From: Anaeramoeba flamelloides
Taxonomy: Eukaryota > Metamonada > Anaeramoebidae
Assembly (NCBI GenBank): GCA_027625915.1
Contig: JANTQA010000063.1
Location: 744,001 to 808,000 of the forward strand
Reading direction: 5' to 3'
Length of the DNA: 64,000 bases
A program made the translations under genes and the position numbers. Positions 1 through 64,000 of this stretch are shown in pieces (position 1 is the stretch's first letter; every line of letters starts with the position of its first letter). Below the pieces are notes generated by a model, which did not search any database, was not told the DNA's origin, and was given only the letters and a program-made list of their open reading frames with translations.

Positions 1-882
1 GCTAAATAATGTAATATTTATAACAAAACCAATCAATCATTTTCTTTGAACGATTGGAACTAATTCAAGATCTAACCTCAAAAGTTAGTCTAAATATGTA
101 TGCATGAATCCCTATAACAAAAATATGAGAGAGAAAAAAAGTATTCGTTGTATTTGAGTAGTAGGTATCTACTCTTAATACGATTCATGTATACTACGAT
201 AATCTGAAAAAATCATTATCGTCTTTTAAATAGAATGATTGTTTAAATTGATATTGACAAACATAGACAAGATCAATATAACTAAACTAAAATCCAAATT
301 TTTTTTTTTTTTATTTTGAAGCTAGGAAATTAATTTGCTCTTACAGCCCTAATTAAAATCCAAAATTTTCGACACCGTTAAAATTTAAAAGAATCACAAT
401 AATATAATTTCATTCAAATTTGAAATAATGTTGATTTTTGAAAAATATGAAAATCATTTATTCATCTTTTAGTTTTTTGTTTTCATTTCATTTGATTTTT
501 TCAATTAGGAATAGTTTTTTCATACCATCAAAAAAAAAAATTTCAAATTATTGATATTAGGGTAAAATTGAGTGTCCCAAAATAGAAAAACACAAATAAA
601 ATTAGTTGATTGTATCTAACCATTTGGTCAGTTAATAATTGTTAATAGAATTTTAACAAATTTATCAATACATTTTTGTGCTCTACTAACTCCAAAATTT
701 TTGAAAACTAAATTGGGTTTAAAATTCTACGAATAGCTGTGTTTGTTCACTCTTTGAATTAGAAAACACAAACATTAGAAGTGTTTTAAACTTAATTTAG
801 TTTCCTAAAATACGAATAAAATAAAGAGGCTATAAAAAAAAATCAAGAATAAGAAAAAAATGAAGAATAAGAAATAAAGTAT
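1..882. other. AT-rich spacer, no gene seen
   Basis: Long A and T runs with stops in all frames. I see no domain, RNA gene or clear repeat here. Confidence 0.6.
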
Positions 883-885
883 TTA

Positions 886-1101
886 AAAAAAAACTAGCAT
901 AAAAAAATGTTTAGAATTATAGGAATTGGGGTGAATTCGTGTGGCAATACTATCCAAAGCCATTTGAATTTGAGATTTTTTTTTTCTAATGGCATGTTCG
1001 GTCATATTGGTAAGGAAATATTCTATAGTGGCGTCATAAATTTTTTTTATGCTCATTTTCCTCAACAATTCATATGTACCTTCATTATTGTAAATGACGC
1101 T
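886..1101 (-). pseudogene. Possible exon relic resembling ribosomal protein eL20 (RPL18a)
   Basis: A minus-strand open stretch follows a possible acceptor (TTTTAAG) and reads VIYNNEGTYELLRKM, then DATIEYFLTNMTEHAIRKKK, then SQIQMALDSIATR. The spacing resembles the middle of eL20/RPL18a (GTHNMYREYRD, then AV....M..RHRAR, then SIQIMKVEEIA). This match is from memory and moderate at best. There is no ATG in the expected place, and I found no exons for the N-terminal half or the usual HRVLRRQ-type C-terminus. The stretch ends in a poly-F run and a stop. It could be a decayed copy, one exon of a divergent gene, or chance. The antisense frame over the same bases is its shadow. Confidence 0.3.
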
Positions 1102-1412
1102 TAAAATCAAAAATTTTGAATTGGAGTTTATTTTAAAAAAAAAAAAATTAATAAATAAAAATTATTTATAAATTTCCCAAAAAATTCTTTTCTAATTTCT
1201 CACTTTGACAAAAAAATGTTTGATAGAATACTTTAATTTAGTTTTCATTTGTTTTTCATTAAAAAAAATTGAACATAACCAAAAACTCCAATTAAAAAAA
1301 TGTAAATTTTTTTCCCATTTTGTTAAAATAATTGCATAAAATAATATTAAATTCAAAATAATGATACCTGATCAAGATAAAATTTACTTCATCTTGCTGT
1401 CAAATAGTAAAA

Positions 1413-1853
1413 TTACTGTTGTGGAAAAAAAGTGAAACTGGAAAAAAAGTGAAACAAGGTTTTTAATTGGGAACATTACTGAAAATGAAAAGTAAGATCA
1501 ATGAAAAAAAGAAGAAACCAATTAACTTCAAATAATAATCCATTATATTATTTTCAATCAACCCAGCAAATACAATTTAAATCTACTTGATTTATCAAAA
1601 TTATTGGTGTGGTTTTGGAGATCTCAAAAATAGTCAATTTTTTGAACAAATTTTTAATAATTGATCAATCAAAGAAAAACCCATACTAAAAGATAGTATT
1701 TAAAAAACTGTTATTGTGGCGAATACTTCATTTTGTCTTTATTTATTTATTTATTCTTTTTTTCATTGATCTTACTTTTCATTTTCAGTAATGTTCCCAA
1801 TTAAAAACCTTGTTTCACTTTTTTTTCCAGTTTCACTTTTTTTCCACAACAGT
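1413..1853. mobile_element. MITE family A, full copy (TIR element, about 440 bp)
   Basis: The left end reads TACTGTTGTGGAAAAAAAG and the right end is its inverse (CCACAACAGTTA). The inverted repeats match for about 95 bases, including AATTGGGAACATTACTGAAA. TA-type dinucleotides sit at the borders, and there is no coding capacity. The same inner core recurs in inverted orientation in the copy at 32352-32788, so both are copies of one non-autonomous element. TA borders fit Tc1/mariner-type mobilisation (inference). Confidence 0.8.
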
Positions 1854-2259
1854 TATCCTTTTTTTTTCTTTCATCATTAAGAATTTTTATCTTTGACATT
1901 TCACAATAAATTTATTTAAAAAGCAATTTTACTCCTTTAAACAAAATAATATTTTATTCACCCCTTTCAAGTTTCCCAAGTTCTTAATTTTGAAGAAATT
2001 CTTTATATTTTGGATATTAAAATACTCCTGGTTCCAAAAACTTATAATTTTTTTACTAAAAATTATTTATTTAATTTTTACGCCAAATATCAAAAAAAAA
2101 AAAAAAAAACTTATTTCCAAATTTTTTATAAATATTTTTCAAAAAAATATTAAAAAATCTTTTCGCAAAAAAGAAGTTATTCACAAAATAAATGACATTT
2201 AAAAGGAAGAATTGTATCATTGTGTACTTTTAGATGGAAAAATCTAATAGTTTTCAAAT

Positions 2260-3260
2260 TTATAATCAATTACTTTGAATGACAAAGAATTATTTATTGA
2301 TTAAATTGAAAAAATTAATTTTTTTTTTTTTGATTTTTCCGTTAGGTTTTTTTTAATTTTTGGAATAAACTGAAAATTTTTATAAATTTTCAGTTTATTT
2401 CAAAAAGTAAAAAAACCTAGGACACTCTCGTTAGGTTTTTCAGAATTTAAAAGAATTGAATAAAATCTATTTGATTTTCGTTAGAAAACAGAATACCTAA
2501 AGAAAAGCTAGAACACTTTCGTTAGGTTTTTTTTAATTTTTGGAATAAACCGAAAATTTATTTAGTTTTCTTTTTATTTCAAAAATTAAAAAAAAAACAC
2601 TAGGACACTTTCATTAGGTTTTCCAGAATTTAAAAGAATAGAGTAAAATATATATGATTTTACTCAATTCTTTTGAATCCTGGAAAACCCAGCACACTTT
2701 CGTTAGGTTTTTTTTTAATTTTTGAAATAAACAGGTAATTTTAAAAATTTTCTGTTCATTTCGAAAATTAAAAAAACCTAGGCACTCTACAGATACCTTT
2801 CGTTAGTTTTATCAGAATTTAAAAGAATTGAGCAAAATCTTTGATTTTTCTCTATTCTTTTGAATTCTGGAAAAGCTAGGCACTTGACAGACATGAAATA
2901 TTTATCGTTAGTAAATTTTTTTTCGATATTTCAGTTTTATTAAAAAAGTATAGCATTTTGAAAACTATTAGTTATTATCTATTAAAGTTAATGTCTCAAA
3001 GTTGTAATTAAACCAAAAATCATTGTTTAAATTCTTTAAAATGCTTTGACCAAAAAAATAATTCTTTTTCTTTTTTCACAAGCAAAGAATTTTAAAAATC
3101 ATATTACTGTAAACAAACAAAATATACAATGTCTGTAAAGCTTTTAATATATTGAATTTTAATCATTTTTATTATTGATTACTAAAAATGTAATTGAAAA
3201 TATTAGCTTTTTTCTAACTCAAAATTTTCAATTTTATTTTTTCGTGATAGTGGCATGTAC
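2260..3260. repeat. Dispersed repeat C, copy 1, built of tandem hairpins
   Basis: From about 2336 the sequence alternates two kinds of hairpin unit. One begins CGTTAGGTTTTTTTTAATTT and folds back to AAAAAAACCTA. The other centres on CAGAATTTAAAAGAATTGA and its inverse. The CGTTAGGTT start recurs around 2340, 2430, 2519, 2609 and 2699. Both flanks and the downstream part (to about 3260) are matched by a second diverged copy at 47518-48330. There is no ORF. The origin is unknown; a fold-back DNA element is possible. Confidence 0.7.
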
Positions 3261-3532
3261 CAATCATTAAATAACTTTTTTTAGCTAAAGTGCTAAATTA
3301 AACAATTCATAACAACACTCAGCACATTTAATAAAACCAATCTTAATTTTAAAATTCAAAAAATAAGAAACTCCTTAGGATCCAAAAACATTTTTTTAAC
3401 ATTATTGATTGATTTATAAATAAATAATAATTTTCAAAAAAAAAACAAAAATAAAACAAAATTCAAAAAAAAAACAAAATTCAAAAAAAAAACAATATTC
3501 AAAAAAAATATAACAAAATAAAAAAATAAAAG

Positions 3533-4563
3533 TGAATTCAAAATTGAAATATGTTGCATTAAAAATCATCAGTAAGAGCACATTTTCTGTTGTATACAAA
3601 GTTCAGGATCAAGTAACGAAAAGGATTTATGCAATAAAAAAGATAATTCATGATCCAAAACACCACAATCGGGAATTAGAAATCATGAAATTGGTTTCGC
3701 ATCGGAACATTATCAAAATGCACGATTTTTTTTATACCAAGGGCAAGGTCAAAACAGAAGATCTTGACTTGCATTTGGTCCTTGAATATGTACCCAAAAC
3801 AATTCACCAACTGAACCAATATTATATGAAGAAGGGGGAAACGATGCCACTGATCTATGTCAAGGTCTTTATGTATCAGCTCTTGCGTGCGGTAGCATAT
3901 CTCCACCGATCCAATATATGCCACCGTGACATTAAGCCCCAAAATATCACCTTTTTTGAAGAGACTGCAGAGCTCAGGCTGTGTGATTTTGGAAGCGCAA
4001 AGGTTCTCTCAAAAAACCAAAAGAACGTGTCCTATATCTGCTCAAGGTATTACCGCGCGCCTGAATTGATGTTTGGAACAATGGAGTATGATACCAGTAT
4101 TGACCTTTGGTCCTTGGGCTGTGTCTTTGCAGAACTTTTAATCGGGAAGCCATTGTTCCCAGGAACTACTGGCCTTGGGCAGCTTGTAGAAATTATTAAA
4201 ATCTTGGGAACGCCCGTTAAGGAGGAAATCTATGAATGGAACCCAAACTATTCAAACTTTACAATCCCAAACATTCAACCACAACAATTAGATGCTGTCT
4301 TCAATAAAAATACACCACCTGAAGCAATTGATCTTGTTTCAAAATTTTTAAAATATTCTCCAAAATCAAGAATCCGACCTCTCATGGCATGCACACACCC
4401 CTTTTTTGATGAACTAAGGGAAAGCTCAACCGTGTTGCCAAACAACCACAAATTGCCTGAATTGTTTGATTTCGATGAGCAGGAGCTCAATTCACTTGAG
4501 ACAGAAGACGCTAAAAAACTCATTCCCAAAAATTTGATCAAGCGGGATCGTGGAAACTTTTAG
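3533..4563 (+). CDS. GSK3: Glycogen synthase kinase-3-like Ser/Thr kinase
   Basis: CMGC-group kinase of about 343 aa, close to GSK-3/shaggy across the whole catalytic domain. Visible landmarks are the VAIK-type Lys36, the helix-C Glu48, HRDIKPQN (131-138), DFGSAK (152-157) and the activating Tyr168 in VSYICSRYYRAPE. The three residues of the primed-phosphate pocket (R96, R180 and K205 in human GSK-3beta) are kept as Arg47, Arg132 and Lys157, so phospho-primed substrates are expected. The glycine-rich loop GNGSFG is replaced by SKSTFS (14-19), with all three glycines lost. There is no in-frame ATG before the kinase core. The frame opens at AG|TGAATTC, which fits an intron ending at 3532 and a start codon split A|TG, as in the proteasome gene at 60.5 kb. 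The first exon was not found, so an N-terminal inhibitory segment cannot be excluded. It ends in TAG. Confidence 0.9.
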
Positions 4564-4954
4564 TTTATATAAAAAAAAATAAAAAAAAAAAAAAGAATTA
4601 ATAAAAACAACTTCATTTTTAAAAGTATGATTCAAAATAAATCATTTTTAAAAGAATTTTTTTTTATTTTTTTCAGTTATGTATGTGCAAAAATGATTTC
4701 TGAATTTTTGAAGTTTTTTGATAAAATTGTGATTTTTTCATAAATTGTGATACTTTTTCTGGTGTGCCACCAATTTTCAGGAAACTTGAACAGTATATTT
4801 GATGTTTTAATGGTAATATTTTCCATTTAATAAACTATTGGATATGTTTGGATTTGTTTGAATTTGATAAATATATTTTCAATTTTGTCTTGATTTTTTC
4901 TACTCCAAATCGCTTTCTTTCTTTTTCAAATACAATACAATGTTACAAAATAAA
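4564..4954. other. 3' flank of the kinase gene
   Basis: AT-rich sequence with several A-rich stretches just after the stop that could serve polyadenylation. No other gene is seen. Confidence 0.5.
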
Positions 4955-5319
4955 AACCATTTCAAAAATTATGACTCACCTGAAATAATAAATTGAAAAA
5001 AAAAAAAAATTATCCTTTGGTATTCATGAACAACAAATAATTAAATCAGATTTGTAATTCGCTTTTAAATCATTCTAAATATATAAAACTTAAATTTTTA
5101 AAAATTAAAAAAAATTAAGTCAATAATTAAAAAAAAATGAGTCACATTGTTAGAGATGAGCATTACCGATTTTTTATTACTGTACTTTTACTGAAAAAAA
5201 GTTGAACAAAAAGATTTTTTATAAATAATTAAATTCGTTTTATAAGACATTACAATGCCCCAATTTTCTTAGTCATTATTTGTTTTTTCAAAGATCTTTT
5301 TTTTTTTTCCACATGATCT

Positions 5320-5351
<32 letters not shown>

Positions 5352-5780
5352 GAAAAGGAACAACAAAAGAAAAACAAAAATTTGATAAGAACAAAAGGAA
5401 AACAAACATTTTCAAAATTAGAAAAAAATTTGTGAAAAGAAAAAATGATTGTGATCCAAAAATTTGAAACTATTATTTTGATAAGAATATGGGACGAACC
5501 CTCAAAACAACTTCCAACGACAGTATAAAGTGAGTCGAAAATTTTTGAAATCTCGTTTAAATCAAATATATGGTCAATTTTCCTGAATCTTGAGTAAATA
5601 CCAAAAAAAGTATCACAATTTCTGAAAAAAAAATATCATTTTATCAAAATAGGTCAAAAATTCAGAAAACATTTTTACAGATGTATAACACTTTTTAAAA
5701 ATAATCTTTGTTTTATATTTCCAAATTTTTTTTAATTTTAAGTAATTGGATGTTTTAACTTTATGATGTTACAATTTTTT
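4955..5780. repeat. Dispersed repeat D, copy 1
   Basis: Shares an ordered series of blocks with 13410-14080: GACTCACCTGAAATAATAAA, ATGAGTCACA, a GATTTTTTATAA...AATTAAATT block, and TTTTTCAAAGATC followed by a long A run. An inverted pair (TGACTCACC...GTGAGTCA) lies inside each copy. Both copies sit about 370-390 bp downstream of a gene end. No coding potential. Confidence 0.6.
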
Positions 5781-6797
5781 CATTTGTATCAAATAAAACA
5801 TAATAAATAATTGTGCAACATTTTTCTACTTCGGTTTTACTCTAAAACTGTCTTGGAAGTTCTTAAATAATATAAAATATTTAGGGTTGAAATTTTTATA
5901 ATCTTCAGTTTTCATTTTTATTTTCTTAAAGTTCTTTCAAGTTTATCTCAAATTTTACTCTTTTTTTAATTCTTCTTAGCCATCAACAAATATTAGAAGT
6001 TAAATGAAATAATAATAAAATAAATAAAATAGTATATTAATTGATGAATCTATTTCCAAAATAATTGGAGTAAATTCATTTTGAAATAATTTTAACAACC
6101 CAATTCTAATTTAACTATTTAACGGTCTGGATTTGATATTTATCATTAATAAATTCTTAATAATAAAACAATTAGTTTTTTTTAGGATGGTATTTCTTTA
6201 ATTAAGATAAATCATGTAAGTTTTTGATCTCCTTATTAAATAATCGTTTTAAAGTCTGAAAATTGATGTTCATTTTTTTCTTTTTCATAATAAAAATTGT
6301 TTTACATATAATACTCCATCTTATAGAACATTCTCTTGCTCTTTTAAAAATATCACTGATAAAGAAAAAAAATCGTAAATTTTTATTAATTAATTTAAGA
6401 TTAAACAATAAGAGACTATTGAAAAACTGTAATAAATGATTATTGATTTGATAATTTTCAATTACTAGTTTAAATTATTACAAGAACAATATTGATTTAC
6501 CAAAAAAAAAAATAAAAAAAAAGAAATCACAAAAGTATTAATTCCAAACTAATATGATGTTATTGTTGTTTCCTAAAAAAAGCATTGCCTCTAAAACATG
6601 GAAAAGAATGGGGGGGGTAATGAATTTAAAACAAATGAAATAATGTAACCATTGATGTGTTTTTTATTCAAATTTTCGTTCTTTAATAATTGGTTCACAG
6701 AAAAAACTTTTTAACAATCTACAAAAAAAAAAAAAAAAAAAATTGACAACTTACCAAATAAATTTTTTCAAAAGATCTTTTCAAGTTATCTCGAATA
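5781..6797. other. AT-rich spacer
   Basis: Nothing beyond homopolymer runs and short stop-rich frames. I see no gene. Confidence 0.5.
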
Positions 6798-6996
6798 TAC
6801 AGCCAGTTCCACTTTTAAAACACAATCTTTCAACAAAATTTTAGGAACAAAAAAATCTCAATTTATAGCACTTTTTTTGGATTTTTTTTGACATAAAGTA
6901 TGTCACTAAATTCCGAATTTTGTAGCTAAATTTGAGATTTTTATTGTGCCTCAAATTTTGTTCAAAGTTTGTACCCTAGAAGTGGAACTGACTTTA
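6798..6996. mobile_element. MITE family B, copy 1 (diverged)
   Basis: Near-palindromic element of about 200 bp. It starts TACAGCCAGTTCCACTTTTA and ends with the inverse (AAGTGGAACTGACTTTA). This is the most diverged of five copies; the others are at 19546, 33528, 47103 and 58158. The CAGT-type terminus with TA borders resembles Tc1/mariner MITEs. Confidence 0.75.
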
Positions 6997-8594
6997 TTAA
7001 AAAGTAGATTTTTCAAATCATGCTCGTTTTTTTTTTTTTTTTTTTTTTTGCCAGCAAATATTAACCAGATCAGTTATTTACCATTGTAATAGTTTTCGGT
7101 TCTATATATGTATACATTTTTTAGTATACTATATAATACAAAGAAAGTTTTTTAGTGATTTCAGTATTCTTTATTTTTAAAAATTCTGAAAAAATCATAA
7201 AAAATAGGTTTTTTATAAACTTTTCACAAATTAGAAATTTTATTTTTTTAACTGGTATATAAGTTTTATCAGAAGAAAATCAATTTTAATTTGAAAAAAA
7301 TTTTTTTTCACATAAAATTCAAAAAAAAAAAAAAAGATTTCATTTTTTAATTTCAAATTGGGGTCTTGACTCTTTTTTATTTCAGATTAAATAATCAGTC
7401 TCCAACAACTTTACTCAAAGCTGGTTTATAATTATTTTTTGAATTTAGTCAAATTCTCAATTTTTTCAAATAAGTCAATTTCATTGAAATATATTGGTTA
7501 TAGATACCAAATCCCCCCTTTATGGGGTGGTTAACGTATTTTATAGTGTGTTAGAGTATTTTAGGGTATATTTGGTAGTTTAGGATAATAGTTTAGCGAA
7601 TTTTGACTAAGAATGGAAAAAAAGTTATTAATTAAGATACCAATTAGACTTTTGTAACTTTGTTTTATATGGTTAAAAATTTTTCCACATTCGGTTGGTG
7701 GTTAAAATTTGGTTAAGAACTTATTTTTAAAAAGATTTGGTATTGATGATTTTAAAATTTTTGGATTTTCTCCAATTTAAGTAATAAAATACTCCCAATC
7801 GTAAAATAATATTTTTAATTATTTATTTCCATTATCTTAAAAAACATTAAAAACTTTCATGTCGATTAAAATAATCAGGAAACTAATCAAAAATATAAAA
7901 AAAAACAATTTGATCAATTTTTTAAATTTAATAATATACCCCTCAAAACACTCAAACCTTTTTTTTTATTTTTAATTTGATTTCTTACTATATTTTAAAT
8001 TCAAATAGGATAAAATTGGAGTTTATTTTCTTATTTTTCAATTTTAAAGGTTGGGTTTTATATTAAAACTCTTAATTCACACAATATCAAGAATAAAAAT
8101 ATTGTAGAAAAAAAAACCAAAAAATGAATATAGATCACAAATTATAATCTTTTCTCTTGATATTTGTATTGGAAAAAATGAAAAATAAAGTACATATTTT
8201 TTCCCTTTTCTTACTCTGATATAAGTTGAAATTTTTTATTTTGTAAAGAGATAAACGATTTTTGGTTTAACTGAACCATTTATAACTTGTTGTGCAAAGA
8301 ACTATAGGAAAGGATTGGTATAAGAATTTATGAGTTATCTTAACAAGTATTCACATTAAAGATATTTTTATTTTTACTCTTAATATTTCGAAAAATTCTT
8401 TATCAGGGGAAACAAAAATAAGTGTAACAAGGGAAAACAACAAACACATTTGTATCAAAATTAATGTCTCAACTTTTAATGTTTTTCCTTTTTGGCAAGA
8501 TAACAATAATGAATATTTCTGTTATTTTAATTGATTTTTATCTCTTGAATATTCTATTAAAAAAAAATTACTCTCAAGTTTATATTTTAAAATA
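6997..8594. other. AT-rich spacer
   Basis: No gene recognised. A short stretch near 7510-7600 is G-rich for this window but has no ORF or RNA fold that I can support. Confidence 0.5.
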
Positions 8595-9086
8595 TATAGT
8601 AAAGAAAAAAATACAGAACATGAAAAAAATCCCATACAAGATTTTTAATTGTGAGTATTTGTAAAATTTTTGTCTAATTTCAATCAAAAACTCATGATAA
8701 ATATCCAATTTTTTTATGAGATTAGTAATAAACCTACCTAAAGTTCATCAAAGTAAGGTGTCTCTAGAATACTCAAGTAATTGTTTGATAGCCATATGTT
8801 GATCAACTTTTTTTGAAAAATAATCCAGTTTTATTGAGATTTACTAGAGTTTGGAAAATGATAATTTTTCTTATTGTTTTTTGATTGATTGAATGGTGTT
8901 TTGAACCAGTGTGATTTCATCAATCGCCATTCTAATAAGTGGGGGGTTGTAATTGAAAAAGTTAGATTCTGAAAAAAAGGAATTTGATTGTAAATAAATG
9001 AAATTACACAATAATTTTACTAATATTCACAATTAAAAATCTTGAAAGGGATTTTTTTCATGTTCTGTATTTTTTTCACTGCTCTA
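8595..9086 (+). mobile_element. TIR element family E, copy 1 (about 490 bp)
   Basis: Terminal inverted repeats of about 75 bp: left TATAGTAAAGAAAAAAATAC, right the inverse of TAGAGCAGTGAAAAAAATAC. The core around 8728-8800 (CCTACCTAAAGTTCATC, GGTGTCTCTAGAATACTC) is shared, in the same orientation, with 16394-16888 and 61655-62159. No ORF of its own; a 66-codon open frame over the left end is only part of the repeat. Confidence 0.75.
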
Positions 9087-10833
9087 CTTTTAATTTAAAA
9101 AATTTAAATAATTATCCAAATGACTAATTTGGAAATGATTAAAAATAGATTTTCCACTGAAAAATTTAAAGTAATATCTTTTTTAACCTAGTAATTTTGT
9201 AGTTCGTTGTCTTATGAAAATTCTTAGGCACACATTTTTGATCAAAAAAGACAAGGATAAATTGACCCTTATTTTTTATTACTGTTATTTTCCAATTAAA
9301 AAAAGAAAATTTTTACTTCAGGTTCCAAATATTCTGAAATAATTATTTGCAAGAAAAAAACCAAATATCTGTGGGAAATCAATGAGGAATGATGCTTTGA
9401 GTCATTAAATTAATCTTTCTTCTTGTACTTTGAGATAAAATTTTAATTCTGAAAATTGGATTTTTACAGTAAAGTTAAAAAAATCATATTTTCTTTTAAT
9501 TGATGGTGATTTTAAATGCATAAAAAAACATTAGCATTTTGGTTATTTGACTGCTTACGAAACTCCAATTAATTTTTTTTGAAAAAATTATTTCGATCAC
9601 TTCTAGTAATATGCCTAATCAAGAACAATTGAATTCACTGGAAGAGACCTCTTGGGCGAATCAATTGTCAAGGTTTGGAAATTGATGTTAATTTTCACAG
9701 ACTTTAACAGCATAATATAATTGGAAAGAATTTTTTCACTTATGAAGATTAGAATAAGGCAGAATTACAAATTTTGAAAAAAAACTAGTTTGTCTAAATT
9801 AAGTTTGTCATTTTGCTCAAAATTGATCTTATTCTAACCAGTCAATTTAACCTTTGTTAATTACTGTCCCAACCAACTCCTATTTGGATACTTTAAAAAA
9901 ATTCTTTATTGACAAAATTCTCTATTTTCTAATGAAAAATTCTTTCATTCAAGAACAATTTAAAAACCCTTCAATTCAAATCATCAAAAAGATTTCTAAA
10001 AAAACAATTTGAAGACAATTGGAGTTAATTATGTTATGACCCTAGCTCAGAATACCATACACTTGATTGTTGAGATTCAGGATTTAGCCTATTTATCAAA
10101 TAATTTTTATAAAAAAAGGTATAATTATTCGAAGAAAATAATTATATCTTCATTTACCCGAGAACTAAAAACATAAACATACCATTCCAATGAAGAGGCT
10201 CATATTCTACAAACAATTTCAATTTTGGGATTTTGATTCAGAATTTTAATCACAAATACTTTTTTATTTATTTTTGGATTCTTACTTCATTAAATATTCA
10301 ATTAATACTTAGTATTTTCCCACCAGAAGCCAATTCTAGTGGTTAACTTATATTACATTATTGAAACTGTGGCCAACAAACACTCCTTAACAATTTGGGT
10401 TTAGTTCCAAATAATTTCCCAAAAAAATGATTTGTGTTATTACCCTTTTACTCATGTTTGTTTTTGGATGACAAAACAACGAGTTTCTCTTGAGGCAGAG
10501 TTCAAATTCAAATTGTCCTAAACTCTCTCTATTTGTCGTTTCTGACAAATTAAATGTTTTTTATATTTCCAAAAGTATCAAAATTTTTACTAAAACCTCG
10601 ATTTGATGTTACTCTTTCTACTTAAGGCAAAGGATCAAACGAAAAATACCCGACTTTTTTAGTTTTAACTTAACTTCTTTGTTGAAATCCTAATTCTTTC
10701 AAAAGATATTCACAATTAAGTGTAACTCTACTATGTCAAGAAAAATCGAAATCTTATGAACTTGTTCCTACTTCCGTAATCATTTTTTTACAAAAAAGAA
10801 AACAAAAATTGCTAATTTTCAACATTCTCTGAA
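9087..10833. other. AT-rich spacer upstream of the PAS gene
   Basis: No convincing gene. Around 9270-9310 there is a short similarity (TTTTCCAATTAA) to inverted repeat H near 62.3 and 62.9 kb. An isolated 24-codon frame at 9611 (MPNQEQLNSLEETSWANQLS) has no support. Confidence 0.5.
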
Positions 10834-13042
10834 ATGGGCAACGAAATTCCAACCATCCTTTCAAAAAAAGAACGAAAAAAGTATTCCAAAACAACAAAAA
10901 AACATCCAAAAGCTATCGTTTTATTAGACTCGAATTGCTGTTGGGTTGATGTCAATCGAGCAATGCTTCGTATGTTAAAAATGAAGAAAAAATCAAAACT
11001 CTACAAGCTGACTTTAAAAGATCTTTTCCCAATTACACAATCCAAGAATAGAAGCAACTCTGTACAGTATTTCATGGCAGCATTTCGAAAGGTTACTAAG
11101 TAAGTGTTTGGTCTTTTTGAGATTATACAAACCAACCTGGTTTTTTGGTTTTTTTCTTCCATTTAGGCTTTTTAATAATCCCAAAAAATTTAAGTTTAGT
11201 CACGTTTTGTTTTGTTTTGATATGATATGATGAAAAAGACTCAAAGAGTTAACCCAAACGTAGGTGTGAGTGTCTTCCAAATATCTTTTTTTTCAGATAT
11301 AGCTAATTTTAAAAAGTTTGGACTTTTTTTTTTTTTTTTTTGTAAAATGATTAGAAGAAACATTTTTTTTTGTTTTTTCTTTGAATAAAGTGTGTGATTT
11401 TTATAAAAAAGTTCTGACCTTCCTACCATAGCCCCCAAATCACATTAAAGGCTGAGTACTCTCTTTTTTCAAAATTGAAAATTCGAAAAAAGCACTTAAT
11501 TCTGAAAAAGTAAAGAAATCGTTTGTTAAAAATTGCTGTGTGTCTACTTTTGCTTGTGGAATTGAATAAATTTTGTATACAACAAAATTCTCTTTTCTTG
11601 AAAAAATAATTTTGTCTTTTCATTTTGAAAAAATAATTTGAAGGAAAACTAAAAAATTTTTTTTGAAAGTAAAAAAAAACTTTACATGATTGTTTAAAAT
11701 TTAAACATTCCTCAAACTTCTTTATTTATTTTTTTCTTTTCTTTTCTCCAACTTTTTTTTTTTATTAAAATTTTAGAACAAAACAAGATTTATCTGATTT
11801 TGAAATGGATTTTTCAACGATTAATGGTCTCAGTGGTTGTGTGAATTGCAATTTTTCCAGTAAGTTTTTTCTTTGAATTTTCTTTTCCTTCAATACCATT
11901 TTTAAAAAAATCAAAAATTTCGCTTGCTCTAATTTTATTTTTCGAACCAACTTTAAAAAATTACAGTTTACCCTTTAGCTAAAAATGATATTTGCCAAAT
12001 AACTGTAACCACAATTAACACCCCCAACAATTTCAGAATAAAAGAGAACCAATCCATTGAAAACCCAGAAACTCACTCTGATATTGAAAAAAAAAACAGA
12101 ACAAACAAAATAACAAAATTAAAAAAATTAACAAGAAACAACAAAATGCATTCTTCACCACTGTTGTTCCCCAGTTTTGTTAGACAAAGGTCATACAGCG
12201 AGAATGAAAAATCCAAAAAAATGGTCTCACTGAGCAATTTTCAAAATCAAGAGAAGATTCAAGAACCCGAAGAATGCCAAGTGCCAAAAACAAAAAAGCA
12301 ATTAGAAGAACTCGAAGAACTTAAAAGATCGTTAGATTTGATTCAGGATCTCAAAATAAAGCATTCTTTTTTAGATTTGCTAAATTTGAAAACTTTAGGA
12401 ACCGAGGAGACTAATAATAACGCCAATAGTGGCACTGACTCTAAAATTGAACAACAACCAAATGAAAACGCAAATGAAAATTCCAAAAAAAATACCAAGC
12501 CCAGATCAAACTCTGTTTATCTTCCAAAAAGCCACACAGACAATGAAAAGGATAACAAGATTTCAAAAACCCTATCCCAAGAAACAAAAAAAAAGGGCTG
12601 TATCAATGAAGTACCCATTGAACTCGAATTGCATTGTTGCTCTGTTAATGAATTAACCAAAATCCCACTTTTCAATTGCAGCAAACAAGACTGCGAAAAG
12701 ATCGTCCAATCGCTCGAGAATATTCAAAATATCCACGAGGAGGCATTTAACACCAAAAATGGTATCTGTCAAAAAATATCCAAAGAACTATTAAATGAAA
12801 GGAAAAAAAATAAAGCAAAATTGGAAAAATTTGAAAAGCAGTTATTTTCTATTTTAGAAGGGTTACAAAAAGAAAAAAATGAGAAACGCGTTTTATTGCA
12901 AGAAAATATGAAAACAAAAAGAAATTTAAAAACACTTTCTCTAATAATCAAAAAATCTCTTGATTTGGCTGCACAGAACAAAATACAAAATGAGAGTTTT
13001 CAACAATTTATAAACAATCTTCAACAAATTTCCAAAATATAA
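10834..13042 (+). CDS. PAS-domain protein with C-terminal coiled coil (three exons)
   Basis: I join exons 10834-11099, 11777-11859 and 11967-13042. The donors are GTAAGT and GTAAGT and the acceptors TTTTAG and TTACAG. The frame stays open throughout and gives 474 aa. Residues about 27-150 look like a PAS fold: AIVLLDSNCCWVDVNRAMLR, then LKDLFPITQ, then DFEMDFSTINGL, then a closing beta segment (ICQITVTTIN). Residues 177-360 are polar and low in complexity, with a Ser-rich patch. Residues about 373-461 are rich in Lys, Glu and Leu and should form a coiled coil. PAS domains sense small molecules or mediate protein contacts; no output domain is visible, so the role is probably regulatory or scaffold (inference). 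The start ATG is the first codon of the open exon. Intron lengths are 677 and 107 nt. Confidence 0.7.
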
Positions 13043-13409
13043 GTCATTTATGAAAATTCTTCTTCTTTTATTATGAAGAATTATTTTATTTGGATTTTTT
13101 TGATTAATTGTTTATGATCTTGTTTCAAATATTTTGTAATATTATTATTTTTATTTTGAAAAATTGTGATTAATTCGCAAAAAAAATTTCAAAAAAAAAC
13201 TATTAAAGTATCAATTATATTTTTTTAAAAAAGGGATACAACTTAATTTTATATTTTAACTTATTACCCTCATCCCAATTTTTCTAAATAAAAACTTAAA
13301 TTATTATTATTTTTTTTTTGAGTTTTTTTTTCATTATTTTCCCCTTTATAATTTTGATTGATTAAAATATATGATTCAATTTAATTGAATGTGGAATTGT
13401 TAAAATTAA
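13043..13409. other. 3' flank of the PAS gene
   Basis: AT-rich sequence, no gene. Corresponds in position to the spacer between the kinase gene and repeat D copy 1. Confidence 0.5.
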
Positions 13410-14080
13410 ACTCTATTTCAAAAATGTGTGACTCACCCGAAACAATAAATTGAAATATAAATATACTTTAGTATTCAAGAACGACTTCTAATTAAATCTG
13501 ATTAATAATCCACTTTTAATTTATTCCAACTATAGAAAAACCTGCTATTTTAAAAATGAAAAAAAAAAAAATAAAACCAAAAACTCAAAAAAAAGTGAGT
13601 CACAATTTTTGGAATGAAGAATGATCGATTTTATTTTACTGATCTTTAACTTGAAAAAATGTTAACAACAAGATTTTTTAATCATAATTAAATTTATTTT
13701 AAAAGAAATTTTTGAGTCTCAATTTTCGTAATGATTTATTATCTTTTTGAAGATCTCTTTTTTCTTTCCAATAGATCTTTTGCAAAAAAAAAAAGGATTA
13801 AAAAAAAAAGTATAAAAAAAAATAAATTGAAAAATTAATAGAAAAGAAAATTGAAAAAAAAAGGCAAAAACAAACATAAAAATTTTCAAAATATAAAAAA
13901 AATCTGCAAAATTAGAAAAAATGTTTCTGATCTCGAAAAAGTGAAAATATCTTTGATAAGTATATGTATTAAATGATAGAATTGCTTCCAATAACATGAT
14001 AAAATGTCTCATTATTTTCGAAATAATAGATTATTTATCTATTGTTATTAAAGTCTACGATAAAAGTATAATTAAAACTA
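13410..14080. repeat. Dispersed repeat D, copy 2
   Basis: Matches 4955-5780 in order and orientation: TGTGACTCACCCGAAACAAT, then AGTGAGTCACAA, then GAAGATCTCTTTTTTC with an A run. The copies have diverged by substitutions and indels. A short minus-strand frame inside is low-complexity and not a gene. Confidence 0.6.
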
Positions 14081-15554
14081 AATTTAATATTTTGAGTAAT
14101 TGTTTTTTTTTCACCTTATTTTAAGTGGTTGAAGTAATATCTTCTATTTTTACAAAAAATTTAAATATGTTAATTTTTAAAATAGTTTTGATAAAAATAT
14201 AATCAATTTTTAATTGTTTACAAGTCCATTTTAATAAATTTGTGAATTGTTAACCCGATTTTAATTTTTTTTTTTTTTTGGGTAGGATCTTTGGTTGTTT
14301 TGATCTTTTTTCACATAAAATTCCAATTAGAACTGATTTTGTGATTTTCTTTTTTTATTTTTTTTTAAAAAATAATCCAAACCCCAATTCAAATTTTTTA
14401 AGATAGCAAAATTCGATTTGTGAAAAAAAAAAAACTTATTAAATTAAATCAAGAAGATTTACCAAATTAGAGCCATTCACTAATTGGAATGTTAACACTT
14501 TTTTATAAATAACAATACTCATAAAACAATAAATAAATAATTATCAATAATGATAAATCATAGTTGTGTTAAAAATTTTGGAGAGAGCAAAACAAAAAAA
14601 TACATTGATAAATTTGTTTAAATTCTATTAGGAATTATTGATCAATCAAATGGTTTGATACTACCAACTATATTGTATTGGAGTTCTTCTATTTGGAACA
14701 ACTCAACTTTAACCTAATATTAATTATTCAAAAAAAAAATGACCCAAAGAAACAAGTTACGTAATTCAAACAATGAAATGAAAACAAAAAATTAAAAGAT
14801 GAAAAAATTATTTTCATATTTTTAAAAAATCAAAATTATCTCCAATATAAAGGAAATTGTATTATTATGATTGTTTGGAAGGTTTTAGCTGTGTGTAAAA
14901 TTTTAAATTTTAGTTTAGTAAAAATCCCAATTCATCAAAAAATTCATGGCAAATATGTTTCAAATCTACCATGTTTTATTTTTATTATTTATCAAATTTT
15001 GTTTCTATGTCAAATTTTAAAACTTTCAAAAAAGAAGAAAAAAGAAAAGATTTCAAAAAAAAAAAAATTAATTATTTGATTAAAAATATTATCTTGGATT
15101 TGATGAAAAAAAAGTATTATTTCAAGAGTAAATTTTAAGAGTTTTTTCATAGAATTTTTGAGGTTTAAAAACATTTTGAGATTTGAAATATTATATAGAA
15201 GATTATTAAGAAAACAATTAAGTCATAGTAGTTTTTTTTTTTTTTCCGAGTATAGATTTCTAAACATCATATTCAACTTATTAAAAAAATACACTTGAAT
15301 CGAAATTAGATATAGAAATAATTTCATCTGGTAAATTTAGATCAATTTTTTACCCTATCTAATACAAATAAAAAAAATACAAAATCCATTTGAATTTTTT
15401 ATTTATTTTCTATTTCACTTTATAATAAAGAAATTTTTACACCCTTTTGAAATCAATTATTATGATAAATAAGACAATACTAAGAAAATAATAATAATAA
15501 ACAAATTCATATTATGTTTTAGTATTTAATGGATACACCCACTCCAACAACGGG

Positions 15555-15593
<39 letters not shown>

Positions 15594-16393
15594 ACTAAAC
15601 ATGGGAATTTATTTTGAATTATAAAACCTTATCAAGGGTAATATCTAGTAAATTGGTTATTACGGGTTTTTTTTTTAATCCTTAAAAATGGAAATTATGC
15701 TAGAAAAAAATGAAATTTTTGATTTTTTTTTTTAAAATATTTTTATTGTCTTCTTTAGAGAAAGGAGTTAAGAAATAATATTTTATCAAATAATAAAAAA
15801 AGAACAGATGATGATAATTAAAATATCAATAAAAAAATATCTTTTTTTTGGTTTTTTTACATTTGTAAACAAACCCATAAAAAACCAGTGTTTAATGTAG
15901 GTCTTGTATTCATATGAATTCAAAACACTATGTTATAAAAAATAAAAATAATAACTGAAAAAGACTTGAAAATTTACATTATTTCCATGATTTTTTTTTT
16001 ATTGGGAACTCAATTTTTTTTCTTTATTTCTGACCAAAAAAATATTTTCTTTATCTTGTATATAACATAAATTGAAAATTTTATCTTCTGAGATGATAGA
16101 AATTGAATTCCATATAAAAATTCTATTATAATGAGACAAGAATTGAAAAACTTATTTATAGATGTGATGAAAATTGAATTTTTCATTTCATAATAGATAC
16201 TTTTAAACAGCCCATTAATCCTAGGTCATATAACTTACGAAAGTAGGGTTGAAATTGTAGTATAATTTTTTATAATACAAGTACTAATAAAAAATTTTCC
16301 TTGATTTTGGTATTAATAAATTTTACTTTCAATACATTTGAAAACGAATTACGAGTTAAACTTGGATTATTTTTATTGAATTAAGACCATTAT
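14081..16393. other. AT-rich spacer
   Basis: No gene recognised. Contains the (AC)n microsatellite at 15556-15592. Confidence 0.5.
15556..15592. repeat. (AC)n microsatellite
   Basis: An uninterrupted run of AC dinucleotides, about 18 units, in an otherwise A/T-only region. Confidence 0.95.
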
Positions 16394-16888
16394 TATAACA
16401 GTGAAAAAAATACCTTAAAATTACCCCAGAAAATATTTTTAATTGTGAATTTGAGGAAAATTGTTGTGTAATTGTAAATCTTTTCAAACAAATCCTTTTT
16501 ATAAATAACCATTTTTTTTTACAAAACACGCAATAAGCCTACCTAAAGTTCATTAAAGTAGGGTGTCTCTAAAATACTCGAGTAATTGTTTGATAGCATA
16601 AGTAGAACTACTTTTTTTGAAAAACCATCGAGTTTTAGAGATTTGCTAGAGTTTGAAAAATGATATTTTTTATTCTTGTTTTTTGATTGATTGAATGGTG
16701 TTTTGAATAAGTGTTATTTAATTAGTCATCATTCTAATAAGTTGGTGAGTTATAATTTAAAAAGTTTGATTCTTAAAAAAAGACTTTAATTTTAAATAAA
16801 AGAAATTACATATTAATTTTACGAATATTCAAAATTAAAAATATTTGTGGGGGATTTTTTTCATATACAGTTATTTTTTTCGCTAATA
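16394..16888 (+). mobile_element. TIR element family E, copy 2
   Basis: Left terminus TATAACAGTGAAAAAAATAC, right terminus the inverse of TATTAGCGAAAAAAATAA. The central core GCCTACCTAAAGTTCATTAA and GATTGATTGAATGGTGTTTT match copy 1 closely, more so than the outer arms. Confidence 0.75.
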
Positions 16889-17315
16889 TACATCAAATAA
16901 TCCCTGATGAACAAAGTTTGTTCAACAATTATTCCTCGATCCTCAATATTCTTTTTTAAAGAAAAACAATATCGTGGTAATTTAATAGTTATTCTTGCAA
17001 AAACAGGGAAGAAAAGGTTGAAATAATAACAAAAAATATTTTTGATTTGAGAATATTTTAAAAATATTATTCAAAAATCAACATTACAGGAACAAAATAA
17101 TATATATAAATGAGGAGTTCAAAATCCTTCTATTCTTTATTTATTGTGCTTTGAAAATCAATTTATGAAAGTTTGTTTATATTTTTAATATTATATTTCT
17201 ATTTAATATTTAAATAATTGAATTTAGATTTCAAATAGAATGAAATAAAATCAATCTACCTTAATAAAAAAATATGAATCTAAATTTTTGAAAAAAAAAA
17301 AAAATAAAATTCAAA
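16889..17315. other. Spacer downstream of the eL8 gene
   Basis: AT-rich, no gene. It holds the 3' flank of the minus-strand eL8 gene. Confidence 0.5.
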
Positions 17316-18736
17316 TTATTTTTTTCCGCTTTTTTTGGTATCTTTTTTTTCTTCAGTTTTGTCTGCTTCTGGCTTTCCATTTTTGGCTTCTTCTTCTTTC
17401 TTCTTTTGTGCTTCTTCTTCCAATCTTTGTTGTTCAAGTTTTTCTTTGATGATTCTTTCTCTGATTTTTTGTTCTTGCATGAGTTTCTTGGATAATTGTG
17501 AGGATTCAAGATTCTTTTCAATAGCTTTACGAGCTTTGGAACTAAGAACACCACCGCCCCATTTGGTTCTTGTTTCTACGTTGTCATTGAATTTAGGCAT
17601 ACAGATATCAATGATCTTGGCAAATGCGTTTTTGTCCTGTTGTTTAACGTCGGTTAAGACTAAAGCAGTAGCGGTTTTTTTATGTACAACCTTTCCGAGT
17701 CTTGCCTTTCCTTTGACAATACAATATGGGACACCCATCTTTCTACATAAAGCTGGTAGCCAAACAACGAGCTTTTATGGTTTTGATTTTTTTTTTTTTT
17801 GATAGTTAATTAATTTGTGTTGTGGTTTTTGTTGTAATTTTGATTTTAAAAAATGGAAATAGAGAAAATTAATTTATTGTGAAATTTCGTTTTCCAAACA
17901 AAAATAAAATTAAAAAAAAAAATTTTGATAATCTAAATCTGGTTTGTTCATTAAAAATTGAAATTAAGAAAGGTTTCGCGAGTTATAACAAAACAAAATT
18001 GAATAAAAAAAAAAAAAAAAAAAAAAAAAGCAAAATGAAAAGAACAAGAAAAAAAGAAAAAACATAAAAAAAAATAATAAAAAAAAACAAAAAGAAGAAA
18101 GTTTGGAAATATTTACTTCAATTGGATCAACATCATGAGCAATGATTACAAGTTTAGCTTTTTTTCTTTCAACAAGTGATGTGACATGGTTAATTCCATA
18201 TTTGACAGTAAGTGGCTTTTTTGATTTCACATTATCACCAATTACTTTAGATTCGGCAACTTTTTGGAGTCTAGTTTTCTTTTGTTTTTTTGTTTCTGGT
18301 GAATATTTTGAAAGTAAAGTAAATAATTGGTAAGCAGTGTTTCTTTCAAGAGTATTTGTGAATTGGTTAATTGCAGGTGGGACACGGAGTCTTTTCATGA
18401 GCACTTTTCTTTGTCTTTGGATTTTGATATATTTTGGCCATCTCATGACTTGATAGAGATCTCTTACTGGGGCAGATTTCTTTTGTTTGGAATAGACCTT
18501 GGCGAATTTGTCAACTTTCTTTTGTTTCTTTTTTCCTTTTCTTCCTTTTCCTTTTTGTTTTTTTGGTTGGTTTTTTTTTTGTCTTACTTGTTTACTTTTG
18601 CTTGACTATTTTTTTTTTTTAATAAGTGTGTTTTTGTGGAATAAAATAGTATATTTTTTGAGAAAAAAGATCAAATTAGATTTGTTTTTCTTGTAATTTA
18701 TCAAATTTAGAATAAATTAAATAAAAAAAAAAAAAA

Positions 18737-18774
<38 letters not shown>

Positions 18775-18777
18775 CAT
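17316..18777 (-). CDS. RPL7A: 60S ribosomal protein eL8 (RPL7a), three coding exons
   Basis: Large-subunit ribosomal protein of the eL8/L7Ae family. Exons on the minus strand: 18777-18775 (the ATG alone), 18605-18117 and 17771-17316, giving 315 aa. The donors are GTAAAA and GTAAAT, the acceptors AATAG and TAAAAG; introns are 169 and 345 nt. Hallmarks are [29 protein letters not shown], the L7Ae RNA-binding core ([14 protein letters not shown] then [20 protein letters not shown]) and GKARLG. Without the ATG mini-exon the second exon has an in-frame stop just upstream, so the mini-exon decides the start. The N-terminus is a Lys/Gln-rich tail. The C-terminus is extended by a Lys/Glu-rich helix, making the protein longer than the roughly 266-aa human form. 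Confidence 0.95.
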
Positions 18778-19545
18778 GATGATAGAAGGATCAATAAAAA
18801 AAATGAAAGGATTTTTTTTTAATTTTAAGGACTTCGGTAAAGATTCATTTTAGATCATAGAATTCTTCAAATTGAGTTTCTAATTATTGGTTCTTTGTGA
18901 AATTCTTGACTGTTTTTAAGATTAATCATAAAGATTAAGTAAATAAACTAAGAAAATTAAAAACATTTTTTCTTTTTTCTCGAAATTTTATTAATAAGTC
19001 AACCAAACAAACCCACAATAAACAACAAGCGATAACGATTGGGGTTCTAAGTGTCTTTGAATAGTTCTTTTAAAGGATTAAATTAAAGAGTACACTTTGA
19101 AAATTCTGTGATTTATTTCTTTGTTTTGTTGTGTCTGAAAAATGTCGTTATATATTATTGTATTGGTTAACAAATTCATATGATATTGGTTTCTAAATGT
19201 TATATGATTAGTAAAAGAAAATTTCTCAAAATGTCAGTTCAAATATAAAATTGTTTATCAAAGAATTGAGTAAATTTATTTGAGTATTTTTTAACCCCCA
19301 AAAAAAACAATAAATATCATGAAAGTTTGATTGAAAAAAATACAATTGATCATTGAAATATTTCAAAAAAGATCAATCAGCAACCCTGGAAATTAATTTC
19401 GTATTAATTAGAAGATTGAATAACTGATTAGATACTGGATGGAAAATACAGAGTAGTTTAATTTATATAAATAGTTTTTTTTTTTTAATCTGGGGATTTG
19501 AATTTTTAAGCACTGAAGAAAATTTTCTTTTAGAATAATTTTAAA
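18778..19545. other. Upstream flank of eL8
   Basis: Promoter side of the eL8 gene. No conserved box recognised and no other gene. Confidence 0.5.
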
Positions 19546-19748
19546 TACAGTCAGTTTCACTTTTAAGGTACAAACTTTCAACGAAATTTAAGGCACAAAA
19601 AAAAATCTCAAATTAAGGCACAAAATTTGGAATTTTTTGTTTTTACAATTTATTTTACTAGAATTTGAATTTTGTGCTTTAATTTGAGATTTTTTTTGTG
19701 CCTTAAATTTCTTTGAAAGTTTGTGCCTTAAAAGCGAAACTGACTGTA
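19546..19748. mobile_element. MITE family B, copy 2
   Basis: About 200 bp, palindromic almost end to end: TA, CAGTCAGTTTCACTTTTAAG, ..., AAGCGAAACTGACTG, TA. Each arm carries three spaced copies of TTAAGGCACAAA or a variant. The TA borders match a Tc1/mariner target duplication. Confidence 0.85.
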
Positions 19749-22700
19749 AAATTTATTTAATTTCCGATTAAGTAAATAATCGCACTTATTTATTTTATTT
19801 CCCAAAGGCAATATATCATCCATTTTACGTAGGATTCAATTATAACTTGATAAAAAAACTTATTTATCAACTTTAGATAAATGAGTTATCATTTTAAAAG
19901 AATTAATTTTTATTAATTAATTTTCAGTAAATAGTCCCAATACTTTTGATTTGGATTTTTGGTTTTGAAACAATTAAAGAATAATTTTCCAATAACATTT
20001 TCATTTTTTTGTTAACCCCACTTTTCGTAATTTCTGCTAGTTGGAATGACCCAATAAACTTGAGTTATTGGTCTTATTTTAATAAATAAAAGAAAAATAA
20101 ACCAATTATTTAATCCTTGAAGATCTTGAAAATTTTGATAATTTATTTCATTTCCAATAATTTATTTCAATTTCTTGAAATTTAAATGTAAATTTAATAT
20201 TTTTTTAAAAAACATTCAGAGTGTAAATAACTAACTATTATGATTTAAATTAAGATATTTGATAATATCTATTATTATTTTTCTATTTATTCTTAGAATA
20301 TTTAAAATGAATTATTTTTTTTAATTTTTGTTTGAAAGGATTTAAAAATTGAAAAATAATATTAAATATTATTAATTAGAATAACGTTTGAACTATTACT
20401 AAAAGTTTGATTGAATTAAGATTGAGTAATTAATTATTGGTAATCACGAATCAAATTAAAAGGTATTTATTTAGGATATAAGTTAATTTTTTGAGTGCTT
20501 TTAAATATATTTTTGGCTGTATTTTTATCTTAATGACTGGATATTTTTCTTGATATTTTTTTATTCTACAAAATGAAAAGATGAACATTTTTGTTAAATA
20601 AAGAAATATTTTTTTTTCAAACTTTAAATAATTATTGTATTTTTTGAAATTAAATAGATATTTGATCAAAATTGGTTTAAAAGTTTTTAATTTTATTTTT
20701 ACAGTATATTTTTGCCCCCCCCTTAAAAAGAAAATAAGATTTAATTATTTCCCAGGAAACTATTTGATATTGAAATAATTTGGATATATGATAAAAATTG
20801 AACTTTTTTAAAATTTGAAAAATGATACAGAATTGTAAAATCATTAATTAATTCCTGAGAATATCATTTATAGGTAAATTTCTGAAAATGCAATTATTTA
20901 TGAGAAAAATAATAATTTTTTTATTTTGTATCTGTATTGGTTTCTAAACTTACAAAATATTGTTGGTTCTAGATAGTTTGTTGTATAGATCAAAAAAATT
21001 GGTATAATAGAATAAACAATATGAATTGGCCGAAAACGATAATTTTGGCATATTACCAATAAAAGTGTACTGGTACATTTTATTAGGTTGATAAGATTTA
21101 ATTGTGGGAACCTTAACGAAAAAAAGATTTTTTGAGTTCTATATGAGATTAAAATTCAGAAATGCCATTCCTCGAATAATTTATACAAAGGCCCACGGTT
21201 AATCAGAGTTGAATATTTCATTTTTTGAACATTTTTCTTTTAAATGTTTTTTAGCTTTATTAAATTATTTTTCAAAGATAGAAATTTTTTTATAGGATTT
21301 TTAAATTAATCATATAACAAACTAAAAAATAGAAATGTGAAGGTGTATATTTGTAACAAATATTTTCTTCTTGAATATCTAAAGAAGAAATTTACCTTTC
21401 TAAATACACTTGTTGAAATCAAGAAAAAAAATATTTTGAGTAAAATATATTTGAGAATATTTTTTTTGACTTCTGAATTTGAAATAGAGCAATTTATAAC
21501 ATGTTCTTGAATTCCTTAACCCTTATATATTCATCTGTATTTGACAAAATACCTTTTTTAGATTTTTTTAAAATATCTTTTTTCAAATATTATTAGTAAA
21601 ATATGTCAAAAAACAAAAGAATACCCTTTCCAAGATTAAATGAAATAATATCAAATTCTTGAAATCAAGAACAACTTCAAAAAATATCCAATTCAAAAAA
21701 AAAAAAAAAAAAAATTCAGTAAAAAAAAATCAACTACATTAAGAATTATTTTTAGTATTTTTCTTCATTAAATAGAAAATACAGAATTTTTCAAATCAAA
21801 TAAACCCACCCAATAAATATTTATTTATGAAGACCTGGTCAAAATATCAGATTTCCTCAAACTAAATCAAAAATAAGTAGATTATAAATTCAATATAAAA
21901 ATTTCTAAAAAAATCATAACTTAAGTATTTCTCAAAAATTTTTCGAATAAAAGTTTTGCCAGTCAAAATTAAAACTAAAACCAAATTTTGGGAGAAGTAA
22001 TTTTATTAAATGTCACAGATAAGATCAATAAAGGAATGATTTTTTTTAAATTTTTTAATTATTTTAATTTCCATTTTTTAATTGGTATGAAAATATATTA
22101 CTTGGAGATATTCTGATCTCTCCTTTTTTTTAAAATATTCGATTATTTAAACAAAGTAACCATTTCAATAATTTAATTTAAAATAAACCATGGCACCCAA
22201 ATTTGATAAAAGGCATCAATCCCCTTAAAGTAAATCAGGTATTCAAAGAATTAGATTTTTTACTTTAACCTTCAATTCCAGGTTTTGGTAAACATTTTTC
22301 GAATTTACTACTAGTTTTAACAAAAGATTTTTTTTTTAGTTTATAAGCCACTTAAAATGCAATTTACCTAACAACTCCCCAATAATAATTTGTACAACTC
22401 TTTTCCCAGCAATCCATCAAGATCTAGATTTTTATACCAAAGCTTTATTCAGAAATTGATAATATCAATAGCTGAGTATAGAATGGAAACTTTCAGAATA
22501 GTGGCTTAAATAGCCCTTCTTTAAAGTCTTTCTCTCATTCCAAAAAAATTAACTCTAGTTTTTTTCGAGGCTCGGGTATTTGAATTAGTTTTTCCAAAAT
22601 AAATTTAATATTTAAATTAAAAGATTCATTTTGAGTATGTTTGAAGAATCGACTTGAAATTTGTTCGTTTGTTAATTAAATATCAGACGAGCTACAGGAA

Positions 22701-22868
22701 CATTGAATTAAAAAATGAAAACTTGGGATAAATAGGAAAAAAATATTAAAGTTAAAAAATGAATAAGAACTCGAATAAATTTGGAATTGTAACTGAGAAG
22801 AGAAAAAAAAAATGTTTTATTTTTTTTAAATTTCCTAACAATAAATGGCCAAATTCTGAGAAAAATGA
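19749..22868. other. Long AT-rich spacer
   Basis: About 3.1 kb with only short, low-complexity open frames on either strand. No gene, RNA gene or element recognised. Confidence 0.5.
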
Positions 22869-23678
22869 TTATAAATTTTTTTTCTTTACAAAATATGGCT
22901 TATTTGGTTGTCTTTTTCTTGCCAACATTGATTTGACAATCCAGTTTGGATCTAAGACTCTTATATTACCCTTCGTTTGGTTATAGAATTTTTGGATAGT
23001 TTTATCCCATTTTGAAGTAGTTATGATGGTATTGATTTTTGAGCTATCAAAGGAATCCAGATACGTTCCACCAAATGCAACAAAGCCTCTTTTTATCTCG
23101 TCGAGTCTAGGGATGGATAAAGATTTATAAAAATAGACAACATTAAAGGAGAAAATGTCAGGAAGCAGATTTAAGCTTTCCACAAGATCTTCATCGCTTT
23201 CTGGTAAGGACTCTTCGTCACTATTTTCGATCGAGATTTGGTTTTCAAAATTATTTTCATTATTTGTGTTCAAATTCAAATCGTTATTGTTTTTTTGAAT
23301 ATTATTTTGATTGGACTTGTCTTTTGTAGGTGTGTATAAATACAGCTCCTCATTAAGCTTCATGCCCGCTTCAAAAGACTCAATTGCCCATTCTGGGGTA
23401 ACGATTGTTCCTCCAAGCTGCGAGACATGCTCATACACTTGGTTGTTGTCACCACAAATCAAGTGTGTCGACGATAACGCATCCCATTCTGCATTTATTT
23501 TGGCACCCATTTGCTTAAGTTGGTTTGTAACAAGCAATTCGACAGCAGGTTCGATCCCTGTTATAACAACATCGATTCTGTTAAACAGTTTTGATTTCTC
23601 AGATCCAATCGTGTTTAATTCTTCGTATTCTTCTTCTTCAGAAAGAAACTCTTCTGTTGATGATCCATTTTCGGTCAT
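22869..23678 (-). CDS. XRCC1-like tandem BRCT protein
   Basis: A single-exon protein of 269 aa from a clear ATG. Residues about 30-117 form one BRCT domain (VVITGIEPAVE, GAKINAEWDALSSTHLICG, LGGTIVTPEWAIES), closest in memory to BRCT1 of XRCC1 (GAKYRPDWTRDSTHLICAF, LGGRIVRKEWVLD). Residues about 172-265 form a second BRCT (LLPDIFSFNVVYFYKS, VAFGGTYLDSF, INTIITTSKWD, VLDPNWIVKS), like XRCC1 BRCT2. The linker is Asn-rich, then acidic with Ser (NSDEESLPESDED), like the CK2-phosphorylated XRCC1 linker that recruits FHA-domain repair enzymes. The XRCC1 N-terminal polymerase-beta-binding domain is absent. The likely role is a scaffold in base-excision or single-strand-break repair; another two-BRCT repair protein is possible. 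Confidence 0.68.
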   Translation of the reverse strand: MTENGSSTEEFLSEEEEYEELNTIGSEKSKLFNRIDVVITGIEPAVELLVTNQLKQMGAKINAEWDALSSTHLICGDNNQVYEHVSQLGGTIVTPEWAIESFEAGMKLNEELYLYTPTKDKSNQNNIQKNNNDLNLNTNNENNFENQISIENSDEESLPESDEDLVESLNLLPDIFSFNVVYFYKSLSIPRLDEIKRGFVAFGGTYLDSFDSSKINTIITTSKWDKTIQKFYNQTKGNIRVLDPNWIVKSMLARKRQPNKPYFVKKKNL

Positions 23679-26600
23679 TGTTAAAAAAAAAAAAAAAAAA
23701 AAAATATAAAAAGTGAAAAAATGAGATTTGAAAAAAAATTTTCTTTTTGGTTTACCAACTTCATTTTTTGAACATAGAAAACCAAATTTCGATTTTAGCC
23801 TGAAAATTAAATGGTTTTAAAAATTTAACGGATCATTTAAAAGATAGCAGAAGCAATTGATTTTAAAAGAGGAAAAAAATAGCGATTCATTTTTTAGATT
23901 TCTTGAAGACTATTTCGATTTTTGGAGTCTGTGAAGACTATTTTTATTACCAACAGCATATTTATTGACTTGAATGAGTGTTGAGATAATTAATCTTGTT
24001 AGAATTTTAAATTTGTACGAGAGTAAATGGCTCTTCTTTTGAACTTCAATCTAGAACTTAACATTAACTATATTTTTTTACAGGTTTGGGTATTTGAGAA
24101 CAGAATTAATATGTATCCAAACTTGTTTCAGATTTAAATTGACTTTTGATGATAGATCTTGAATTAATAGTCAATGGTTCAAAAATATTAATTCTTTTGT
24201 TTCAAAAATTTCGTCATCATAAAAAAATGTGTTTGACAAAATGATTCTGTTTTTGAGTTAAAAAATTAGAAAATGAAATTTTCAAATTTTTGATAGAAAA
24301 AAAAATTTTAATTATATATCTTTTTTGATAGAGACAATTTTTTTTTAAAAGTTATTTAAAGACTCCTATTTCTTGTTTATTTTTTGTTATCAACCCCATT
24401 GATATATTTCTTTTCTCTTTACCAAATGCCAATATTTTGAGTATGAGTGAAATTTTTATAATTGGTTTTTGAAAGTTTAAGAGAGAGTGTAGATACACCA
24501 CCTGGGTTTATTTTTATTGAATTTTTGTTATCTGGTAAAACTATTTTCTTGTGTTTGAAATTCAAAATTTACCTTCTAAAAGTATGAAAAACACACATCT
24601 TATTCCTTTAAAATAATATCAAGTTTATATATATTGATTAAACTGAATTGGAGAAAAAAATTCCGGGGACTTTTTAAAATGGGTAAAAAAATCTTGATTT
24701 TAAATATACTCTGTGTGTAAAGAATTAGTATAGTTTTGGATGAACAAATTTTTTTTTTTAATTTTTTTAAATTATCCAAAATTTTCAATTTTAATAATTT
24801 TCTTAAATTGGAAAATTTTTATATTATATTTTTATTTGCTATATATATTGTATTTAAACACTCTAAGAACAAGAAAGTCGGAAATACCTTGTAATGTTTT
24901 TCGAATGTAAATAATATTAACTGAAATATATTTTTTTATTAATGAATGAAAAGTTTATTTATCAAGTTAATGTTGTTGATTCTTTTTTTGGAATTCGATG
25001 TATATAGGAAATATGACATTTGTAACAAAATTAGATGGCATTTGAATCTTTTTTTTTGGCAAAATTTAAAATTTGGGTTGTAATTAAGAAATTTTTTGGA
25101 ATGAAAGATTAATGAAATTAACAAGGTAAGAATTGTGTATTTATAAAAAGATTCATTTTTATTTTTTTAAAAATAATAATCATAATAATATTAGTAAATC
25201 AACATTTTTAAGCATATAAGAGAGTAAATTATTCCACATAGAGGATTACTTAATTGAAATGAAAAAAATTGATATCTAAAAGTAAATTTTATTTATCAAT
25301 TATAAAAAAAATCAAAATACTTCATTTTTATTCAGATGTACTCTTTGCTTTAAAAAACTAGAACTATAAATGAAAATTTTTTAATTATACCAAATAATAT
25401 TATATTAGGTTAAAAGAGAACTAAAACCCTAAAAAAAATATATTATTATTATTATTTGTAAGAAAAAAGTATTATACATACACTTGATCAGAAAAGTATT
25501 TTTCTCTTTTTATCATATTTGATATTTTTTTTGAAGTTTTTCTATTTTCTTTGTGGGAACTCAATAGAATTTTCTTTTTTATGATAAGAAATAAACAAAT
25601 AATTAAAAAAAAATGATGAAAAATATATTGGAAGATTTAAATAAAAAGCAAAATCGCGTTATCTCTTAACAAATTGATTCATTTCTTAAAGAAAGATGAA
25701 TACTGAAGAATATTTGAATGGGATGTAAAAGTGTATAAAAATTAAATATTAGTATTGATATTATTTCTTCAAAAATTTTTAAAATTCAATATATTTTTTA
25801 TATTCATATCTTTTTTGAATGTTTAAAAGGAATTTAAAACAATTTAATTTATTGGTGATTTTGGTTTCAAAATATTATAAGAATTAATTTATGATCTTTT
25901 ACATATTAATTACTTGAAAAAATGAAAAAAAAAAAAAAAAAATAATTAAATAAAAAAAATTCATTCTCCTACAAATAATATCAACATGTTCTTTTTAATT
26001 TGATTTAAAATATACTACATAGGTGGTATATGATTTGGTCATTTTAGGTATCTTAGTTTCTGGGAAGTTGGTGATAAAAAGCCTTTATTTAACTAAATAC
26101 ATATTAATTCAGAAATGGAAAAGAGGAGTTGTTAGATGTAAATTTGTATAATTATCTAACAAAGTATTCGAAAAAAAATGAAATCAAAAAAGCTAAAAAA
26201 ATTAACCAGAATAATTAAATAAATATGTATTAATTTATTGACAATATATTCAATGTATTATATTTTTTTCTTTTACTTGATTTTCTTTTTAATTTTGAAT
26301 GTGAAACTGTTATTCTCCAAATTTTTGAGAAATGAAATTTCTGTTTCTCAATATTTTTATAAAATAGTTTTTAATTATGATATTCATTTAATTTATCAAA
26401 TTCGTTTTTGGTTCAGAATCTAGGATATTTTCTAAATTATTCTTAAAAAATGATTTAGCAGATCAATTGATTTGATTATAAAACAAATTGTTTTCTATTA
26501 ATTTTAAAAGTTAAAATAATTATAAATTCTTTTGCATTTTTTCACCATTTTTTTCTTTTTCTTTTCAATGGTTTGAATCTTTTATTTATTTTTATTTTGG

Positions 26601-27641
26601 TTCTTTTGTATTTCAATAACCCAATCTATTTAATTTAATCTTTTGAGTATTAATTAATATTTTTGACTAGTGTTATAAAAATATTTGAAAAGGGGGACTT
26701 GAAAACTAATTTATAAAAAAAAAAATTGTAAAATAATAATCAATAGAGACAAGGGTGGGAAAAAAATCCAAGATTATAAATTGTTTGGGATTCATACAAA
26801 TTAAAAAGATAAAAAACAAATATCTTCAAAAATATACCTTTTTAGAGTTATTTTCTTTTTCATTCTTGATTTTAATAAGTTTATTTGGAAAGGTGATCTT
26901 TTGTGTTTTGTATTTAGAGGGGGGAAGGTCTGTTTCAAATTTACACCTTTTTTTTTTCTTTTTTTTTTTGTTTATTCTAAGATTAATTTCAATCATTTGC
27001 TAGAAGGCATTTCTTGATCCATAACTCCATTTAATAAATCGGCAATGTGAAAAAAAAAAAATGAAAATTTAAAGATTCAGATTCAACTCTGATATAGTTT
27101 AGTTATTTTCACAAATATAGAGTGATTAACGATATTTTAATTTCAAAGTTCCAATATCATAGTAAACTCAAAGAATTTTTAAAAGTCAGTTTCCCACAAA
27201 TAAAACTTTTCAAAAATCGGAAAATGAACCTACTTTTTTAAAAATTTTTCAGTTGTTTGAAAATCTGTAACAATTCCGAGAAAAATTATGGTTTTGATTC
27301 AATATTATTTACTTTTTTCAAGTTTTTTCTAAAACAAAAAGTTGACTTTTCTTTCAAAATAAAATATCGTAAAAGAAAACAACTTTTCAATTTAAAAACA
27401 AAAATAACTTTTTGTAATTAAAAATTAATCACAAAATAGTTAGGGATAAAAAAGAAAAAGGGAATAAATCAAATGAAAAGTAAAAATTAAATAGAGTAAA
27501 AATTTATTTCTTTGATGTCAATTTCTAAACGAAGAATTAATATTAAATTTGTTCATTTTTTTTTTAATCAAAGAAAAGATAACAATTAAGGAATAAGGAT
27601 TATAAAAAGACAAATTAAATATTTCAATAATCACAAATAAA
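23679..27641. other. Long AT-rich spacer
   Basis: About 4 kb without a supported gene. Several 60-80-codon frames (for example near 26.2 and 26.8 kb) are Phe/Ile/Lys-rich by composition and have no domain. Confidence 0.5.
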
Positions 27642-29154
27642 TTAATTTTCATCACTGAGAACTTCAATTTCACGGTCTTCATCAGATCCTTCTACTTCTT
27701 CTTCTTCTTCTTCTTCTGAGAAGTATAGCCAATCTTCGTATTCTTTACGAGATTTGTCAACGATTTCTTTTCTTTCTTTTTTATTTTTTTCTTCAAGTTC
27801 TTTTTGGTTTTGCAATTTAGTTTTGTAGTATGGATTCAATTTGACCATTACGGACATATCTTCATATGGATCGGCTCTTTGGATTTTTTTTCCGTATTTT
27901 CTGCTACGTGGTCTTCTATTTCTTAAGACAGTTTGGACTTGGTCTGATTTGATGATTCTTTCAACATCGGTGTTGACCATGACAGGCCTTGGGAGATAAA
28001 ATCCACTCTTGAATTTGGATGGTTTTTCCCAGGATCCATAGATGTCTTCTAATAATTTGAAGGCAGATTCTGTCCAGATAATAAATCTTCCCATTTGGCT
28101 ACCTGGGGCAAGCTTTAAAAGATTTAATGTGTAAACAGAGGCAGTCTCAACACCTGGAATGTTTCTGAATGCCTTTTTAATCCCTAAGTTGCGTGCATAG
28201 ACGACCATTGGCCCTTTTCTTAAGACGTGTCTTCTGTTTCTGTATTTACCCTGGCCTACTCTTGTCTTTTTGGTTCTGATGACTTTTTCAACATCTCTAT
28301 AGGCTCCAATGAATTTTAAAAATTTGACAGCTTGTCTGGTTTTGGTTAATGATTGGAGTTGATCAGAAACAACTAATGGAAGTTCTGGTAATTTGTTTAC
28401 TCTGTGGCCTCTTGACATTACTAATGGAGTAACTGCAGTGGCAGCAATGGCAGAGCAGACTGCATATCTTTTTTGGTTGGTGTTAATTTTTCTATGCCAT
28501 TTTCTCCAAACCTTTTGAATTTTGAAAGAAAAGAAAACAGAAAAAATGGTTAAAAGCAAAGGTTAAATTAATTCAAAATTTAAAAGCATTTAATTTAAAA
28601 AAAAGAAAAAAAAAGAAAGTAAATTTGAAAGAAGAAAGAAAAAAGAAAAAAAAAATAAAGACAAAAAATATTAAAGAGCAAGATTAAGATGAATTACTTT
28701 TTTTGGTGCATACATTCTACCACCTCTACACATGTTACCAAAAGCTGCTTGTCCAGATCTCCCAGTACCTGAACCTTTTACTCTTGGAATTCTTGCTACA
28801 GCTCTTCCAGTTCCCCAAGACTATTTTTAATGAAATTTTTAAATAATCAGAAAGTTTTCAAAAGGAAATAAAAAATTAATAAAGCAAAATTAAAAAAAAA
28901 AGAAAAAGGAAAGATCCAAAAAAGAAAAAAAAGAAAAAAGTAATATTTACAGTAGCTGAAGTTTGTTCACCAGCAGTGGTTGAAACAGCATGGGCTTGTC
29001 TATTATTTTTAGCCATGTTTGTGTGAACAAATCTTACAACATCTGGTCTAATTGGTGCTGAAAAGACAGATGGAAGAGGTACTTGTTTAATGGTTTTAAC
29101 TTTTCCTTTGATTGGGAAAACAGAAACAATTGGACGAAGTTGTTGGGTTGTCAT
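27642..29154 (-). CDS. RPL4: 60S ribosomal protein uL4 (RPL4), three exons
   Basis: Large-subunit protein lining the exit tunnel. Minus-strand exons 29154-28951, 28820-28698 and 28511-27642, all in phase 0, give 398 aa. Donors are GTAAATA and GTAATTC, acceptors AATAG and AAAAG; introns are 130 and 186 nt. The joined protein reads through typical uL4 blocks: [99 protein letters not shown] and [14 protein letters not shown]. The tunnel loop lies mostly in exon 2. The C-terminal tail is Lys-rich and then strongly acidic ([17 protein letters not shown]), a departure from the basic tail of animals. It is divergent from the calmodulin gene, which starts 915 bp away. Confidence 0.97.
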
Positions 29155-30069
29155 TGTAAAAAATGAAAATTAAAAAAAATGAAATCCTTTTTTATGATGA
29201 AAATAATTATCATTTCAAATGGTATAACTTGGAACAAGAATATCAAACATTTGAGTTTTTCTATAAATTCCTGGAATAAAGACTGATTTTATATTTTACT
29301 TTCTCAAATCAATAATTTTTGTTTTAGAGATTGTTCTTGATCGAAAAATACATTAGATTTTGAAATTCTGGGGTTGTGACTTCAACCAATAGAAGTTTAT
29401 CAAAACGATCAACCCAAAAAAATTGGATCCAAATTAATAAAAAAACTTCAATTATAAGTTCACTTCAAGATAAAGGCTTTTATAAAAAAGTAAAATAATA
29501 TCCCTGAAACAATTTTCTGAACCCTTCCAACCAAACTAAACCAATAAACATTTCCTATTCTAGGTTGTAGTCTTTTTCCAAATTATATTTCTTATCTTAT
29601 GGTTTTTTAATTGGTTTTGTTTTGATTTTTTTTTTAAAAAACCAGTTGTCTGTCGATTATTCCACTAGGTGTCTTTTCCGAGTTGAGGGTTTTGAACTTT
29701 TCAATTCTAATTATCAAAAAATTCAAAAGAACACTATTATTTTACAAAAACTAATTTGTTCAAGTTCTTGAAAATTAACAGTATTCTTGTCAAAACTCAC
29801 ATACTTTAAACACTCTAACTTTTAATTGATTTTGATTATGTTAAAAACAATTATTATTAAACACCCTTTCCTTTTAGAAGAGTAATTATTTGAAAGTGTC
29901 TACAACAAATAAAAGACCTAATTCCTTGATAAATAAAACAAAAAAAAACAACTTTGTGTCTTTTTTTTAATTACTTATATGGTGTTTTTCAATTTCCAAG
30001 ACTTAACAGTGTATTTGAAAATTGATCAAACCATTTTTTTTAAATTTTTGCTCAAAAAAAAATTGGAAT
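29155..30069. promoter_or_regulatory. Divergent intergenic region between uL4 and calmodulin
   Basis: 915 bp separating two divergent genes, so it must hold both promoters unless they lie within the genes. No conserved core element was recognised. It is somewhat less homopolymer-rich than other spacers. Confidence 0.4.
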
Positions 30070-30766
30070 ATGTCAAAAAAATTGTCCAAAGTCCAAATTC
30101 TTGAATTTGAAAACGCTTTCAAGTTATTTGATAAGGATGGGAATGGTCAAATTGATCGAAAGGAATTACAAATCGTTTTAAAAAGTTTGGGACAAAACCC
30201 CACTGAAAATCAATTAAAACAAATGATCGATACTGTAGATCAAGACGGTGATGGTTTGTTACTTAACTTTATAAAAATCTCTCGTCCACAATTCCTATAT
30301 TTTCTTGAAGATCCACAAATCACTTAACAAAAACATTTTTTTTTTTTTTTTTTTCTCTAATTTTGAACAAACAAAAAACCAATAAACAAAATTACAAACA
30401 AATGATAAACGAATAAACAAAAAAACAAATCAACGAATCGACAAACAACCCTAAAAAAATGATCTTATTTTGAAATAATTTTTCATGCTCTATCAACAAG
30501 GACAAATTGATTTCCAAGAATTTTTAAACCTTATGAAATCAAAAGTAAGCGAAGAAGACAACGAACAAACAATCCGTGAGGTGTTTGATATCTTTGATCG
30601 AGACGGTGATGGGTTTATTACAGCCATCGAACTCTCACATTTAATGTCATCATTAGGACAAAAAATGACAGAAAATGAAATTAATTGGATGATTAGTGCA
30701 ATCGACACAAGCGGAGAAGGTAAAGTTTCTTTTGAAGATTTTAAAAAGGTTGTAACTGAAAAATAG
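30070..30766 (+). CDS. CaM: Calmodulin (two exons)
   Basis: Exons 30070-30253 and 30501-30766 join to 149 aa, the exact length of calmodulin. The 247-nt intron splits codon 62 inside the second Ca2+ loop; its donor GTTTGT is weaker than others in the window, and the acceptor is CAACAAG. The four EF-hand loops are 21-32 ([12 protein letters not shown]), 57-68 (DQDGDGQIDFQE), 94-105 ([12 protein letters not shown]) and 130-141 ([12 protein letters not shown]). Loops 1-3 are canonical. Loop 4 has Ser at position 3 and Asp instead of Glu at position 12, which should weaken Ca2+ binding. SLGQNPTE and SLGQKMTE match the calmodulin interhelical segments. The ATG at 30070 is preferred because the upstream open frame begins at TTG and encodes nothing calmodulin-like. 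It could instead be a close calmodulin paralogue. Confidence 0.92.
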
Positions 30767-31077
30767 AATAATTGTGTTCTTTGGCGAAGGTGGAAGGCAC
30801 TTTACACAATAAAATTTCCAAAAAGAAAAAAAGAAAAAGACAAAAAATTTACTTTTTTTTTTTCACAAGCACACAACAAAACAAAATAGTTTGGCAAAAA
30901 GACGAACACCCCCCCCACACACACATATATACACACATGTGGAGGGGAATTAGTTCAGGATTCTAGGATGTTTATTATTTTTTTTCTTTTATCTTCTCTG
31001 TGATGAATTAAAATTTCCTTAAAATCCTTTTCATTTAAAAAATTAAAAACATTTTATTCAAGTTTGTTATTTTTTAC

Positions 31078-31138
31078 TTATTTTCTTTTGTGTGATCCAT
31101 TTTCCTCACCACCTTTAACATGTCCACTGCCAATACAC
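31078..31138 (-). CDS. Possible terminal exon of an unidentified minus-strand gene
   Basis: After a plausible acceptor (AATAATATTAG) the minus strand reads CIGSGHVKGGEENGSHKRK and then stops with TAA. Composition is complex and G+C-richer than its surroundings, as in true exons here. Upstream, 31150-31300 is also G+C-richer and has short coding-like pieces (DRGDSSLNDQIPVFH), but I could not join them to this exon without invoking introns too short to be credible. No family recognised. It could be a relic or chance. Confidence 0.25.
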
Positions 31139-32351
31139 CTAATATTATTTGAATTTTAAATGGAATACTGGTATTTGATCATTCAGAGAGCTGTCACCCC
31201 TGTCGAATTTTCTGATATTTTAATATGTTCTTATACTTTGCTGTGTGTTTGCAATTTGCTCAATTGGTCCTCTCAAAAAAATATCGATAAAAATCAAATA
31301 ATTTAGTGATGGAAATGGAGCTAGAGAAAAAAGGATTGAAATAGTACTTTTAAGAATTATTTCAATTCAAATAATCTAATTTTTTTTCTTTTTCGAAAAG
31401 TAGGTATAACAAAACTTTTTTCAAACAACTGACCAATTGCACATTACCAAAAATTTTCATATTTGAATACTCTTATAATTTGTTTTTTTTAAATTAAATC
31501 TTAATGAAAAAACAGAATTTAAACATTGCTAATGTTTTTGTCAATGTTAAACCAACTTTGACTTTTATGAAAATTTTGTTCAAATTTGTAATTTTCTCAA
31601 ATTAATCGTTCAGAATTTTATTTTTAATTGTTTTTTCAAACAAACTTTTCCAATTTACTTCTTTTCTATAATTATTTATTGGTAAGTTGCTTGCGTTTGT
31701 AAAATGATAATTTTTATTGCCCCTAAGGAGATTAGTTGCAAATATCTTGAATTAATACAAGATGTTTCCAAAAAAGGGATGCAATTTTTTTTTAAACCTA
31801 TAATATGGATAATCTCTTTGTATATAATTTTATCCATAAACTGTAAATACCAACTTAAGTTACCTATTAATATTGATTGAATTATTGCATTTGTATTTAT
31901 TTTAAAATATTTTCATCAAAAGTATTTCAAAAAAAAAAAAAAATCATGCTTTTGTTGGTGAAAAAAAAGTTCTTTAGGAATTCCACTAAAAAATGAACAA
32001 TATAATAAGAATACAAGGGTTTTTAAACAACAAAACATATTGATTTTTTACTTCTCTATGAAATTTGGCTGATATTAAACCCTTTGGTAAAATAATTATT
32101 ATGATTAAAAAGAAAAAAAAACAATTAACTTTTAACACTTAAAAAATATCAGAAAAAATTGAGAAGCAAACTTTCATATCTTTTAGAAAAATGAATTGAT
32201 TTGATTTTTATTATCAACTGAGACCCAACAAATGTGGATTTTGGATATTTATTGATTTATTATCAAATTCCATTCAAGTAAAATATTTGATAATGAATTT
32301 TCAAGACCTTTTTCGAAATAATTTATATAGTTTTTGATTTTAAAATATAAT
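31139..32351. other. Spacer, partly coding-like at its start
   Basis: The first 160 bp are less AT-rich and have short open pieces on both strands; see the candidate exon next to it. The remainder is ordinary AT-rich spacer. Confidence 0.4.
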
Positions 32352-32788
32352 TTACCATTGTGGAAAAAAAGTGAAACAGGGAAAAAAAGCAAAGCATGGT
32401 TTTAATTGGGAACATTACTGAAAATTCAAAGTAAGATCAAGTAAAAAAAGAATAAATCTATAAATGAAAGAAAAAATGAAGGATTCGCCACAAAAATATT
32501 TTTTTTAATAATATCTTTTGGTATGGGGTATTCTTGGATTTTTCAATTATTAAAAATTTGTTTTAAAAATTGACTATTTTTGCGATCTTCAAAAACATAC
32601 CAACACATTTGATAATAAAACAGATTTAAATTGTGTTTTTTGGATTGATGAAAATAATATAATGGATTATTATTTGAAGTTATTTGGTTCTTCTTTTTAT
32701 TGGTTTTACTTTTCACTTCGAGTAAAGTTACAAATTAATAACCACACTTTACTTTTTCCCCCGTTTCACTTTTTTTCCACACTGGTTA
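32352..32788. mobile_element. MITE family A, full copy, inverted relative to 1413-1853
   Basis: Left end TACCATTGTGGAAAAAAAG, right end the inverse of TAACCAGTGTGGAAAAAAAG. The inner sequence (GAAGGATTCGCCAC, TAATGGATTATTATTTGAAG) matches the copy at 1413-1853 in reverse orientation. Length is about 437 bp in both. Confidence 0.8.
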
Positions 32789-33527
32789 CTTTTCTTAAGT
32801 CATTTTGAAAAGTGAATCAATCAAAAACCAAATTATTATAATTCTTTTCAAAAAGAGGCACTCATATAACTTTCCACTGTATATTTCTTAACCCCTCTTT
32901 AGTATATCGGAAAATGTTTTTTTATTGTTTATTAAAAATAATTCCGTTTTCAATAAATATAATTAATATAAATGAAAATTCAGCAAAAAAATATATCTTA
33001 TATGTATATATTGTTACTTTACCACTTTAAAGACCCATTTTCAAATTTCAACATATTTTTGAAATAAATTGATTTCTTTTTCTATGAATAAATATTTTTT
33101 CAGTTAATAAAGTATTTTTTTCAGCGATTAAATATTTTTCTTTGAAAAAACCACATTTAACTTATGAGTCTTGTTATTTTTAATATATAAAATATGTTGA
33201 ATTATATATTTTATCGAATAATAGTAAATCATTTTTAGGATTTTTTTTCTTTCACACACGTTAATTATAAAAACTATCTTTAAACAAACTATTTAAAATT
33301 ATTCTTTTTCAAATATATTTTAAACTTTATCAAAAATAAAATAAAGGAAAAGAAAAATAATTATTATTTTTTTCAATCCCAACTAACTACATGATTTTCT
33401 TTTCATTTTGATGAATGAAAATAAAGGAAAAAATACAAATAATTCCCATTATCAAAAGGAAACTTAAAAAAGAACGTATTAGTAACTTGTAAATAAAAAC
33501 GAAAAAGTAAAGACAAAAAAAAAATCA
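32789..33527. other. AT-rich spacer
   Basis: Nothing supported here. Confidence 0.5.
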
Positions 33528-33728
33528 TACAGTCAGTTTCACTTTTAGGGCACAATCTTTCAACGAAATTTAAGGCACAATAAAAATCTCAAATTAAGGC
33601 ACAAAATTCAAATTCTAGTAAAAATAAATTGTAAAAAAAAAATTCCAAATTTTGTGCCTTAATTTGAGATTTTTTTTGTACCTTAAATTTCGTTGAAAGT
33701 TTGTAACTTAAAAGTGAAACTGACTGTA
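33528..33728. mobile_element. MITE family B, copy 3
   Basis: TA, CAGTCAGTTTCACTTTTAGG, ..., AAGTGAAACTGACTG, TA. About 200 bp, nearly palindromic and very close to the copy at 19546. Followed shortly by an (AAT)n run at about 33754-33773. Confidence 0.85.
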
Positions 33729-35965
33729 AGGTTAAAAGCAAATCAGATCAAATAATAATAATAATAATAATAAACTTAATGAACTGACAGACCAATATTA
33801 TAAAAGTCAATTAAATTAACAAAAAGTATTGTGGGTGTGATTTTTTGAGTTCTTAATGATTAAATAAATTGTTTTTTTTTTTTTTTTTTTTTTTTTTATC
33901 AATTTTTTCTTTTTAACCCTCTTTAAATTCCAATCTTTTTTTTTTCTTTATTCTGTTTTCTTTTTGTAAATTTTTTCATATTTACCATTTAACTTTAAAA
34001 ATAATTTGGAAAAATCCCTTCCATAATTAATTATGAAAAATAGGAATTTACACAAAAACTTCTTTTTTTTTTGGAATTTAAATAAAATGACATCATTAGT
34101 TCAATATAGATTTATTCAATATCAATAAGAAGAAGTAGTCCTTTTTTAATATTATCAATACTTTTACTAAGCCAAATATAAAACAAAAAATTGAATAAAA
34201 ATTTATGAAATAAATGTTACATTTAGAAAAAAATAATATTTTTTACCAGGATATTTTACAATAATAAAATAAATTATCTTGATATTAAGATAAATTTCCA
34301 TTAGATCAGGTATAATTAATTATGTTTAACATTATTTAATTTGACTTTTTGAATGACTCAGAAGTGTGAAGTTAAGAGACTCTTTCGAAACAAAATAATG
34401 ATAAAAAAATTAAATACTCTACTTTCAATAAAATTTTTGAAAAAACTATCAAATTAATTTCTTTTAATAAAATCAAAATGATTGCTTAAAACTAGTTTAA
34501 AATTATATTATCCATTATAAAAAGAAACAAATAAAAAAAAACCAATAAAGATTAATTATTTTTGATTATTTTTGTTTTTGATAAGCACCAACCTTCCAAC
34601 CACTTCGAAAAAAATGAATGGAACTCTTTTTAGATGTTTTTACTCTGTTTTTCAAAAAAAAAACCTATTTGTTCTTAAAAAAAATAAAGATTAGTATAAA
34701 AAAGTTATAATATTTAGTGACGAAATCAAAATAATCAAATTTAAAAAACATTTTCTCGATTTGAGATAGATGAAAAAAAAGAATAAAAAAAAATAATTAA
34801 AAATACTTAGCTTTGGGTCGATTATAACAAACCCCAATTCACCCATACAGAACAAGTAAAAAAATAAAATTGAAATTTTAATTTGGTAAGAATCCAATAA
34901 AAATATAATTATTTGGAATCAATAAAAATAATAGACTTCAGATAATCAGATGAGAGTTAATATATATGAAAGAAATACCTTGGGAAAATATAAAATTTTG
35001 AAAAAAAATAACATCTTTAAAAAATTTTTTGGTTCCCTTTTATTCATACGTTGAATTAAAATTTCACCATTTCTTTTGCAAAAAAACTTCTTAGTTAGGT
35101 ATTCTAAGAGTCAAAGTATTCCTTTTATAAGCAATCATACATGCCCACTTTTCTTAACATTAATTTGGAGTTTTCAGACATTATTTTTTTTTTTAAATTA
35201 ATTCACAAAAAAGAAAAAAGTTTAACAAATAAAAAAAATCGGAATAATCAAAAGAAAAAAAATACAAAAAAAATTTAAAAAAAATTATTCTTTTTGAAAA
35301 CTCTAAAAATTCTATTCTAGAGAATAAAAATATTTTAAATCCATACAAACTATTAATTTGTTAAATGATCCTGATATCTTATGATTTAAAAAGAATTTTC
35401 TTGAGCAATGATTTTCAAATTAAACAATTTGTTAAAATTAAAAAAAAAAAAACTTGTAAAAACAAATTACTATTTCTCAAAACTCCACTTCTTTGATCGA
35501 GCTTTTATAAATAACAATTAACACTTGAAAATTTTTTGAAAGGATTAACATTAAACTATCCAAAACTTGAGGAATGTAATTTTGAGAAAAAAAAAAAAAT
35601 AAACAAAAATTAAGATTTTTTTTTTTAAAAGTTATTTGTTAACTTTCAAAAACAAATGTACTCCTTGATGATAAGAAATTATTTTTTCAATGGTCTTGCT
35701 TGATGAACTTTTTAGGAACAAAAATCCAAACTATACTACTACCCCCTTCAAAAATAAAATTTTAAATGTAATTAAAAATATTTTTAGCAAAGCGAAATTA
35801 AATTTTTTATTTATTTAAAAATGAATTAATGTGTAAAAAAATTAATAGCAAATTAAAAAAAAAAAGAATTTTAATCAATACATTAAAACAATTCCCTTTC
35901 ATAAACAAAACAAATAAAAATAAAAAAAAAAAATAATAATAATAACTTTAATTTGTAAAATATAA
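33729..35965. other. Spacer downstream of the hydrogenase gene
   Basis: AT-rich, with a T run of about 27 at 33871-33897. No gene recognised. The 3' flank of the minus-strand hydrogenase gene lies at its right edge. Confidence 0.5.
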
Positions 35966-38900
35966 TTATTTTTTTGATTTAGCCCTTTTTAATGAATTCA
36001 TAAAACTATCAAAATCCTTTAAATATCCATCATGATGCTGTGAATCACTTAACAAAATTGGCAAGATTCTAATGGCGCCCAACTGGTTCAACCTTTCATC
36101 CAAATTGATTGCTGCATAATTAAACTTTGTGTAATTTGAATTACCAACGCCATAGATTGTGTACCTTAAATTTGTTAAATTGATTTGCAAAGATTTCAAT
36201 TTTTTCCAAAAGAACTGGGCGTTATCTGGGAACGATCCTTCCCAATAGGTTGATATAACGAAAACTACCATTTCTTCGCGCTTCAGGTCTTCCAACTCGA
36301 TTTCATTCAAAGAGAATATTCTAGCCTTGAGTTTAAAACTGTTCCAGTGTTCATGTATTTTATAAGAAATCTCACGAGCTATTCCTGTTTGGCTACCCCA
36401 TAAGATTAAAATGGAATTTTTGGGATTTAAACTTTTTTCAAATGTTTCTATTTTATCCTTTTTATAAATTTGATTGCTGACATTGAAGTTTACATTTGAA
36501 TTGAGGGTATTGCTATTATAGGAAGAATTATTCATAGTGGTATTATTCTCGCCACCATACCTGTTTTGGTATAGCTTTTCCATGTTGTTTTTCAATTCAA
36601 CATTATGAGTGACAACATTCATGTATTTATTTTCAAATTTGGAATAATCCATTGGCTGCACTCTTGGGTTTAGAGTCTGGAAGATTGTTTCTCGGGTGGA
36701 GATGATCTTTTCTTCGGATTTCGGATGCCCACCGCCACCGATGCATGAAAATGGACAGACTCGTATTTCAATATAATGGTACGAGGGGCCCAAGCTCTCG
36801 AACAATTTATTAAAATACCTAACTGATCGGCCACCGTCTACCACAATAATTTTGATATTTTTTCCATTGACATTTACTTTCCCCAATTGGATTTGCTCTT
36901 TTGATTTTAATTTTTGAAAGCTAACCTTTTCTAATTGTTTATTTTCATCTTCATTATTTAATTGGAATTTATTATTCTTGCTATTCGTCTGGCTTGTATT
37001 ATTTTTATTTTGCTTTTTGATTCTAATTTTTTTTATTTTTTTATTTTTAATTCTTCTTTTAATCAAAGTTTTATTTTTAGTTTTTTTTTCATTTCCATTT
37101 CCATTTCCATTTCCGTTTCCGTTTCCATTTTGATCTTGCACTTTATTTTTTTCATCACCACCATCATTATTAACATCGTTTATGATATTTTTGTTCTCGC
37201 CTACATTATTCTTATTTGGAATATTTTGACTAAGTGAACTTTGTTGACTTTTCCCCGTGGACGATGAATTAGATTCTTCGTTTGTATCCCAATCATTAAT
37301 CAGGTATTTTTTTTGTGAACGTTTTTTTTTCAAACTTTTTTTTTTTTTTTTTTTTGTTGAATTTTTATAATTTTTTTCTTTTTCAATTTTCCTTGCTTGT
37401 AATTTTTTCCATTCTAAATACTCTGCCAAGGAATCGATTCTTTTCACCCTTTTGACATTTTTATTATTTAATAGCGGATTTTGGTCCAATTGGGACAAAC
37501 AGTCAACAACTAAAGTCGCGAACCCGCCACGCTGTATGACGAAATCAGAGTTATTCTGAGGGACATAATCTGGGAAAATTGTTGTAAAGTTTTTTTCTGC
37601 AATTTCTCCAGGATGACCCAGCTTTGATTTATTTGCCTTAATGAATTTCCCCAATTCTCGAATTGTTAAGCACATATCCACATTATTGTATCCCTTCATA
37701 TTTTCATTATCTTGGGTCGCGATTTCATTTTTAATTGACACGCACCCAGTTAAAACTATAGTAAAAATGTTATTGGGATTCAATTTCAACCGATCTGCAT
37801 AATAAGATTTGATCAGTAGACCAAATATCTGGGATGGGGTTTTATGCGGCGATAGGTAAGGTATTAAATTTGGAAACATTTTTTTTACCATTTTAACCCA
37901 AGAGGGGCACGCGGAATTAATTAATGGTAAATAGTTCTCATTGCCTTTATTGCTCTTATTTATTGTTTTTGTTTTGGTATTATGATTATCCTCATTATCA
38001 ATTTCGTTGTTCAGCTTTTCATTATTATCAATTTTGCTTTTTAATAATTTAGCTTCTTGCAATATCAAAACATTCAAGACAAAATCAAAACTGAAAACAT
38101 TTTCAAAGCCAATTTGATTTAAAATTCCAACAATCCTTTTTTTACTGATAATTTGTGGTTCCAATTCTAGCATTTCTGCAAAGCTAACAAATACCTCTGG
38201 AGAGATCCCCATTACAACATGGCAATTGGGATCTGATAATTTTTTTTTCAAAAATTCAAAGTTTATTGTTCTTTCCGTTAAAGCGTTTGTTGGGCAAAAC
38301 GTGGTACATTGCCCACAATCAATACAGTTGGATTTCATCAATGACAAATTATTTGTAGTGCTCAATGAGCATTTGAATTTTTGAATGTTTTCTAATTTCA
38401 TTTTAAATACATTGACGCCCATCAATTCTGTACACACCTGCACACACCTCCCACAGTCAATGCATTTTGAAAAATCTAGGCTTATTGTATTTGTTGATTC
38501 AATTAAAGAGTTTGTTTTATTTAATTTTAATTTGCAAAACTTAAATAATTCGTCATAATTTTCTTCGTCTTGCATCGCAGAATTACTATTATTATTCATG
38601 TTTAATTGCCGATCCAATAATTTCCTTTTAAAAATTCTCAAGCTTTTTTGCACTTGCTTTTTCACCTTGATTGTGTTTGTCCACACTTCAATGTTTTCTC
38701 TTACCTGATAGCTGCAGGAATTTACTATTTCCTTTTCTCCATACTGATTGTTGATTTCAACGGCACAGAGGCCACAGATGCCGATCGGCGACAGTCTTGG
38801 ATGATGGCACAGGGTTGGTATTTCAATTCCAAATTCTTTACAGGCCTCAAATAGGGTTAATTCTGGTGAAACCCTCTTAGGCTCGCCATTAACATGAATT

Positions 38901-41900
38901 AAAAACATCGATTTCGTACCCTTTAAAAACAAATTGGAATTATATTCCTTGATATATGACATTTCTTTTAAAATACTTTTTGATCGTTGTGTTCTGCTTG
39001 CTGGCCATCGGTTAATAGTGCCATCTTTAGATCCCGAAAATAATCGATCATTTTGATCGAATTTGACAGAATTAATCGAATTCTTATGCCCCCGGAAAAT
39101 TGCCTTTGTAGATTTTTTTTTAATATCCCAAATTCGAATTTCGTGATCGTTAGCATACGAATAAATTCTTGATCGATCGTGAGAGAAAACCATCCCCCTG
39201 ATTTGAGAACGATGCCCTGTAAAATATTTGGGTTTTTTTTTCCTATTTTTCAAATTCCACATCCCAATCCTCCCATCCCACGAAGACGAAAATAATTTGT
39301 TTCCTTCAATCAAAAGTCTTGTTATCGCAAACTTGTGTCCTTTGAACGTATGAACGCAATTTACGGTTCTTGGATCCCATGCTTTAATTTTGGCATCATG
39401 CGAACCCGAATAGATTAGCCTATTGATTGGATCAACCACAAAGCATAATATCCACCCACTGTGACCCTTGAAAGTCTTAATAACCTGTCCACTCTCAATG
39501 TCCCAAAGCTTTAAAGTCTTGTCAACACTACTTGTTATTAAATTTTCTTTTTGCACATATAGCCTTGTGATCATATCGCTATGTGCTTCATAATTTTGAA
39601 CAACATTTCCATCTAAATTGTGGTTTTTTTTTTTTTATTTTGTTTTATGTTTTTTGAGAATTTATCAGTTTTTTGATATTTTTTTAATCAATAAAAACAT
39701 GATTAGATAAATAAATTAATTTGAAAAAAATATTAGATTATTCGTTGAATTTAGATAGCTGATTAATTTTTATCATTTTTGTATTGTTGGGGCTAATTTT
39801 TAATTTTTTTATTTTTTGTAACAAAAAAGAAGAAATATTTTTCTTGATTTTTTTTTTACTAAGGGATTTGGATGTAACAATAAAGTGACAAAATATTAAA
39901 ATGTGTTACTGGTGATATTATTTAATTCATTATTTTGTATCTTACATGTTCGAAAAAAATAAGTACAAAGAAAAAAAAAACTACAAAATAAAAATTTTTT
40001 CGAGATTTTTAATTTTTTTATTTTTATAAAAGAGAATAATTAATGGGATAGTATTTTTAAAAAAATAAAAATAAAAATCTTATAAAGATCTTGTAATTTT
40101 TTTTTTTTGTGATTTGTATTTATAATTGTCGAATGAATGAGTTAATACTCATTTAACATAATTTATTGATTTGAGTATATTTTTTAAATTCCATAATTCA
40201 CATGTTACCAATATAAAACGAAAAAAATGTAACTTATTATTTTTATTAACAATTAAGTTAATTCTTGATTTATGGTGTAACATATTTTTCGTTTTATGTT
40301 GGAAAGAATTGATTTTTAAATTTTTTGTTATTATTTTTATTGTTTAATTTTTAATTGAGATCTCAGAAAATAATATTAATAGAAGTGTAAATTAAGAAAT
40401 AAATATAAATTTGATAAAAGTTTAATTAAATTTTCTCAATTAAATTCAAATCTATTGTGTAAAAAAATTTAAATTTTGTAAAGTTTTAAAAAAGTTATTT
40501 TCTTATTTTTCAATAAATAAAAAAAAATTGAAAAAAAATTTTTTAAAAACAAATTGTTTGAACATATACAGAAGAATTGCTCTAACAACTTTAATTCATA
40601 TCTGTCAGAAAAAAAATGATTTTTGAATTTTGAGGATAAAATTACTTAATTTTCAAATATCTATAAGAATTTTTCAAATTCTGATAAAGTCTTTTGCCAT
40701 TTTTTTTTTATTTTTCGAAAACAAGAAAATGACTTTTTTCAAACCTTAAAAAGAAAAAAAAAAATTGCTTAATATATCTTAATTTAATTGAGAAACTTTT
40801 GTTAAACTTTAATCAAATTTTCATTTATTTTATCACCTATACTTCAATTAATTTTATTGGCTGAAATTAGAATTGAAATATTAATCAAAGAAAAAGAAAG
40901 CAAAATATAAATTTTCTTTAAAAATCAAGACTTGCCAACATAAAATTGAAAATATGTTTCTAGAATTTTAGAGAATTATATGAAGTGCTAATTAAAAAAA
41001 TTTTTATTTTTTTGAGCTTTTACATTGGGATGATGTGAATTTTGGATTTCAAAAAATAGACATATAGTTAATAAATTGCTTAGATGATGTTAAATCCTTT
41101 ATCTCTTCCAATAAGACTCAACAACAATTTTTAAAAAAAAAAATATTTTAATCTGTGGAAAAAAGATTGTAAACACCTTAACAAATATGAAATTAGGACA
41201 TTTTTAATGTGTTTGGAGAATCCATTTGGAACATATCTGCTAAACTTTCAAAAAAAAATCAATGCAAAGTGTATCTTCTCAATTACTTTTATCCTCGGAT
41301 CTTCTCTGTTGAATGATGATTAGTATATAACCTGGCTCATTATATTCTTTAAAATGTTCAAAGTTAGCACTTAATGAATCTAGGAATGAATAAATTCAAA
41401 AAAAAAATTAAGTTTTTCTTTTTTCTGTGAAAAATTATTTTTCCAATTATTTTTGTATTTTGCCCTCAATTTTTTTTTTTCTTAAAGTCCATAATTATTG
41501 TTCATGAAAAAGTTGAATGAGAATTGTAGGTGTAGTTCGAAGGATTTTCAATCATCCATCAGATGATGAAAATGGTCAATTTGAAAATCCACTACTATTT
41601 AATAGGTAAAAGAGTATGCCAAATAGGATCAAAAAATCACATACCCCGAATCCCTCAACAATCTCAAATTTTCGAACATTTCCACAGTAGAATTCGAAGT
41701 TGTAAAAATTTTAAAAATAGTCGATGGTTGATCTTGAGCTCAGAAGTGATCTGTGAATATGTATATAAATCTTTGGTGATAAGGTGAGGATTTAAATGTT
41801 TTTTTTCGTTTCCATCAATTGTAATTAAAAAAAAAGACTGTTTGTGGGGGAGGAAAAAATTGAAAAAAATACAATTTGGTAATTTTGAGTAAAAAAATAA

Positions 41901-44900
41901 AATGAGTTTCTATAAAATAACCACATATGAGAAAAAGTGAAACAGGAAAAAAAGTACAACACTGTTTTTAATTGGAAACCTAAATAGAACCTGAAAACTG
42001 AAAAGTAAGATCAATTAATACAAGAAAAAACCAATGATTAAAGACAAAATGGAGGATTAAACACAAAAACAGTTTTTTTTAGAATAATATCTTTTGGTAA
42101 CAGTTTTTCTTTGATTAATCTATTATTAAAAATTTGTTGAAAAATTTGACTATTGTTGAGGATCTCCAAAATTCATATGGCAATTTTGATCAAAAAGTAG
42201 ATCCAAATTAACTTCAAAGAACAATACACATACTATTTGTTTCAAAAAAAATAGAACAAAATTTTCATTCAGCTTTGCAAAAAAAGGTTTTAAAATCATG
42301 TAAAATTTCAATTTTTTAATTCCTAAATTTAGCTTAAATTATTAATTTACCTTTTTAGAATTGGAGACTTTTGATGATTTGTTATAATTCTTGGTTATGT
42401 GATTATTTTTGAAAGCTGAATGAAAATTTTGTTCTATTTTTTTTGAAACAAATAGTATGTGTATTGTTCTTTGAAGTTAATTTGGATCTACTTTTTGATC
42501 AAAATTGCCATATGAATTTTGGAGATCCTCAACAATAGTCAAATTTTTCAACAAATTTTTAATAATAGATTACTGTTGAGAGAAAAACCTTGGACAGGGA
42601 AAAATAGTTGGACAGCAATTTTAATTGGGAACATCACTGAAAATGATTTTTAATTTCAATTGTTTGTGAAATAACTAAAGAAAATAACAATAATCCACTA
42701 ATTTGAATAACAATTAATGTAATTCTACTTTTTCAAAACCTTATCTCTTATAATCTAAAGCAAGTTTAAAACATTACCATTTTCAGAATTAATAGTAACC
42801 ATTGTGAAAAAAATTTGGGTAATTAAAAAAAATTGGGTCAGTCAAAAATTTGTTTTCGTTTTTTAAATAATAAATTTTAGCAAAATGATTTTTGATCAAA
42901 GTAAAATTTTATGAACAAATCTTACATTTAATAAAAACCAAAGTCATTATCAATAATAATTTTCAAATGCAATATTAAATTGTTGCATTTTAACCTTTTG
43001 GAATTACTGTGGAACTCTAAAAAACAAAAATTTATTTTTAATTGTATACTTTACTAAAAATGTTGATTTTTTTTTTATTAAATTACATTACAAGATCAAG
43101 TTAATTATTGTTTGGGAAGACCAAAAATTAATAACAGTTTTAAATTAAGGTTTATCTATGAGGATTTTTAGAATTTAAATGGTTTCTGAAATCTTGAAAT
43201 TTCGGTATTTTGAAGTTTTGATTGTAAACATAAGTGGAAAACAACCTCTTTCGAAAAAACATCTTTTTTGGAAGAATTTATGATTCAATTTGGTTTAAAA
43301 GGATATTTAAGATTAACCGTGATAAATTTGCGTTTATTAACAATGATAAATATCTTATTGAATTAATAGATTTTGATATTTCCTATTAAATAGTTCTCTT
43401 ATTTTTAGTAAAGTTGGCAATTAAAAATAAATTTTTGTATTTTTGGAGTTCCACAGTAATTCCAAAAGGTTAAAATGCAACAATTTAATATTGTATTTGA
43501 AAATTATTATTGATAATGACTTTGGTTTTTATTAAATGTAAGATTTGTTCATAAAATTTTACTTTGATCAAAAATCATTTTGCTAAAATTTATTATTTAA
43601 AAAACGAAAACAAATTTTTGACTGAACCAATTTTTTTTAATTACCCAAATTTTTTTCACAATGGTAAACTTTACAACTTGGATTTTTGTTGGCATAGTAC
43701 GATCTACTTTAGTTATCAACAATTCAAATGAGTATTCTACACACACCACAGATTAATGAACTTGTAACACATTTAAACCCGGATTGTTATAAAATTCACC
43801 TAGTTATCAATAGGATTTGATTTTCAATTTGACTAATGTTCTCAATTAACAATGGTGTCCAACCATTTTTCTGTGTCAAACATTTTTCTCTCAACAGTTA
43901 ATCATAGAAAAACTCTTACCAAAAGATATTATTCTACTGCTATTTGAATTATAAAAGGGAAAAAATTTTCACTTCCTTTTCCATAGTTTTCTTTTTCAAA
44001 TAGATCCCAAATTACAACTCATTTCTGAAAAAACTCTTCTTATTAAAGAAAAATATGGAAAATGAAGTGAAAATTTGTCCCCTTTAGAATTCAAATACCA
44101 GTAAAAAAACTGTTATTGTGTTTAATCCTTCATTTTGTATTTCACCATTGGTTTCTTCTTTTATTAATTGGTTTTACTTTGAGTTTTCAGTTTTCTGTTT
44201 AGGTTTCCAATTAAAAACTGTGTTGTACTTTTTTTCCCTAATGGTCAAATACAAACAAGAAGAATTTGTAAAATTAAAAATCAGAACTTGTTGGTGACGA
44301 ATGGTATATGTTTTTGGGAGCAAACCCAAAAAGGTTTAGTCTTCAAAATTTATCAATAGTTTCTTTTTTTTTAATACTTTTCCAATCCACACTATCTTTT
44401 TTCTTTTTTATTATTCTTATTCTTATTCTTATTCTTATTTTTATTCTTTTTCTTTTTCTTTTATTAAATTGTATTAATCTTGAAAGAAAGATTTCATATT
44501 TTTTTCCAAAAAAAGACAAAGGTCAATCATTAAAGAAATATAAAGTCGAACCGACCCGATTTTATGAATTTTGGAAATTTGTGATTAAAATATAACAACA
44601 TAAAATTTTCAAACATTAAAAAAAAAATTAGTAATTGTTGCCCAAATTATTTGCAAAAGCAGTAAAATTCATAAGACTTGTAAGTAATTCCAAAAAGTGG
44701 TGTCGTGTTTGTAGGTTACAAAATTGAAGGTTTTGATTTGTTGAGCTATTTTTAAGATTTGGTTCTAAAAAATATTGAAAACCTGAAAAAAATTTTGATC
44801 TTAATTAATTTGATTTTTGTTTGAAATCAGTAAAACCTTTTCAAAAAAAAGGAATGAATTTTAAAGACATACGATTGGTAAAAAATTTATAATACTTGCA

Positions 44901-45388
44901 AAAATGGGGAAACAAAAAAAGGAATGGGGAAATAAGAAAAAGGAAAAAACGAAAAAAAAAAAGAAAAGAAAACACATACTAAGAGTATTCCACAATTTAA
45001 TTGTATTATCAGATGATCCAGAAAAGAGTTGTCCTGTGGGATCAATATGAAAGGTTGTAACCTTCCCAGTATGACCTTTAAATGTTGTTAATAGTGTCTC
45101 GTTTTTTGTGTCATAGGAACGGAGAAAGCCACCGCCATCTGAGGCATAAAGAACACCTTTTGAAACTTTCAGTCCACACAGCGGAGCGTTGTGGTTTGTG
45201 TAAGTCTTAATGAGATGAGCGCTGTTGATGTCATAGACCCTGATCTCGTGATTTTGAAAACCACAATACAGATAGGTTTCGTCCATTGACAAACAGTTCA
45301 CGCCGGCTCCTCCAAACCCCCCGTATGTTACAAGTGGTTCGTAACATGGAATACTTCCACGTGTATCTTTTAATAGCTCATAATTCAT
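35966..45388 (-). CDS. WD40-[FeFe]-hydrogenase-flavodoxin fusion protein (two exons)
   Basis: Exon 1 (45388-44980) and exon 2 (39612-35966) join across a 5367-nt intron (donor GTATGT, acceptor ATTTAG). The junction completes a WD repeat: IKLWNTL|N|GNVVQNYEAHSD. The protein has 1351 aa. Residues about 30-340 hold eight WD40 repeats. Next come a [2Fe-2S] ferredoxin domain (Cys405, 416, 419, 436) and two CxxCxxCxxxC clusters (520-530, 566-576); no His-ligated NuoG-type cluster motif is seen between them. The H domain keeps all four cluster cysteines: Cys705 (L1, NSACPSW), Cys760 (L2, LTGCVSIKNE), Cys1089 and Cys1093 (L3, VCPFSCIGGGG). The L1 proton-shuttle Cys is Ala704 and the L2 lysine is Ile. 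Residues about 874-1044 are a low-complexity insertion. Residues 1203-1349 form a flavodoxin domain with FMN loop GSQTGIAREIS. No targeting peptide is evident. H2 sensing or altered H2/NAD(P)H chemistry is inference. Confidence 0.87.
37091..37128 (-). repeat. Hexanucleotide repeat in the hydrogenase insertion
   Basis: Six or so near-perfect units of TTTCCN on the plus strand encode an (Asn-Gly)n run, within residues 965-976 of the joined hydrogenase. It lies in the low-complexity insertion and may be length-variable. Confidence 0.85.
40202..40308. repeat. Short hairpin in the hydrogenase intron
   Basis: The arm TTACCAATATAAAACGAAAA is inverted at 40278-40308 (TTTTTCGTTTTATGTTGG), with a loop of about 45 nt. 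No known function. Confidence 0.6.
41527..41785 (+). pseudogene. Coding-like relic inside the hydrogenase intron
   Basis: On the plus strand a stretch after ATTGTAG reads GVVRRIFNHPSDDENGQFEN then PLLFNR. In a different frame the following 150 bp read IGKRVCQIGSKNHIPRIPQ and FHSRIRSCKN. Composition is coding-like and G+C-richer than the rest of the intron, but no single frame spans it. The second part faintly resembles an FHA domain (I-G, then a late H-S-R); this is weak. Probably a decayed gene fragment. Confidence 0.25.
41918..44246. mobile_element. Nest of palindromic MITE family A elements in the hydrogenase intron
   Basis: The outer element has termini TAACCACATATGAGAAAAAG and an inverted, partly deleted right end near 44246. 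Inside lie three further structures. One is a fold-back with arms of about 165 bp (42110-42276 and 42410-42577). The second, about 42572-43902, has inverted ends TTACTGTTGAGAGAAAAA; within it sits a palindrome with arms of about 265 bp (42790-43058 and 43407-43668, ends TAACCATTGTGAAAAAAATT). The third is a fold-back of about 55-bp arms at 43940-44104. All ends resemble family A. No protein is encoded. Confidence 0.75.
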
Positions 45389-45834
45389 TTATTTTTGAAA
45401 ACAAAAGCAGATTTTGTCAAGAACTTGAGTTGGAAAAAAAGAAAAAAATGTAATCTTCATCAAGACGATCCAGTGAAAAAAAAATAATAGAGAGGCATTT
45501 GAAAGAAGAAAAGGAGTGGCCACCAAGAAAAGAAATTTGAAAATTTCAGTTCAATCTTGTAAAATTCCAAAATAATATATCAAAGAATCATTTCTTTTTG
45601 TTTTGAGAAAATTCTTGAAAATGCGTACTAATTCAAATTAAAAAGACTATTTTGATTGAGATATTTTTGGAACAAAATTAGAAAGAAAATTAAAATAGTT
45701 TTTAAAAAGAAAATTTCAATTTTCCCAGTTCATAACGGTATCTTTTATTTTCAAGCTCAAGAAGTAAGATAAAAATTCAAGACTAATTTTAGATTGTTAC
45801 TATCTACATAAGACTTGTATTTTTTTTCTACTTT
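45389..45834. promoter_or_regulatory. Upstream flank of the hydrogenase gene
   Basis: The region just 5' of the ATG on the minus strand. The first 150 bp are somewhat G+C-richer. No recognised promoter box. Confidence 0.3.
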
Positions 45835-46440
45835 TGATGACAAAATATAAAAAAAAGTTTAACATGATTTTTTATATGGTAACATTAAAAGAACCTGAAA
45901 ATGAAATGTAAATTCAATAAATAGAAGAAACAAATTATGATTTTTATAATAATATGATGAATACTTCTCATTGTAATCCACAAAAATAATTGGGATCTGT
46001 CTTTTTTATCAAAAATCCACTCAGCGAATATTAAGATCTCAAAAAATAGTCAATTTTTTTAACAAATTTTTTTTCTTAGAGATCAACCAAAGAAAAATAC
46101 ATTAGAAACAATGTTTTGTTAACCACGTTGATTACTACCAAATTTTCTCTTGAGTACAAAAAAATTAGGTAAGTATGTCCGATTAAATTTTTCTTGAATT
46201 TGGGAAAAAAAGCTGAAACAGGGAAAAAAAGTTAAACCTGTTGATTAATTTTATTATCTTAATAGAATCCCAAAATAGAAAGTCGAGATCAATAAATAAA
46301 AGAAAATATAAACTATTAAAGACAAAATAAAGGACTCAGTACAATAAAGCTTTTTAAACAACTAAAATAATTTCAAAAGCTTTAATCAATACTCTTCTAA
46401 ATTTTTTAACAAAAATTGGTTTTTAGTGACCATTAACAAT
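45835..46440. mobile_element. Degraded MITE family A copies
   Basis: Two one-sided copies. From 45835 the A-family inner sequence is recognisable (GAACCTGAAAATGAAATGTA, AAAAATAGTCAATTTTTTT). From 46199 the tandem terminal motif GGGAAAAAAAGCTGAAACAG recurs and is followed by the A core. Matching right ends are missing or eroded. Confidence 0.55.
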
Positions 46441-47102
46441 AAAAAATAATTCTTCTAACTGAAGTGATTGGCCACTACCAAGGAGAAGTTTAAGATTAAA
46501 ACATGGTGTTATTAGGTGGAAATCACATTAGTGGAATATTCTTCAAATTTCTCTAATAAATCAATTAGAAAAATACTACTATTTCTTGATCTCATCATCT
46601 TTAAATGATATCCTTGTATTAGTAAAAAACCTTCTATTTGCAAAAAGAAAACTCCATATTTAACAAATTTAAAGATTTAATTAATCAATATCCAGAACCC
46701 AAATGCTGTAAAATATTAATCTTCAATTTGTAGCTAAATGCCGATTAGTTGCTGAAAAAATCAATTTTTTTAGCATAATTAAAAAAAAAAATTAAATAAT
46801 TAACCAATTGATACTTTTTACCAATTATTTTTCAATATTGGAAATATATTGATTTTGCAACTATCTTAATAAAAAGGAAACAAAACTAATCAGTCTTTGG
46901 CTTTTATATGTTGAAATTTATTGAGTTTATCTTTGAAATTAAAAAATTGAAAGATAGTAACAAATGGATGTTTCTAAATATGAATTTTTAGATATTAGAA
47001 TACAATAATTTGGTTAACTAATATTAGACAGTACGATCATGAAAATTTTTTTTTTAAAAAAACTAGACTTTTGCTAATTTTTCACTATTTGATAACCCCA
47101 CT
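46441..47102. other. AT-rich spacer
   Basis: No supported feature. Confidence 0.5.
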
Positions 47103-47302
47103 TACAACCAGTTCCACTTTTAAGAAACAAACTTTCAAGAAAATTTACGGCACAATAAAATTCGAATTAAAGCACAAAATTTAAATTCTAGTAAAATAAA
47201 TTGTAAGAAAAAAATATTCCAAAAAGTTTGCTTTAATTTGAGATTTTTTTGTGTATTTAAATTTTCTTGAAAGTTTGTTTCTTAAATGTGGAACTAACTT
47301 TA
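47103..47302. mobile_element. MITE family B, copy 4 (diverged)
   Basis: TACAACCAGTTCCACTTTTA at the left, the inverse of a variant at the right (ATGTGGAACTAACTTTATA). Same inner order (ACAAACTTTCAAGAAAATTT), with more substitutions than the copies at 19546 and 33528. Confidence 0.75.
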
Positions 47303-47517
47303 TAATATATATTATTGATCAATAAAAGATCTTGTATCAAAAATTCTTTTTCAAGATTTCTTAAAATTTAGGTCAGAAAATACAATTTTCTAAATTCTAA
47401 GAATATTTTTGTCAAATTTAATTGCAAAAAATTTGAAAAAAATTTTTTTTCAGGGTAGATATTTGGTTATTGATAATATAATTCAAAATCATTTTAAATT
47501 TAATAAATATCTTAGAA

Positions 47518-48330
47518 ATGGATAATCAATTCTTTTAACTATATAAGAATTATTTATGTATTTAAATTGAAATAAATATTTTTTTTTTTTGATTTTTCCG
47601 TTAGGTTTTTTTTGAATTTTTGAAATAAACCAAAAATTTATTAAAATTTTCAGTTTATTCCAAAAAGCAAAAAAAAACTAGGACTCTTAACGATGGGTTT
47701 TTTTAATTTTTAAAATAAACCGAAACTTTAAAAAATTTTTGGTTTATTCCAAAAAGTAAAAAAAAAAACATGAATACTTAACGTTGGGTTTTTTTTTTTT
47801 TGATTTAAAAGAATAGAGAAAAATCAAGGATTTTATTCAATTATTTTGAAATTATGGGAAATCTAGTGCCGTTCTGTTAAGTTTTCTAGAATTTGAAAGA
47901 ATTGCTTTAAATCCAAATATTTTACTCTATTCTTTTGAATAGTGGAAAAACTATAACACAGAATATTTATCATCAGTTATTTTTTTTCGTATTTCAACTT
48001 TTTTGGAAGAATACAACCCTTTCAAAACTATGATTTATTATCTGTCAATATTAGTGACCTAAAGTTGTTACAAACAACAATTCAATGTCATATCCATTTA
48101 TTTGGAATTTTTAACCCAAAAAAAATACTCTTTTTTTCTTGATTAGAGACTTTTAAAAAAGGTGTTACAACCAACAAGAATAAATACAACAGCCTCAAGA
48201 ATTTTGAGTTCTAGAATTTTAATTATATTGTGAATAAACTTTTTTATTAAGGATGAAATATTAATTGTAGTAATACTTTTATCTAACTTAAAATTTCCAA
48301 TTTTATTTTTTCATACTAGTGTTGGAAAAA
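47518..48330. repeat. Dispersed repeat C, copy 2
   Basis: Shares GATTTTTCCGTTAGGTTTTT, the hairpin units and the unique downstream part (TTTATCATCAGTTA..., TTATTATCTGTCAATATTAG) with 2260-3260, in the same orientation. It has fewer hairpin units than copy 1. Confidence 0.65.
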
Positions 48331-48879
48331 AAATGAAAAAAAAACAAATTCTAAAATATAAATTTTTCATATTAATCTTTCGTATCAATTGTAAAAATTT
48401 ATTTTGTAAGAATATTATTAATAGATTTTTTAGAGATGTTTGAGCCATTTACTACTCAGGATATTTACACCCCATTACAGCATACTTTCTTCAGGGGTGA
48501 ATATCTGATAGGCACTATTCCCTTTCACTATCTTTAAAATCTGAAAAATAGAACAATTTTGAAAAAATTCAAAAATCAACTAATTTCTAAATTATTTCAA
48601 AAAATAATTATTATCTTTGATGATAAAAGAACTGTTATTGACTATGAAGTAAATAGACAAAAGATTTAAAAATTGAAAAAAATAAGGTTCTAAAATTAAC
48701 TGTAAATAAAAAAAGTTTATTAATTTCAAAAAAATTTCAATAATAATTTTAAAGCTTGAAAAAAATATAAATTTCATTATTACAAAGAGCAGATGTAGAA
48801 TCAATTTTTTCTTTTTGTTTGACAAAAAATAATCTGAGAAAAAAACCAAAACATTAGATTGAAAATCATCTAAAGAAAA
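48331..48879. other. AT-rich spacer
   Basis: No gene. The minus-strand frame at 48592-48849 is Phe/Ile/Lys-rich and has no domain. Confidence 0.5.
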
Positions 48880-49450
48880 AACTTGTCAAAAACCAGTAGA
48901 ATTCAACTCAAAACCAAAAGAAATACTCTTTAATTTAATTATTTTTAATCAATTATTAAGAATACAATCATTAGTATTACAATAAATTGGTAATAGTCTT
49001 ATGATTAAAAGTTTCAAAAGACTTTTTTATTTTTAAATCCTTTTTTAGTATTTCAAAACAAATTTAAATAAATAAACCTAATAAAAAAAAAAAATACAAG
49101 ATATTATCAAATAACTGAATTTAATTATTAGAAGAGTTCGTTGTTTAAAATCTTGTTATTTGGAAAAGAATATTACCTAAATCTATTAAATTTTAAGAAA
49201 TTTGATAAATATTTGTGAATAAAATAAAAGATCAATTTTTCCAGTCTTCAATGGATTCAATATTTGATTTATTTTTCTTCTATTTTCTTAATCAGATTAA
49301 AGTTTAAAAAGGTTATTTGTTCATATCTAACTCTCAGAAATTTACTCAAAGTGAGTTATCTTCAAAAATTATATTTTTTTGAGCTAATTTTTCTGTTTAA
49401 AAATTTGATGATCCAAAAATACAAACTAAAAAGGATCTTTAACTTTTTGA
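48880..49450. repeat. Direct repeat F, left of the macroglobulin gene
   Basis: Matches 57590-58145 in the same orientation. Anchor blocks are AATTATTTTTAATCAATTAT, TCAATATTTGATTTATTTTT, TTATTTGTTCATAT and AAGTGAG, in the same order. Diverged, with no protein. Confidence 0.65.
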
Positions 49451-49918
49451 TTGAACTTTTAATTGGAATAAATAAACTATTTTTCAAAATGATTTCTCAA
49501 CTGTCTAATGTTGACAAAAGAAGTTGTGTGTTTCAGGATTTAATTATATTTTAGTGTAAATAAGAACTCGATTTCCTTTGGATTAACAGAATTAAAAAGA
49601 TGTCAGAATTCTTAAATTGAGAAAAACAGATACTCTTAAAAAATATTTCTGTAAAGGTAAAAAGACTTAAGTTGACAATTAACTCAAAACACATTAAATC
49701 AAAAATTAACTTAGTAATTTAAAATGTTTAAAAGCAAATTTAATTTGATTTTTTTTTCGACTTTTGAAAAGAACAAAATTTTTTAAATGAAACTTTTTGT
49801 TTCTGAATCATTCTTTAGACTAACGTCTAAGGATCCCTATTCTCAGTTTTGACAATAAAACTGGATCATATGAGAATTTTAAGAAGTAAAAATTATTTTT
49901 TTTCTACTTTACATCTAA
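49451..49918. promoter_or_regulatory. Upstream region of the macroglobulin gene
   Basis: AT-rich. A stop codon (TAA) directly precedes the start ATG in frame, and no splice acceptor lies next to it. No promoter motif recognised. Confidence 0.4.
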
Positions 49919-52900
49919 ATGACTTTGGTTCTTGACAAACATTTCAAACCACCAAAACATTTCTTGGCCGAACAAAGATATTCTTTACATATTACAACAG
50001 ACAAACAGTTATACAAACCAGGAGAAAAGCTCTTTCTTCGAGGGGTTTACGTAAAATCATTCGATGAAAAACCACTCCCAAACGATTCTTTGCAAACGAT
50101 AAAACAAATAGGGTATCCTTTTCTTCGTATTTGTAAATCGAACTCTGAACAAATCCACGAAGAAAGGATGGCCTTTGCTCAGAATTCAACTTTAAGCCAC
50201 TATTGGGAAATACCAAAAACAACAAAAGGAGGAGAATATTATGTCGAGATCTTTCATAAGTTTGGAACAGGTGTTCCACCTGCAAGAAGAGAAATTGAGA
50301 TCCGAGAATTCAGGGTGCCATTATTTAAAAAAAAGATCAATTTTCTAAACAAAGGGTATTCCTTTGGCGATCAAGTTTCTGCGGTTTTACAAGTTGAGAG
50401 AGGAACCGGAGAAAAACTTGCAAAAAATTCCAGTGTAAGCGTCAAAGTAGGTGTCGACGACAAAGTAATCTTTGGGCCTGATATTTTTTCTTTTACCAAG
50501 GAGGGGGAGTGCTTAATTCAATTCACGTTACCTACCAATTATAAAAAACCATCTGCAACAATGGTTTGTGTGATCAAAGAAAATGAGATTGAGGAGGTCT
50601 TTGTCAAAAAGATCCCCATTGTTGACAAGGAAATACAAATCTCGTTTTATCCTGAAGGAGGAGAAATAATTGAAAAATTTGACAATCGGATTTATTTTGA
50701 GTGCACAGATCTCATAACTGGCGAACACATTGAAATTAAAGGGGAACTTGGAATTCTTGAAAACAGAAAATTCAAGTCATTCAAAAAACCAATTTACGTT
50801 TCGACGAATGAATTAGGAAGAGGCAAGTTTGTCATTAAAAACGCAACTCGAAGGGATTATTATCTTTTAAAAATAACAACCCCAAGCAAGATCAATAAGA
50901 GGTATAAGCTCCCCCAGTGCAAACCAATTAACTCCCAACAATCAAGCAAATGCTGTCTGACAACTTTAAAAAACACCTTTAGCTTTGGGGAAGATATTGA
51001 GTTAAAATTGGGTTATTCACCCCAAAAAGAATATAAAATATGTTTGTATAAAAGAGAGCTATTAATTTCTCAAGTTATTACAAACAGAAATAAGAAAACT
51101 AAGAAACAAATCTTCACCGAACAAATCAATTTATCTACAAATGATTATTGTGGGGTTTTAAGGGCCACTGTTTATCAAATAATAAGCAAAAAAGGAACAA
51201 CAGAAGAAACAGAGATGCCTATCTGCGAAAGGCTGGTTTTTGTCTCTCCAAAAGAAAAAATACATTTGGACATTCATTGTAATAAAAAAAACTATGAACC
51301 TTCTGACAAAGTTGAAATGATCATCAGCTCAAAAAATTCAAAAGGAAAACCAATAAAGTCAAATGTGTGTTTAACTGTTACCGATGATTCTGTTTATACA
51401 ATGTTTGAAAAGGAAAAAAGACACCCAAGATTAACTGAAATGATCTATTTCGAAAATGAAGTTGAAAAATTCTATTCACCATCAAATTATTTGATCAATA
51501 ATAAGAATGACAATGAGAAGATCAGCAACGACATCGATTTGCTATTAGGAACCCAGGGATGGAGGAGATTCATTTATTCGGATCACAATAAATCTCAGAA
51601 CATCCAAGATGATATTCAAAAAAAAAAATTATTTGTAATGGATCATAATGGGAAATGGGATATAAACGTAGACATTTATCCTTTACAAATAGGAGAAACT
51701 CAGGATAAAATAATCATAAAAACTTGCCCATATGAAACTTTATATGATATCAAAGAACAAATTGAAAAGGAACATGGAATTGCAATGAAAAATCAAGTTT
51801 TAATGGGCTTTTCATTAAATAACAATCTTTTAAATTCTGACAATGAGAATAGAACAACCACAGAATTAGGAATATGCCAATGGTCAAATTTAAAATTAAC
51901 ATATATCTCAAATATCAAAACAGAAAATGATAATAGGATTGAAATAACCTATATTGATGATGAAAATACCCGGAAACAATTATTCCATTGTTCGAACCAT
52001 AATACTTTGGAAGAAATTAGGAAAAAAATTCGAGAAATATTTAATAATATTGATCCTCAATTCAATTTCAAATTTGGGAATGAATTAATTTTTAAGAATG
52101 GAAAGGAAACATGGGAGTCTATTAAAAAAAAAATTTATGGAGAATATGCAGATCTTGAAGCAAAAGAAGATTATATATTTAATTTTGAAATTGAATATCG
52201 AAAATTGAATCTCAATATTCAAGGAGAAAATAAAAGGTTTCAAATTGAAATTGAGATTAATAAAACAATACCTCAATTACTAAAGATGATTGCATCACAC
52301 TATGGAACACAATGTTACAGATTAAAGATAACACTGAAAGGTAAAAATAAACTTTCTCATCATTCATTTCAAAAAATAAGTTCATCTCAAATAATGAACA
52401 ACGATAAAATAATCGTTACGAAATTGAATATTCCAAAAGGTGCAATATTACTTTTTACCAAAATGCTGACTGGGAAAACTATTGAAATATTTTGCCTTCC
52501 ACATATAACAATCCAAGAGTTTAAACTCAAAATCCAAGACAAAGAAGGAATCCCACCAGACCAACAAAGGCTAATATTTGCTGGAAAGCAATTAGAAGAT
52601 GGAAGAAAACTTTCAGATTATAATATCCAAATGGAATCAACTCTTCATTTAGTTTTAAGATTAAGAGGCGGCGGTGGGGATGAGCTTCGCAATGTTGGGT
52701 CTTATTTCGACAACAGCGAAGAAGATCAAATTAATTTGCCCGCCAATTTTGATGAACCAATTAAAGAAATTGAATTTGAAAATATAAAAAATGATAACCA
52801 AGGCAAAAAAGAAAAGGAAATACATTTTGATCCAAATGAGTACGAAAATGAAAAGGAAAATAATAAAAACAGTATCCAAAACAAGGAGTTGTCACTTGTA

Positions 52901-55261
52901 AGAAAATATAAAGCCCGGGGACCAAAATACTTTCGAGAATATGCGCATAAAAGAAACACTGATTTCCAATATGGGGAAAGAAAAGATTTCACCCAAACAA
53001 TTTATTTCAGTTCCTATATCGAAACTGAATTTGATGAAAAATCACAAGAATATCTTGCCAAAATTAATTTTACTTTATCTGATTCAATTACACAATTTAG
53101 AATTCTTGCAGACCTTTTTACCCATGATGGCATTTTTGGCACAAATGACCAAGTATTAATCACGAGTATCAAACCATTTTATATTGAAACACAATTGCCC
53201 TTAGAATTAGGAAACCTTGATCAACCAAAGATTTATTTATCTGCGCGCAATTCAACACAGATGGATTTGGATTTGAATTATTTGATCCAAATAAAAAAAA
53301 AGGGAAGTGAAAAAATCTTAAGGGAAACAAAGTTCGATTGGGGAATCAAAAAAAAAAAGCAATCACAAAAAAGTTGGAAATGGAAAGTAAAAGCGACCAA
53401 AATTCGAAATGGGATTATTCAGGTTATAATGACAGCTCAAGATAAAAAAAATTCATTGATAAGAGATAAAATCATTTCTGAAATAAATATCAAAACAACT
53501 GGATACGCCCAAGAAATAAATATTGGAGGGCTATTGAATGGGAAAACTAATTCTGTTCATAAATTATTTATCCCAAAGAACGATTCATTCATTGAAAACG
53601 CAAATAACAAGAATAATTGGGAACTTCTTTTGAAATTATATCCCACACCAATGAGTGCCCTCTTTGAAGCATTTCGTGGATTGATCAAAAGGCCATATGG
53701 CTGCTTTGAACAAGCCTCAAGGATAATTTACCCTTTGATTATGATCCGAAAATTTTTTCAACACTATCTTAACGACAACAACACGAAAACAAATGCCTTA
53801 AATATTATGATTTCCCAATATCTTAAAGAAGGCTATCGAAGACTAATTGGCTTTGAATGCCAAAGGGGAGGATTTAGTTGGTTTGGGGGCGAACCAGGTC
53901 ATATAACATTGACTGCAATGGGCCTCAACGAATTTAATGATTTATCTCAAATTTACCCAGTTGATCAAGACATGATCCAAAGAACAACCAATTGGCTTCT
54001 TGCGAAAAAAAATGAAAATTTAACTGGATTTGTTCAAGATCGATTAATGTTAGAATACTATGGCAGCTCTCCACAATATATTTCAGATGCCTATATTTTA
54101 TGGAGTCTATCACAAACAAATGATAATTTAAAAAAAAATAATGATCTTATAAAAATATTAAATCATTTATACAACACAGCATTAAATGAATTCAAACATG
54201 ACCCATATTTTATAGCTTTGATTTCTTTAACCTTATTTAATTTCAATGAAATGGATAAATCCTTATTTTTAGCAAAAAAATTAAAAAAATTTTTGGATAA
54301 AAAAACTGGAATGATCAAGGGATCATTTACTTCGATAACCAATTCGAGAAATCTGAATTTGAATCTTGAAACTACTTCTTTAGTTGCTTTGTCTTGGTTC
54401 AATTTCAAAAATAACTTTATGAAGGATATTAATAAATGCTTAAATTGGATCATTTCCCAATGTAAAAATGGCGTTTATGGATCAACACAATCAACCATTT
54501 TATCTTTAAAAGTTTTATTAAAAGCCTATCAATCTAACGACAATCAAAAGAAAACGAATAAGAATAAAAAAGAGATAAGCAAATCATCATTAAAATATAA
54601 CATCGAATTCATTATTAATAAAAAGACTAAAGAAATGATTGAAATAGATAACCAATCGAATGAACCATTTGTATTTAAAAAAAACTTGAAAAAGATTTTG
54701 AAATTTGGTGAAAATAATCTCTTTAATTTAAAGGCTAAGCATACACCCTTCAGTCCTTATTCTTTACAAATGAGCTATTACACAACTGAACCACAATCAT
54801 TTGAAGAAAATGTTATTGATTTCAAAATTCATTTTAAAAAGAAGACAAAAACAAAAAAACTAAAAGAAAACCAAGAGGAGGAAGGCGAAGATAAAGATAA
54901 CGATATCCACCAATTCAAAGTAAATACTCTGAACCCCTTGAAAATTCATTTACAGAATTTAAAAAGTGAACAAATTGGAATGGTAATTGCAATAATCGCA
55001 ATTCCAGGAGGAATGAAACCAAATATGGAACAAATAAAAGAATTGAAGGCTCAAGAAACATTTGATTATTATGAATTATTCACACCAAGAGAAATCGCCT
55101 TCTATTGGAATAAAATGGATAAAAATCAATCAATCAATTTTTCACTTGACTTAATTGCTAAATTCACTGGATTTTATGTTAGCCCAGCTAGCAGAGCTTA
55201 TGAATATTATAATGACCAAATTAAAAATTATCCTAAAGTATTAAAAGTTAATATTATTTAA
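49919..55261 (+). CDS. Alpha-2-macroglobulin-like thioester protein with embedded ubiquitin array
   Basis: An intronless 1780-aa protein. The start is firm: TAA directly precedes the ATG, so there is no signal peptide and the protein is predicted cytosolic. The N-terminal part has macroglobulin domains of bacterial style: [10 protein letters not shown] (27-36), FYPEGGE (243-249) and GTQGWRRF (544-551). Three degenerate ubiquitin folds follow (about 597-663, 672-760, 761-837), then a near-perfect ubiquitin (843-918) ending LRLRGG. Lys63 is Met905; the Lys48 and Ile44-patch equivalents remain. After GGDE comes an acidic linker (to about 1004), and the macroglobulin resumes at FREYAHKR...DFTQTIYF (1005-1030). 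The thioester site PYGCFEQAS is intact (Cys1262, Gln1265). GGFSWFGGE (1317 on) and the C-terminal [10 protein letters not shown] match bacterial A2M. The array sits where the bait region should be. Such proteins trap proteases covalently; deubiquitinase-triggered trapping is my inference. Confidence 0.92.
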
Positions 55262-55679
55262 TTTCGATCTCATCTCCGATTGTGATCTTAGAATTTAAAT
55301 TTCATTTTTCATTTTGATTCTTTTTTTTTTATATTTTTTATTTGAAAATTTTGATAATTATTTGATCATGATTTCTTTTTGATATTTATTTTTATTTTTA
55401 TGATGATAAATATTAAAAAAAAAAAGAAACTTAACAAAATATTTTGAATTATTAGCAAGATGTGTATTCAAAGAGCTTGCGATTTTTATTTTATTTTATT
55501 TTATTCTATTATCAATCTTTTAAATAACAAATATTCAAAAATCATAGTACAGTAAACAATAACCCATTTTATATAATTTTTTTTTTATTTTTTTGATTTT
55601 ACAATTTTTTTCATTTTTAAATAATAAAAATAAACAATACTTTTTTTAAAAATAAATTCTAAGTTGAATCTTAATATTT
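55262..55679. other. 3' flank of the macroglobulin gene
   Basis: AT-rich, with several AATAAA-like hexamers among A/T runs. No further gene. Confidence 0.5.
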
Positions 55680-57560
55680 AACCCCCAAAAAATCCAGTGA
55701 TTATTATTATTATTATTTTAGTTACTAAAAATTTATTTTTGTCAAAGGTGTCAAGCTTTATTGTCAAATATCAATTATTATTTAAAATTGACTTTTGAAG
55801 AATAAATAAAAAATAAGTAGAAGAGTATAATTTTGAGGATAGTTGATATCTGTTTGAAATAAAACTAAAAAATCAATAAATTTTATTAAAAATAGTAAAA
55901 CTAAAATTATTATGGTATATCTATTGAGAAAACAAACAATGTTCATTTTGATCTAAATTTGAAGATCCCAAAAAAAATTCAATACAAATAAATTTGATTT
56001 TTCTCTACAATAATTTTTCATGCTTTTCTAACATTAGTAAAATGGGTTTTTACAAAGTGATTATCGATCTTGTAAGAAAAAAAAAATTTGTAAATGGATT
56101 AGGTTTCAAATTAAAAATTGAAAAAAAAAAAAAGTAAAATGAGAAAAAATGATTTCAATTTTGAAATTTCCAAAAATATAATTTTTTATCTAATCTCCTT
56201 TCAAACACTTTAATAAGATGCAATTCACATGTTACAAGTTGATTCTTTGTCTGGAAAATGTATTATTATTATTATTTCTATTAAATTTATAATTTAAATA
56301 TTAAATACTTTTTACACCAACTCATATGAATATTTTTGGAAAATAGTTGAAAAAAAAATTTGTTGATAATTAAATTTTGTTTCATTAAAAAACTCACAAA
56401 TTTAAAATTCACTTTTTTACATAAATCCCAACTTTGAATGAAAGACATTGTTGAAACAAGTCAAAGGTGACCAATTATCTCAAAAATTGGATCGACCCAA
56501 TAAATTTGAAATATTTTTATTCGAATTTCATTTCTTTTTAATATAATCAACATGATTCAAATTGATCATACAATTTATTCAAAAAATTAGTAATTATATA
56601 AAGAGTTAATTCTATTTTCAATTAAAATAAAATTTCAGTGTATTTTTGAGAAAATGATAAATAAAAAAATAATTAATTTAACCCGATCGAAGCCCCAAAA
56701 CACCTATTTTATACTTGGTTTCAATCAAACACGGCATATATGATTTTCAAATATCAATTATTGTTAATAATTAACCTTTAGAGGGCTGTAATAAGGTACG
56801 AATAGAATAATACACATCAAAGAATTATTGATATTTTGTATAAAATAAAATTATTAAATCAATTATTTTCATAAAAATGGAAAAACTCAAATACACAGGG
56901 AAACACACTGAGAAAAACAATAATGTTTGTTTTGATCTTCAAGTAGAGATCAAATAAAATCCCAATTTAAATCAATATTATATCAACACAATTATTTCCA
57001 CTGTTTCAGTAACAATCGAATAACCTCATTTTTATCCAGTGACTATCAATCTTGCAATAAATCAAAATTATAAATCAAAATTTGTATCAAAAATAAAATG
57101 AAAAAAAAAAAAATGAGAAAAAAGGGGAAACAATATTTTCAATTTTCATATTCCCTAATGGTTATTTTTATTTTAATATCATTACAAACCGGTATAACAC
57201 TAGTAATTCACATATAAAAATTGATCTCCTTGGACTGCGAAATGATTAAGTTCGGCATTTTTATTTAGTATTATTATTTTTTAACAAAAATTTGATTATT
57301 TGAAAGATAAAAAATAAATTTTTTTTGAAGAAATTCAACCAATTAAGAAATCACATAATAGGATATAAGTAATATATTGTTTATTTTTTTTTCCATCTAG
57401 AAGAAAATCAATTTTTTTAATAATTAATTTTTGTTTTGAAAGAGTTATAAAAAAATACTATTTCGTGATCTTTCTATTATTTTTAGAATTTATTCAATAA
57501 ATAATTTGAATCATTTTTTTTACTTCTATTGAACTAAAAAATACTTTAAAATTTACTAAC
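55680..57560. repeat. Diverged tandem duplication G
   Basis: About 55700-56660 and 56720-57560 share ordered blocks in the same orientation: CAAATATCAATTATT, a block ending TTGATCT..AAATTTGAAGATC, ATTATCGATCTTG versus CTATCAATCTTG, and GCAATTCACATG versus AGTAATTCACATA. Heavily diverged. No ORF. Confidence 0.5.
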
Positions 57561-57589
57561 TCTTTAAGATAAGAATGTCACCATCATAC

Positions 57590-58145
57590 TTAGATTCAAA
57601 ACCTGGAAAAATCAACTCATAAACTAAGGAAATATTTTAATTTGATTATTTTTAATCAATAATTAAAAATCCAATCTTAGTTTTTTGAATGAGTTAGTAA
57701 TAACTTAAAGATTGGATTTATCAATTCGTTGTATTATTTCTCATTTTTTTACGATTTTTAAACAAATAAAGCCAATACAAATTCTTATTTCCAATAAAAA
57801 ATGATATCTATATACTCACAAAAATTATTTTAATATAAACGGTTTTTTCTCGTTACTCCAAGTTTTTAAAAAGAACTAGTACCTCAGTTATTAAATATCA
57901 AAAAATTATGAAGTATTTTTTAAATATAATAGATGATCATTTTTTTCAGAACTTCAAGGATCCAATATTTGATTTATTTTTCAGATACTATTGTAATTAA
58001 GATTAAAAGGATGACAATTTTATTTGTTCATATAAACTCACAAAAATATTAAAAGTGAGATTTTCTAAAAATAAAAATCTTTGGCAAATTTTTATATTTC
58101 TGTTTTGATCGAAAAAAAATACAAAGTAAAAAAGATTTAAAATCT
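57590..58145. repeat. Direct repeat F, right of the macroglobulin gene
   Basis: Second copy of the sequence at 48880-49450, same orientation: GATTATTTTTAATCAATAAT, CCAATATTTGATTTATTTTT, TTATTTGTTCATAT, AAAGTGAG. MITE B copy 5 follows it almost immediately. Confidence 0.65.
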
Positions 58146-58157
58146 ATATCTTTTGAA

Positions 58158-58354
58158 TACAGTCAGTTCCACTTTTAAGGCACAAACTTTCAACGAAATT
58201 TAAGGAACAAAAAAATTTCATATTAAGGCACAAAATTTGGAATTTTTTTTACAACTTATTTTACTAGAATCTGAATTTTGTGCCTTAATTTAAGATTTTT
58301 ATTGTGCCTTAAATTTCTTTGTAAGTTTGTGCATTAAAAGTGGAACTGATTGTA
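58158..58354. mobile_element. MITE family B, copy 5
   Basis: TA, CAGTCAGTTCCACTTTTAAG, ..., AAAAGTGGAACTGATTG, TA. About 197 bp, palindromic, close to the copies at 19546 and 33528. Confidence 0.83.
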
Positions 58355-60461
58355 AGAATTAATTGTTGAAAAATGAACTTCTTTTAAAAATATAAATCAT
58401 TTTTCTAAAGTTGTTAAACCAGTTAGAATTGAGTTAAAGTTTACTCTTGTGATACTCAGTATTACTATATTAAATTTGGGGAAAAAAATATATAAAATTC
58501 ATAACTTCCTCAACTCTTAAAATTAAAATTTTCACTTTTTTAAAATATTAAAATATTTTCTGATATAAATTATATAAAATAATATCAATAATTGATAATT
58601 ATCAAGCTGTTATTAATTATTTAAATATAACTATTTAAATTAATAAATATATTAAATTTTATTTTTTAAAAAAAACATATCAAATTAAATTTCAAAATTC
58701 ACACTTAAATTAAACAAAAATTGGGTAAGATATTAGTATAATTTATTATTTTATCAAAATCAGATTCAAAGATCTTATTTGTATTTTTTATTTATTGAAT
58801 GTTTTTTTTTTTTTTTTTTGAAATATATTGTATTTTCAATCTTTATTAAATGTTTTGAAAAGTTTTCAAAGATTCCCCCCTCACACCAAAAGTAAAAATT
58901 CTTCAGTAAAATAGGATCAAATATAAATTTGTTTTTTTCATAATATAACAATGAGTCAAGATTATGTCATTTATTTTCAATATTTTTCATTTTTGCTAAT
59001 GAAAGATTAAAATATTTAAGAATTGTTTCGAAGGCCAAAGCTATCTGAATAATATGCTAAATGTTTCCAGGAAGTCGAGGATAAGTGAAAAATAGTAATT
59101 TACTTTAGCATGATTGAAAAATACCGAAAAAAAGAAATTGAAAAAAAAAAAAAACATTTGAAAAGTAATATTTTGAAGTGAACCCGGATTTATTGATTTA
59201 TTGATTTATTAAATTATTTTTGAATTATTTTAACTTTATATTTTTTTATTTTTTACCTTGTGGGGTTTTTTTATATTATTTTAATGGCACCATAAAAGGA
59301 CGAACATGTAAATAGTATAAAAATGTCAGAAATAGATGATATAAATTATTTCAAAGTGGTGTTTTTTTATTTTTCTTTAAATCCACTTTAATTTAATCTT
59401 AAATGGATCTATTATACCGAAGTGATCGAAAAATTAAATTATATATACTAGAATTGAATTTTTCAGATATTAATGAAGTGTAAGTGACCATTATAATATA
59501 ATGGACTTTTTAGATCTCTAAATATAAGATAATTAACCAAATCAAAAAACTGATTATTTTTCAAGGATTTAGACGGTTCTGAACAAGTTCCTTTGTTATT
59601 ATAAATTATCTATTTGTAAAAATTTTCTTTTTTTTTTTTGGGTTTTTTAATATTTTTTATTAATGTCTCCATTTGTGTAAAATATCAATTTATTTTCCCC
59701 TTAAAAATAAATCGATCATTTTTTTTCATTTCAATGAATATAATGTTTAAATATCACTAAAAAATTACCCGTTTCAGAAGAACTGTTTAAATATTATCAA
59801 TAATTTGTCAGATTTGATTTATTTTCAGAATTGTTTTAGAAAACAATTTAAATATGAATTATTTTAAAAATAAGAATTTTTTTTATAGACAAAATTATTC
59901 AACAACTTAGTTTTGTAATTTTTAACTAATATTTTAAGTACACTTCCTTCACAGACAATAAGAACTCTTTCTTCTACAACAAAAATAATTATTTTAACAA
60001 ATAATTTCAGAATTATTTTAGATTTTGATCTTTTTATAAAAAGAGAAAAATGCATCTTTCTAACTTCAAAAGATAATTCCCCATTATGGAAAAAAACATT
60101 TAACTAAAGGACAATAATTAGAGTAATCAGATTTTTTTGCTTCATTTTTAATTACAAGATGTACTAAAATTTTTATCTATTTGATATTAAATTTCTGAGA
60201 AGATTTCAGGGAGATTAGTTCCATTAAAAAAATTAAGCAAAATATCTTTGGGAGAATTGAAACTTTATTTGTCTTCACAAAATAATGAATCAAGCGATCA
60301 CTTTTTCTCAGATTATCTTCATCAAACAATCACTCTTAAATTCTTTCTCCTATTTTTTTCAATCATTTTTTTACTCTTTATCATTATTTTTTTTATTGAA
60401 ATAAACATTCAACAATTTTGAAAAATAAGTAGGTTTTTTTTATTATTTTTTTAGTTCACAA
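58355..60461. other. Spacer upstream of the proteasome gene
   Basis: AT-rich. Only one short minus-strand frame (near 59.9 kb), with no recognisable domain. Promoter and 5' UTR of the proteasome gene are expected at the right edge. Confidence 0.5.
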
Positions 60462-61295
60462 AGTAACAGATCTGATAAAAACTTAGTTTTCTTTTTTTTC
60501 TTCTTTTTTTTAAAAATTTTTGACAAAACAAAAAAAATAATTTTTTTTTATTTTTGATTGATTGCTTGTTTGCAACATAAAACAAAATAATTAATTTGTT
60601 TTTTCCATTTGGACAAACCCATAACAAATCCTTTTAACCATACCAAACAAAAATTCAAAAACAAATTGACGATCTTAGTGAGTATTTTCCAATATAATGG
60701 ATCGACAATTGTAGCTATGGCAGGAAAAAATTGTGTTGCTATTGCGGGCGACACGAGATTTGGTGTTAGGAACCAAACGGTCGCACTTGATTCAAATCGA
60801 ATTTTCAAAATTAATAACCGTACTCTTTTTGGAATGACTGGCTTAAATACAGACATTTTAACTTTAAGAGAGTCATTCAAATTCCAAATGAACCTTTATA
60901 ATTTAGAAGAAGAAAGAGAAATTTCGCCAAAAACATTTGCCCATAACGTCGCACAAACCTTATATTCCAAAAGGTTTGGCCCATATTTTATTACACCAAT
61001 TATTGCGGGCCTTGAAGGAGAGGACTACACACCCTTTCTGTGCGCAACAGACTTAATTGGGGCAATGGAGTTCCCAAAGAGCTTTGTTGTTGCAGGAACA
61101 GGGGAGGAGTCCTTAATGGGTGTTTGCGAAACATTTTATAAAGAAAATATGGAGCCAGAAGAGCTTTTCGAAGTAGTTTCCCAATGCTTACTCGCAGCAG
61201 TAGACAGAGACGCATTGTCTGGTTGGGGATCGGTTGTTCATGTTTTAACCAAGGATGGTATAACAACAAAAAGATTAAGAACAAGAAAAGACTAA
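60462..61295 (+). CDS. PSMB3: 20S proteasome subunit beta-3 (PSMB3), start codon split by an intron
   Basis: A non-catalytic beta-ring subunit of the 20S core. The open frame carries YNGSTIVAMAGKNCVAIAGD, TRFG, GMTGLNTDILTL, RFGPYFITPIIAGLEGED, GAMEFPKSFVVAGTGEESLM and RDALSGWGSVVHVLTKDG, all typical of beta-3; the catalytic Thr1 and propeptide of active beta subunits are absent, as expected. There is no usable ATG at the start of this frame. An intron from 60463 (donor AAA|GTAACA) to 60678 (acceptor TTAG) would join A to TG and give MSIFQYNGS, matching MSIMSYNGG of human PSMB3. The total is then 205 aa, exactly the human length. A second donor (AATAA|GTAGG, intron start 60429) would give the same protein. 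The TTG at 60609 is not needed. Confidence 0.92.
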
Positions 61296-61654
61296 ATCAA
61301 AAAAAGGTTTTTTTTTTTGTTTTTTTTTTTTTATATCTTTCTTTCTTTCTTTCCTCCCTTATTCCCTTCCCAAGTTGATACGAGTTTCAAGGAACTGAAG
61401 CTTGTTTGTTTTTCTCAAAATTCTAGAAAGAATAAATCTTTTATTTGTCGCTTTTTTTTATTTTTTTTTTCTTTTTTATTTTTCTTATTCATTTTTTTAA
61501 AAACAACTCCTTAATTTTTTAATTTCAGACTAATCATTTAAACCTTCTTTTTGACAGAAGTACTTTGTCTATACAGCACAGACCAATCAAAAATTCAATT
61601 CCCTAATTTAATTATGAACTAGCCAAGCTTTTTTTTAATACTACTAAAATCTAT
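61296..61654. other. 3' flank of the proteasome gene
   Basis: T-rich, with a short CTTT/TTTC-rich run at 61336-61356. No gene. Confidence 0.5.
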
Positions 61655-62159
61655 TATAGTATTGAAAAAAATCAAAGGAAACGAAAATAAGTCTTTACTT
61701 CATTAATAAGTGTTAATATTAGGAAAATTTTTAATATTATGAAAATTTAAAATCAAATTCTTGATAGAAATAAATCCAATTTTTTTTATTGAACTCAGGA
61801 ATAAACCTACCAAAAGTTCATTAAAGTGAGGGTTTCTATAGAACATTCAATTTAATTGTTTGATAACGAAAGTAGATCTAACTATTTTGAAAAAAATTAG
61901 AGTTTTAGAGAGATTTACTAGGAATTTGGACATATCATATTTTTTATTCTTGTTTTCTGATTGATTTAATATTATTATGAACAAGTGAAATTTAATTAGT
62001 CATTATTCTATTAAATATATAGTTATAATTTTCAAAGTTCGATTATTAAAACAAAGAAATTATTAATCCGAGACAAAACAATTTTTCGTAATATCAACAC
62101 TTAAATAATCTTGTTTGGGATTATTTTCATCTTCAGTATTTTTTTCAAAACTACAATTA
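61655..62159 (+). mobile_element. TIR element family E, copy 3 (diverged)
   Basis: Left terminus TATAGTATTGAAAAAAATCA, right the inverse of TAATTGTAGTTTTGAAAAAA. The core AAACCTACCAAAAGTTCATT and TTCTTGTTTTCTGATTGATT match copies 1 and 2 in the same orientation. Confidence 0.65.
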
Positions 62160-62219
62160 GAATTTTATCTCATTTCATATCAGGAAGCTTAATTAAATTT
62201 AGAACAATATCATTTCTAA

Positions 62220-62968
62220 TTGATTTGGAGAATATCTTCGGTTTTATCATCAATTTGAGGGTAAAAATATACGAGGTTTTGAACTAAAAAATTTTCATTT
62301 ATTAATTGGAAAATGACAGTACTTGAAAAAAAGGGAATATTATTAAATATCCAAATTAGATAAACGGATATTTTCATATTTTTGAAGAGTTTTTTGATAG
62401 ATTTCATCAGTGTGAAAGGAATTTAAGAGTTTTTTTATCAATGTGAGTGAAAAAAAAACTAAAATATTTTTTTTTGATTAGTAGAATTTTATTACTTAAA
62501 TTGTAGAAAATTTAAAGTTTTGATAATATCAATATTAAGCATTTTTAAAAATTTGTTCACAATCCAAGTTTAACAACCAATTTTCGGTGAAATTTTTTAT
62601 AAGTTAAATTGTGGCCAAGTTTGATTTGTGTATTAAATAGTTTTTCTAGTAATCCGGGATTAAAATCTCCGAAAATATCATTCTAACCACCCAAACCTAC
62701 TCTACCATATTCTATACATCCTTGGTATACCTTAAAAAAGGGTTTGTAAAGACCTACATCTAATGGAATTCACGGTTTTTATAAATAAAACATTTGATCA
62801 ATTTTGTAATTTGACCAAATTCGACTTTTAATAATACCCCCCCCCTTTTTTTTTTTTTAACTACCGTCATTTTCCAATTAATAAATGAAAAATTTTATGT
62901 TCAAATTTAAGTATTTTTTTTCCCTCAAATTGATGATAAAACCCAAAATTATTCTCAAAATCAATGGA
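62220..62968. repeat. Inverted repeat H
   Basis: Arms of about 100 bp at 62220-62322 and 62865-62968. The left reads TTTTATCATCAATTTGAGGG and ATTTATTAATTGGAAAATGA; the right is their inverse (TCATTTTCCAATTAATAAAT, CCCTCAAATTGATGATAAAA). The spacer of about 540 bp has no ORF. Probably another short TIR element; its ends are not defined. Confidence 0.65.
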
Positions 62969-64000
62969 TATGATAATATTGATATTAATTTATCTCTTCC
63001 TTAGTGAACTTTTAGTTAAACCAATTTTTTTTTATTATTTATTTTAATGTGAATTTAATAGTAATAAATTACAAAAAATATTTTGGGACTTGAAAAAAAA
63101 ATTACTTTTGTTATTATTTGTTGAAATACAAATTTAACAAATTTTTAATCAAACTTACCAAAAAAGATTCAAAAAGATCTATGAAAAATTCAAACACTTT
63201 GTTTTAGTAAATCTTGTTATTTTTTTAATTTCAACTTTTTGGATTGTGGACTTTAATTGTTTATTTGAAGTGATCTTCTTTTACATTTTTTTTTTTTTGG
63301 AGATATAAATGAAAATTTCTTCAATATATGTTCTTATTTCTGGTAATTGGAAAATAACAGTATTAGTATTTGAATAAATAATTGAAACGATTTCCATATT
63401 GCGATTCATCTTTTTTTAATCTATTATTCAAATTTATAAATAGATTTTTCCAAGGAATGTTTTATAATTTGTGATCTCTTTTTTTAAGTTCAATATTTTC
63501 TTATTATTTAGATTGGAATATTTTGGGATAAAAAAAATTAAAAATTAAAGTATTAAAAAAATAATATGAAGATAACAATTTTTTGGAGTTTAATTTCCAA
63601 ACAAAAGTAGAGAAAATTGATGCTGTTTCCAATAAAGTAGGGCAAATTTATTTTAAAATATCTTTTAAACTAAATCTTCAAAAAAATATATGCCCTTAAT
63701 ATAAAAAAGCACTATTTTTTTCTGATTAATATTTTTCGAAATCTAGCCTTATAAATAAAATCAACTAACCATTATGATATAATTTTTTAGAATCAAAACA
63801 ATCTCAACTTTTGAATATTGAATATATTTTTGAAATGTTTGTGCACTTTTCTATTCTTTTTGAAAAATTGGTGTTGAGAAAATTTTGATATCGAAGAATA
63901 AGTTCAAATATTAAATAAGAATATTTTTCCAGAGAGTAAATCTTTTTTAAATAACTTTTTTTTAATTTTACCAGTTAAAAATAAAAAAACATTTGAAGAC
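62969..64000. other. AT-rich spacer
   Basis: No supported feature to the end of the window. A weak copy of the repeat H arm (TAATTGGAAAATAACAGTA) lies near 63345. Confidence 0.45.

Follow-up and report, generated by a model that had tools for sequence, protein, structure and literature searches.

The open reading frame described here raises the question of why an array of ubiquitin-like units should lie inside a thioester macroglobulin, and whether a deubiquitinase could cut the protein at the position from which such proteins are triggered. The window, that is, the whole stretch of DNA analyzed, comprises 64,000 nucleotides of Anaeramoeba flamelloides contig JANTQA010000063.1. The reading frame and the features of its macroglobulin core are as follows.

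49919..55261, + strand: ubiquitin-bearing thioester macroglobulin, whole open reading frame, 1780 amino acids, Anaeramoeba flamelloides type
49919..51571, + strand: N-terminal MG domains through MG6-beta, residues 1-551 (Pfam MG2; AlphaFold; structural match to C5, A2ML1 and A2M)
53042..53266, + strand: Pfam A2M block, MG6-alpha/MG7, residues 1042-1116 (Pfam)
53663..54517, + strand: thioester domain (TED), residues 1249-1533 (Pfam)
53699..53713, + strand: thioester motif GCFEQ, residues 1261-1265, invariant in 11 of 11 protist sequences
54971..55219, + strand: A2M receptor-binding/MG8 domain, residues 1685-1767 (Pfam)

The reading frame encodes a eukaryotic thioester macroglobulin of bacterial type. 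Its MG2, A2M, TED and receptor-binding domains occur in the order of the family and each exceeds its Pfam cut-off, the A2M_BRD match falls below its own, and neither the anaphylatoxin domain nor the C345C domain of C3 is among the Pfam matches. The MG-ring fold of the A2M/thioester protein family is present in the predicted structure and by structural match, the N-terminal MG part matching C5, A2ML1 and A2M, and AlphaFold pLDDT is mostly 75-94 in the N-terminal blocks from residue 21 (models supplied with 50 and 49 rows). The thioester cysteine named in the original prediction, Cys1262, lies in an intact GCFEQ, which supplies the Cys-x-Glu-Gln that thioester proteins require and would allow the bond to form. 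Among the matches listed, the closest cores outside protists are bacterial, and Planctomycetota account for 42 of the 80 loci kept. The encoded protein differs from P0002 at 26 residues and is otherwise identical to it. A chimeric assembly was rejected as the source of the design because the same architecture occurs in an independently deposited sequence and in three other paralogues.

The array is bounded by the following features.

51536..51571, + strand: pre-bait anchor [12 protein letters not shown], residues 540-551, end of MG6-beta
52673..52978, + strand: low-confidence, probably disordered linker from ubiquitin to MG6-alpha, residues 919-1020
52979..52990, + strand: post-bait plug-like motif R-x-D-F, residues 1021-1024

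The array fills the slot between MG6-beta and MG6-alpha, which is the bait region of A2M and the anaphylatoxin slot of C3. This position, already proposed from the sequence, is supported by the sequence anchors, by a colinear paralogue lacking an array, and by structural alignment on both sides (A2M, A2ML1, C5). In the pre-bait anchor D540, L541-543, Q546-R549 and F551 are invariant across the 11 protist sequences, and L541-543, Q546-R549 and F551 are likewise invariant in an alignment of 49 sequences. The linker is the counterpart of the BR-C/Nt-alpha' thread and contains REYAH (1006-1010); its R1006, together with R1021, D1023 and F1024 of the plug-like motif, is invariant in both the 11 protist sequences and the 49-sequence alignment. 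At about 100 residues the linker is far longer than the thread of C3. Downstream of the anchor, 234 of 237 proteins showed the pattern R.[DEN][FW], a loose one over a 760-residue span, and we liken the R-x-D-F motif to Arg730/Phe733 of A2ML1 (PMC9156758). AlphaFold confidence is low over most of residues 550-837, and therefore no conclusion was drawn on the packing of the array. Gly918, which would have been a poor candidate for cleavage if buried, falls in the model within a low-confidence, probably disordered segment (916-1022) that adjoins the ubiquitin and was compared with the disordered bait of protease-trapping A2M.

The array itself was resolved into the following units.

51674..51913, + strand: degenerate ubiquitin-like unit 1, about residues 586-665 (family HMM 3.4e-14 over 594-629; Pfam ubiquitin 1.1e-4, below cut-off)
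51923..52186, + strand: putative ubiquitin-like unit 2, weak, about residues 669-756 (family HMM E 0.06; strand-strand-helix, pLDDT about 49-68)
52187..52438, + strand: putative ubiquitin-like unit 3, weak, about residues 757-840 (Pfam Ubiquitin_5 1.6e-3, below cut-off; family HMM E 0.07)
52445..52672, + strand: near-ubiquitin unit 4, residues 843-918 (58 of 76 residues identical to human ubiquitin; fold)
52655..52672, + strand: LRLRGG tail, residues 913-918, with the predicted deubiquitinase-cleavable bond Gly918-Gly919 (pLDDT below 50 from 916)

Residues 843-918 had been called almost ubiquitin with an LRLRGG end, and the count of 58 shared residues and the tail at 913-918 agree with this. 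The unit has a predicted beta-grasp fold, the Leu8-Ile44-Val70 patch and a C-terminal LRxRGG, its C-terminal end reading [10 protein letters not shown]. A fold search with the first model gave at least 50 matches, those listed all being ubiquitin or ubiquitin-like chains, and was silent on the rest of the protein. Of the three degenerate ubiquitins placed before this unit by the original prediction, unit 1 is clear and units 2 and 3 are weak, with no Pfam ubiquitin match in putative unit 2. An ordinary polyubiquitin, made of near-identical head-to-tail units each ending in Gly-Gly, was rejected because the units have diverged, most of them lacking Gly-Gly. The source record of P0125 carries the label 'polyubiquitin-like'.

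The original prediction had named relatives lacking the array as evidence against it; relatives that carry the array were found in both species, and it was missing from one sister paralogue group. At least four paralogues bear arrays in two Anaeramoeba species (P0001/P0002 and P0123; P0122 and P0125), counted from the best 120 of 247 and best 120 of 315 matches, so that more copies are possible. They group together, and four sister Anaeramoeba proteins (P0124, P0126, P0129, P0131) have no ubiquitin, a slot insert of 170-207 residues and, in the protein, an N-myristoylation motif. An alignment-based protein search returned 46 matches, with P0002 the sole protein named Anaeramoeba and no further ubiquitin-bearing macroglobulin; in an IMG/VR scan for viral relatives 50 stretches matched, none encoding a relative. 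In quick, midpoint-rooted trees, P0001 joined P0123 among 63 rows with a long-branch warning, and the ubiquitin group stayed whole (97 and 87) when P0001 or P0123 was dropped (14 bacterial rows, not 53). The array was gained once on the tree and retained in all four paralogues of the group. Arrays reach eight units by the family HMM, and only a few units in each have a terminal Gly-Gly. The layout is not strictly conserved, since in P0123 a ubiquitin-like unit that lacks Gly-Gly lies between the two putative cut sites and MG6-alpha. In P0122 a Gly-Gly stands at 1102-1103, directly before the last unit and outside an LRLR context, so that Gly-Gly by itself does not single out the near-ubiquitin end.

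Despite fast evolution of the array, L8, R42, I44, H68, V70, R72, L73, G75 and G76, which we take to be the deubiquitinase-facing residues of ubiquitin (a crude set), are kept in four of four near-ubiquitin units, beyond the remaining positions; the unit of P0122 carries L71W and R74K. The absence of any special role, with a ubiquitin repeat copied into a tolerant bait slot, drifting, and refreshed in its intact part by polyubiquitin gene conversion, is unlikely. Slot lengths of 118-466 in 190 proteins (201 of 281 were used, the other 80 lacking one anchor by the patterns applied) and other domains in the slot of two of five bacterial relatives scanned (CarboxypepD_reg in P0009 and P0014, Plug in P0014) speak for this reading, as does the match to human ubiquitin of 64/76 in P0125 against 50/76 in its near-twin P0122 despite cores 90-93% alike. 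Gene conversion from polyubiquitin could also keep the cleavage residues without function in the macroglobulin. Against this stand the single gain with retention across two species and the preferential keeping of the cleavage surface. The retained R72, L73, G75 and G76 would also suit a giant modifier, in which the cut N-terminal half with its free LRLRGG end is E1-activated and conjugated to targets, but the N-terminal part of the near-ubiquitin units is strongly altered (human residue in 2.4 of 4 units on average at positions 1-28, 3.4 of 4 at 29-76), and this reading is very improbable.

A cytosolic location, the compartment in which deubiquitinases act, is probable for the protein because no signal peptide was seen by hydropathy and an N-myristoylation motif fits 5 of the 11 protist relatives. 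The crude hydropathy scan, which stood in for a dedicated signal-peptide predictor and for P0123 covered just the first 45 residues, gave no signal peptide in any of these 11, and the 1780-residue protein has no hydrophobic N-terminus, departing from the usual, though not universal (cytosolic C3), signal peptide of the family; 126 of 140 testable bacterial relatives have a hydrophobic N-terminus. Secretion through a missed signal peptide was unsupported given this and the in-frame TAA directly 5' of the ATG (49916-49918), a spliced upstream exon being possible. A cytosolic protein might serve uncut, its thioester domain attaching to a cytosolic bacterium or damaged compartment while the array shows ubiquitin folds to autophagy adaptors with no need of ligases. 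Arrays of up to eight units, the absence of a signal peptide-like start, and the Leu8-Ile44-Val70 patch kept in all four near-ubiquitin units and also in unit 5 of P0123, a unit lacking Gly-Gly, fit such a flag, as does the opsonization of cytoinvasive bacteria by human cytosolic C3 (PMC9095555). The flag is nevertheless rather doubtful: Gly75-Gly76 is unneeded and would make it removable, yet is kept in four of four, and the full patch is absent from four of five other tabulated units (a table leaving out the other P0122, P0125 and P0123 units).

On balance we consider it just probable that the array gives a cytosolic thioester protein a bond that deubiquitinases can cleave, placed where A2M has its bait and C3 its anaphylatoxin domain. 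The near-ubiquitin unit would present the surface and Gly75-Gly76 end read by deubiquitinases, the probably disordered thread after it would lead to the plug-like R-x-x-F motif, and a deubiquitinase would sever the chain after Gly918, in parallel to the action of C3 convertase at the end of the anaphylatoxin domain. That the cut frees the thread and exposes the thioester for covalent attachment is a tentative proposal; maturation into two chains is slightly more tentative still, and as constitutive processing, the alternative offered at the outset, is about as likely. A cytosolic, exposed Gly76 would probably be cut at once by host deubiquitinases, which fits a trigger poorly. A full intracellular complement-like trap, with ubiquitin as the anaphylatoxin plug, a deubiquitinase as the convertase, and a cut that sets the thread free and triggers the thioester, is possible but doubtful; any deubiquitinase reaching Gly918, perhaps from an intruding bacterium, would then lead to covalent tagging inside the cell. 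A reading built on the original prediction goes further: Gly918 in the native fold would be closed to host enzymes, and an enzyme released or injected by a bacterium would fire the thioester at the intruder. This is quite improbable, and is counted within the trigger share of the preferred reading. The correct slot and intact thioester motif are in its favor, and the array, ubiquitin and linker outpace the core in divergence, as a recognition surface would be expected to do. Identity among the A. ignava copies is 48/76 in ubiquitin, 415/574 in other units, 29/57 in the linker and about 0.90-0.93 in the core, and the two A. flamelloides sequences differ at 9 of 289 residues in the array and at 17 of 1491 outside it (Fisher p 0.026, one post hoc test). 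Bait regions diverge fast anyway, however, and the tail is predicted to be exposed. With no signal peptide apparent, cleavage becomes plausible, but it would be harder to keep up a quiet trap reserved for injected deubiquitinases.

A cleavable bond in this slot would join ubiquitin processing and thioester opsonization in one molecule, a pairing not found in the literature searched, in which no deubiquitinase-gated thioester protein was found either. If the cut works as proposed, a single-celled eukaryote would have a cytosolic complement analogue switched by deubiquitinases, and a direct experimental handle on the triggering of intracellular complement would be available; even a cut for maturation only would mean that a thioester protein is processed in a new way. 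The host harbors bacterial symbionts (PMC11550330), and in it a protein of bacterial type has been remodeled with ubiquitin.

Among known systems, C3 and C4 have a thioester. In C3, C4 and C5 cleavage at the C-terminus of the anaphylatoxin domain removes it and lets the thread go. This domain occupies the MG6 slot, the site of the bait in A2M (PMC9156758). The Anaeramoeba protein resembles them in its MG ring, its thioester (C3, C4) and the filling of the MG6 slot, and differs in having ubiquitin folds and no anaphylatoxin, no signal peptide-like start, a bacterial-type core, and a predicted cutter that is a deubiquitinase, not a serine protease. With A2M, A2ML1 and bacterial alpha-2-macroglobulins it shares domain order, thioester motif and the R-x-x-F post-bait motif, whereas its slot holds a ubiquitin array with one likely specific bond and it lacks the hydrophobic N-terminus of most bacterial relatives. 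The macroglobulins without ubiquitin (P0124, P0126, P0129, P0131) are sister paralogues with the same core and slot. In ordinary ubiquitin-fusion proteins an internal ubiquitin is a cleavage site for hydrolases. Ubiquitin inserted in cytopathogenic pestivirus polyproteins is likewise a cleavage site for cellular ubiquitin hydrolases (PMC8310069); there and in the fusions the cut frees a downstream product, whereas here it would fall in the trigger slot of a thioester protein. Human C3 made from an alternative start is cytosolic, has no signal peptide and opsonizes invading bacteria (PMC9095555), and the Anaeramoeba protein is likewise a thioester protein without a signal peptide-like start; cytosolic C3 comes from the same gene as secreted C3 and has no ubiquitin, whereas Anaeramoeba has a dedicated gene family.

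The thioester macroglobulin P0001 is encoded by the ORF at 49919-55261 (+ strand), an uninterrupted reading frame of 1780 aa in which the triplet immediately 5' of the ATG is an in-frame stop. Pfam domains are found in the order MG2, ubiquitin, A2M, TED and A2M_recep; the ubiquitin match covers residues 847-916 (E 1.5e-25) and a match to A2M_BRD falls under the Pfam cut-off. The nearest protein among the matches listed is P0002 from Anaeramoeba flamelloides, named "macroglobulin / complement", with 26 of the 1780 residues different, which places the window in this species or a very near relative; identity between orthologues of flamelloides strains is given as 94.8 % in a passage of PMC11550330. 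The G+C content is 19-33 % across 2-kb stretches of the window, which also contains the following features:
3532-4563, + strand, protein kinase ORF
22869-23678, - strand, BRCT-domain ORF
27642-28559, - strand, ribosomal protein L4 ORF
35966-39574, - strand, one 1202-aa ORF with domain matches to WD40 repeats, 2Fe-2S, [FeFe]-hydrogenase large subunit and flavodoxin
44861-45388, - strand, WD40 ORF
60609-61295, + strand, proteasome subunit gene downstream of the macroglobulin (Pfam Proteasome, E 9e-46)
The L4, BRCT, kinase and WD40 ORFs are an ordinary eukaryotic neighbourhood of the macroglobulin gene. An ORF that joins WD40, hydrogenase and flavodoxin domains is unusual: it could be a genuine fusion or two genes run together.

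The sequences are already public and named in databases, and no description of the arrangement was found in the literature searched. The words "macroglobulin" and "ubiquitin" are absent from the main text of the genome paper (PMC11550330), a full-text search returned no paper combining Anaeramoeba with macroglobulin, and none of the literature matches listed describes a ubiquitin-bearing thioester macroglobulin, as judged by titles and abstract openings and, for PMC9156758, beyond these.

The best 120 of 315 matches to an N-terminal protein search were examined for further Anaeramoeba proteins, and those listed include at least three more ubiquitin-bearing macroglobulins, P0123 from A. flamelloides and P0122 and P0125 from A. 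ignava (4, 6 and 6 Pfam ubiquitin stretches, respectively), and at least four A. flamelloides proteins without ubiquitin. The original prediction had looked to other macroglobulins of the lineage for internal ubiquitin; it holds for these paralogues in both species, and not for the four A. flamelloides proteins that lack the array. An HMM built from the arrays matched, among 282 collected proteins (E < 0.001), P0001, P0002, P0122, P0123, P0125 and four VWA-ubiquitin proteins whose Pfam lists contain no macroglobulin domains. This other ubiquitin fusion, of VWA and ubiquitin domains, is seen in P0278-P0281 (888-1007 aa, environmental data). In a 63-row tree built on the cores without the insert, the ubiquitin-bearing macroglobulins form one group (SH-aLRT 94; 97 without P0001 and 87 without P0123 in re-runs), the Anaeramoeba macroglobulins without ubiquitin a separate group (SH-aLRT 100), and all eight Anaeramoeba macroglobulins join in one group (SH-aLRT 99). 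Since orthologues of the two species have a mean identity of 37.3 % in a passage of PMC11550330, the design is probably older than the A. flamelloides/A. ignava split. The core is taken as laterally acquired; of at least 560 confirmed bacterial loci 80 were kept, 42 of them from Planctomycetota and the rest from Pseudomonadota, Melainabacteria, Myxococcota, Lentisphaerota and others.

With weak units counted, Gly-Gly ends one of four units in P0001, one of eight in P0125, two of five in P0123 and the last of eight in P0122, where another Gly-Gly (1102-1103) that lacks an LRLR-like tail lies directly before that unit. Residues L8, R42, I44, H68, V70, R72, L73, G75 and G76 are kept in all four near-ubiquitin units, that of P0122 having L71 replaced by W and R74 by K. 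Positions that we take to be ubiquitin interfaces match human ubiquitin in a mean of 3.76 of 4 units, versus 2.83 elsewhere (permutation p 0.0002), and within positions 29-76 in 3.73 versus 3.30 (p 0.023). The cores of P0122 and P0125 have 0.90-0.93 of residues in common; the shared fraction drops to 48/76 for the ubiquitin, to 415/574 for the other units and to 29/57 for the linker. Between P0001 and P0002, the array differs at 9 of its 289 residues and the rest of the protein at 17 of 1491 (Fisher p 0.026, with regions chosen by the authors). Rapid divergence with a retained cutting surface is a pattern that a bait-like element might show; alternatively, these residues may have been kept by gene conversion from polyubiquitin. 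That the array is a neutral insert seems quite unlikely. In P0123 (about 785-1020), two adjoining Gly-Gly-ended ubiquitin-like units are followed by a third without Gly-Gly, and cuts at both Gly-Gly ends would free one unit only 29/76 identical to ubiquitin.

Residues 916-1022 of P0001, including Gly918, have pLDDT < 50 in the AlphaFold model and are probably disordered, so the original prediction did not founder on a fold burying Gly918. Ubiquitin inserted in a viral polyprotein is cut by cellular hydrolases, according to a passage of PMC8310069. A deubiquitinase would recognise the near-ubiquitin unit and cut after Gly918, and we lean, narrowly, towards this predicted cut being functional because the features read by deubiquitinases are kept, the stretch is probably disordered and the viral precedent exists. 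That weight is split between routine maturation into two chains and, slightly more likely, triggering of the thioester. The position exactly in the bait slot and the plug-like motif (residues 1021-1024) favour triggering; against it stands a tail exposed in a compartment full of deubiquitinases. The sensor of a pathogen deubiquitinase first proposed is one form of triggering and appears remote.

Hydropathy was scanned in 12-residue windows, over the first 45 residues for protists and up to the MG2 motif for other relatives. Peak values were 0.19-1.59 in the protist macroglobulins (n = 11, P0001 and P0002 being near-copies), and reached at least 1.8 in 126 of the 140 other relatives that could be tested, which are almost all bacterial. 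An N-myristoylation pattern fits 5 of the 11 protist sequences, all four ubiquitin-less Anaeramoeba proteins among them, and none of 270 other proteins compared. P0031 and P0056, protist macroglobulins from EukProt transcriptomes, likewise have no signal peptide-like start; P0056 begins MGTTAS, which is myristoylation-like, and has a long charged C-terminal tail, possibly coiled-coil. From sequence, we infer that the ubiquitin-bearing macroglobulin is cytosolic. The array could there serve an opsonin as a ubiquitin flag that is never cut, although this is unlikely. Human C3 made without a signal peptide is found in the cytosol and acts as an opsonin on bacteria that invade (PMC9095555), and a thioester protein in the cytosol is therefore not absurd.
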